A stretch of 37,390 nt of DNA from Terriglobales bacterium (GCA_035454605.1 DATIGQ010000048.1:1-37390); one strand, 5' to 3'; positions 1 through 37,390 are shown, counted from the first letter of the stretch. Notes: generated by a model not told the origin, from the sequence alone. Made by a program: numbers and translations.

Positions 1-9
1 GGGCACCGT

Positions 10-50
10 GGAGATTGAATCCTTGAACCATTGAGTCATTGACACATCTC
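10..50. repeat. AT-rich intergenic repeat (TTGA-type)
   Basis: A short AT-rich tract in GC-rich DNA in which a TTGA(A/G)TC-like word recurs about every 8 to 10 bases (ATTGAATCC, TTGAACC, ATTGAGTC, ATTGACAC). It resembles in style, but is not identical to, the intergenic elements at 5628-5695 and 8858-8939. No gene is seen in 1-176. The word GGGCACCGT also occurs there three times (1-9, 156-164, 168-176). Confidence 0.35.
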
Positions 51-120
51 TTGCTCCAAGCGCGGAGGGACAAGGGTGTGGCATCCGCGCGGCATGGTTC
101 GGCGAGGGGAGTTGGTTTTT

Positions 121-157
121 CCCACGTCTGCGCCGAAAGGCGTGGCGCAGACATGGG
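121..157 (-). terminator. Strong hairpin 3' of the S9 peptidase gene
   Basis: The inverted repeat GTCTGCGCC (126-134) / GGCGCAGAC (144-152) is extended by CCCA (121-124) / TGGG (154-157) across one C/A mismatch, with a nine-base loop. It starts about 20 bases after the stop codon of the leftward peptidase gene. On that strand it is followed by an A run, not a U run, so it is not a classical intrinsic terminator. It may protect the 3' end or end transcription without a U tract. Confidence 0.35.
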
Positions 158-176
158 GCACCGTCCAGGGCACCGT

Positions 177-2141
177 CTAGGGCGCGTTCTTCAGGTATTT
201 GTCCAGGAAGTCGGCGATGGCGGAGTAGCCCTTGATGCGGTTGGGGCGCTTGGCCAGGCCGTGTCCTTCATCCGCGAAGACCAGGTATTCCACGGGCACG
301 CCGCGCGCCTTCAGTTTCTCCACCATCTGGTCGGATTCGATCTTGGGCACGCGGGGATCGTTGGCGCCCTGGATGATGATGAGCGGAGCGCGGACGCGGT
401 CCACGAAATTGATGGGTGAGATGGAGGCCATGAATTCCGGGTCCTTCTCGGGATCGCCGTACTCCGCGGCCCGGTGCGCCCGGCGCCAGGGCCCGGTATT
501 GGTAAAGAAGGTCTTCCAGTTGCTGATGCCGACGATGTCCACCACCGCGGCCCAGAGTTCCGGGTGCATGGTGGCCTGGGCCAGCGCCATGAAACCGCCG
601 TAGCTGCCGCCCATCACTGCGATCTTGCGGGCATCTACGTAACCACCGGCCTTCAAGTATTCCACCCCCATGGCCACGTCCTGGATGGCGTCGGGACGCT
701 TCTTGAAATCATCCAGGTGGAGATAGGCGCGGCCGAATCCGGCGCTGCCGCGGATATTGGGCGCCAGGATGGCGTACCCCCGGTTCAAGAAGTATTGGAA
801 CGTGGCATTGAAGTTCGGGCGCTCCTGCGATTCCGGTCCGCCGTGCACATACACGATGGCCGGCAAACGCCCATCTTTTTGCGCGCCAAGCGGCAAGTAC
901 AGGAACGCGGGAATCTCCACGCCGTCGAAGGAGCGATAGCGCACGAACTCCGGGGTGACGAAACTGGAAGAAGGGATACCCGCGCGGCTGGAGTGCGTCA
1001 CCTGGCGGGCGACGGCGCCCGTGGACTTGGCTGCCGCGCCCGTCCCCGCAGCCGCCGGTGCGCTCAACTGCAGCACCCAGACATCGGAGTTGATGCCCGG
1101 CGAGGAGTAGGCAAAAGCGACCTTGGTTCCGTCTCCGTTGAAGCTTGCCTGGCCCACCACGCCGCGGGGCAGCCCCCGGAAGAGCTCGACGGTTCCGGTC
1201 TTCAGGTTGCGCAGGCGAACCGATGAAGCGCCGTCCTCGTTCCAGGCGTAGAACAGCCACTTGCCCTGCCGGTCGATGGCAAGCCCGGTGCCGTCATCCA
1301 GGTCGCGGACGGAATCTTCCAAGTAGGAAAGTTTCTGCTGTCGCAGATCGTAGAAGGCCAGGTTGAAGACGTCGCGTCCCTGGTTGGCAGCCAGGTAAAA
1401 ACCGCTGCCGTCCGGCGCCCACGCCATGTCGCGGTACGAGGCCTCCCCAGTGTGCGGCGTCAGGTGGAGCACGCTCTCGCTTCGCGTATCGATCAGAAAC
1501 AGGTCGTTGTCATAGTTGGAGTGCTCACGCACCGCCAGGACGTAGCGGCCATCCGGCGAGAAGGAATGTGCGTAGTGGTTGACCTCGCCGGCGAAAACGC
1601 GCCGCGACTTGCGCGTGGCCAGTTCCATTACGTACACGTCGAAGACACGCTCGTTCCTCTCGTTCGAGGAGTAGCAGATCCACGCGCCGTCGCGGGAAAA
1701 GCCGCCGAATTGGTGAATGACCTTTGGGGCGTCGGTGAGCGCATCGATGGTCTCACCATCCGGGTCCATCAGGAAGAACTGGGAACGCTCGTTGCCCCCG
1801 GTGTCCCGAGTGAACAGCAGCACGTCACCGCGCGGGGACCAGCGTACGGACTGTACGCGGTCGTCGAAGAAGGTGAGTTGCTCGGCGTAGCCCCCACGCG
1901 CCGGGTTCTTCCACACCTGGTTCGCCCCGGTGACGTTGGTGAGGTAGGCGATGTCGTCGGTGAGCGGGGAATAGGTGGGCCCGGAGGCCGAGCGGATATT
2001 CAGGTAGCGCTCGATGTTCCTCAGCCCGGCCGGCCGTAGCACCGAGGGAACCGAAGCCGGAGCCGGCGCCTGGCCCCAGGCCATCGTGCAAGAAACCAGA
2101 ATGACAGTTACGCCCATCCACCGCTGGATCATGTGTTTCAT
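177..2141 (-). CDS. Secreted S9-family prolyl oligopeptidase / dipeptidyl peptidase
   Basis: A 654-residue protein with an N-terminal signal peptide (basic MKHMIQR followed by a hydrophobic stretch and an AWGQA-like cleavage region). A long WD40/TolB-like propeller follows (repeats such as SPRGDVLLFTRDTGG and FSPDGRYVLAV). The C-terminal alpha/beta-hydrolase domain shows YVHGGPESQ, the nucleophile motif GGSYGG (Ser about 513), GANDPR (Asp about 595) and DEGHG (His about 627), the complete S9 triad. The family cleaves peptides, often after proline, probably in the periplasm here. The open frame runs 77 codons further upstream, but the start at 2141 is preferred. It begins the signal peptide, and a TATAAT box lies 9 bases upstream of it, so longer versions would start before the promoter. 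The gene is divergent from the PpiC-like gene. Confidence 0.93.
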   Translation of the reverse strand: MKHMIQRWMGVTVILVSCTMAWGQAPAPASVPSVLRPAGLRNIERYLNIRSASGPTYSPLTDDIAYLTNVTGANQVWKNPARGGYAEQLTFFDDRVQSVRWSPRGDVLLFTRDTGGNERSQFFLMDPDGETIDALTDAPKVIHQFGGFSRDGAWICYSSNERNERVFDVYVMELATRKSRRVFAGEVNHYAHSFSPDGRYVLAVREHSNYDNDLFLIDTRSESVLHLTPHTGEASYRDMAWAPDGSGFYLAANQGRDVFNLAFYDLRQQKLSYLEDSVRDLDDGTGLAIDRQGKWLFYAWNEDGASSVRLRNLKTGTVELFRGLPRGVVGQASFNGDGTKVAFAYSSPGINSDVWVLQLSAPAAAGTGAAAKSTGAVARQVTHSSRAGIPSSSFVTPEFVRYRSFDGVEIPAFLYLPLGAQKDGRLPAIVYVHGGPESQERPNFNATFQYFLNRGYAILAPNIRGSAGFGRAYLHLDDFKKRPDAIQDVAMGVEYLKAGGYVDARKIAVMGGSYGGFMALAQATMHPELWAAVVDIVGISNWKTFFTNTGPWRRAHRAAEYGDPEKDPEFMASISPINFVDRVRAPLIIIQGANDPRVPKIESDQMVEKLKARGVPVEYLVFADEGHGLAKRPNRIKGYSAIADFLDKYLKNAP

Positions 2142-2150
2142 GGCGGGTGC

Positions 2151-2156
2151 ATTATA
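2151..2156 (-). promoter_or_regulatory. -10 box (TATAAT) implying a leaderless peptidase mRNA
   Basis: A perfect TATAAT reads leftward at 2151-2156. Only nine bases separate it from the ATG at 2141, and they hold no Shine-Dalgarno sequence. Transcription would start about two to four bases before the ATG, giving an essentially leaderless message. The -35 region is weak: GGACAG or AGGACA at about 2175-2181, 18 to 19 bases upstream. Confidence 0.55.
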
Positions 2157-2206
2157 ACGGCCGCTCCGGCGTGCCTGTCCTTTTGCCAGGGCCGGAGGTA
2201 CACTAA

Positions 2207-2230
2207 GGGCGAACGCGGGCAAGTTCGCCC
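2207..2230. promoter_or_regulatory. 8-base inverted repeat in a divergent intergenic region
   Basis: GGGCGAAC (2207-2214) and GTTCGCCC (2223-2230) form a perfect inverted repeat around an eight-base loop, 29 bases upstream of the PpiC-like start codon. It could be an operator or a hairpin in the 5' untranslated region. No family assignment is possible. Confidence 0.3.
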
Positions 2231-2259
2231 CGAGTCTCCCAAGGAAATGGCCTGAACGT

Positions 2260-3339
2260 ATGCGGAAGTGCTTCTTTTTACTCGCAGGGGTGATGGCGCT
2301 GGCCACGGCGGCCGGCGCCGACGGCACCATCATTGAGGATATCGTCGCGCAGATCAACGCGGACGTCATCACCCGGGCCGACCTCCAGCACGAGCGGACC
2401 CAGATGATGGCCGAATTGCAGCAGCAGGCTCCGGGTCAGGCGCAAGCCATGTTCGCCGAGCGTGAAAAAGACATCCTGCGTAACCTGATCGACGAGCGCC
2501 TGCTGGTGCAAAAGGGCGCCGACCTGGGCATCAACGCCGATGTGGAACTCATCAAGCGCCTGGATGAGATTCGCAAGTCGATGAACATGGAAACGATGGA
2601 GGACCTGGAGCGCGCCGCGCAACAACAAGGCGTATCGTTCGAGGACTTCAAGCAGAACCTGCGCAACAGCATCATTACGCAACAGGTGATCGGCCGCGAG
2701 GTGGGCTCGAGGATCCAGTTCACGCAAGAAGAGATTCATAAGTACTACGACGAACACAAACAGGAGTTCAGCCAGCCCGAACAGGTCCGTCTGAGCGAGA
2801 TCCTGGTGGCCACGCCGGCAGCCGAAGGACAGGCGGCCGACCCGCAGAAGGTGGAGGAGGCCGAGCGCAAGGCGAAAGAGTTGCTGGCGGAGATCCGGGG
2901 CGGCGCCAGCTTCGAAGAAGTGGCGCGGCGGTCGTCGGAGGGTCCCACGGCAGCCCAGGGCGGCGACATCGGCCAGTTCAAGCGGGGCGTCCTGGCCGCG
3001 GAACTGGAAGAGCTTACCTTTGAGATGAAGGTGGGCGAGGTCTCCGACGTCATCCGCACCCGCCAAGGCTTCATCATCCTGAAGGTGACCGAGCACCCCA
3101 CGCCCGGCGTGCCCGAGATGAAGACGGTGGAACCGCGCATCATGGAGGCGCTCTACTACTCGAAGCTGCAACCGACCCTGCGCGCCTACCTGACCAGGTT
3201 GCGCGAGGAAGCCTATATCGACGTCCACGAGGGCTACGTGGATACCGGCGCCAGCCCTAACCAGACCAAGCCGGTTTACACCACCGCTTCCGTCGAAGAA
3301 GAGAAAAAGAAAAAGAAGAAGAAGTTCCTGATCTTCTGA
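2260..3339 (+). CDS. SurA/PpiC-type periplasmic peptidyl-prolyl isomerase
   Basis: A 359-residue protein with a signal peptide (MRKCFFLLAGVMALATAAGA). A SurA-like N-terminal chaperone region (about 25-165) is followed by one parvulin/PpiC domain (about 170-280). The parvulin signatures visible are VRLSEILV, ASFEEVARRSSEGP, GGDIGQF and GEVSDVIRTRQGFIILKV. The family assists folding of outer-membrane proteins in the periplasm. E. coli SurA has two parvulin domains, so this is the shorter single-domain form. The C-terminus is odd: EEE followed by seven lysines and FLIF. An AAGGA box lies about 14 bases before the ATG. The HD-nuclease gene starts five bases after the stop, suggesting one operon. 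Confidence 0.88.
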   Translation: MRKCFFLLAGVMALATAAGADGTIIEDIVAQINADVITRADLQHERTQMMAELQQQAPGQAQAMFAEREKDILRNLIDERLLVQKGADLGINADVELIKRLDEIRKSMNMETMEDLERAAQQQGVSFEDFKQNLRNSIITQQVIGREVGSRIQFTQEEIHKYYDEHKQEFSQPEQVRLSEILVATPAAEGQAADPQKVEEAERKAKELLAEIRGGASFEEVARRSSEGPTAAQGGDIGQFKRGVLAAELEELTFEMKVGEVSDVIRTRQGFIILKVTEHPTPGVPEMKTVEPRIMEALYYSKLQPTLRAYLTRLREEAYIDVHEGYVDTGASPNQTKPVYTTASVEEEKKKKKKKFLIF

Positions 3340-3344
3340 GCGCG

Positions 3345-4364
3345 ATGAAGGATTTTTTCGTCCGCGAAGCGCCGCAGCACGAAAACCAGGTGATCACGTC
3401 TTCGTTCGTCGTGGCCACCAAGCAGATCCGCTCGCGCAAGGATGGCGGTGAGCCCTACCTGGCCCTCACTCTGGCCGACCGCACCGGGCTGCTCGAGGCC
3501 CGCATGTGGGAGAACGTCGCCGAGCATCTACAGAGCTTCGAGCAGGACGACTTTCTCAAGGTGCGCGGTCTCATCAGCCGTTACCGCAACCGCTACCAGA
3601 TCACCATCCAGAAGCTGCGCCGCCTGGAAGAATCCGAGGTGGACTTTGCCGACTATCTTCCCCGGACGGAGAAGAACGTCGACGAGCTCTGGCAGACGGT
3701 GGGCGAGCTGGCCGGCACCTTGCAGAATCCCCATTTGAAAGCGCTGCTCGAAGCCTTCATGGCCGACCCGGAGATCGCGGCGCGCTACCGCCAGGCGCCG
3801 GCTGCCAAGTCCATGCACCACGCCTACCTGGGCGGGCTTCTGGAGCACGTGGTCTCGTTGATGAAACTGTGCGATCTGGTGGTCCGCAACTATCCTGAGA
3901 TCGATCGCGACCTGCTGCTCACCGGAGCTTTCCTGCACGACATCGGAAAGATCTACGAGCTCTCTTACGAGCATTCTTTCAGCTACACCACTCGGGGCCA
4001 GTTGCTGGGGCACATGATTATCGAGCTGGAGATGCTGCAGCAGAAGATCGCTTTGGTGCCGGGCTTTCCCGAACGGCTCAAGACGCTGGTCGAGCACCTG
4101 ATCATCAGCCACCACGGCCAATACGAATTCGGCTCGCCCAAGCTGCCCATGTTTCCAGAGGCGCTCATGCTGCATTACCTCGATGATCTCGACTCCAAGA
4201 TGGAAAGCATGCGCAGCCATCTGGCCCGCGACCCGAACGAGGGCGAGTGGACCGGATATAACGCCTCGCTCAGCCGCACGCTGCTGAAGGCCCGGCAATT
4301 TCTTGGCGAATCGGAACCGGCTGGAGACGAAACCCCGTCCTCGCCGGAGGAGGAAGGGCCTTGA
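3345..4364 (+). CDS. YhaM-like OB-fold/HD-domain 3'-5' exoribonuclease
   Basis: A 339-residue protein. An N-terminal OB-fold region (about 15-95, with LTLADRTGLLEARMW) precedes an HD phosphohydrolase domain. Metal-binding positions visible are HHAYLGGLLEHV (about 155), FLHDIGKI (the HD pair, about 198) and ISHHGQYEFGSP (about 253). This order and length match the Firmicutes YhaM/CbfI family, which degrades RNA and single-stranded DNA from the 3' end. The tail is acidic and probably disordered. It starts five bases after the isomerase gene without a clear ribosome-binding site. Its TGA overlaps the TTG start of the next gene, so the three genes are probably co-transcribed. The general fold is more certain than the substrate. 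Confidence 0.85.
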   Translation: MKDFFVREAPQHENQVITSSFVVATKQIRSRKDGGEPYLALTLADRTGLLEARMWENVAEHLQSFEQDDFLKVRGLISRYRNRYQITIQKLRRLEESEVDFADYLPRTEKNVDELWQTVGELAGTLQNPHLKALLEAFMADPEIAARYRQAPAAKSMHHAYLGGLLEHVVSLMKLCDLVVRNYPEIDRDLLLTGAFLHDIGKIYELSYEHSFSYTTRGQLLGHMIIELEMLQQKIALVPGFPERLKTLVEHLIISHHGQYEFGSPKLPMFPEALMLHYLDDLDSKMESMRSHLARDPNEGEWTGYNASLSRTLLKARQFLGESEPAGDETPSSPEEEGP

Positions 4365-4795
4365 ACGCGCGGCTGCCGCAACTGGAGATGGACTGCATGA
4401 GCGTGCTGTGGCGGCAGTCCGCAGCCACGGTGGCGCAGGTCCGCTCTGCGCTGCCGCGAGCGCTGGCCTACACCACGGTCATGACGGTACTGGACCGCAT
4501 GGCCTCCAAGGGCGTGGTGACGCGGCGCAAGAACGGCCGCGCCTATTTGTACTCGGCGGTGCTGGACCGCGAAACCGCGCGCCGCGCGGCGGTCGAGCGC
4601 CTGCTCGCCAGTCTGTTCGAGAACGATCGCGCGGCGCTGGTGGAATATCTGGCACGGCCAGCGCAGCGGACGTCACGTTCGGCGGCAGCGGCGCCGGCTT
4701 CCGCACCGGTCCGGTCGCGGAAGGTTGGACGTGGGGAGAAACCGGCTGAGAAGCCGTCCTTCTCTCCGTCTCACATTGACGAATCCCTGCTCTAA
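4361..4795 (+). CDS. BlaI/MecI/CopY-family winged-helix repressor
   Basis: A 144-residue protein. Residues 1-80 match the BlaI winged helix: LPQLEMDCMSVLWRQ, TVAQVRSAL, YTTVMTVLDRMASKGVVTRRKNGRAYLYSA. The start is TTG, overlapping the upstream stop (TTGA), behind a strong ribosome-binding stretch (GGAGGAGGAAGGG, 4346-4358). The last 40 residues are a low-complexity Ala/Ser/Arg tail unusual for BlaI. Family members repress by dimer binding and are usually inactivated by a BlaR1-type membrane protease. No blaR1 partner or beta-lactamase gene lies in the window, so target and inducer are unknown. Confidence 0.83.
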   Translation: MNARLPQLEMDCMSVLWRQSAATVAQVRSALPRALAYTTVMTVLDRMASKGVVTRRKNGRAYLYSAVLDRETARRAAVERLLASLFENDRAALVEYLARPAQRTSRSAAAAPASAPVRSRKVGRGEKPAEKPSFSPSHIDESLL

Positions 4796-4830
4796 GCGGC
4801 AACCGCTTTGGGGCCGGAATCATCTAAGCT

Positions 4831-4887
4831 CGGAGTTAGGCAATACTCCGACCGCATCCCCAACCGGACATGTCCAACCGGACATTG
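4831..4887. repeat. Inverted repeat plus two direct repeats upstream of the lipoprotein gene
   Basis: CGGAGT (4831-4836) and ACTCCG (4845-4850) form an inverted repeat. It is followed by the 12-base word CCAACCGGACAT twice (4860-4871 and 4874-4885), a 14-base period. The 10-base palindrome GGACATGTCC (4866-4875) bridges the two copies. The 51 bases from 4887 to the next start codon would hold the promoter. A repeated word with an internal palindrome suggests a paired operator, possibly for the BlaI-like protein just upstream. Confidence 0.4.
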
Positions 4888-4936
4888 CCTGGCAAGGCCA
4901 CAGTCTGATAGAAGAGCAAATCGACAGGAGGTGCAG

Positions 4937-5611
4937 ATGCGCACACGTCTTGGAACATTCGCACTGGTATTCTCACTGATGATCTCGCTGGCGGCTTGCA
5001 GCAGCAAGCCCAGCGAGGAAACCGCTTCGGAAGGCGCCGCCAAGACCGAAATGGCGGCCAAGGGATCGTCGCCCGGGCTGATCGAACGCATGACAGCCAA
5101 ACCCATCAGCGTACCGGCAGGCACCGCCATCATTGTCCGCACCGGGGAGGCGCTGGGCTCGAAGATCAGCCAGGCTGGCGACAGCTTCACCGGAGTGGTG
5201 GCGGAGCCGATCTCGGTGGACGGCAAGGTCGTGATTCCCGAGGGCTCGGAAGTCGTGGGCACGGTGACCGACGCCAAGGCTCGCGGCAAGTTCAAGGGCG
5301 AGGCCCGGCTGGGGCTGAGCCTGGTCGCCGTCCGCGTCAAGGGAACCAAGTATGACGTCGAGACCAGCGACGTCGCGCGCGTGATGAAGGGGAAGGGCAA
5401 GCGCACCGCAGCCATGGTCGGCGGCGGGGCGGGCGCCGGCGCGCTGATCGGGGCTTTGGCCGGCGGCGGCAAGGGCGCAGCCATCGGCGCGGCAGTGGGC
5501 GCGGGCGCGGGTACGGCGGGTGCCGGTCTGACCGGCAACCAGGACATCAACATCCCCGCCGAGTCGCTGCTCAGCTTCAAGCTGCAATCGCCGGTCGAGG
5601 TCAAGCCCTGA
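4937..5611 (+). CDS. Lipoprotein with beta-rich core and glycine-zipper tail
   Basis: A 224-residue protein. The signal peptide ends in a lipobox (SLAAC, Cys21), so the mature protein should be lipid-anchored. The middle (about 45-155) is a beta-rich domain with VPAGTAIIVRTGEAL, VIPEGSEVVGTVTDA and GEARLGLSLV. The end (about 155-200) is a Gly/Ala zipper (GGGAGAGALIGALAGGG and a second block) of the kind seen in outer-membrane-associated proteins. Start chosen at 4937: AGGAGG sits five bases before the ATG; a longer frame back to 4808 would destroy the lipobox. The core recurs in the secreted protein at 6424-7017. Exact role unknown. Confidence 0.8.
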   Translation: MRTRLGTFALVFSLMISLAACSSKPSEETASEGAAKTEMAAKGSSPGLIERMTAKPISVPAGTAIIVRTGEALGSKISQAGDSFTGVVAEPISVDGKVVIPEGSEVVGTVTDAKARGKFKGEARLGLSLVAVRVKGTKYDVETSDVARVMKGKGKRTAAMVGGGAGAGALIGALAGGGKGAAIGAAVGAGAGTAGAGLTGNQDINIPAESLLSFKLQSPVEVKP

Positions 5612-5627
5612 GCGGCCGTTGAATCGT

Positions 5628-5695
5628 GTAGTCGGGTAATTGCAGAATCGCCTCCCGGCGTTCTCAATTACCCGATTACTCAATCACCCGATTAC
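5628..5695. repeat. AT-rich hairpin / direct-repeat element before the HAD gene
   Basis: GTAGTCGGGTAATTG (5628-5642) pairs with CAATTACCCGATTAC (5665-5679), 14 of 15 positions with the odd one a G-T wobble. The right arm is part of a direct repeat: TCAATTACCCGATTAC (5664-5679) and TCAATCACCCGATTAC (5680-5695), 15 of 16 identical. The element ends four bases before the probable start codon of the HAD gene. It is AT-rich relative to its flanks and shares the word GGTAATTG with the element at 8858-8939. Confidence 0.65.
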
Positions 5696-5699
5696 TCCA

Positions 5700-6401
5700 T
5701 TGCCTCTCGACTTCTCCCGCTACCGGGTGCTCACGTTCGATTGCTACGGCACGCTCATCGACTGGGAGAGCGGCATCCTGGGTTTCTTCCGGCCGCTGCT
5801 CGGCCGCCACGGCAAGGCTCTGAGCGACGACGAGATCCTCTTTGCCTACGCCGAACTCGAATCCGAAGCCGAGAGCGGTGAGTACATGACGTACCGCAAC
5901 GTGCTGCGTTCGGTAGTGCACGCCTTCGGTCTTCGCTTGGATTCTCCCGCCTCACCCGTGGAAGCGGATGCGCTGCCGGCGTCGCTGCCGGAGTGGCCTC
6001 CGTTTTCGGACACGGTGGAGGCGCTCAAGCGCCTGAAGACGCGCTTTCAGCTCGCCATCATTTCCAACACCGATGACGACTTGTTCGCCGAAACCGCCAA
6101 GCGGCTCGAGGTGCCGTTTGATTTCGTCATCACCGCGCAGCAGGTAGGCAGCTACAAGCCTTCCCTCAACAACTTCCAGCGGGCCATCGAGCGCATCGGG
6201 CTGCCCGCAACCCAGGTTCTGCACTGCGCCCAGAGCCGCTTCCACGATATCGCCCCGGCCCGCTCGCTGGGCCTGGCCACCGTGTGGGTGAATCGCCGCG
6301 CCGGCAAGGCGACTCCCTGGGGCGCCAGCGTTCCCTCGGAGGCGCGTCCCGACCTCGAAGTCCCGGACCTGAAGACGCTGGCGGCACTGGCGGTGCCGTA
6401 G
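5700..6401 (+). CDS. Type II haloacid dehalogenase-like HAD hydrolase
   Basis: About 233 residues. HAD motif I is TFDCYGTLIDWE (nucleophile Asp near residue 12). Motif II is IISNTDDD, the motif III lysine is in SYKPSLNNFQRAI, and the last motif region is HCAQSRFHDIAPARSLGLATVWVNRR. The length and FDCYGTLIDWE-type motif I fit the type II (L-2-haloacid dehalogenase-like) subgroup; the natural substrate is often unknown. The start is uncertain. TTG at 5700 is the first sensible codon after the repeat element, GTG at 5727 is possible, and the longer TTG at 5640 would translate the repeat hairpin. No convincing ribosome-binding site is seen. Confidence 0.82.
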   Translation: MPLDFSRYRVLTFDCYGTLIDWESGILGFFRPLLGRHGKALSDDEILFAYAELESEAESGEYMTYRNVLRSVVHAFGLRLDSPASPVEADALPASLPEWPPFSDTVEALKRLKTRFQLAIISNTDDDLFAETAKRLEVPFDFVITAQQVGSYKPSLNNFQRAIERIGLPATQVLHCAQSRFHDIAPARSLGLATVWVNRRAGKATPWGASVPSEARPDLEVPDLKTLAALAVP

Positions 6402-6423
6402 CGCAAGGAGATAGCGCGGAGCG

Positions 6424-7017
6424 TCAGCGGCTCGCCGCCGCGGTCAGCAACTCCGGCGGGATATGCCGCAGGGGAAGCAGGACGTCGTGCGTGAGCCGGA
6501 TCTCCTGCTCGTGCGACACGTAGACCACGCCGTACATGTCGTCACGCTCCGGCGCCACTTGGCGGTGCTTTTCGCTGGCGGCGGTAACCGGCCCGTGAGC
6601 CACGCGGACCACTGCCTTGTCCACATTCACCAGACTGGCGCCTGATCTCTCCACCGAAATGCAGACCGGCCCGGCGAGAAATGCGTTCAGCACTTTGCGC
6701 CCGCCCTTCCACTCCGCTTTCAGGATGTAGAGCCCCAGCCTGGCTTCGCCGTACCTGGCGCGGGATTCGACCAGCGTGATGCTGCCGAAGAGCTTTGCCC
6801 CTTTGGGGATCACAACGCGGCCGTCACGGTCACGCGCCTCTCGCCACAATTCGAGTTCGACCAGTTGGTCCGGCGTTGCCGTTGCCGTGTCTATCGCCGT
6901 AAGCGGCCGTACCCAAAGCTCCAGCATCTGGGCGGACCTGGCGGATTTGTCGCTCTGCTGGGCCAACCCCGGGACCGACACAAGAATGAGAAACAGAAAC
7001 CACGCGCACCGTTCCAT
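6424..7017 (-). CDS. Secreted protein sharing a core with the 4937 lipoprotein
   Basis: A 197-residue protein with a signal peptide (MERCAWFLFLILVSVPGLAQQ). No known family is recognised with confidence. The segment VVIPKGAKLFGSITLVESRARYGEARLGLYILKAEW lines up with VVIPEGSEVVGTVTDAKARGKFKGEARLGLSLVAVRV in the lipoprotein at 4937-5611, so the two are probably distant paralogues with a shared beta-barrel-like core (TrbI/VirB10-like at most; an inference). It lacks the lipobox and glycine zipper. Start chosen at 7017 because it opens the signal peptide. It is divergent from aroC and converges on the HAD gene. Confidence 0.7.
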   Translation of the reverse strand: MERCAWFLFLILVSVPGLAQQSDKSARSAQMLELWVRPLTAIDTATATPDQLVELELWREARDRDGRVVIPKGAKLFGSITLVESRARYGEARLGLYILKAEWKGGRKVLNAFLAGPVCISVERSGASLVNVDKAVVRVAHGPVTAASEKHRQVAPERDDMYGVVYVSHEQEIRLTHDVLLPLRHIPPELLTAAASR

Positions 7018-7147
7018 ACCGTCCCCCCCGAGACGGTGTGCCGTGGGTCGGGCCGCCGCGACCAGGCACCCACTCACCAAGAAAGATTGGGCACACGGTA
7101 CGCCCGCACCCGCGGCGTGTCAATACGCGGTTGCGACGCGCCTCATT

Positions 7148-7153
7148 TAGAAT
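7148..7153 (+). promoter_or_regulatory. -10 box (TAGAAT) close to the aroC start
   Basis: TAGAAT at 7148-7153 lies only 11 bases before the aroC ATG. The space between has no Shine-Dalgarno sequence, so the message would start within about five bases of the ATG. No good -35 hexamer is seen. The arrangement parallels that of the S9 peptidase gene. Confidence 0.4.
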
Positions 7154-7164
7154 GGCCGGCTGCC

Positions 7165-8346
7165 ATGCTGCGCTTTTCCACTGCCGGCGAATCTCACGGC
7201 GAGGCCCTGATTGCGCTGCTTTCCGGCATTCCGGCAGGGGTGAAGATCGACCCAGCCTTCGTGGATCGGGAACTCTGGCGGCGGCAGCAGGGCTACGGCC
7301 GCGGCGGCCGCATGAAGATCGAGCGCGACACCGCGCACATCCTTGCGGGAGTGCGCCAGGGTGCGACCATCGGCTCGCCCATTGCCATTCGCCTGGAAAA
7401 CCGCGACTGGCAGAACTGGCAGGAAGCCTTGCCGGTGGAGGAAGGCGACCCGTCCAAGCATCGGCCCGTGGCTTCCCCGCGCCCGGGACACGCCGATCTC
7501 GCCGGCGCGCTCAAGTACGACTTTGCCGACGCCCGCTTCGTGCTGGAGCGCGCTTCGGCCCGCGAGTCTGCGGCGCGCGTGGCCGCCGGCGCCTTTGCCA
7601 AGCTTTTTTTGCGCGAACTGGACATTCAGATCTTCAGCCATGTGCTGGCGGTCGGCGGGGCCTCGGTCCGCGATGCCGAAATCCCCTGGGATCGGGTACG
7701 CGTGCTGGCGGAGCGTGACGAGGTGGTGCTCAATTGCGCTGACCCGGAAGCCGAACCGCGCATGAAAGAGGAAGTCGACAAGGCCCTGAAGTCCGGCGAC
7801 TCGGTGGGCGGCGTCTTTGAAGTGGTGGCCCACGGTGTCCCTCCGGGGCTGGGCACCTACGCCAACTGGGATGAGCGCCTGGACGCACTGCTGGCCTACG
7901 CCCTGATGTCGCTGCCCGCGGTGAAGGCAGTCGAGATCGGCGTGGGTGTGGCCGCGGCCGGCTCGCCGGGATCGGCCGTGCACGATCCCATCGTCTACGA
8001 TGCCGCCGGCGCCACCACCTTCACGCACTTCACGCGGCGCTCCAACCACGCCGGAGGCATCGAAGGCGGCGTTTCCAATGGCCAGGACATTTTGCTTCGC
8101 GGCTATCTCAAGCCGATTTCCACGCTGCGGCGTCCCCTGGAATCGGTGGACTTCAAGACCCGCGAGCCGGTGGCGGCTGCCTACGAGCGTTCGGACGTTT
8201 GCGTGGTGCCTGCGGCCGGAGTTGCAGGCGAGGCCATGGTGGCGCTGATTTTGGCACGCTGCGCGTTGGAGAAGTTTGGAGGTGACTCTATGATGGAGAC
8301 CGAACGCAACTTCCGGAGCTACTGCCAGCAGTTGCGGAATTACTGA
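7165..8346 (+). CDS. aroC: Chorismate synthase
   Basis: A 393-residue protein. It converts 5-enolpyruvylshikimate-3-phosphate to chorismate, the last step of the shikimate pathway, using reduced FMN. Family signatures are FSTAGESHGEALIALLSGIPAG at the N-terminus, RPGHADLAGALKY (about 107), LERASARESAARVAAGA (about 125) and GGIEGGVSNGQDI (about 297). The length is normal. Start at 7165: earlier in-frame codons would add about 100 residues with no family match, and a -10-like box lies just upstream. Its TGA overlaps the ATG of def by one base (TGATG), so the two are translationally coupled. Confidence 0.96.
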   Translation: MLRFSTAGESHGEALIALLSGIPAGVKIDPAFVDRELWRRQQGYGRGGRMKIERDTAHILAGVRQGATIGSPIAIRLENRDWQNWQEALPVEEGDPSKHRPVASPRPGHADLAGALKYDFADARFVLERASARESAARVAAGAFAKLFLRELDIQIFSHVLAVGGASVRDAEIPWDRVRVLAERDEVVLNCADPEAEPRMKEEVDKALKSGDSVGGVFEVVAHGVPPGLGTYANWDERLDALLAYALMSLPAVKAVEIGVGVAAAGSPGSAVHDPIVYDAAGATTFTHFTRRSNHAGGIEGGVSNGQDILLRGYLKPISTLRRPLESVDFKTREPVAAAYERSDVCVVPAAGVAGEAMVALILARCALEKFGGDSMMETERNFRSYCQQLRNY

Positions 8347-8855
8347 TGATCTATCCCATCGTGAAGTTTGGCGACCCGGTGCTGGAACAGCCTGCCGCGC
8401 CGGTCACGGTGTTCGATGACAAGCTGCGCAAGCTGGTCGAAGACATGTTTGAAAGCATGTACGCCGCCCACGGTGTCGGCCTGGCTGCGCCGCAGATTGG
8501 AATCGCCAAGCGGTTGGCCGTCATCGACGTCACCTTCAAGGAAAATCCGAACGCCAAATTGGTCCTCGTGAATCCGGAGATCGTCCACAAGGAAGGCAAG
8601 CAGCGCGCCAGCGAGGGATGCCTGAGCCTGCCTGAGTTCCGCGCCGACGTTACGCGCGCCAACCGCGTTACCGTGCGCGCCCAGGGCCTGGACGGCAAAG
8701 TGTTCGAGAAAACCGGCGAGGAGCTCATGGCGCGCGCTTTGCTTCACGAGACCGACCACCTGAACGGCCGCCTGTTCATCCACCACATCAGCGCGCTCAA
8801 GCGCGATCTCATCAAGCGCAAGATTCGCAAGCTGGCCAAGGCGGGAGAGTGGTAG
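8346..8855 (+). CDS. def: Peptide deformylase
   Basis: A 169-residue protein. It removes the formyl group from the N-terminal methionine of new proteins and acts in the cytoplasm. All three metal-site motifs are present: GVGLAAPQIG (about 40), EGCLSLPE (metal Cys, about 92) and HETDHLNG (HExxH, about 137). The ATG overlaps the aroC stop. The next gene, fmt, encodes the enzyme that adds the formyl group to initiator tRNA, a common pairing. Confidence 0.96.
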   Translation: MIYPIVKFGDPVLEQPAAPVTVFDDKLRKLVEDMFESMYAAHGVGLAAPQIGIAKRLAVIDVTFKENPNAKLVLVNPEIVHKEGKQRASEGCLSLPEFRADVTRANRVTVRAQGLDGKVFEKTGEELMARALLHETDHLNGRLFIHHISALKRDLIKRKIRKLAKAGEW

Positions 8856-8857
8856 GG

Positions 8858-8939
8858 ATTGAGAAATTGAGAAATTTGGAAATTTGGTAATTGGATTCGC
8901 GCAGTCGATCTCTCAATTACCGAATTTCCCAATTACCCA
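8858..8939. repeat. AT-rich hairpin element between def and fmt
   Basis: This 82-base stretch fills almost the whole def-fmt gap and ends at the fmt start codon. The left half repeats ATTGAGAA and AAATTTGG words. AAATTTGGTAATTG (8880-8893) pairs with CAATTACCGAATTT (8914-8927) at 13 of 14 positions plus one T-G wobble. Flanking bases pair imperfectly further out with the final CCCAATTACCC. The loop is GC-richer. In RNA it would be a long hairpin directly over the fmt ribosome-binding region. Confidence 0.65.
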
Positions 8940-9875
8940 ATGGATCTGGTCTTCTGCGGCACGCCCGAATTCGCCGTTCCCACGCTCGACCGCCTGGTCG
9001 AAGCGGGCCACAACCTGCGGCTGGTCGTCACCCAACCCGACCGCCCCCGCGGGCGCGGGCTGGAAGTGGCCGGTTCGCCCGTCAAGCATCGTGCCGACTC
9101 GCTCCGGCTTCCCCTCGTGCAGCCAGAGAAGATCAAGCACAATACGGCCTTTCGCGAGCAATTGGAGTCCCTGCGGCCACAGGCCATCATCGTGGTCGGC
9201 TACGGCCGCATGATTCCCAAATGGATGATCGACCTGCCGCCGCACGGCAACCTGAACCTCCACGCATCGCTGCTCCCCAAGTACCGCGGTGCGGCTCCCA
9301 TCCAATGGGCCATCGCGTCCGGGGAAGCCATCACCGGCGTCACTACCATGCGCATTGACGAAGGCCTCGACACCGGCGACATCCTGATGCAGCGCGCGCT
9401 GTCCATCGCGCACGACGACACGGCCGAAACCCTGGCGCCGAAGCTGGCCGCGACGGGTGCCGACCTCATGGCGGATACGCTGCGCGGGCTCGAAGCCGGG
9501 ACCATCGAGCCGCGCCCTCAGGCCCACGAACACGCCACGCTCGCGCCCCTGCTCAAGAAGGAGGATGGGCTCATCGACTTTGCCAAGACGGCGCGCGAAA
9601 TCCACAACCGCCTGCGCGGCTTCCAGCCCTGGCCGGGTATCTACAGCATCTTCCGGGGGAAGAACTTCGCCATTCACCGTGCGCGCGTTGCGGAATCGCC
9701 GTCCAATACGGCGCCCGGCGAACTGCGTATTGAGGGCGAGCGCCTCCTCTTGGGATGCAGCGAGGGCTCTGCCCTGGAACTGCTCGAAGTTCAGCCGGAA
9801 GGCAGGAAGCGCATGCCGGCGAGCGATTTCCTGCACGGATATCGTCCGCAGCCCGGCGAGCGCCTCGGCGCCTGA
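8940..9875 (+). CDS. fmt: Methionyl-tRNA formyltransferase
   Basis: A 311-residue protein. It transfers a formyl group from 10-formyl-tetrahydrofolate to initiator Met-tRNA. The formyltransferase core is clear: VFCGTPEFAVPTL (about 5), VVTQPDRPRGRGL, VVGYGRMIPKWMIDLPPHGNLNLHASLLPKYRGAAPIQWAI (about 85-125, containing the Asn-His-Ser active-site motif) and TGVTTMRIDEGLDTGDIL. The C-terminal tRNA-binding OB-like domain follows from about 205 (FQPWPGIYS). The ATG is placed directly after the AT-rich hairpin and there is no usual ribosome-binding sequence. rsmB starts five bases after the stop. Confidence 0.96.
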   Translation: MDLVFCGTPEFAVPTLDRLVEAGHNLRLVVTQPDRPRGRGLEVAGSPVKHRADSLRLPLVQPEKIKHNTAFREQLESLRPQAIIVVGYGRMIPKWMIDLPPHGNLNLHASLLPKYRGAAPIQWAIASGEAITGVTTMRIDEGLDTGDILMQRALSIAHDDTAETLAPKLAATGADLMADTLRGLEAGTIEPRPQAHEHATLAPLLKKEDGLIDFAKTAREIHNRLRGFQPWPGIYSIFRGKNFAIHRARVAESPSNTAPGELRIEGERLLLGCSEGSALELLEVQPEGRKRMPASDFLHGYRPQPGERLGA

Positions 9876-9880
9876 ACCCA

Positions 9881-11218
9881 ATGCCGGTGTCGCCCGCTCG
9901 CGCCGCCGCCTTCGACATCCTGCTGCGTGTGGAGCAGCAATCCGCGTACGCGGATGAGCTGCTGCACTCGCAGATACTCCATCCGCTTTCGCTTCTGGAC
10001 CGCGCCCTGGCTACCGAACTGGTGATGGGCGTGCTCCGCTGGCGCTCGCGACTCGACTCGGCGCTCGCGCGGCTTTCCCGGCAGCCGCTCGAGAAGCTCG
10101 ATACAGAAGTACTGGTCGCGTTGCGCATGGCAGCCTATCAGCTCGGCTTCCTGGATCGCATCCCCGCACACGCCGCGGTGGACGAAAGCGTGGAGCTCAC
10201 CAAGCGCGCCGGCAAGCGCTTCGCGGCGCCGTTCGTGAACGCCGTGCTGCGCCGATTGGCGAAAACCCCGCGCGCGCTGCGGCCCGCGGCCGCGCCACCC
10301 GCCGACGCCGCGGATCTCGCCGAGCAGTACGCTCACCCGCCGTGGCTGGTAGAACGCTGGGCGCAGGGATTGGGCCTCGAAACCGCGGTTCGGATTTGCC
10401 GGTACGACCAGCAACCCCCGCAGGCGACTCTGCGCATCGCCGATTCTGCCCTTGAGTCCGAACTCACCGCCGCCGACGTCGAACTGGAGCCTGGAGTACT
10501 GGTCTCCACCGCGCGACGCGTAATTCATGGCGATGTGACTAAACCGCCCGCGTTCGCGCAGGGCCGCGTTCATTTCCAGGACGAGGCTTCGCAACTCATA
10601 GCGCTGCTGGTTCCCGGAGGTCGCCGCATTCTGGATTGCTGCGCTGCCCCCGGCGGCAAGTCCTCCGCGCTCAGCGAGCAGCATCCGGAAGCGCTCGTTT
10701 TCGCTGTGGACCTTCATTCGCACCGCGCCCGCCTGCTGCGCCAGCTGGTGCGCGCGCCCAACGTGCGCATCGCCGCTGCCGACGCCACCCGCCTGCCCTT
10801 CGCCGGCGGCTTTGACGCTGTGCTCGCCGACGTGCCTTGTTCGGGCACAGGAACACTGGCCCGCAATCCCGAAATCAAGTGGCGTCTCCGGCCGGAAGAC
10901 CTTCATGACCTGCATACGGGCCAGGTCGCCATTCTCGGCGCCGTACTTGACCAGACCGCGGATGGAGGCTGCGTGGTCTACTCCACCTGCTCGCTCGAGC
11001 CGGAAGAGGATGAACAAGTCGTGGAAGAAGTTGTGGCCCAGCGGAGCGACGTGCGTCTGATCGACTGCCGCGAGCAGCTCATGCGCCTTCAGGCTGCGAG
11101 GTTGTTGGTGTGGAGCGATCTCGACTCGCTCCTCCGGGGTCCTTACCTGCGCACGCTTCCCGGCGTGCATCCCTGCGACGGCTTCTTCGCCGCCATCCTG
11201 GAGCGCCGGCCGCGCTAG
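9881..11218 (+). CDS. rsmB: 16S rRNA (cytosine-967-C5)-methyltransferase
   Basis: A 445-residue protein. The NusB-like N-terminal RNA-binding domain (about 1-140: ARAAAFDILLRVE, FVNAVLRRLAK) is followed by a Rossmann methyltransferase. SAM-binding CCAAPGGKSSAL is at about 248, ADVPCSGTGTLARNPEIKW (with the PC motif Cys) at about 312, and the second catalytic cysteine lies in VYSTCSLEPEEDE at about 366. The family makes m5C967 in helix 31 of 16S rRNA. Start at 9881 is five bases after fmt. fmt-rsmB adjacency is common, which supports rsmB over rsmF. Confidence 0.93.
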   Translation: MPVSPARAAAFDILLRVEQQSAYADELLHSQILHPLSLLDRALATELVMGVLRWRSRLDSALARLSRQPLEKLDTEVLVALRMAAYQLGFLDRIPAHAAVDESVELTKRAGKRFAAPFVNAVLRRLAKTPRALRPAAAPPADAADLAEQYAHPPWLVERWAQGLGLETAVRICRYDQQPPQATLRIADSALESELTAADVELEPGVLVSTARRVIHGDVTKPPAFAQGRVHFQDEASQLIALLVPGGRRILDCCAAPGGKSSALSEQHPEALVFAVDLHSHRARLLRQLVRAPNVRIAAADATRLPFAGGFDAVLADVPCSGTGTLARNPEIKWRLRPEDLHDLHTGQVAILGAVLDQTADGGCVVYSTCSLEPEEDEQVVEEVVAQRSDVRLIDCREQLMRLQAARLLVWSDLDSLLRGPYLRTLPGVHPCDGFFAAILERRPR

Positions 11219-11237
11219 GGAATGAACGTGCTGCGCC

Positions 11238-11978
11238 TCATCGCGTGATCTCGAAGTGCACCACGGTGCCGGGCGTCACCCGTGTCCCCGGGGCGGGCAA
11301 TTGCCGGCTGACGACGGTCGGTTTCGAAATGGATGGAATCTCCCCTGCCGTGGGCTCGCCGAACACCACCGTGACGTTCCCCACCAGCAGGCCTGCCTGC
11401 TCCACGGCTGCCGACGCCTCGGCCAGCGGCTGTCCCACCAGGTCCGGCATGACGAACGCTTCCGTCTCGCGCGGCGCGGTCACCAGCAGGCTGACGCGCG
11501 GGGAAGCGGTCGGCCCGCCAAAGGGCGGCGGGCTTTGCGCCACCACCTGGTCTTCCGGAAGGTCAGGCAGATGGATGACGGCCACGTTGCCCACCTCCAG
11601 CCCCCGGCGCGCCACGTTGATCTCTGCGGCGCGCGGGCTCTGGCCCACCACGCTGGGCACTTCGGCGCGCTGCGACCCCAGGCTCACCGCCACTCGCACC
11701 CGCCATCCGCCGCGCACCTTGGTTCCCGCCGGCGGCTGTTGCGAAACGATGCGGCCTTCCGGCACATCGGCGCTGTAGAAGCGGCTCTCCACCTCCAACC
11801 GCAGCCCCTGCGGCCGCAAGGTCCGCTCCGCCTCTACCGGCGCCATGCCCACCAGCCTGGGAATCTCCACTTCGCGGCCATGGATGGCCCAGCGCATGGC
11901 CATCAGCGCCGACACCATGGCCACGAACACCAGCATCACTCCCATCAGCAAGCCGCGAAAGATGCGCTTCGCCGTCAT
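11238..11978 (-). CDS. Membrane-anchored PASTA-domain protein
   Basis: A 246-residue protein with one N-terminal transmembrane segment (about 8-30). Three PASTA domains follow: VEIPRLVGMAPVEAERTL to VAVSLG, AEVPSVVGQSPRAAEINV to LLVTAP, and FVMPDLVGQPLAEASAAV to VHFEIT. PASTA domains bind muropeptides or beta-lactams in Ser/Thr kinases and penicillin-binding proteins. This protein carries no kinase or transpeptidase domain, so it may be a stand-alone cell-wall sensor or accessory factor. It converges on rsmB with a 19-base gap. It lies one gene away from the penicillin-binding protein. Confidence 0.85.
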   Translation of the reverse strand: MTAKRIFRGLLMGVMLVFVAMVSALMAMRWAIHGREVEIPRLVGMAPVEAERTLRPQGLRLEVESRFYSADVPEGRIVSQQPPAGTKVRGGWRVRVAVSLGSQRAEVPSVVGQSPRAAEINVARRGLEVGNVAVIHLPDLPEDQVVAQSPPPFGGPTASPRVSLLVTAPRETEAFVMPDLVGQPLAEASAAVEQAGLLVGNVTVVFGEPTAGEIPSISKPTVVSRQLPAPGTRVTPGTVVHFEITR

Positions 11979-12076
11979 CCCTTCCTGTCAGTGTGCCAGA
12001 GTGCGGGTTCCGTGAGAAGATGTGTGCTTCATTTCCCGGCGAACGCTCCCGCGCGTCCGCGGAAAGGACCCGCCCC

Positions 12077-13387
12077 ATGACCCGCGAAGAAATCGTGCGC
12101 AAGCAAAAGGAATTCATCTTCCCCAGTATCGCCACCTACTATCAGGAGGCGTTGCCGCTGGATCGCGGTTCCATGCAGCACGTCTGGGATGTGGACGGGC
12201 GCAAGTACCTGGATTTCTTCGGCGGCATCGTCACCATCAGCGTGGGTCACGCCAACCCGCGCATCATCGAGAAAACCAAGGCGCAGATCGAAAAGCTCCA
12301 GCACGTCTCCACCTGCTTTCCCACTGAACCTATGGTGGCGCTGGCGGAAAAGATCGCCGAGATCACGCCCGGCGCGCTCAAGAAGTCGTTCTTCACCAAC
12401 AGCGGCACGGAAGCCAATGAAACCGCGGTGCAGATCGCGCGCATGCACACCGGCAACTTCGAAATCGTGGCCCTGCGCCACGGCTACAGCGGGCGGTCGT
12501 CGGTGGCGCGCGCCATGACCGGCCTGCACACCTGGCGCAAGGGGACCATCGAGGTGGGCGTGGTGCACGCCATGAACCCCTACTGCTACCGCTGCCCGCT
12601 GGGCCTGAAGTATCCGGAGTGCGACATCGCCTGCGTCAAGGACATCGAGCAGGTCATTCAGACTTCCACCTCGGGGCGCATCGCGGCGCTTCTGTCCGAG
12701 CCCATCCAGGGGGTGGCCGGTTTCATCACTCCGCCCAAGGAGTACTTCAAGCTGGCGTTCAACATCGTGCGCCAGTACGGCGGTGACTTCATCGCCGATG
12801 AAGTCCAGACCGCCTGGGGACGCACCGGGCACAAGTGGTTCGGTATCGAGCACTGGGAGGTCGAGCCCGACATCCTCACCTCCGCCAAGGGTCTGGGGAA
12901 CGGCGTGCCCGTCGGACTCACCGTCGCCCGGCCGGAGATCGCCGATTCTTTCCAGGGGCTGACCATCTCCACCTTTGGCGGCAACCCGGTCACCTGCGTC
13001 ACCGCCAAGGCCGTCATCGACCTGATCGAGGAAGACGACCTGCGCACCAACGCTGCCGTGGTCGGCGGCTACTTCCGGGAGAAGCTGGAGGAGCTTCAGG
13101 AGAAGCACCCGCTCATCGGCGACGTGCGCGGTATGGGCCTGATGCAGGCCATGGAGCTGGTCACGGACCGCAAGTCGAAGGAGCCGGCCACTGCGGCCAC
13201 GCTCGCCCTGATGGAAGAAGCACGCAAACGCGGGCTGCTCATCGGCCGCGGCGGGCTGCACGGCAACGTCATCCGCATGTCTCCGCCGCTCAACATCTCG
13301 AAGAGCGACGTCGACGAAGCTACGCGCATCCTGGACCAATGCTTCGTGGCAGTGGAGGAAGCACGAATGGCGGGAACGGCGCGGTAG
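12077..13387 (+). CDS. Class III PLP-dependent aminotransferase (AGXT2 / GABA-transaminase-like)
   Basis: A 436-residue protein of fold-type I. TNSGTEANETAVQIAR (PLP phosphate loop) is at about 108, DEVQTAWGRTG (Asp241 contacts the pyridine nitrogen) at about 241, SAKGLGNGVPVG (Schiff-base Lys271) at about 269, and STFGGNP further on. The sequence resembles alanine-glyoxylate/4-aminobutyrate-type enzymes; the exact amino donor cannot be read off. An uncommon detail is four cysteines at 170, 173, 182 and 186 (C-x2-C-x8-C-x3-C), possibly a structural metal site. GGAAAGG lies nine bases before the chosen ATG; a start at 11993 would add 28 unlikely residues. It converges on the penicillin-binding protein gene. 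Confidence 0.88.
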   Translation: MTREEIVRKQKEFIFPSIATYYQEALPLDRGSMQHVWDVDGRKYLDFFGGIVTISVGHANPRIIEKTKAQIEKLQHVSTCFPTEPMVALAEKIAEITPGALKKSFFTNSGTEANETAVQIARMHTGNFEIVALRHGYSGRSSVARAMTGLHTWRKGTIEVGVVHAMNPYCYRCPLGLKYPECDIACVKDIEQVIQTSTSGRIAALLSEPIQGVAGFITPPKEYFKLAFNIVRQYGGDFIADEVQTAWGRTGHKWFGIEHWEVEPDILTSAKGLGNGVPVGLTVARPEIADSFQGLTISTFGGNPVTCVTAKAVIDLIEEDDLRTNAAVVGGYFREKLEELQEKHPLIGDVRGMGLMQAMELVTDRKSKEPATAATLALMEEARKRGLLIGRGGLHGNVIRMSPPLNISKSDVDEATRILDQCFVAVEEARMAGTAR

Positions 13388-13398
13388 AGCCGGATCCG

Positions 13399-15630
13399 TT
13401 AATGCGCTTCGCCGTCCCCCGGTGTTTCGTCCGGCGTGTCGATCTTCTGGGCGATGGCCGTGGGCGGAATGGGCGGCGCGGGAATGAACTCCTCGCCGTC
13501 GCGACCTTCGAGCGCCACCTTCATGAAGTCCATCCAGATGGGCAGGGCCGCCTGGCCGCCGGTTTCCCTTGAGCCCAGCGTCTTCTTTTCGTCGAAGCCG
13601 ACCCAGACGCCGCAGGTGAGCGAAGGGGAAAAGCCCATGAACCAGGCGTCGGTGAAGTCGTTGGTCGTTCCGGTTTTGCCGGCGAGCGCGTGGCCCAGCG
13701 ACTTGGCGCGGACGGCGGTGCCGAACTGCACCACGCCTTGGAGCATCATGGTCATGATGCGCGCCGTGCGCGCCGCGATGATGTCGCGCACCTCGGGGAA
13801 GTTCTGTTCCAGCACGCGACCGTCATAGTCGGTGACGCGACGGATGTAATGCGGAGTCACGCGCACGCCGTCGTTGGGGAAGACGGCGAACGACGCCGTC
13901 TGTTCGGCAAGCGTGACTTCGGCGGCGCCCAGCGCCACCGGCAGGTACGGCGGCATGGGCGAAGTGACGCCGAAGCGGCGTGCTGTATCGATGACCTTAT
14001 TGATTCCCACTTGCTCGGCGACTTTGACTGCGGGCACGTTGCGCGATTGCGCCAGTGCCCGCCGCAGCGTGATGGCGCCCTCGTACCGGCCGTCGTAGTT
14101 GTGGGGTGCGTAGGGCCCGCCGCCGGAAGTGAACACCGTCGGGGCATCGATAATGACGTCATTGGGCGACATGCCCTGCTCGATCGCCGTCGTGTAGACG
14201 TACGGCTTGAAGGAGGAGCCCACCTGGCGGAGGGCCTGGGTGGCGCGATTGAACTTGGACTCGTCAAAGTCGCGGCCTCCGACCATCGCCTTGATGTCAC
14301 CGGTGGCGTTATCCATCGCCAGCAGTGCGCCCTGCGCGCCGGAATCCTGTTCCAGCGCGACCTTCACCCGGCCACTGCCTTCCTGTGACACGACGCGCAC
14401 ATAAGCGATGTCACCGACTTCCAGCAGCTTGTCCGGCGAGCGCCGGCCGGTCCAGGAAATATCCGACGGTCCAAGCTCCGCAGTGCGCGTGCCGAGTTTC
14501 ACCGTGGCGGTCGCGGGCGTGACCTCGGTGACCAGCGCGTGCACGTAGCTGCCCGCCTCCATCGGCTCGAACCAGTCGGGATGCCGCCAGGACTCAATCG
14601 TCTGGCCCATGCGCAACACGTTGCGCAGCTTGCCTTTCCAGCCATGCCGCCGTTCGTAGGCGGCCAGGCCGTCGAGCACCGCCTTGTTGGCGGCCTTCTG
14701 CAGTTCGAGGTTGAGCGTGGTGTAGACACGCAGGCCACCGCGGTGCACCTCCTCGCTGCCGTACTTCCGCTCCAGGTACTGCCGAACTTCTTCCACGAAG
14801 TAGGGCGCCAGGTTGTTGGTGGGAACGCTCACGTTCAGGCGGATGGGCGAGGCCTTGGCGCGGGTGGCCTGCTCGGCGGTGATCTTCCCGTCCTCGAGCA
14901 TGGCGTTGAGGACCAGGTTGCGGCGGGCCAGCGCGCGGTCGGGACGGTTGATAGGGGAAAGCGATTCCGGACTCTGCGGCAAGCCGGCCAGCAGCGCAGC
15001 CTCCTCCAGCGTCAGATTCCGCGCCGGCTTGGAGAAGTAGTATTGAGCGGCAGCTTCGAAACCGTAATTGCCATGTCCGAGGTAGATCTGGTTGGCGTAC
15101 ATGGTGAAGATCTGAGGCTTGGTAAAGCGCCGCTCAATCTGGATGGCCAGCAGCGATTCCTGGATCTTGCGGCCCAGGCGGCGGTCGGGTGAGAGGAAGA
15201 GGTTGCGAGAGAGCTGCATGGTGAGCGTAGAAGCGCCTTGGCGCATGCGCCCGGATACCAGGTTGCGCCATGCCGCGCCGGCTACGCGCCAGACGTTGAC
15301 GCCCCAGTGGCTCTCGAATTCCTTGTCTTCGATGGAGAGGATGGCCTGGCGCAACACGGGCGGGAAGTCATCGTAGGAAGCGATGATGCGCCGCTGCAGC
15401 GCGAAGGAACCGATGACCCGCCCGTGATCGTCGTAGAGCTCGGTGACCGAGCTGGGCCGGTAGCTTTCCAGTTCGGCGACCTGCGGCAGGTCGGTGGTGT
15501 ACACCAGCAGCAGACCGGCGCCACCGCCGACCGCTGCAGCTCCCAGGAGCAGGAGCACGAACAGGACCTTCCCGACCAGCTTCCTGCGGGGAGCTTCTTC
15601 ACCGGGGAATTGCGACTCGAGGAGTTCCAT
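13399..15630 (-). CDS. Class A penicillin-binding protein (PBP1A family)
   Basis: A 743-residue bifunctional peptidoglycan synthase. It has a short cytoplasmic tail, a transmembrane helix at about 20-44, then a GT51 glycosyltransferase domain: SIEDKEFESHWG (catalytic Glu101), QGASTLTMQLSRN, KIQESLLAIQIERRFTK. The transpeptidase domain has SxxK (Ser472-Lys475 in GSSFKPYVY), SRN (529-531) and KTGTTN (652-657), so both activities look intact. It polymerises and cross-links glycan strands at the outer face of the inner membrane. The acidic C-terminal tail is short. It lies 156 bases downstream of the S41-like gene on the same strand. Confidence 0.94.
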   Translation of the reverse strand: MELLESQFPGEEAPRRKLVGKVLFVLLLLGAAAVGGGAGLLLVYTTDLPQVAELESYRPSSVTELYDDHGRVIGSFALQRRIIASYDDFPPVLRQAILSIEDKEFESHWGVNVWRVAGAAWRNLVSGRMRQGASTLTMQLSRNLFLSPDRRLGRKIQESLLAIQIERRFTKPQIFTMYANQIYLGHGNYGFEAAAQYYFSKPARNLTLEEAALLAGLPQSPESLSPINRPDRALARRNLVLNAMLEDGKITAEQATRAKASPIRLNVSVPTNNLAPYFVEEVRQYLERKYGSEEVHRGGLRVYTTLNLELQKAANKAVLDGLAAYERRHGWKGKLRNVLRMGQTIESWRHPDWFEPMEAGSYVHALVTEVTPATATVKLGTRTAELGPSDISWTGRRSPDKLLEVGDIAYVRVVSQEGSGRVKVALEQDSGAQGALLAMDNATGDIKAMVGGRDFDESKFNRATQALRQVGSSFKPYVYTTAIEQGMSPNDVIIDAPTVFTSGGGPYAPHNYDGRYEGAITLRRALAQSRNVPAVKVAEQVGINKVIDTARRFGVTSPMPPYLPVALGAAEVTLAEQTASFAVFPNDGVRVTPHYIRRVTDYDGRVLEQNFPEVRDIIAARTARIMTMMLQGVVQFGTAVRAKSLGHALAGKTGTTNDFTDAWFMGFSPSLTCGVWVGFDEKKTLGSRETGGQAALPIWMDFMKVALEGRDGEEFIPAPPIPPTAIAQKIDTPDETPGDGEAH

Positions 15631-15786
15631 CCACTACGCGTCGCCGGAGCAGCTACAGAATACCGCGGCCACGGACTCGCGCCCAGTGACCGGGAAGGTC
15701 TCAGCCGTCAGGCCTCAGGTCCCAGGAGGATTGGACACCGCTGCCCGGTTTCCTGATACCTAGCGTCAACACCCGGAGACCCAAAC

Positions 15787-16992
15787 CTATGTTTTCTTGC
15801 CCTTCACCAGATCGAGAGCGCGTCGCAGGACGTCGTCCTCGCGCGAGGTCGGCTTGGCGGGCGCTTCGGGTCCCTCTCCTTCGCCTTCTTCCAAATCGAG
15901 CTCGTCCTGGGCGGAAGCCACGAGTACGTTAGGCGTGACGGCGTTGTCCTGGATGGCCTTACCTCCCGGCGAGTAGTACTTGGCCACGGAAAGAATCAGC
16001 GCCGAGCCGTCGCCAATCTCGATGACCTTCTGCACGGAACCGAGGCCGAAGGTACGGGCGCCAACTACATCGCCGCGCGCATTCTCCAGCACGGCCGCAG
16101 CCACCACTTCCGCCGCCCCGGCAGTACCGCGGTCCACCAGGACCACCAACGGCAGGCTGGTGATGGCCTTTGCCGGATCGGCAGCGAAGGTCTCGCGCGC
16201 GTACTTTTGCCCCTCCAGGTAGGTGATGACGCCGCGGTTGAGGAAAAGATTAGCCACGGCTATGCCTTCTGGGAGCTCGCCATCGGCAACGCCGCGCAGG
16301 TCGAGCACCAGGCTGTGGGCACCCGCGGTTTCAAGAGCGCGAATCTTGGAGGCAATCTCCTGGGCGCGGCCCTTGCCGAGCGTATCCACTTTGAGGTAGC
16401 CCACGTCGCCCTCGAGCACGCGGTCGGAAACCGGCGGGGCGTGTACTACGTCACGCGTGACCGTGATTTTCTGCGGCTCGTTGCGGCGGGGACGCACAAT
16501 GGAGAAGGTGATGTTCGAGCCCACTTGCCCCGGCATCAGGTTCTGGATCTCCGCCAGGGACATCTCGCGGCTGGAGCGGCCATCGATGCCTTCCAGGATG
16601 TCGCCGCCCTCCACGCCCGCCTTGGCCGCCGGACCTCCCGGAATGACCGAGATCACAGCCGCATAGCCGAAGCGCTTGGAGAGCATGGCGCCGATATTGC
16701 CCTTGCCATCGGCCTTGTGCTGTTTGTATACGCGATACTCGGATGGGTTCAGATAGCTGGAGTTGGCATCCAGCGATTCCACCAGGCCGTGCAATGCGCC
16801 GTCGGTGACCTGGGTGATGTTGGGCTCTTCGACGTACTCGCTGCGGATGCGCTGCAGCACTTCGCCATAGACGCCCAGTTGGCGGTACGCGCCCTCGCCG
16901 GAGGCAGCACGCACGCCCAACCCGCCCAGGATGGCAAACAACACCACCATGGCGGAAGTTCCTAGGAGGATTGCTTTCAGTCGCTTGGACAT
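15787..16992 (-). CDS. S41-family (CtpA-like) PDZ protein lacking the catalytic dyad
   Basis: A 401-residue protein with a transmembrane segment/signal anchor (about 7-27), an N-terminal CtpA cap, a PDZ domain (about 97-180: AAVISVIPGGPAAKAGVEGGDILEGIDG) and an S41 fold (about 195-370). In active CtpA/Prc enzymes the core reads GSASASE with the nucleophile in the middle Ser and, 25 residues later, TFGKG with the general-base Lys. Here these read GTAGAAE (Gly292) and TFGLG (Leu317), and the conserved NPGG loop after LDLR is also changed. It is therefore predicted to be a non-proteolytic scaffold. Start at 16992 is preferred over the TTG at 17046, which lies only four bases from a TATAAT box. 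The C-terminal tail is acidic. Confidence 0.86.
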   Translation of the reverse strand: MSKRLKAILLGTSAMVVLFAILGGLGVRAASGEGAYRQLGVYGEVLQRIRSEYVEEPNITQVTDGALHGLVESLDANSSYLNPSEYRVYKQHKADGKGNIGAMLSKRFGYAAVISVIPGGPAAKAGVEGGDILEGIDGRSSREMSLAEIQNLMPGQVGSNITFSIVRPRRNEPQKITVTRDVVHAPPVSDRVLEGDVGYLKVDTLGKGRAQEIASKIRALETAGAHSLVLDLRGVADGELPEGIAVANLFLNRGVITYLEGQKYARETFAADPAKAITSLPLVVLVDRGTAGAAEVVAAAVLENARGDVVGARTFGLGSVQKVIEIGDGSALILSVAKYYSPGGKAIQDNAVTPNVLVASAQDELDLEEGEGEGPEAPAKPTSREDDVLRRALDLVKGKKT

Positions 16993-17050
16993 CTTCTGTC
17001 TAACTACCTGCTCCGGTGAAATCGCCCGAAATCGGCCGCCGTACAAAGAG

Positions 17051-17056
17051 ATTATA
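17051..17056 (-). promoter_or_regulatory. -10 box (TATAAT) of the S41-like gene
   Basis: A perfect TATAAT reads leftward at 17051-17056. Transcription from it would start near 17044 and give a leader of about 50 bases before the ATG at 16992. This argues against the longer reading frame beginning at 17046. No good -35 match is seen. The 7-base inverted repeat AGGAGCC (17153-17159) / GGCTCCT (17179-17185) further upstream may mark the end of the preceding transcription unit. Confidence 0.45.
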
Positions 17057-17205
17057 CGGCATTTGGATGCAGCAGCCGCGATGAAGGTGAGCCGGAAAAT
17101 CGCAGCGGGCGAACCCAGGAACCAACCTTTAAGGCAGTTGTGGCTTTGCGATAGGAGCCGGGCAGATAGGCACAGCAGGGCTCCTCGGCGAAACGGGTTG
17201 AAGCC

Positions 17206-17400
17206 TCAGTGGTTCGTTTCCCCTTGTTCCTTCACCATCTCCATGGAATGCAGGTGGACGATCCAGCCGGTCTCCGGATGCATCTCGGCGCGGATGGTGT
17301 AGGTTTCGCGGCGGGCTACGTATCCCTGCTTTTCCAGGTCCAGCACACGGGCGTGGAAGCTTTCCACATCCCACTCCCGCACCATGGTGACCTTGGACAT
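17206..17400 (-). CDS. Small unknown protein downstream of ric
   Basis: A 64-residue protein with no family I recognise. It is soluble, without a signal or membrane segment. It contains REWDVESFHARVLDLEKQGYVARRETYTI and ends in ETNH. AGGAG lies seven bases before the chosen ATG at 17400; a longer frame begins at 17433. It follows the Fe-S repair gene by 38 bases on the same strand and is probably co-transcribed. Alternating charged and hydrophobic residues suggest a small alpha/beta fold. Confidence 0.6.
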   Translation of the reverse strand: MSKVTMVREWDVESFHARVLDLEKQGYVARRETYTIRAEMHPETGWIVHLHSMEMVKEQGETNH

Positions 17401-17438
17401 CGTGAGCTCCTGATTCGCCGCGGTCGTGGCCATGGCGT

Positions 17439-18179
17439 TCAGGCTGTGGCCGCGGTGAGTTCGGCCCGCTCTTCGAGCTTGGCCGCGCGCGGGAACAGCA
17501 GATTGTTCTCCAGGTGAATGTGGCGGTGCAAGTCCTGCTCGAACTCCTGCATCCCCTGGTAAAGGGCGAACCAGCTCATGCAGGCGTCGGCAGGAACGCT
17601 GTAGTCGGCGGCCAGTTTGCGAATGAGCTTGAGCGTGGCGCCGGCCGAGTCATGCTCCTGCATCATCATGCGGACCGGGTTGAGGACGGTGCCGAAAGCG
17701 GGAGCCAATACCGGTTCATGCCGCGTGAGGCGCTTCTCCAGATCGGTGATGTAGGGGAACAGCACCTGCTCCTCGCGCGCCATGTGCAGCAGTAGCTCGT
17801 CCGAAAGCGAACGGAACAGGTCGCGGATACGGAGCAGCTCGGAATGCTTCTCGCCATGGGCGGTGCAGACCTTGTGCAGCAATTCGTCCAGGCGCACCAT
17901 CTCGCGGCGGGTGAAGTAGTGATGATGATTCACGATGTAGGCGATGAGGCCGAACATCGGTTCGCTCGACCAGTCGCGCTCGCGGCTCTGGGCGAAGGCT
18001 GAACGCTCTTCGAACATCCGTCCAACCTGCTCCACCGAGACATTGGCGTTCCGGCAGGCTTCGTCCAGGGGGACGTTGCCGCCACAACAATAGTCGATGC
18101 CCAGTTCCTCGAACACCGGCAGAAGGCCGGGGTTCGCGAGGACCAGCTCGCCAACCGTCTTCTTCAGTTTGAACTCCAT
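17439..18179 (-). CDS. ric: Iron-sulfur cluster repair di-iron protein (Ric/YtfE/ScdA)
   Basis: A 246-residue protein. The N-terminal DUF542/ScdA_N domain carries the typical DYCCGG motif (Cys31-Cys32). A hemerythrin-like four-helix domain follows with iron-ligand candidates in VNHHHYFTR, CTAHGEKH, HMAREEQVLFPY, MMQEHDSAG and DLHRHIHLENNLLFP. Ric proteins repair Fe-S clusters damaged by nitric oxide or oxidants and are usually under FNR/NO-responsive control. GGAGG precedes the ATG at 18179, so the longer frame (to 18260) is rejected. A CRP-type palindrome lies 47 bases upstream of the start codon. Confidence 0.92.
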   Translation of the reverse strand: MEFKLKKTVGELVLANPGLLPVFEELGIDYCCGGNVPLDEACRNANVSVEQVGRMFEERSAFAQSRERDWSSEPMFGLIAYIVNHHHYFTRREMVRLDELLHKVCTAHGEKHSELLRIRDLFRSLSDELLLHMAREEQVLFPYITDLEKRLTRHEPVLAPAFGTVLNPVRMMMQEHDSAGATLKLIRKLAADYSVPADACMSWFALYQGMQEFEQDLHRHIHLENNLLFPRAAKLEERAELTAATA

Positions 18180-18197
18180 GGCGCCGCCTCCACCATC

Positions 18198-18239
18198 AGG
18201 ATAGGAGAGTCCCGTGAACCGGGCCGTGACTCGCGTCAC
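18198..18239 (-). promoter_or_regulatory. CRP-type site and class II promoter of ric
   Basis: GTGAC-TCGC-GTCAC (18226-18239) is a perfect 5+5 palindrome, centre 18232.5; read on the minus strand it extends to TGTGAC. If the site is centred at -41.5, transcription starts at 18191 and the -10 hexamer must be 18198-18203. That hexamer reads TATCCT on the minus strand (four of six consensus bases). The message would begin right at the GGAGG ribosome-binding site. Confidence 0.65.
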
Positions 18240-18289
18240 AGGGGGGAGTGACATGTGCACTCAGGCGGTGCGGACCGCGAAGGCGGAGC

Positions 18290-18739
18290 CTATCTCCGGT
18301 GCAGGTTGCGGACGCGGTCGTAGGCGGCGTCGAGGTCGGTAGTAAGGAGGCCGACCACCTGCAGGCAGGCCTCAGGGTGGCCTTCCAAGTAGTCGAGAAA
18401 CTCCTGGCGCGGGAAGAATGCGGCCTCCACCGGCGACAGCGCGCGGGCGCTGACCTCATGGGGGCGGCCGGAGAGTACGGCGCTCAGGCCCAGCATTTCC
18501 CCCGGTCCGGCGACTTCCAGCAGGAGCGTCTTGCCCCGGGGCGAAGAAACGGAGAGCTTCACTCGCCCGGAGCGCACCAGCAGGGCGCCGTCGGCCACGT
18601 GGCCTTCCTCGAACAGAATGGCGCCTTCGGGGTAGCGGCGCACCTGCCGGGTCCCATTCAGGTCGCGCCAAGGGTCGGCGGAGCCAGCGGCTCCGTAGGC
18701 GCCAGCGAAAGCGCGGTCGGCATGCAGGGTGTGTGACAT
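18290..18739 (-). CDS. CRP-like cyclic-nucleotide-binding-fold protein without a DNA-binding domain
   Basis: A 149-residue protein. Residues 35-130 are a clear CRP/FNR sensor beta-roll (YPEGAILFEEGHVADGALLVRSGRVKLSV, GKTLLLEVAGPGEMLGLSAVLSGRPHEVSA), closely related to the full-length regulator at 18929-19642. The C-terminal helix stops at RVRNLHRR, equivalent to the start of the linker in the paralogue, so the roughly 75-residue winged helix is absent. Only 51 bases lie between its stop codon and the CRP-type palindrome of ric, and no frame there encodes a helix-turn-helix. It could pair with the full-length regulator, act as a separate sensor, or be a deletion remnant. The conserved beta-roll and its own CRP-type site favour function. 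Confidence 0.8.
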   Translation of the reverse strand: MSHTLHADRAFAGAYGAAGSADPWRDLNGTRQVRRYPEGAILFEEGHVADGALLVRSGRVKLSVSSPRGKTLLLEVAGPGEMLGLSAVLSGRPHEVSARALSPVEAAFFPRQEFLDYLEGHPEACLQVVGLLTTDLDAAYDRVRNLHRR

Positions 18740-18759
18740 TGCTTGCCTCGTTAGCGCTA

Positions 18760-18802
18760 TTCATATCGTCTTGCTATGGGTGAACGCTGTGACTTAAGTC
18801 AC
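18760..18802 (-). promoter_or_regulatory. CRP-type site upstream of the truncated CRP-like gene
   Basis: GTGAC-TTAA-GTCAC (18789-18802) is a fully symmetric 14-base palindrome, centre 18795.5. On the minus strand TATGAA (18760-18765) is a possible -10, which puts the centre near -42.5. Transcription would start about 14 bases before the ATG at 18739. An isolated half-site GTGAC is also present at 18811-18815. Confidence 0.6.
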
Positions 18803-18928
18803 CCTGAAAAGTGACAAATAAACATGAGCCAGGTGGCAGGAGGCAGCAAGCAGGAACGACCTAAGCCCAGCCGGCAGGCGTCTGGTACAAGCCGGCAGCC
18901 AAAGGCGAGTAGGGCGGGGGAAGCGAGG

Positions 18929-19642
18929 TCAGGCGCCAACTAGGCTTTCGAGGGCGGAGCGGTCGCGGATAGTCACGGTCGCGCCGCGGACGTCGATGAA
19001 CTTACGCTTCTTGAGGTCCGCGAAAGCGCGGGTGACGGTCTCGCGCGAGGTGCCGATCATCTGCGCGATCTCCTCGTGGGTAAGCGTGACCTTCACCTTA
19101 TGGCCTCGGCCCGAGTTCTCGCTGGACGCCCACTCCAGCAGCAGGCGGGCCAGCTTCTCCGAAGCGGACTGCGAAAGGCCCAGGGTCCGGATCTCTTGGT
19201 AGGCGGTGTGGTAATTCTGGCTGAGTTGCTGGGCCACGCGCAGGGCGGCATCGCCGTGCTTGCGCAGAAAGTTGAGGAACTCGTCGCGGCGAATGAAGTT
19301 GACCTGAGTGGGCTCGAGCAGCTCGACCGTCGCTTCGTAGGGCTTGCCGGAGACGGTACTGCTCAGGCCCAGCACTTCGCCCGGTTCGACGATTTTGAGG
19401 ATCAGCGTCTTGCCCTCGGCCGAGGAAGCCGTGAGCTTGGCGCGGCCCTGGCACAGGATGAACACGCCGCGCGGGTTCTGCCCCTCCACATACAAGACCG
19501 CGCCCGCAGGATAGGAAGCGGTGGAGCGGATGGCTTCCAGTTCCTTGACTGCCACCGGAGAGAGATTGCAGAAAAGCCGCTTCTCCCTGAGTTCACAGGT
19601 CAGGCAACTATCCAGGATCTGGAGGCCGTAGGGCGTGCGCAT
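18929..19642 (-). CDS. CRP/FNR-family transcription regulator
   Basis: A 237-residue protein. The sensor beta-roll spans about 40-140, the dimer helix about 140-170, and the winged helix about 180-230. The recognition helix is GTSRETVTRAF: Arg200, Glu201 and Arg205 match CRP residues R180, E181 and R185, which read TGTGA half-sites. The N-terminus has Cys13, Cys16 and Cys25, and Cys64 lies in the beta-roll; an FNR-like Fe-S cluster is possible, though the spacing differs from E. coli FNR. Start at 19642: a TATATT box (19660-19665) lies just upstream, so the longer start at 19672 would precede the promoter. It is the best candidate to bind the palindromes in this window. Confidence 0.9.
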   Translation of the reverse strand: MRTPYGLQILDSCLTCELREKRLFCNLSPVAVKELEAIRSTASYPAGAVLYVEGQNPRGVFILCQGRAKLTASSAEGKTLILKIVEPGEVLGLSSTVSGKPYEATVELLEPTQVNFIRRDEFLNFLRKHGDAALRVAQQLSQNYHTAYQEIRTLGLSQSASEKLARLLLEWASSENSGRGHKVKVTLTHEEIAQMIGTSRETVTRAFADLKKRKFIDVRGATVTIRDRSALESLVGA

Positions 19643-19693
19643 GGCGACTGCCTCAATCGAATATATCACCAATGCGTGTGATGCCGCAGTGCG

Positions 19694-20005
19694 TTAGCCC
19701 TTGGGTTCGGCCTGGTCGGCGATCCAGGTGAGCGCACGCATGCCGGCGGGAAACCCCATGGTGGTGATGGACAGCAGAGCCACGTGACGGAGTTCCTCGG
19801 GCTTGATGCCGGTGGCCAGCGCGTTGCGCACCGCCGAGTGCGCGGCACCTTCAAGTCCGGCCCCGATGGCCAGCGCCAGCTTGATGAGGCGGCGCGTCTT
19901 GTCGTCCAGGGGACCGGCGTGGTGGCAGCGGTCGCCCAACTCGGTGAACGCCTTCCAGACCTCGGGGTAGTCCTTCTTCAACTGCTCAAACTGCGAGGGC
20001 AGCAT
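19694..20005 (-). CDS. Carboxymuconolactone decarboxylase / AhpD-like protein without the redox cysteines
   Basis: A 103-residue protein of the CMD/AhpD fold: FTELGDRCHHAGPLDDKTRRLIKLALAIGAGLEGAAHSAVRNALATGIKPEELRHVALLSITTMGFP. The CxxC motif of peroxidase-type AhpD is replaced by LEGAAH, keeping the Glu and His positions but no cysteine pair. Alkylperoxide reduction by a CxxC mechanism is therefore unlikely. It ends the leftward molybdoenzyme operon, 78 bases after the NrfD gene. Start at 20005 is preferred (AAAGGA upstream). The function is unknown; small CMD proteins often accompany redox operons. Confidence 0.8.
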   Translation of the reverse strand: MLPSQFEQLKKDYPEVWKAFTELGDRCHHAGPLDDKTRRLIKLALAIGAGLEGAAHSAVRNALATGIKPEELRHVALLSITTMGFPAGMRALTWIADQAEPKG

Positions 20006-20083
20006 GGCTTGTTCCTTTCGCTGGGATGTCACACCCGTGGCGGGCAAGGTACCACAGGCGAAGGTCCGGAAGCAGCCGCAGCG

Positions 20084-20980
20084 TCAGGAGCTGCGAAAAG
20101 CGGGCGCGGTCTGGGGGGAGAACAGGCCCGATTTCAGCAACACCATGAGGAGCGCATAGTCGCCGGTGAGTTCGCAGGTGGCGATCAGGACGGCGAGCCA
20201 GGTCGCAGGCACACGGCTGTGGATGACGGCGAGCAGCAACGTGGCCACCAGTCCGAGGGCGAGCACCAGGCCGAGGAAGAAGCGGGCATACCGGCCAACC
20301 ACCAGCATGCGCACGGTTTCCCGGGCCGCAGGCGACCAGTCCCACATGTGAGCCAGGTACATGGCCAGCAACACCAGGTTCGTGACCAGCAGGATGTACT
20401 CGAACTGCACGAGAAGTGCCGGAGCGGTTTCGCCCTGCCCCGTGAGTTCCCGCAAGGTGAGGGAAAGCGTGGTCCCACCGAGCGCGGCATAGGTCAGGCA
20501 GAGCAGCGGCAGCATGCCGGTATTCCAGAACGGAATGGCGCGCGACGAGTTCATGACAAAGCCGTCGTAGAACATGATGAACAGGGCGGCCAAGCCGGCC
20601 AGCCAGGCGATTGCCGGGGCGGGTTGCCAGCCCAGGGCGAGATAGCGTGGCAGGAGCAGCACCGCCCCGGTCACGCCGAAGATGCCGGTGGCCCAGATGC
20701 CGCGGGCGATCCAGGAGCGGTCGGGGCGCATGGCGGCGCGCCAGAAGCGCGCGGGACGTCCCAAGTACATCAAGTGGGCGGTGTTCTTGCCCACCATCAC
20801 GATGAGATAGCCCACTAGCAATCCCAGAGCATGGCCGGTGATCAGCGAGACCAGGAACAGGCCGGCGCCAATCTCTCCGAAGAAGAAGGCGGTGCCGATG
20901 AGCCAGTTCCACCAGCTCTGCCGGTAGTAGCCGTAGCCGAAGCGGTGCGGAGCAATGGCAATGGAAGGTTGTGCGCTCAT
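20084..20980 (-). CDS. NrfD/PsrC-type membrane quinone-interacting subunit
   Basis: A 298-residue integral membrane protein with about eight hydrophobic segments. It shows NrfD-family features: WWNWLIGTAFFFGEIGAGLFLVSL near the N-terminus, HLMYLGRPARFWRAAMRPDRSWIARGIW (the conserved cytoplasmic loop), and FYDGFVMNSSRAIPFWNTGMLPLL. NrfD-like subunits exchange electrons with menaquinone or ubiquinone and anchor a ferredoxin-like plus a molybdoenzyme subunit (CISM complexes such as Psr, Phs, Ttr, Soe). It starts 12 bases after the four-cluster subunit gene, so the two are co-translated. Confidence 0.9.
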   Translation of the reverse strand: MSAQPSIAIAPHRFGYGYYRQSWWNWLIGTAFFFGEIGAGLFLVSLITGHALGLLVGYLIVMVGKNTAHLMYLGRPARFWRAAMRPDRSWIARGIWATGIFGVTGAVLLLPRYLALGWQPAPAIAWLAGLAALFIMFYDGFVMNSSRAIPFWNTGMLPLLCLTYAALGGTTLSLTLRELTGQGETAPALLVQFEYILLVTNLVLLAMYLAHMWDWSPAARETVRMLVVGRYARFFLGLVLALGLVATLLLAVIHSRVPATWLAVLIATCELTGDYALLMVLLKSGLFSPQTAPAFRSS

Positions 20981-20992
20981 GGTTCCCTCACT

Positions 20993-21607
20993 CTATTCGT
21001 CCAGGTAGTACACACTGGGTTTGGTTTCGGCCTCGGGCAGCAGCGTCCAGCCGTTGCGTTCACGAATCAAACGCCGCAGGCGACCGTCTTGTTGCTCCAA
21101 GTCGCCAAAGATGCGGGCCTCGGTCGGACAGGTGACTACGCAAGCGGGCTCCAGACCCTGGTCCACGCGAGGTGCGCAGAGCGTGCACTTGGTCATGGTG
21201 CCTTCTTCGAACTCCGTGAACTTCACCGCTTCCATGGGGCTCACGCCGTCGCCGCTGTAGCCATGCTCCAGCAGGCCGCGCTCGATGTAGTGCCGGTTCA
21301 TGTAAGGGCAGGCCACGGCGCAGGCGCGGCAGCCGATGCAGACGTCCTTGTCCACCATGACGATGCCGTCGGCACGGATATGTGTGGCGCCGCTGGGACA
21401 GGCCTGGGCACAAGGCGCGTCCTCGCAGTGGTTGCACAGCACGGGCAGGAAGGTGCGCCGGGTCTGCGGGTAGGTACCCACTTCGCGGGTGATGACGCGA
21501 GCGAAGTGGACACCGGCGGGCGTCCCGTTCTCCTGCTTGCAGGCTACGGTGCAAGCGTTGCAGCCGATGCAGCGCTTGAGGTCGATCACCATTCCCAGTC
21601 TGGCCAT
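20993..21607 (-). CDS. Four-cluster ferredoxin subunit of a CISM oxidoreductase (PsrB/TtrB-like)
   Basis: A 204-residue protein with 16 cysteines in four clusters. CIGCNACTVACKQENG is near residue 13, CNHCEDAPCAQACP near 58, CIGCRACAVACPYMNR near 90, and CTLCAPRVDQGLEPACVVTCPTEA near 141. This is the standard electron-wire subunit between a molybdopterin catalytic subunit and an NrfD membrane subunit. GGGAGGA precedes the ATG. It has no Tat signal, like its catalytic partner, so the complex probably faces the cytoplasm. Confidence 0.93.
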   Translation of the reverse strand: MARLGMVIDLKRCIGCNACTVACKQENGTPAGVHFARVITREVGTYPQTRRTFLPVLCNHCEDAPCAQACPSGATHIRADGIVMVDKDVCIGCRACAVACPYMNRHYIERGLLEHGYSGDGVSPMEAVKFTEFEEGTMTKCTLCAPRVDQGLEPACVVTCPTEARIFGDLEQQDGRLRRLIRERNGWTLLPEAETKPSVYYLDE

Positions 21608-21620
21608 ACGTTCCTCCCGG

Positions 21621-21908
21621 TTAGCCGCCGTGCAGATGGCGCAGGATCGCCATGGTCACAACCTGCTCGCCGCCCTGCAGCGGGCGTTCGAGCTGGTCGG
21701 GTTTGAGGCTGAAGCCGTCCACCAGGACGGCGAAATCGCCACGCAGCCTGCCTTCGCAGGTGAGGTTGGCATAGAGGTTGCTCCCGTCGGTGGTGGCGAG
21801 TGAACGAAGCAGGTCCGCCACGGTGCCCTGCTCGAAGGGGACGGTGCGCTTGGAGAAGCCAAGCAGCTTGCGCGCCGTGCCCAGCGCGGCGACATCAATC
21901 GTGGGCAT
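21621..21908 (-). CDS. MoaD/ThiS-like ubiquitin-fold protein ending in Gly-Gly
   Basis: A 95-residue protein: MPTIDVAALGTARKLLGF, a beta-grasp middle (FAVLVDGFSLKPDQLERPLQGGEQV) and the C-terminus HLHGG. The terminal Gly-Gly and the layout match MoaD/ThiS sulfur carriers, which are adenylated and thiocarboxylated at that end. It overlaps the molybdoenzyme gene by 14 bases and precedes the Fe-S subunit gene by 13. AGGAGG lies before the ATG at 21908; the longer frame to 21983 would run further into the upstream gene. It may be a dedicated molybdopterin-synthase small subunit or another sulfur carrier. No MoaE, MoeB or ThiF gene is in the window. Confidence 0.8.
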   Translation of the reverse strand: MPTIDVAALGTARKLLGFSKRTVPFEQGTVADLLRSLATTDGSNLYANLTCEGRLRGDFAVLVDGFSLKPDQLERPLQGGEQVVTMAILRHLHGG

Positions 21909-24432
21909 GGCGAGCCTCCTGCCCCCACTTGGGAGCAATCTCCAAACGTACACGTGCGGTGGATTCCAGGCCGCCGGTGGCATTGTCGGTGTAGCGCATG
22001 GAGCCGGTAAGCAACCGGTTGAAGTGGCTGCCCTTCACACGCACCTCACGATTGGTGACGAACTCGCGGGTGATGGCGTTGCTGACTCCCAGCACCTGCG
22101 GGTGGATGCCTTCGACCACCTGGGCCACGCCCTCGATCCAGCTTGCCGGCGAAGTGAGGCGGATGCGGGTCCCGGTGCGAATGCCGAACTTGGCCGCGGT
22201 CTGGGCGTTGATCAGGATGCCTCCGTGCACCGCGTCCTTCTCGCTGACCTCGGTGAGCCAGGGCATCACCATGGTGTCGGCGAAGGTGTGCAGCACCTCC
22301 TTGAAGGTGATGGCGTAGAAGGGATAGCCGCGGGCGCCGTCCTCGATGACCGGCGACGGTTTCCAGAAGGGCAGGGACTTGTAGTTGTCGAACGGCCAAT
22401 CCTTGATGCCGGCCTCTTCCATCTTCTTGCGCAGGTCTTCGCCCGTGCGCTGGATGAACTCGAAGTAGAAAGGCACGCGCAGATTGCCGTATGGCATGAA
22501 GGTCTCATCGGCGGTGCGAGGACGGACGGCGTGGCCGTTCTGCTTGAACCATTCCAGGCCGCGGTCGTCGCCATAGATGGAGCGCGCGTAGCGGTCCCAA
22601 AGTTCCTCGACGCTGTAGCGCTGCTCGGGGTCGAGCAGGTATTGCGGCTTCTGGGTGAAGCCGCAGACCACGTTGAGCAGGTCGTTCCAGTCGTCGCGGA
22701 AGCCCAGGCGCTCCGCCAGTTCGGTGAGGATCTCGTAGGCGTCCTTGGTGTCACCCAGCGGCTGGACCACGGGCTGGCGCACGGAGTGCCCGGTCACGAC
22801 CGGCGGCTCCAGGCAATTCAGCAGTGTGGACTCCAGGAACGTCTGGTCGGGCAGGAAGATGTCGGCCCACTCGGTAGATTCAGTGCGGTGGATGTCGATA
22901 GCGACCACGAACTTCATGCGACGCATGATCCGCTCCACCTTGTCTGTCTCGGGCATGTTCCACAGCGGGTTGGAGTGATACAGCAGCATGGCCTCGGGGT
23001 GGTACTGCAGGCCGAACCGCTCCGGCTCCAGCAAGGTTTCGGTATTGAGCTGGCCGGCGTCGAAGCCGATGGGGAACCACTCCATCAGGTGCGTCGAGTC
23101 CGGCGGGTACTTGAACGGCGGGGCCGGGTGGAGCTGATGCGGCTCCGGCTTCAGCATGCCGTCCTCGCCCGGGCTGACGAAGAAACCGCGATGGTCCAGC
23201 GGCACGCCCAGGTGGCCTCCCGGGACATCCAGATTGCCCACCAGCATGTTGAACATTTTGTAGGTCAGGTTGTCGAACAGGCCGTTGGCGTGCGATTGCG
23301 AGCCGCGGTAGTAGTTGAGCGCCGCCGGGCGGAAGGGATACGTCTTGCCTTCGATCTCGATGGTCGAGCCGATCTGGGCCGCGTCCACGAACTCGCGGGC
23401 GATGCGGCGGATGGTAGCCGCCGGCACGGTGGTGACCTCGCTCATGCGCTCGGGGGTGTAGTTCACCAGGATGTTCTTCCAGAGTTGAAAGCCGGTGCGA
23501 TAGCGACGGCCATCCACCAGGAACACCCCTTCGAGCGTCATGGCTTCCGGAGGAACAAAGTCCCAGGCTGCGGGGGCGCCGATGCGCGTGTCCCAGACCT
23601 GGGCCTTGCCGTCCTCGCCGCGGAAAAGGTGGCCATCGTCCTGCACCAGATACGGCGCGTTCGTGCGGTCGCGCAGGAATTCGCGGTCGAAGCGGTTCAG
23701 TTCGTGAATCAGCACGTGCGCCATGCCCAGCACAAAGGCGCGGTCCGTGCCCGGCAGAATGGGAACCCACTCGTTGGCCTTGGCGGCCGCCACCGAGTTG
23801 CGCGGGTCGAGCACTACCAGCCTCATGCCGCGCATGCGGGCGTCGGCCATGCGCTTGGAGCTGCCGGAAACGTGCAGGTGTGAGGAGAAACCGTCGCCGG
23901 AGCCGATCTGGATCCAGTAGTTGCAGCGCTCGTAGTCGTTGATGGCGGCGAAAGAACCATCCACGGATCCGTTGACCGGGTGGTAGGAGCCGCCGCAGTA
24001 GTTCCCCAGCGAGGTGAAGAAATTGGGCGAGCCGAACACTGCCGGCCATCCCCAGAGCAGGATGCGCTGAAAGTCACCGATGGCGCACAGCAGCTTGCGC
24101 GGGTCGTCGGCGCGGATCTTGCCCAGTTCGCGGGCGGTGATCTCGAAGGCTTCTTCCCAGGAGATCTTGACCCAGCCGGGATCCTCGCCCGGTCCCTTTT
24201 TGGGATTGGTGCGCTTCATGGGGTGAAGGACGCGCGCCGAGTCATAAAGGCGCGACAACCCGGCGTTGCCCTTGGGACACAGCTTGCCGAGGTTGTCGGG
24301 ATTGGTGGGGTCGCCCTCGATCTTGAGCGCGACACCGTCCTTCACCAGCACCTTGATGCCGCAGCCGTGCAGACACATGCCGCAAGTGCTGGGAACCCAG
24401 TTGCCCTGATATGCAGAAGCCGAGGTTGCCAT
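21895..24432 (-). CDS. Molybdopterin oxidoreductase catalytic subunit (Psr/Phs/Soe-like)
   Basis: An 845-residue protein of the DMSO-reductase family. An N-terminal [4Fe-4S] site is formed by Cys17, Cys20, Cys24 and Cys52 (CGMCLHGC, then GKLCPKGNAG). The molybdenum ligand is probably Cys146 in FGSPNFFTSLGNYCGGS, as in Cys-ligated NapA/PsrA/PhsA-type enzymes. Later motifs include PGTDRAFVLGMAHVL, FNMLVGNLDVPGGHLG, STEWADIFLPDQTFLES and the C-terminal guanine-dinucleotide domain. No twin-arginine signal is visible, even in the longer frame from 24513, so it is probably cytoplasmic, as in SoeA. Start at 24432 has GGGAGAAG upstream. The substrate (sulfur oxyanion, polysulfide or other) cannot be decided. 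Confidence 0.9.
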   Translation of the reverse strand: MATSASAYQGNWVPSTCGMCLHGCGIKVLVKDGVALKIEGDPTNPDNLGKLCPKGNAGLSRLYDSARVLHPMKRTNPKKGPGEDPGWVKISWEEAFEITARELGKIRADDPRKLLCAIGDFQRILLWGWPAVFGSPNFFTSLGNYCGGSYHPVNGSVDGSFAAINDYERCNYWIQIGSGDGFSSHLHVSGSSKRMADARMRGMRLVVLDPRNSVAAAKANEWVPILPGTDRAFVLGMAHVLIHELNRFDREFLRDRTNAPYLVQDDGHLFRGEDGKAQVWDTRIGAPAAWDFVPPEAMTLEGVFLVDGRRYRTGFQLWKNILVNYTPERMSEVTTVPAATIRRIAREFVDAAQIGSTIEIEGKTYPFRPAALNYYRGSQSHANGLFDNLTYKMFNMLVGNLDVPGGHLGVPLDHRGFFVSPGEDGMLKPEPHQLHPAPPFKYPPDSTHLMEWFPIGFDAGQLNTETLLEPERFGLQYHPEAMLLYHSNPLWNMPETDKVERIMRRMKFVVAIDIHRTESTEWADIFLPDQTFLESTLLNCLEPPVVTGHSVRQPVVQPLGDTKDAYEILTELAERLGFRDDWNDLLNVVCGFTQKPQYLLDPEQRYSVEELWDRYARSIYGDDRGLEWFKQNGHAVRPRTADETFMPYGNLRVPFYFEFIQRTGEDLRKKMEEAGIKDWPFDNYKSLPFWKPSPVIEDGARGYPFYAITFKEVLHTFADTMVMPWLTEVSEKDAVHGGILINAQTAAKFGIRTGTRIRLTSPASWIEGVAQVVEGIHPQVLGVSNAITREFVTNREVRVKGSHFNRLLTGSMRYTDNATGGLESTARVRLEIAPKWGQEARHAHD

Positions 24433-24535
24433 GGCGCGCTTCTCCCGGGCCGCAACTACCGGCCCTGCTGGGGAGCGCTGGACCATGCTGCGGGAGAAAA
24501 GCCGCTGGCTCACGCCCCCGTTTGGCTTGGGACTA

Positions 24536-24577
24536 TTTATAAAAGCGCGGGTCGCAGGAGGCTGTGACTAATGTCAC
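24536..24577 (-). promoter_or_regulatory. CRP-type class II promoter of the molybdoenzyme operon
   Basis: GTGAC-TAAT-GTCAC (24564-24577) is a perfect 5+5 palindrome, centre 24570.5. On the minus strand TATAAA (24536-24541) is a five-of-six -10 hexamer. Taking it as -12 to -7 places +1 at 24529 and the palindrome centre exactly at -41.5, the class II activator position of CRP and FNR. The leader to the ATG at 24432 is about 97 bases. A further half-site GTGAC lies at 24585-24589. Confidence 0.75.
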
Positions 24578-24599
24578 CAGCGGATGTGACTGACAGCCA

Positions 24600-25169
24600 T
24601 CAAGCTACGTAAGTCGTGTCGTGCGGCGGGCGGTCCACGACGCGCTCCGAGTGCTCGCGTCGGAACGACTCTGCGATGTGGCAGTTCCAGCATACCGGCT
24701 GGTGAGTGGCTAGGACTTCCGGCAAACGCTCGGGGTGGACCTCGTCCCACTGCACGGTACGACGGTCGGGAGCGAGCAATGCGGGCCGCTGTTTGAGCCA
24801 GTCGATGGTAGCGATGGACTTTCCGCAGAAGGCGCAGTCCTTACCTTCATACCAGCCCGCCACGATGTTCCGTACCAGGCAGTCCTGGGGGTGGTCGGCC
24901 ACCTGGGTGAGGCAGTCCTGGCCGCAATCGGCGCGTTCCGGCCAGCGAGTGCAGTCCTTCAGGCGCAGGTGCGGGGTACCGACGAGGGCGGTCAAGGCGA
25001 CACGGCCGGCCTGCACATCGACGGCTTCCGGCGTCTTGCTCTCGGGACAGGTGATCAGCATCTTGCCGCGGAATCGGCGATAGGACCGCACGGCCAGCAC
25101 CAGGCGCAACAGGACCAGTAGGCCACCCAGGGTAAGGGCGCCGATCAGAAGAAGGTTCGCGAGGGTCAC
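24600..25169 (-). CDS. Membrane-anchored nine-cysteine protein with a CxxCH motif, function unknown
   Basis: A 189-residue protein. An N-terminal hydrophobic helix (about 4-26) is followed by a basic stop (RSYRRFRG), which suggests a cytoplasmic location for the rest unless the topology is reversed. Nine cysteines follow: ITCPES, KDCTRWPERADCGQDCL, HPQDCLV, KDCAFCGKS and PVCWNCHIAE. CWNCH could be a c-type heme site or, with CAFC, half of a zinc-ribbon or Fe-S site. I recognise no named family. The start is GTG at 25169, with GGGAGG seven bases upstream; the longer frame to 25283 would cross the promoter. It lies upstream of the molybdoenzyme operon and has its own CRP-type site. Confidence 0.75.
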   Translation of the reverse strand: MTLANLLLIGALTLGGLLVLLRLVLAVRSYRRFRGKMLITCPESKTPEAVDVQAGRVALTALVGTPHLRLKDCTRWPERADCGQDCLTQVADHPQDCLVRNIVAGWYEGKDCAFCGKSIATIDWLKQRPALLAPDRRTVQWDEVHPERLPEVLATHQPVCWNCHIAESFRREHSERVVDRPPHDTTYVA

Positions 25170-25193
25170 AGCACACCTCCCTTCGCTGCCTTG

Positions 25194-25235
25194 ATTCGAC
25201 CACCGGAACGTACGAGCGTCTGTGATTGGTGTCAC
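25194..25235 (-). promoter_or_regulatory. CRP-type site and promoter of the nine-cysteine protein gene
   Basis: GTGAT-TGGT-GTCAC (25222-25235) is centred at 25228.5. A centre at -41.5 predicts +1 at 25187 and a -10 at 25194-25199, which reads TCGAAT on the minus strand (four of six). It shares the divergent 199-base intergenic region with the two sites of the 2-oxoacid oxidoreductase gene. Confidence 0.55.
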
Positions 25236-25269
25236 GGGCGGGGGTGATAAACGGCCGCAAAGCGCTCGT

Positions 25270-25305
25270 GTAACGCGAATCACACCCTGCTGTGACTCTT
25301 ATCAC
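25270..25305 (+). promoter_or_regulatory. Two CRP-type sites 22 bases apart before the 2-oxoacid oxidoreductase gene
   Basis: Site A is GTAAC-GCGA-ATCAC (25270-25283, centre 25276.5). Site B is GTGAC-TCTT-ATCAC (25292-25305, centre 25298.5). Their centres are 22 bases apart, two helical turns, so both would face the same side. If site B lies at about -42.5, the -10 would be TACGCT (25329-25334), a weak match, with transcription starting about 28 bases before the ATG. Confidence 0.6.
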
Positions 25306-25368
25306 GGTGTCCTTCCCTCCTGGCGCCGTACGCTGGGGGTGATCGTTGCTCGAGATCGGAGACGCCGT

Positions 25369-28300
25369 ATGTCGCTGCTGAAGGAAGTCATCCTCCCACG
25401 ACCCCCATCCCCCAAAACAGAGCCGCCTTACCCGGGCATTCGCACGACCGCGGATGGCTCGGGAGCGGTGGTTTGGGTGGAGTCGCACATCTCCCAGGGG
25501 GCATGCGCCTATCCCATCACCCCCTCCACCCCCATGGGGGACGGATTCGCCCAGGAATTCGCCAACGGCACCAAGAACCTTTGGAATGAGCCCCTGCAGT
25601 TTCTGGAGCCCGAGTCCGAGCACAGCTCGGCGACGGCTTGCGAGGGCTTTGCGCTGGCGGGCGGGCGGGTGGCCAATTTCACCTCCGGCCAGGGCCTGAT
25701 CCTCATGAAGGAGGTGTTGTACGTCATCGCCGGGAAGCGACTGCCGGTCGTGTTCCACATCGGAGCGCGGGCGTTGACTTCGCATTCGTTGAATGTGCAC
25801 TGCGGGCACGACGACGTCATGGGCGTGGCCGATTGCGGCTGGGGCATGCTCTTCGGGCGTAACGCCCAGGAAGCCGCCGACCTGGCCTTGATCGCGCGCC
25901 GCGTCGCGGAAGCCAGCGAGACTCCCTTCCTGAACGTGCAGGACGGTTTCCTTACCACGCACACCCTGGAGACCGTGAACCTGCCTGAGCCGGAACTGAT
26001 GCGCGAGTTCGTGGGCGCGCCGGCAACGCGCGTACGCAATCTCTTCGACCCGCTGCATCCGCTGCTGAGCGGCCCGGTACAGAACCAGGACAGCTACATG
26101 AAGGGCAAGGTGGCACAGCGCTCCTTCTACGAACGGGTGGCTCCGGAGCTGGCTGCGGCCATGCGTGAGTACTCGAACCTGACGGGACGCGAGTACGGGT
26201 TCGTCCAGCCCTACCGCATGGACGACGCGGAGTACGCGCTGGTCGGCATGGGCTCGATGATGGAGACCGCCGAAGCCACCGTCGATCACCTGCGGAGCCG
26301 CGGGCTGCGTGTGGGAGCGATCACCGTGGTCAGCTTTCGTCCTTTTCCCGCCCGCGAACTCGCCGAACTGCTCTTCCCATGCAGCGCCTTTGCCGTGATC
26401 GAGCGCGCCGACATTCCGCTGGCGGAATCCAATCCCCTCACCGCGGAGATCAAGGCGGCCTTGGCAGACGCGCAGATGGGCGCCGGTGAATTCGCCCGCC
26501 TGCCCATGCCCTTGGCTTATTCCGGCGTCGCCGGACTGGGGGGCCGCGACATCCGTCCGGGACATTTTGTGGCTGCCGTCGAAGCCATGGTCGAACGCGA
26601 CCCGCGCCGCCGCTTCGTGCTGGGTGTCAGGCATCCGGATGCGCTGGAAGTGACCGCCGACCCGGACGTGCGACCGGCGGGTTCGTACTCGTTGCGTGGC
26701 CACTCCGTCGGCGGCTTCGGATCGGTGACCACGAACAAGGTGCTGGCCTCGGTAGCCTCCGAGCTTTTTGGGGTGTATGCACAGGCTTTCCCCAAGTACG
26801 GCTCGGAGAAAAAGGGTCTGCCGACCAACTATTTCCTCACCCTGGCCAACCAGCCCATCCGGCTGCACGCCGAGCTGAACACGGTGGAGTTCGTCGCCAT
26901 CCAGGACCAGAACGCGTTCCTGAACTCGGACCCGTTGGCGGGATTGCAGAGGGGCGGCACAGTGCTGGTGCAGTCCAGCCTTCCGCCGGATGAAGTGTGG
27001 CGCTGGTTGCCGGCGGAGACACGCCGCACCATCCGTGAGCGCGGACTGAAGCTCTACGCGCTGGACGCGCTGCGCATCGCGCGCGAATCCGCCAGCCGCG
27101 CTGACCTGCAGGTGCGCATGCAGGGCATCGTGCTGCTGGGCGCATTTCTGCGCCTGACGCCGTTCCGCGAGGACGCCGGGCTGACCGAGGAACAATTGAT
27201 CACCGCACTGCGCCGCCCAATGGAAAAATACTTCGGCAAGCGGGGCGAGAAAGTGGTGGCCGACAACCTGGCGGCAGCCAGCCGCGGATATCGCGAAGTG
27301 GTCGAAGTCGTGCCTCCGGCAGAAGACAAGGAAACCGCCGCCGCCGCGCTTCCCGTGCATCACCCCCAGTGGCGCTGCCCGTCCGCGCCGGACGTGGTGG
27401 CGCCCGAGTTCTGTGACCGCGTGGTAGCCGGCTACAACCGCGGGCGCGAGCAGGATCTGGAAGCCGATGAGTACGTGGCGCGCAGTTTCATGCCGCCCTC
27501 CAGCGCCGTCCTGCGCAGTTTCCGTAACCTGGCGCCGGAGATTCCCGTGCTGACCGCCGCGAACTGCGTGGGCTGCATGGACTGCGTCAACCAGTGTCCG
27601 GACACGGCCATCCTGGCCAAGGCAGTGCTGCCGTCCGCATTGGAGGAAAAGCTGGCGCGGGTGGAACGTCCGGACCTGCGCAGCGATTTGCGCGCCCGCT
27701 TCGTCCAGACCAGCAAGTACTTCGAGCTGCCGCAGAAGCGCGGCGAGCAAGGCGGCCTGTTCGCCATCTTCGTCGATCCCGACAAGTGCAAGGGATGCGG
27801 GGAGTGCGTCGTGGCCTGCGGCTCGCACGACGCCCTGCGCATGTCACCCAAGCAGGACCTCGCGATCGAGTCCTACGATCTGGCGATGGACCTCTACCAC
27901 GCGCTGCCGGAGACGCCCGCACGCTTGCTCAACGAGAAGGCGCTGGGCGACATGATGCTGGCCTCGCGCGCGCTGCTCTACGCCGGCGGCGCGGGTTCCT
28001 GCATGGGATGCGGCGAAGCCACGGCTCTGCGGCTGATGCTGGCCGCCACGGGTTTCGTGTACGGAGCGGACCAGATCGGCATCGTGGCGGCCACCGGCTG
28101 CAACACGGTGTACGGCTCCACCTACCCGTTCAATCCGTTCGCCGTTCCCTGGACCAACTCGTTGTTTGAGAACGCTCCCGCAGACGCCATGGGCGTCCGC
28201 CTGCGCTGGGACCAGGAAGGTCATCACAAGCGTCGCTTGTGGGTAGTGGGCGGGGATGGCGCCATGTTCGATATCGGATTGCAATCCCTCTCGCGCATGC

Positions 28301-28926
28301 TGAGCTCCGGCATGGACATCAAGGTGCTGGTGCTCGACACCCAGGTCTACTCCAACACCGGCGGGCAGACTTCGACGGCGACCTTCACCAGCCAGGACGC
28401 CAAGATGGCGGCCGTGGGCAAAGCACAGCCGGGCAAGCGGGAGCGTCGCAAGGAACTGGCGCAGGTGTTGCTGGCGCATCCCAACGTGTTCGTCGCCCAG
28501 AGTACGCCCGCCCACTTGAATCATTTCTACAAAGCGGTGATGGCGGCGAACGAGTTTCCCGGTCCGGCCGTGGTGATTGCCTACGCCACCTGCCAGCCGG
28601 AGCACGGTGTGCCGGACGATCAGGCTATGACCCACGCCAAGATGGCGGTGGAATCGCGTGCCTTCCCGCTGCTGATGCATGACCCGCGCAGTGGCGAGCG
28701 CATTCGCGAGCGGTTAAGCCTGCGCGGCAATCCGGCCATGAAGGAAGACTGGCCCACGGACCCCAAGACGGATCAGCCGTTCAACTTTGTGAGTTTCGCG
28801 CGTACCGAGGGCCGCTTTGCGCGTCACTTCGACGCCGAAGGCCGGCCCGATGAACAACTTTTACTGGCGCAGCAGGACCGGCTGGAGAACTGGCGTCGGC
28901 TGCAAGAGATGGCCGGGCTGCGCTGA
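25369..28926 (+). CDS. Pyruvate:ferredoxin (flavodoxin)-type 2-oxoacid oxidoreductase, single chain
   Basis: An 1185-residue protein, the usual length of one-chain PFOR/NifJ. Domain I has ACAYPITPSTPMG, then the transketolase-like core (GFALAGGRVANFTSGQGL). The gamma-like domain is at about 400-620. A two-cluster ferredoxin domain follows, with CVGCMDCVNQCP near 734 and CKGCGECVVACG near 807. A further Cys pair is in SCMGCGEA near 880. The thiamine-diphosphate site is GDGAMFDIGLQSLSRML with NTGGQ near 962-1000. It oxidatively decarboxylates pyruvate (or another 2-oxoacid) to an acyl-CoA and reduces ferredoxin or flavodoxin; the [4Fe-4S] clusters are usually oxygen-sensitive. The ATG at 25369 has GGAG upstream. 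The next gene, a universal stress protein, begins 12 bases later. Confidence 0.92.
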   Translation: MSLLKEVILPRPPSPKTEPPYPGIRTTADGSGAVVWVESHISQGACAYPITPSTPMGDGFAQEFANGTKNLWNEPLQFLEPESEHSSATACEGFALAGGRVANFTSGQGLILMKEVLYVIAGKRLPVVFHIGARALTSHSLNVHCGHDDVMGVADCGWGMLFGRNAQEAADLALIARRVAEASETPFLNVQDGFLTTHTLETVNLPEPELMREFVGAPATRVRNLFDPLHPLLSGPVQNQDSYMKGKVAQRSFYERVAPELAAAMREYSNLTGREYGFVQPYRMDDAEYALVGMGSMMETAEATVDHLRSRGLRVGAITVVSFRPFPARELAELLFPCSAFAVIERADIPLAESNPLTAEIKAALADAQMGAGEFARLPMPLAYSGVAGLGGRDIRPGHFVAAVEAMVERDPRRRFVLGVRHPDALEVTADPDVRPAGSYSLRGHSVGGFGSVTTNKVLASVASELFGVYAQAFPKYGSEKKGLPTNYFLTLANQPIRLHAELNTVEFVAIQDQNAFLNSDPLAGLQRGGTVLVQSSLPPDEVWRWLPAETRRTIRERGLKLYALDALRIARESASRADLQVRMQGIVLLGAFLRLTPFREDAGLTEEQLITALRRPMEKYFGKRGEKVVADNLAAASRGYREVVEVVPPAEDKETAAAALPVHHPQWRCPSAPDVVAPEFCDRVVAGYNRGREQDLEADEYVARSFMPPSSAVLRSFRNLAPEIPVLTAANCVGCMDCVNQCPDTAILAKAVLPSALEEKLARVERPDLRSDLRARFVQTSKYFELPQKRGEQGGLFAIFVDPDKCKGCGECVVACGSHDALRMSPKQDLAIESYDLAMDLYHALPETPARLLNEKALGDMMLASRALLYAGGAGSCMGCGEATALRLMLAATGFVYGADQIGIVAATGCNTVYGSTYPFNPFAVPWTNSLFENAPADAMGVRLRWDQEGHHKRRLWVVGGDGAMFDIGLQSLSRMLSSGMDIKVLVLDTQVYSNTGGQTSTATFTSQDAKMAAVGKAQPGKRERRKELAQVLLAHPNVFVAQSTPAHLNHFYKAVMAANEFPGPAVVIAYATCQPEHGVPDDQAMTHAKMAVESRAFPLLMHDPRSGERIRERLSLRGNPAMKEDWPTDPKTDQPFNFVSFARTEGRFARHFDAEGRPDEQLLLAQQDRLENWRRLQEMAGLR

Positions 28927-28938
28927 ACGGAGGCAGCC

Positions 28939-29850
28939 ATGCAAGTCCTCGATTCCAAGACGCAGATTGCACTCAAGAACATTCTGTTTGCCACTGATTT
29001 TTCCACCTGCTCGGAGAAGGCGCTGCACTACGCCACCGCGCTGGCGCGGCGCTACGGCTCCAAGCTGCACGTCACCCATGTCATGCTGCCGGAAGCCTTC
29101 CTGATGGCGCCGCCGGAGGGCTACGTCCTGGGTCCGCCGCGGGCTCCCGTTTCCTACGACCGGGTTCGCGAACAGGCGGAAGCCGACATGGCCGCGCTGG
29201 CGCAGTCACCGCTGCTGGGCGGCATCCCCTACGCAACCGTCCTGGGTGAAGGCGAAGTCTCGGCCGTGCTCTGGAAGGTGATGCAGGAGCGGGATATCGA
29301 CCTCATCGTTCTGGGTACACACGGACGGAAGGGATTCGAGCGCCTGATCCTGGGCTCGGTGGCGGAATACGTGTTCCGTACTTCACCCTGCCCGGTTTTG
29401 ACCATCGGCCCGAAGGTGTGCAGTGAACCAGAGAAGGCGCTCACGCTAAAGCGCATCCTGTTCGCCACCGACCTCTCAAGCGCAGGGGACCAGGTAGTTC
29501 CCTACGCCGTTTCCCTGGCGCAGGAATTCCAGGCGCACCTCACGCTGCTGCATGTGGAGCCCAACGGCAAGAGCTTCTCCTTCGACCGCCACATGGCCGA
29601 AGCAGCAGCCCGGCAGCGCCTGCAGGAGATGGTCCCGCAGTGCGGTACCGAACTGTGGTGCAAGCCGCTGGTGGCATTCGGCGACCCCGCGGAAAAGATC
29701 GTGGAGCAGGCGCTGGAGCAGGGCGCGGACCTCATTGTGATGGGTGCGCGCCACACGGCGTTCACGGGTGTGGCCACGCACATGGGCGGCGGCACAGCGC
29801 ACAAGGTGTTGCTGGAAGCTCCCTGCCCGGTGCTGACTATCAGGCATTGA
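28939..29850 (+). CDS. Two-domain universal stress protein (co-transcribed with the oxidoreductase)
   Basis: A 303-residue tandem UspA protein. Domain 1 (about 14-155) opens with NILFATDFSTCSEKALHYA and ends LGTHGRKGFERLILGSVAEYVFRTSPCPVLTI, the usual ATP-binding G-x2-G-x9-G-S/T pattern. Domain 2 (about 168-303) opens with RILFATDLSSAGDQ; its loop is altered (MGARHTAFTGVATHMGGGTAHKVLLEAPCPVLTI). GGAGG precedes the ATG. Such proteins help survival under energy or oxygen limitation, often through nucleotide binding. It probably shares the CRP-type promoter of the oxidoreductase gene. Confidence 0.9.
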   Translation: MQVLDSKTQIALKNILFATDFSTCSEKALHYATALARRYGSKLHVTHVMLPEAFLMAPPEGYVLGPPRAPVSYDRVREQAEADMAALAQSPLLGGIPYATVLGEGEVSAVLWKVMQERDIDLIVLGTHGRKGFERLILGSVAEYVFRTSPCPVLTIGPKVCSEPEKALTLKRILFATDLSSAGDQVVPYAVSLAQEFQAHLTLLHVEPNGKSFSFDRHMAEAAARQRLQEMVPQCGTELWCKPLVAFGDPAEKIVEQALEQGADLIVMGARHTAFTGVATHMGGGTAHKVLLEAPCPVLTIRH

Positions 29851-29917
29851 GGTAATGGGCTGCAGGACGGCTGTCAGACAGTAGTGCAGCGCGCTAGGAG
29901 GGGACGGCGGAATGCAG

Positions 29918-30319
29918 CTATTGTGACTGTGCGCGCACGGCGGAGAGCGCCAGGTGGTTGGCCTCGGCGTTGTGCTCGCGGGGCACGTGCGCGATAGAGA
30001 AATCCAGGAAGCGAGCCAGCTTGCGGCATGTCCAGTTCAGGGAATAGAGCCGTGAGCTCAGGCACGCGTATTCTCCCCGCATCTGCCGGACCACGACTTC
30101 TGAGTCGGAATAGACACGGAGCGTCCGGGCCTTAAGGTTGACGGCGAGTTGCAAGGCTTCCAGCAGGGCCATGTACTCGGCGACGTTGTTGTCCTGGCGG
30201 CCGATCCAGCGGGCGATGCGGATCGTGCCTTCGGCTGAACCTTCGATCACTACCCCAATACCCGAGGGCCCGGGATTCCCGTGCGAACCTCCGTCCACGT
30301 AGGCGACGAGATTGGACAT
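29918..30319 (-). CDS. RNase HI-like protein with Asn at the fourth catalytic position
   Basis: A 133-residue protein of the RNase H fold. Acidic residues one to three are present: Asp9 in YVDGGSHGNPGPSG, Glu48 in AEYMALLEAL, Asp72 in YSDSEVVV. The C-terminal motif reads HVPREHNAEANHLA, where the usual Asp of the EAD-type motif is Asn121. In E. coli RNase HI the corresponding Asp134 can be Asn with substantial activity retained, so it may be active on RNA/DNA hybrids. Start at 30319 opens the conserved YVDGG strand; a frame 125 codons longer exists but looks non-coding. Ribosome-binding site weak. It converges on the stress-protein gene. Confidence 0.82.
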   Translation of the reverse strand: MSNLVAYVDGGSHGNPGPSGIGVVIEGSAEGTIRIARWIGRQDNNVAEYMALLEALQLAVNLKARTLRVYSDSEVVVRQMRGEYACLSSRLYSLNWTCRKLARFLDFSIAHVPREHNAEANHLALSAVRAQSQ

Positions 30320-30478
30320 GTGCAGTTTGTTCCAAACAAAATGCGGCAGAAATGTACTGACCGTCAAGGGCTTTGTGTGGTTCCTCTGTGGAAAGCCCTC
30401 CATCGGCGTGATGAACTGCGGCACCGGAGCCTCCACGCCCAGCGTCCGAGTTTTCCACAGTTGCACCAAAATCGGGCG

Positions 30479-30775
30479 TTGACAAAGAAACGTGCGAAAT
30501 TTACCTTGGGCCCCGTCGACGGCTGAAAGGGTTGGCTTCCAAAACAGTCGCCAGTCCGAAGTAAGCTGGGTGATCAGTCGGGCGGGGCAACCCGCTGGGC
30601 AACTGGACCTGAAAAAACCGACAGCGCCTGCGAGGGCGCGTTGGGGTCCGGGACCGCGAAAGCGGTGATTGCATCGAGGGCCGTGGTGGTGCATGCGTCC
30701 ACGCTGTTGGCTCCCTCGCAGGAGCTGACGGCTAGAGCATAACCAAAGCCGCGGCCCTTATTATTTTCTCCCCAC
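30479..30775 (+). ncRNA. Candidate structured RNA in a 537-base gene-free stretch
   Basis: Positions 30320-30856 hold no convincing gene. On the plus strand TTGACA (30479-30484) stands 17 bases before TACCTT (30502-30507), a possible promoter. Hairpins follow. GCGGG-GCAA-CCCGC (30582-30595) and ACCGC-GAAA-GCGGT (30653-30666) have perfect stems closed by GNRA tetraloops. GCGCC/GGCGC (30624-30639) is a third. Nested CGAGGG/CCCTCG (30675-30680 with 30713-30718) and CGTGG/CCACG (30682-30686 with 30699-30703) make a fourth. A T-rich tail comes at 30758-30769. Two GNRA hairpins on the same strand favour a transcribed RNA. I recognise no known class; it could also be a leader or decayed sequence. 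Confidence 0.35.
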
Positions 30776-30856
30776 CTTTTCATTAAGCGACGCCCAGAGT
30801 TGCTCTTTACGTCCACGAGGCGCGACCGCAGGAACCTCTGTTCCAGCTAGCGGCAG

Positions 30857-31501
30857 TTAGGAAACCCGGGCAACGGGTCTCTTCCTATTTCTACGTTGAT
30901 GATGAGCAGCAGCGCGCGCCGGAGGGATGTGCGCCGACCCTGGCCAACCTACCGCCAGCCGCTGCGAGACTTCCCTTTCCGCCAACCAGCGATCAATCGG
31001 GCGGTTCATCAGCAGCACTATGAGTAAGGATAGAGAAATGACGGCGAGGTGGAAGAAATGAAGGTTGGGGAACAAGTGGGCCAATGGCGGCCACGGCTCG
31101 TGGGCCATATTCACATTCAGTTCCGGCCGCGCAAAGCGCTCGCTCACGACGATGGCCGCGGGATGCATGATCCAGGCCCACCACCACGCATAGCGTGGCC
31201 ACACGCGAAGCCCGCGCAGATACACGATCGCGGCCACCGCGGGCGCCGAATGCACCAGTACGGAAGTGGGATAGACCTCACCGCTGAAAAGGATTCCCAG
31301 CAGCCAGGTCGGGATGCCGAGCGCAAGATGGAATAACAGCCCGGCGGCGACCGCAGTGCGCGAATCTGCCAGCAAGCCCAGGGCGATTGCGGCAGAGGCC
31401 CAGTGGCAGGCCCACAGCATTTCCGTCAGGTTGCCCGCGCCCTTGGTCCAGGCATCCAGCACCATGGCCGCGAGCACGGCAGCCCCGAGCCACGCTCTCA
31501 T
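30857..31501 (-). CDS. Polytopic membrane protein of unknown function
   Basis: A 214-residue protein with about six hydrophobic segments (MRAWLGAAVLAAMVL, then WASAAIALGLLA, AVAAGLLFHLALGIPTWLLGILF, SAPAVAAIVYL, WWWAWIMHPAAIVV and LAVISLSLLIVLLM). A His/Trp-rich stretch (PWPPLAHLFPNLHFFHL) precedes the last helix, and the C-terminus is strongly basic (HHQRRNRKRP). I cannot name a family. GGAGAAG precedes the ATG, which overlaps the stop of the preceding small gene by four bases. It is the last gene of the eight-gene leftward operon. Confidence 0.72.
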   Translation of the reverse strand: MRAWLGAAVLAAMVLDAWTKGAGNLTEMLWACHWASAAIALGLLADSRTAVAAGLLFHLALGIPTWLLGILFSGEVYPTSVLVHSAPAVAAIVYLRGLRVWPRYAWWWAWIMHPAAIVVSERFARPELNVNMAHEPWPPLAHLFPNLHFFHLAVISLSLLIVLLMNRPIDRWLAEREVSQRLAVGWPGSAHIPPARAAAHHQRRNRKRPVARVS

Positions 31502-31680
31502 TTCTTCTCCAGTTCCTTCTCCGTGGGATGCGCCGTCTCCTCCGCCGCGTTGCGCAGCGCCAGTTCGGTCCAGATGGCTTCCAGAAGGTCGATCTGCTTC
31601 TTCTGGCGGCGATGGTCCGCAATCCACAGAATCAATTCCAGCCCGCCCAGCGCGGCGATGATGACCAAGGCTTCCAGCAT
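31498..31680 (-). CDS. Small single-helix membrane protein
   Basis: A 60-residue protein: one transmembrane helix (LEALVIIAALGGLELILWIA) followed by a charged, probably helical tail (DHRRQKKQIDLLEAIWTELALRNAAEETAHPTEKELEKK). It is coupled by an ATGA overlap to the polytopic membrane protein that follows and may be its partner. The ribosome-binding site (AAGG, ten bases before the ATG) is weak. A GTG 11 codons upstream is an alternative start. No family recognised. Confidence 0.6.
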   Translation of the reverse strand: MLEALVIIAALGGLELILWIADHRRQKKQIDLLEAIWTELALRNAAEETAHPTEKELEKK

Positions 31681-31693
31681 GATGGCGTTACCT

Positions 31694-31858
31694 TCAGCTT
31701 CGAAAACCGGCACGCCGCTCGACCGCCGGTATGTTTCTACTCTGCTTGTGAACCCGGCGGTTGCGCACCGGCGGCGTGGGACGCGCAGGACGGCGGACCG
31801 CCGCTTTTCCCGCCTGTACGGTTGCCAGGGCTTCTCCGGTTTCCCTGCGGCGTTTCAT
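31694..31858 (-). CDS. Small very basic protein
   Basis: A 54-residue reading frame: MKRRRETGEALATVQAGKAAVRRP and a basic remainder. It has one of the best ribosome-binding sites in the region (AAAGGAG, six bases before the ATG). It fits between the hydrolase gene (25 bases) and the next membrane-protein gene (13 bases). The high Arg/Lys content suggests a nucleic-acid-binding or ribosome-associated peptide, but no family is recognised and the composition could also arise from non-coding GC-rich DNA. Confidence 0.45.
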   Translation of the reverse strand: MKRRRETGEALATVQAGKAAVRRPARPTPPVRNRRVHKQSRNIPAVERRAGFRS

Positions 31859-31883
31859 CGCAGACTCCTTTCCCGCCCAGAAT

Positions 31884-32576
31884 TCAGGCGGCCTGGCGGC
31901 CGGCGCCAGCCAGGTGCTGCAAGAACCAGTCGCGCGCCATCCCGGCCACGGTCTCAAGAGCGCCGGGCTCCTCAAAGAGGTGGGTTGCGCGCGGAACCAC
32001 CTTGAGTTCCTTCACCCCCTTGAGCCGCGCCATGGCCTGACGATTCAGTTCGAGCACCTCTGGATCGGCGCTTCCAACGATCAGCAAGGTGGGAGTTCGG
32101 ACATGGTCCAGCGCTGGGCCGGCAAGGTCGGGACGGCCGCCGCGCGACACCACGGCTTGCACCGCTTCGGGCAACTCCGCCGCCGCCACCAATGCGGCCG
32201 CCGCTCCCGTGCTGGCGCCAAAGCAGCCCACCCGCAGCCAGCGCGTTTCCGGATGCCGCAGGGTCCACTCGATGGCCTCGACTACGCGCCGCGAGAGCAT
32301 AGGAATATCGAAGCGCAATTCTGCGGAATATTGGTCCACCGCTTCCTCTTCCGGCGTCAGCAGGTCCAAGAGCAGGGTTGCCAGCCGGGCCCGGTTGAGG
32401 AACTCCGCGACGTAGCGGTTGCGAGGGCTGTAGCGGCTGCTGCCACTGCCGTGCACGAACAGCACGATGCCGGCGGCGTCCGGGGGAAGGTTCAGATTGC
32501 TTTCGAGGAGCGCGCGCCCCGCCGGAACGCGCACGACGCGGCTCGGAATCGGCTGCGCTCGGTTGCCGGTGTCCAT
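31884..32576 (-). CDS. Alpha/beta hydrolase (dienelactone-hydrolase-like)
   Basis: A 230-residue protein. LFVHGSGSSRYSPRN forms the oxyanion region (about 40). The nucleophile elbow is CFGASTGAA (Ser about 120), the acid is in VGSADPEV (about 168) and the base is His in PRATHLFEEPG (about 200). The triad is intact and no signal peptide is seen, so it is cytoplasmic. The natural ester is unknown. Enzymes of this type are found next to, or fused with, phosphoribosyltransferases like the one opening this operon. GAGAGGAAGGA precedes the ATG. Confidence 0.83.
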   Translation of the reverse strand: MDTGNRAQPIPSRVVRVPAGRALLESNLNLPPDAAGIVLFVHGSGSSRYSPRNRYVAEFLNRARLATLLLDLLTPEEEAVDQYSAELRFDIPMLSRRVVEAIEWTLRHPETRWLRVGCFGASTGAAAALVAAAELPEAVQAVVSRGGRPDLAGPALDHVRTPTLLIVGSADPEVLELNRQAMARLKGVKELKVVPRATHLFEEPGALETVAGMARDWFLQHLAGAGRQAA

Positions 32577-32630
32577 GGGGGTCCTTCCTCTCCGGCGGGG
32601 GCGCGATGTGGTCTCCGTCGCCCCCTCGTT

Positions 32631-33059
32631 TCATTGTCCCCAGGCCAGGAAGTCGTCCACCGTTTCCAGCAGCATCGGCGACCGAAAGCGAACCAGTGTA
32701 GTAGGCCCGCTCTCACATTCGATCTCCAGGGCCTGATCGGCGCCGCTGATGGTCTGCTTCAGCCACACCCGCGTGGGACGGCGGACGATGTGCGTCAAGT
32801 CGCTGGGAATGGTGCCGAACGAGAGCACGATCGAGTCGCCCCTGTCCCGGCGCAATTCGGCAGTGATGCCGCCCAAGGGGCGGTCTTGTACTTCGACCTG
32901 TGCTCCGATCTCCCGCCCGAACAACTCCACCGTCACCAGCCATGCCTGGTGCTGACGGCTGAACATTTGGAAAAAGGCTGGCCACTCCTGACGCGGCACC
33001 TCGCGGGTCAGCGTCTCCGACCCCGTGGGCCCCGTAGAGGTTTCCTTCACGGCGTTCAT
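32631..33059 (-). CDS. DUF5335-like protein
   Basis: A 142-residue soluble protein. The segment TREVPRQEWPAFFQMFSRQHQAWLVTVELFGREIGAQVEVQDRPLGGI fits my memory of the DUF5335 family (no function known), but I could not check this. The C-terminal half (SIVLSFGTIPSDLTHIVRRPTRVWLKQ) looks like a beta-barrel that might bind a small ligand. GAGG lies six bases before the ATG at 33059 and directly abuts the earlier ATG at 33065, so the later one is preferred. It follows the SRPBCC gene by 20 bases. Confidence 0.65.
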   Translation of the reverse strand: MNAVKETSTGPTGSETLTREVPRQEWPAFFQMFSRQHQAWLVTVELFGREIGAQVEVQDRPLGGITAELRRDRGDSIVLSFGTIPSDLTHIVRRPTRVWLKQTISGADQALEIECESGPTTLVRFRSPMLLETVDDFLAWGQ

Positions 33060-33079
33060 GCGCATCCTCGCTTTCTTCG

Positions 33080-34297
33080 CTAGGTGCTGGCTATCAGATC
33101 CATGGGGCCTGCTCCCACTGCCTTCTTGAGCGGCGTTGGAAAATCCTGCCGGGTGACGGTCTCTCCGTGCGCGCGCGTCTTGCCGCGCTCAAACAGCGAC
33201 TTCAGGCGCGCCAGATCCTCGTCCAGCGCGCTCTTGGGATCGGCTCCGAACAGTTCGGCGATCCAATGGCCCACCAGACCGGCGGGCGGCTGGTAGAACA
33301 TGCGGATGTGCAGGCGCGTGCTGCCGTCATAGTTGGGATCCAGGCGCACCACTCCGGCATTTTCAATCAGCGATCCGGCCACGCTGCGGAACTCCAGCAG
33401 TTCATTGGGCACCGTGCGGGTGATCGTCCCCTCCCAGCCGACTTGGGTGCCAGCCGGTCCGGCAACGCTCCAGCGGTACAGGTTCTCACCCACCTTCTTG
33501 ACTTCGCGCACATGCGCGAACACCCGTGGGTAGTTCTCCGGGTTTCGCCAGAACTCGAACAGATCGGCTACCGGCGCATCAATGCGCAGGGTTTTTTGCA
33601 GCGCAATGGGCGCGGCATGGCGGCCGACGCCGATCAGCCGGCGGAGATCGGCGTTCGTCCAGGCGCGCGCCAGCAGAGCTACGCCTGCAGTCGTGCTCGC
33701 CAGGCCTGCAAGATCGCGGCGTGGCGCGCCCCAAGAGGCAAGCAGGCCGCCCGCAACGCCCGCCAGCAAGCGCGTGGCCGGTGACCAGTTCTCTTGCACG
33801 AGCTCGAAGCGGCGGCCCGTCCGCGGCACTCCTCCCTGCAGTGCCGAGATGTGTTCCGCGGTCGGCACTTCGCAAAGCCAGTCGGTGGTGCACTTTACCC
33901 CCTTGACCTTGCGCACGGCGTCCAATAGCGGATGGAGCTCTTTCTCCAGAATCAGGCCCATGAGCACCACGCTGCCGTCGTAGCAGGTGACGTCGATCGA
34001 CCCGGGATGTGAGACTACGCGCCCGATCTCGCTGCGGACGCGCCGCTCGAGCACGTCTGGCTCCACCGCTGCCTCGTGCTCGAAGCAAGAGCGTGCCTGA
34101 GCCAGCAGCCCCTGGCCACGATGCGCCAGGTCGCGCGCCGTCTTGCCTGCGGCCTGCTCTGCATCGTGAACGACGCCAGCGGCGCGGTCACGAAGGTGCG
34201 CCCGGCGCCGGCGCCCGCGGTCCGGGTCGAAGAGGTACATCAAGCCCGCTCCCAGGCCCAGCCCGCCCAGCAAGAGCGAGTATCCTCGCGGGCTCAT
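33080..34297 (-). CDS. YtxH-like/BON/SRPBCC multidomain membrane-associated protein
   Basis: A 405-residue protein. The N-terminus (about 7-70: GGLGLGAGLMYLFDPDRGRRRRAHLRDRA plus a long helix) resembles YtxH-type membrane-anchored helices. A BON-like domain follows at about 82-145 (RRVRSEIGRVVSHPGSIDVTCYDGSVVLMG). A hydrophobic Gly/Ala-rich stretch is at about 178-215. An SRPBCC/polyketide-cyclase-like domain follows at about 232-375 (KTLRIDAPVADLFEFWRNPENYPRVFAHVREVKKVG, then GWEGTITRTVPNELLEF). SRPBCC folds bind hydrophobic ligands. The N-terminal module is a duplicate of the whole preceding small gene. The ATG overlaps that gene's stop by four bases, with GGAGG upstream. Confidence 0.82.
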   Translation of the reverse strand: MSPRGYSLLLGGLGLGAGLMYLFDPDRGRRRRAHLRDRAAGVVHDAEQAAGKTARDLAHRGQGLLAQARSCFEHEAAVEPDVLERRVRSEIGRVVSHPGSIDVTCYDGSVVLMGLILEKELHPLLDAVRKVKGVKCTTDWLCEVPTAEHISALQGGVPRTGRRFELVQENWSPATRLLAGVAGGLLASWGAPRRDLAGLASTTAGVALLARAWTNADLRRLIGVGRHAAPIALQKTLRIDAPVADLFEFWRNPENYPRVFAHVREVKKVGENLYRWSVAGPAGTQVGWEGTITRTVPNELLEFRSVAGSLIENAGVVRLDPNYDGSTRLHIRMFYQPPAGLVGHWIAELFGADPKSALDEDLARLKSLFERGKTRAHGETVTRQDFPTPLKKAVGAGPMDLIAST

Positions 34298-34518
34298 AGC
34301 GCCCTCCTCGCTTCCACCGCCAGGCCCCGGGCGCGCTTCACCACGCCCGACGCGGTTTCCGCAGCCTTGTTCTCGATCTCCTCCAGCGTCCCGACCGTCT
34401 TCTCCCGCAACACGGCGCGACGATGACGCCCGCGCTCGGGATCCAGCAGGAACATCAATCCGGCTCCGATCCCGAAACCGAACAGAAACATCAGACTGTG
34501 ACTCTTCCAGAGATTCAT
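34294..34518 (-). CDS. Small YtxH-like membrane-anchored helix protein
   Basis: A 74-residue protein: one hydrophobic segment (LMFLFGFGIGAGLMFLLDPERGRHRR) followed by a long amphipathic helix (LEEIENKAAETASGVVKRARGLAVEARRAL). GAGGAGG stands just before the ATG at 34518. It is clearly related to the N-terminal 70 residues of the next gene product (GAGLMYLFDPDRGRRRRAHLR). The pair shows a tandem duplication in which one copy is fused to BON and SRPBCC domains. Likely an envelope-stress or structural peptide; no defined function. Confidence 0.75.
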   Translation of the reverse strand: MNLWKSHSLMFLFGFGIGAGLMFLLDPERGRHRRAVLREKTVGTLEEIENKAAETASGVVKRARGLAVEARRAL

Positions 34519-34546
34519 GATTCCTCCTCGCTTGATTGGGCGGTTC

Positions 34547-35203
34547 TCAGCCGACACGCGTCACCGGCTGAGCCGCTTGCTGCAGCAACCGGTTCACCTC
34601 CTGGTCCGTGAGCTGTGCAAAGTCCTGGTACCACTCGCCGATGGCGAGAAATTCCAGGGGCTCCAGAACACAGACCAGTTCATCCGCCAGGCTGCTCAGT
34701 TCGGCCACAGCCGATTGAGGCGCCACCGGTACAGCCACCACGATCTCCTTGGCCGCTTGCTCCCGCAGCGCCAGGACCGCAGCGCGCATGGTCGATCCGG
34801 TTGCGATGCCGTCGTCCACCAGGATGACCGTCTTGCCTTTGACCTCAGGCGCCGGCCGGCCCGACCGGTACACCCGCTCGCGCCGTTCCAATTCAGCCTG
34901 TTCGCGAGCAACTACCGACTCCATGATCTCCGGCGCAAGGGCGAGCGCCTCCGTGACCAGCGGGTTGAGGACACGCGTGCCACCGCTAGCGAGGGCTCCC
35001 ATGGCCAGCTCCGGCTGAAACGGCACGCCAAGCTTTCGCACCAGAAACACGTCGAGCGGCGCTTCCAGCGCGGCCGCCACCTCGAAGCCTACCGGCACTC
35101 CTCCCCGTGGCAAGGCGAGCACCAAAACTCCAGGACGATTGCGATACTTGCTTAGGCGGGAGGCCAGCTGTCGGCCGGCGTCGGCGCGGTCATAGAAAGC
35201 CAT
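34547..35203 (-). CDS. Phosphoribosyltransferase-domain protein
   Basis: A 218-residue type I PRTase. The PRPP loop is VILVDDGIATGSTMRAA (about 128-144). An N-terminal flexible region, ALPRGGVPVGFEVA, sits at about 30. A hood-like insert spans about 85-125. It resembles the family seen in Mycobacterium Rv0571c and its relatives, which sits with universal stress proteins and hydrolases in low-oxygen regulons; the natural base acceptor is not established. GGAGG is placed before the ATG at 35203. First gene of the eight-gene leftward operon, divergent from a universal stress protein gene. Confidence 0.87.
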   Translation of the reverse strand: MAFYDRADAGRQLASRLSKYRNRPGVLVLALPRGGVPVGFEVAAALEAPLDVFLVRKLGVPFQPELAMGALASGGTRVLNPLVTEALALAPEIMESVVAREQAELERRERVYRSGRPAPEVKGKTVILVDDGIATGSTMRAAVLALREQAAKEIVVAVPVAPQSAVAELSSLADELVCVLEPLEFLAIGEWYQDFAQLTDQEVNRLLQQAAQPVTRVG

Positions 35204-35232
35204 GACAGCACCTCCGTTCTTCTTCTGAAGTC

Positions 35233-35274
35233 ACCCTATCACCGCGCCCGGAATGGCGGCGTGATGGCAGTCAC
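35233..35274 (-). promoter_or_regulatory. CRP-type site of the phosphoribosyltransferase operon
   Basis: GTGAT-GGCA-GTCAC (35261-35274), centre 35267.5. The -41.5 rule puts +1 at 35226 and the -10 at 35233-35238, which reads TAGGGT on the minus strand (three of six, weak). The leader to the ATG at 35203 would be about 23 bases and contains the GGAGG ribosome-binding site. A second palindrome lies exactly 22 bases to the right. Confidence 0.5.
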
Positions 35275-35282
35275 ACCGCGAA

Positions 35283-35296
35283 GTGACCACGGTCAC
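35283..35296 (+). promoter_or_regulatory. CRP-type site facing the second universal stress protein gene
   Basis: GTGAC-CACG-GTCAC (35283-35296) is a perfect 5+5 palindrome, centre 35289.5, 22 bases from the centre of the neighbouring site. Its distance to the rightward ATG (35438) is about 150 bases, so the promoter may start well upstream of the gene. A -10 at the class II position (35319-35324, GAAACT) is poor. It could also help the leftward promoter. Confidence 0.5.
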
Positions 35297-35437
35297 GGCA
35301 TGCAATGAGGCGACGCTTGAAACTGAAACTAGCGGGAAGGCGTTGCGGACGTCCCCAAGATCTTCTGCACCCCCTGACCAGAGGACGGTGGTAAGGGACG
35401 AGCAACTCCTTCCCACAGTCTTGCCCGGCGGTGGAAG

Positions 35438-36295
35438 ATGAATACTGCGACCGGCGTCCAGATTCGCAACGTGCTTGTGGCTACGGATTTCTCGGCCGGC
35501 TCCGATGCCGCATTACACCATGCCCTGGCACTGGCACACCAGCTCAGCAGCAAGATCTTCCTTGCTCACGTTCAGTCGCCTAACGCTTTCGCGGCAGCGG
35601 GAGTGCCCGCGGCCGACCCCGACCCCGCACAACAGCCACGGGCTCAGTTGAACGCGCTGGTGCGCTCCGGGATTTTCGAGGACACGGCGCCCGAGGTGCT
35701 GGTGGGCACGGGCGCCACATGGGACACACTGGCGCGCATGATCCAGGAAAACTCCATCGACCTGCTGGTGCTCGGCACGCGCGGACGCACCGGACTGGGC
35801 AAGCTGCTTCTGGGTTCGGTGACCGAGCAGGCCTTGCGCCGCGCACCCTGCCCGGTGCTGAGCGTCGGACCCCGCCTGGCGGAAACCGCCGGTCCCCGCA
35901 CCCAGTTCCAGCGCATCGTCTTCGCCACCGACTTTGGCCCGGAGTCACTCCCTGCCCTGCCCTGGGCGATCCATCTTGCCCGCGAGAGCCAGGCTTCTCT
36001 CAGTCTGCTGCATGTCATCGATTTCGCGGACGGGTCTCCTCAGTATCGCGGAGAAGTGCTGCGCCGGTTGGAGGATCTGGTCCCACACGGCGAGGGGCAG
36101 GGCTTGCAGCTGCAGTATGCGGTGGAGACCGGAACTCCCGCCGAAGGCATTCTGAAGTTCGCCAACGAGCGCGGCGCCGACCTGATCGTGCTGGGTGTGC
36201 ATCATCTGGCGCCCCTCGCGGGTCATCGCCCAGACACGCCTGCCTATCACGTCGTGCGCGAGGCGCTCTGCCCGGTGCTCACCGTGCGGGGTTGA
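35438..36295 (+). CDS. Two-domain universal stress protein
   Basis: A 285-residue tandem UspA protein. Domain 1 (about 9-145) runs from RNVLVATDFSAGSDAALHHA to LGTRGRTGLGKLLLGSVTEQALRRAPCPVLSV, with an intact ATP-binding loop. Domain 2 (about 156-285) opens with RIVFATDFGPESLPAL and ends LGVHHLAPLAGHRPDTPAYHVVREALCPVLTV, a degenerate loop. The same active/degenerate pattern is seen in the protein at 28939-29850, so the two are probably paralogues with one nucleotide-binding half each. The ATG at 35438 follows GGTGGAAG closely. Confidence 0.9.
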   Translation: MNTATGVQIRNVLVATDFSAGSDAALHHALALAHQLSSKIFLAHVQSPNAFAAAGVPAADPDPAQQPRAQLNALVRSGIFEDTAPEVLVGTGATWDTLARMIQENSIDLLVLGTRGRTGLGKLLLGSVTEQALRRAPCPVLSVGPRLAETAGPRTQFQRIVFATDFGPESLPALPWAIHLARESQASLSLLHVIDFADGSPQYRGEVLRRLEDLVPHGEGQGLQLQYAVETGTPAEGILKFANERGADLIVLGVHHLAPLAGHRPDTPAYHVVREALCPVLTVRG

Positions 36296-36308
36296 GTCCG
36301 CCGCGCCG

Positions 36309-36434
36309 GTGAAATCTTCCGTAGTATCAGCCCGCCAGTCGCGGTCGACGTTCAACGGCACCAGTCCCAATGGAACCTGGGGCCTCTATGTCGAGATTCC
36401 CAAGAAACGCCGCGAGCAAGCCGTGAGTGAGTAG
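36309..36434 (+). pseudogene. Possible fragment of a surface-protein domain
   Basis: A 41-codon frame from a GTG contains FNGTSPNGTWGLYVE. This resembles the FNGT(N/D)PNGTW(T/S)LYV motif of P-domain or jelly-roll repeats in large secreted proteins. Nothing else of such a protein is present, so it is either a decayed remnant or chance. It begins 13 bases after the stress-protein stop and is not clearly expressed. Confidence 0.2.
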
Positions 36435-36491
36435 CGCACGGGCAGAACGCACGTGTCCGCTAGTAACGCGGTAGAAAAGCGCAACACAATC

Positions 36492-36568
36492 TGGTGGCGG
36501 CGGTTGGACTCGAACCAACGACCTAGGGATTATGAGACCCTCGCTCTAACCACCTGAGCTACACCGCC
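36492..36568 (-). tRNA. tRNA with CAT anticodon (elongator Met; Ile2 not excluded)
   Basis: A 77-base cloverleaf including an encoded 3' CCA. Acceptor GGCGGTG pairs with CGCCGCC (one T-G wobble). The D arm is GCTC/GAGC, the anticodon loop CTCATAA, and the T arm GTTGG-TTCGAGT-CCAAC. The anticodon stem has a T-T opposition at 31-39, a feature also seen in some other bacterial CAT tRNAs. General form fits elongator tRNA-Met better, but a lysidine-modified tRNA-Ile2 has the same anticodon. Divergent from kdsB. Confidence 0.95.
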
Positions 36569-36716
36569 ATCCTGGTCACGCTTGCTGGCAAAAGAGTTGC
36601 CGCGCCTTGCGGGAAGAGGGCCGAAGTCAAGGAGGGCTGGCTCAAACAGCGGCCCAGAAACGATTCTAAGAGTGCGCCTGAGGGGTGTCAAACCAGCAGT
36701 GCCAAGCCGGTTGCGA

Positions 36717-36740
36717 TGCTAACATCAGGGCCACGGAGGA
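36717..36740 (+). promoter_or_regulatory. Extended -10 and ribosome-binding site of kdsB
   Basis: TGCTAACAT (36717-36725) is an extended -10 (TG-N-TAACAT) with no good -35. Ten bases later GGAGGA (36735-36740) forms a strong Shine-Dalgarno sequence. Six bases separate it from a CTG codon (36747) and three from an ATT codon (36744). A stop codon in the kdsB frame at 36720-36722 fixes the upstream limit of the gene. Confidence 0.5.
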
Positions 36741-36746
36741 ACGATT

Positions 36747-37390
36747 CTGGACGCGATCGCCGTCATCCCGGCGCGACTGGCCTCTACCCGGCTGCCGCGC
36801 AAGGTGCTGCGCGCGGTGGCGGGACGGCCGCTGCTGGCCTGGGTGGTGGAGGCGGCGCGCGCCTGCCGGGGCCTGCGAGAAGTCATTGTGGCGACGGACT
36901 CCGAGGAAGTGCTGGCCCTGTGCCGTACCCAAGGATGGACGGGGCGCATGACCTCGGCGAAGCATCGGTCGGGCACCGAGCGCGTGCACGAAGTGGCGCA
37001 TGCGGTGGCGGCCGACGTCTACGTCAACGTCCAGGGTGACGAGCCGTTATTACAACCCGCACACATCGACCTGCTGCTCGCTACCATGCGCGACCCGAAG
37101 GTGCTGGTGGCGACGCTGAAGACGCCGTGCGCTGCGGCGGACATCAACAATCCCAATGCTGTGAAGGTGGTCACCGATCTCGCGGGGCGGGCGCTCTATT
37201 TTTCCCGCTCCCCGGTTCCGCACGACCGCGACGCCTCGGGAGCCGTCCGCTACTTCAAGCACCTGGGGGTCTATGCCTACCGGCGCGCGGCGCTCGACCG
37301 CTTCTGCGCGTTGCCAGAGTCGCCGCTGGAACGCGGCGAGCGCCTGGAGCAGTTGCGCTTCCTCGAAAACGACATCCCCATCCAGGTCGC
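36747..37390 (+). CDS. kdsB: 3-deoxy-manno-octulosonate cytidylyltransferase (partial, noncanonical start)
   Basis: The gene runs off the window; 214 codons are visible. It activates KDO as CMP-KDO for lipid A/LPS core synthesis. Signatures are AVIPARLASTRLPRKVL (nucleotide binding, right at the N-terminus), IVATDSEEV, HRSGTERVHEV, VNVQGDEPLL, NPNAVKVV, ALYFSRSPVPHDR, FKHLGVYAYRR and SPLERGERLEQLRFLEN, all in the usual order. Between the in-frame stop (36720) and the conserved IPAR motif there is no ATG, GTG or TTG. The start must be CTG (36747, best spaced from GGAGGA) or ATT (36744), unless there is a sequencing error. It shows the host makes KDO-type LPS. Confidence 0.9.
   Translation, partial: MDAIAVIPARLASTRLPRKVLRAVAGRPLLAWVVEAARACRGLREVIVATDSEEVLALCRTQGWTGRMTSAKHRSGTERVHEVAHAVAADVYVNVQGDEPLLQPAHIDLLLATMRDPKVLVATLKTPCAAADINNPNAVKVVTDLAGRALYFSRSPVPHDRDASGAVRYFKHLGVYAYRRAALDRFCALPESPLERGERLEQLRFLENDIPIQV

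Follow-up and report, generated by a model that had tools for sequence, protein, structure and literature searches.

Phenylacetyl-CoA:acceptor oxidoreductase (PadBCD) is on record from only a few organisms, most of them proteobacterial or Gram-positive anaerobes. PadBCD converts phenylacetyl-CoA to phenylglyoxylate, and PadEFGHI then converts phenylglyoxylate to benzoyl-CoA (PMC5109826). The PadBCD of Thauera aromatica is reported to be bound to the membrane and of the Mo-Fe-S type (Rhee & Fuchs 1999, cited in PMC9765128); Azoarcus evansii and Aromatoleum aromaticum also have PadBCD (PMC9765128; pathway in PMC5109826).

Here we describe an operon in a 37,390-nucleotide stretch of DNA from a Terriglobales bacterium (the window), which is contig C48 in a genome of 3.29 Mb that is 98% complete. 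With PadBCD the operon has in common a three-subunit Mo-Fe-S membrane layout, the Cys ligand motif and a catalytic subunit that has no Tat signal; that subunit forms a clade with a PadB linked to padEFGHI (47% identity), and ten of the eleven genomes that carry the operon have benzoyl-CoA-reductase-type genes. Unlike PadBCD, the operon has a putative CRP-type control site and an Acidobacteriota host. Two other kinds of enzyme have a similar plan. The SoeABC sulfite:quinone oxidoreductase also has three subunits, faces the cytoplasm and has no Tat signal, and the Arx/Arr, Psr/Phs and Ttr enzymes share with the operon the DMSO-reductase superfamily, a four-cluster subunit and an NrfD-type subunit.

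Organization and conservation of the operon

The operon runs from 24432 to 20084 on the minus strand and encodes the catalytic subunit, a MoaD-like protein, a four-cluster subunit and an NrfD-type subunit; a CMD/AhpD-like gene comes next. All five genes are on the minus strand, from the catalytic ATG at 24432 to the end of the final gene at 19694, and this order and these coordinates agree with an earlier sequence-only reading of the window (Table 1).

Table 1. Features of the operon and its surroundings, in window coordinates; L064 is a pad gene cluster of Burkholderiales.
Feature	Position	Strand	Remarks
Catalytic Mo(W)-bisPGD subunit, PadB homologue	21895..24432	-	845 aa; metal ligand Cys146, 4Fe-4S motif at the N-terminus, Tat signal absent
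MoaD/ThiS-like ubiquitin-fold protein	21621..21908	-	95-96 aa, Gly-Gly end; 96-codon frame from 21911
Electron-transfer subunit, four 4Fe-4S clusters, PadC homologue	20993..21607	-	204 aa, 16 Cys; 57.8% identity to L064
NrfD/DmsC-type membrane subunit, PadD homologue	20084..20980	-	36.7% identity to L064
CMD/AhpD-family protein without CxxC	19694..20005	-	downstream of operon, not conserved with it
CRP-type palindrome GTGACTAATGTCAC	24564..24577	.	upstream of operon
CRP/FNR-family regulator	18929..19672	-	directly downstream of operon; recognition helix SRETVTR resembles CRP
PFOR-type 2-oxoacid oxidoreductase, divergent	25369..28926	+	preceded by CRP-type sites of its own (25222, 25292)

Pfam models matched the Molybdopterin, Fe4S4 and molydop-binding domains as well as the 4Fe-4S subunit, NrfD and CMD, and the three-subunit set found consists of a Mo-bisPGD plus 4Fe-4S protein, a four-cluster ferredoxin and an NrfD-type anchor, which is the probable carrier of the quinone site. 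The catalytic subunit has a CxxCxxxC...C motif at its N-terminus, and its metal ligand lies within GNYCGGSYHPVNG, which aligns with FCGGGYHPMNG of PadB. The cysteines of the Fe-S subunit number exactly 16. A twin-arginine signal was found neither in the window catalytic protein nor in its ten close homologues. The earlier view of a cytoplasm-facing CISM set is supported.

Among 84,980 genomes scanned, ten loci are close homologues (78-82% identity), all from Acidobacteriota MAGs, and the catalytic, Fe-S and NrfD genes occur together in all ten. The feature is real and conserved. At E <= 1e-50, matches were obtained in 15 of 297 sampled Acidobacteriota genomes, but most of these matches reached only 34-41% identity, so the close clade is sparse.

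Placement of the catalytic subunit

A PadB reference was sought by searching 399 Burkholderiales genomes for PadG, a subunit of phenylglyoxylate dehydrogenase, and three genomes were positive. In one of them (L064) the five genes padE to padI scored above their NCBIfam equivalog cut-offs (321/300, 150.3/150, 762/700, 644/475 and 833/700, in that order), and they directly precede the genes for a molybdo-subunit, a subunit with four clusters and a membrane subunit. A close PadB was not found in the other two (G636 and G390). The window catalytic subunit is 47.4% identical to that of L064 over 837 aa (see Table 1 for the other two subunits), and the L064 protein likewise has no Tat signal. Identities to other proteins were lower: 31-40% to a paralogue group of Acidobacteriota, 29% to Sporomusa, 27.8% to a SoeA whose gene adjoins xsc, 26.9% to the ArxA of an arx-like cluster, and about 24% to PhsA.

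A maximum-likelihood tree of 38 sequences was built with SoeA, ArxA, PhsA, DmsA and NapA references, PadB with pad context coming from one genome (L064). PadB and the window clade formed a 12-member group with a support of 100/100, and SoeA, ArxA, PhsA, DmsA and NapA fell outside it. In the alignment, 295 positions were invariant in PadB and the clade; 78 of these were absent from all outgroup references and include much of the ligand-region motif CGGxYHPxNG. Tree and identity thus reject a placement with SoeA, ArxA, PhsA, NapA or DmsA. TtrA, ArrA and PsrA were assessed by curated model scores alone. None of the curated NCBIfam models was reached (PhsA, 263 of 694 bits; ArrA, 170 of 1600), and a search by sequence found no close solved structure, the best match being ArrA at 160 bits.

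The sequence-only reading had called the substrate unknown and had framed the complex in terms of sulfur compounds. Neither is supported by the phylogeny, which that reading had proposed as its check and which goes against it: the catalytic subunit groups beside a known subfamily, PadB (47%, 100/100), while SoeA (28%), ArxA (27%) and PhsA (about 24%) are more distant and NapA, like these, is outside the clade. A cytoplasmic sulfite dehydrogenase of the SoeABC type, or a related sulfur enzyme, would have the same three-subunit layout without a Tat signal, and a Soe-type set beside xsc (L049) also lacks the signal. However, the 27.8% identity to SoeA against 47% to PadB, the position of SoeA outside a strongly supported clade, and gene listings around the homologues in which, read by eye, no sulfur-oxidation genes and no adjoining sulfonate or sulfite gene such as xsc were seen make this highly improbable. 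A respiratory reductase for thiosulfate, polysulfide, tetrathionate or arsenate that has lost its export would explain the distant resemblance to the PhsA and ArrA models. The curated cut-offs are missed widely, however, and the PhsA and ArxA references, at 24-27% identity, have Tat signals and are placed outside the clade, so we give such an enzyme hardly any credence. Sulfur or arsenic chemistry of any kind is very unlikely. The catalytic subunit is best read as PadB-type, and the operon as encoding an arylacetyl-CoA:quinone oxidoreductase of the PadBCD type in Acidobacteriota, together with a MoaD-like protein dedicated to it.

The MoaD-like protein and the CMD/AhpD-like gene

A MoaD-like gene had been noted as an unusual addition to the operon, and it is a real and conserved one: it is kept in nine of the ten homologous loci and missing in L015. 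The Gly-Gly tail is invariant in the window protein and all nine homologues. PF02597 (ThiS) was matched by 9 of 10 members of the family (best 5e-7), the window copy narrowly missing the cut-off at 0.0016. An AlphaFold model of the protein (pLDDT 89) matches structures of SAMP1, Urm1 and MoaD. With a predicted ubiquitin-like fold and a C-terminal Gly-Gly, the MoaD-like protein probably acts as a dedicated carrier of sulfur in making the cofactor. In the window operon the MoaD-like gene separates the catalytic gene from the Fe-S gene; no MoaD gene lies between B and C in the L064 pad cluster. The AorABC tungsten aldehyde oxidoreductase operon of A. aromaticum (PMC6365974), like the window operon, has MoaD-like genes beside a Mo/W enzyme of aromatic acid metabolism; its catalytic family is unrelated, and it serves only as a precedent for dedicated MoaD-like genes.

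The CMD/AhpD-like protein had been taken for cysteine-free and for a member of the operon, and neither description holds. It contains one Cys, though no CxxC pair, and a CMD gene adjoins the operon in none of the ten homologous loci. Because it is absent beside the operon in these loci, the gene was rejected as part of the complex; it is probably incidental. In L014 a related CMD gene lies about 1.4 kb upstream on the opposite strand.

Genes of the benzoyl-CoA pathway

Since PadBCD and PadEFGHI lead to benzoyl-CoA, genes for benzoyl-CoA metabolism were sought. Genes of the HGD-D family (benzoyl-CoA reductase, B/C type) were present in 10 of the 11 close-clade genomes, and were not found in one MAG (G302). 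In the Acidobacteriota sample they were present in 77 of 297 genomes, namely in 13 of 15 with a PadB-like gene versus 64 of 282 (23%) without one (Fisher one-sided 7e-7, a significance that is overstated because related genomes were counted as independent). Contig C170 of the window genome carries a BcrC-like gene (354 bits, cut-off 421) and a BcrB-like gene (308 of 487), both below the equivalog cut-offs, together with two activase/BcrA-D-like genes, a BadH-like SDR gene and an amidohydrolase gene. Locus L018 has a BcrC that passes the equivalog cut-off (507 of 421), about 5.6 kb away from the molybdoenzyme genes, and in G299 the BCR genes adjoin OAH and Had genes, which are above their cut-offs. 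In a PadB-like group that is further away (L067-L074) CaiB-type CoA-transferase genes are repeatedly neighbours of the molybdoenzyme genes, and BCR-like or OAH/Had/Dch-like genes are nearby in L069 and L070, the names here being given by eye from translations. The related complexes that adjoin CoA-transferase, OAH-like and BCR-like genes are at 32-36% identity. By its gene neighbourhoods, the wider family looks tied to CoA-thioester and aromatic metabolism.

The window genome differs from PadBCD organisms in that it has no padEFGHI nearby and no padG elsewhere. Beyond the window PFOR-type gene and a gene on contig C188 (both POR_N genes), no PadG-like gene was found in it; the C188 gene is KorA-type in our reading of its 614-aa frame. 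PadG above the cut-off was found in none of the ten homologue genomes, and padEFGHI lie beside no clade member's locus. Searches of the window genome found no OAH (6-oxocyclohexenecarbonyl-CoA hydrolase) and no CoA ligase above the PaaK cut-off (best 262 against 646). As padG and OAH are both missing there, we infer the exact substrate and the downstream route.

Scored against the model of the pyruvate enzyme, the window PFOR-type protein reached 572 of 911, and its identity to the PFORs of the other genomes was only 27-31%. It is encoded by the only non-KorA POR_N gene found in the window genome, and this makes it a candidate for phenylglyoxylate decarboxylation.

These gene contents bear on whether the enzyme acts on another CoA thioester, either a different arylacetyl-CoA or a ring-reduced acyl-CoA of the benzoyl-CoA pathway, with the same mechanism and a different carbon skeleton. 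The absence of padEFGHI beside all clade members and of PadG from the window genome would fit such an enzyme, as would its own conserved MoaD gene; the relatives at 32-41% identity adjoin CaiB-type CoA-transferases and dearomatisation genes, so several CoA esters probably serve as substrates across the wider family. The closest lineage of known context is, however, PadB itself, and the ligand-region motif is common to PadB and the clade and not to other relatives. We consider another CoA thioester possible but rather unlikely.

CRP-type sites

CRP recognises GTGA half-sites. With at most one mismatch, GTGACNNNNGTCAC occurs 11 times in the window versus 1.45 times expected (0 of 100 shuffles). 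Sites lie 5' of the operon and of the PFOR-type gene (Table 1), and also 5' of genes for a cNMP-binding-domain protein (18789), a ScdA/hemerythrin-type protein (18226) and a universal stress protein (35261 and 35283). In 6 of 11 loci (the window and five of the ten homologous loci) the 200 bp upstream of the catalytic gene contain the core GTGA-N6-TCAC, versus 0.03 expected, the maximum in 5000 base-composition shuffles being 1. FNR-type boxes (TTGAT-N4-ATCAA) were not enriched. The CRP/FNR-family regulator encoded at 18929-19672 is a candidate to act on the GTGA-N6-TCAC sites. The low-oxygen or NO link that had been proposed for the operon is made plausible by CRP-type sites common to the operon and the ScdA-type, PFOR-type and universal stress protein genes.

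Proposed function

The substrate of the PadBCD-type enzyme is probably phenylacetyl-CoA or a very close arylacetyl-CoA, and the most likely reaction would be the PadBCD-type conversion of phenylacetyl-CoA to phenylglyoxylate. The split is deep, however, and an identity of 47% across it is too little to settle the substrate. In the scheme that follows we infer the substrate, the metal, the electron acceptor, the role of the MoaD-like protein, the regulator and the next enzymes.

The PadB homologue, with Mo- or W-bisPGD and a Cys ligand, would work on the side facing the cytoplasm, in which CoA thioesters are found; a catalytic side in the cytoplasm, as indicated by the missing Tat signal, is needed for a CoA substrate. 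The alpha-CH2 beside the thioester would be oxidised with water to the alpha-keto level, giving phenylglyoxylyl-CoA and then phenylglyoxylate. Electrons would pass from the cluster of the PadB homologue to the PadC homologue with its four clusters, and from there to quinone at the PadD homologue, which is of the NrfD type. The MoaD-like protein, through its Gly-Gly end, would probably supply sulfur for the pterin cofactor of the enzyme. The product would enter a benzoyl-CoA-reductase pathway encoded elsewhere in the genome, and a CRP-family regulator would switch the operon on together with other low-oxygen and stress genes. A bolder version, in which an acidobacterial PadB branch with its own cofactor-sulfuration protein would act on another CoA thioester within a non-standard benzoyl-CoA pathway, with ring opening by an Amidohydro_2 enzyme instead of OAH and CRP-type low-oxygen control, seems to us unlikely.

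Taken together, the data suggest that by the PadBCD-type enzyme of this operon a soil acidobacterium probably oxidises aromatic acids without oxygen, rather than handling sulfur compounds. The placement guards against an annotation error, as the best profile matches alone would lead to a thiosulfate or arsenate reductase or a generic molybdopterin oxidoreductase. The conserved PadB-type branch in Acidobacteriota of soil, peat and groundwater, together with the benzoyl-CoA-reductase-type genes, suggests anaerobic degradation of aromatic acids by members of this phylum. Acidobacteriota are abundant and poorly cultured, and anaerobic aromatic degradation by them would bear on carbon turnover in anoxic soil.

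Relatives and gene neighbours of the PadB-like catalytic subunit

At loci L069, L070, L071 and L074, the genes for a second group of PadB-like proteins, 32-36% to the window protein, have CaiB-type CoA-transferase genes and genes of dearomatisation as their neighbours. At another distant locus, L073, an open frame of 1734 aa contains a PadB-like domain and is perhaps a fusion. At L068, a further small MoaD-like protein, identified by eye and ending without Gly-Gly at its C-terminus, is encoded immediately before the catalytic gene of a relative at 36-38%. In an Acidipila MAG (L014), the operon is preceded by an aldehyde dehydrogenase-like gene and by flavin monooxygenase-like genes; the resemblance of the latter to StyA was noted by eye.

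Probable regulatory sites in the window

The window contains eight exact GTGA-N6-TCAC palindromes, several of which precede stress, ScdA/hemerythrin-type, PFOR-type and universal stress protein genes; these sites likely mark a CRP-type regulon. Immediately downstream of the full CRP-type regulator gene lies a gene for a protein that has a cyclic-nucleotide-binding domain and lacks a DNA-binding domain.

A possible ring-opening protein in benzoyl-CoA-reductase-like loci, and a further cluster

Elsewhere in the window genome, a cluster adjoining CoA ligase genes (L102, contig C74) had ApcA, C and D of acetophenone carboxylase as best matches, all below the cut-off.

Five genomes without the ring-opening hydrolase OAH encode an Amidohydro_2 protein (74-84% conserved) beside benzoyl-CoA-reductase-like genes, and this protein was absent from the reductase loci read (L103, L105) of two genomes possessing OAH. 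The Amidohydro_2 protein may substitute for OAH in ring opening.

Coordinates of the features described
Feature	Locus	Position
Amidohydro_2 gene	L101	14396-15352
Amidohydro_2 gene	L104	5296-6180
Amidohydro_2 gene	L106	6262-7191
Amidohydro_2 gene	L107	5592-6485
Amidohydro_2 gene	L018	2722-3573
GTGA-N6-TCAC palindromes	window	18226, 18789, 24564, 25222, 25292, 35261, 35283, 37161
Cyclic-nucleotide-binding-domain gene	window	18290-18739
1734-aa frame	L073	9640-14844
MoaD-like gene	L068	7181-7606
Region upstream of operon	L014	1-6224
Acetophenone carboxylase-like cluster	L102	1279-7875
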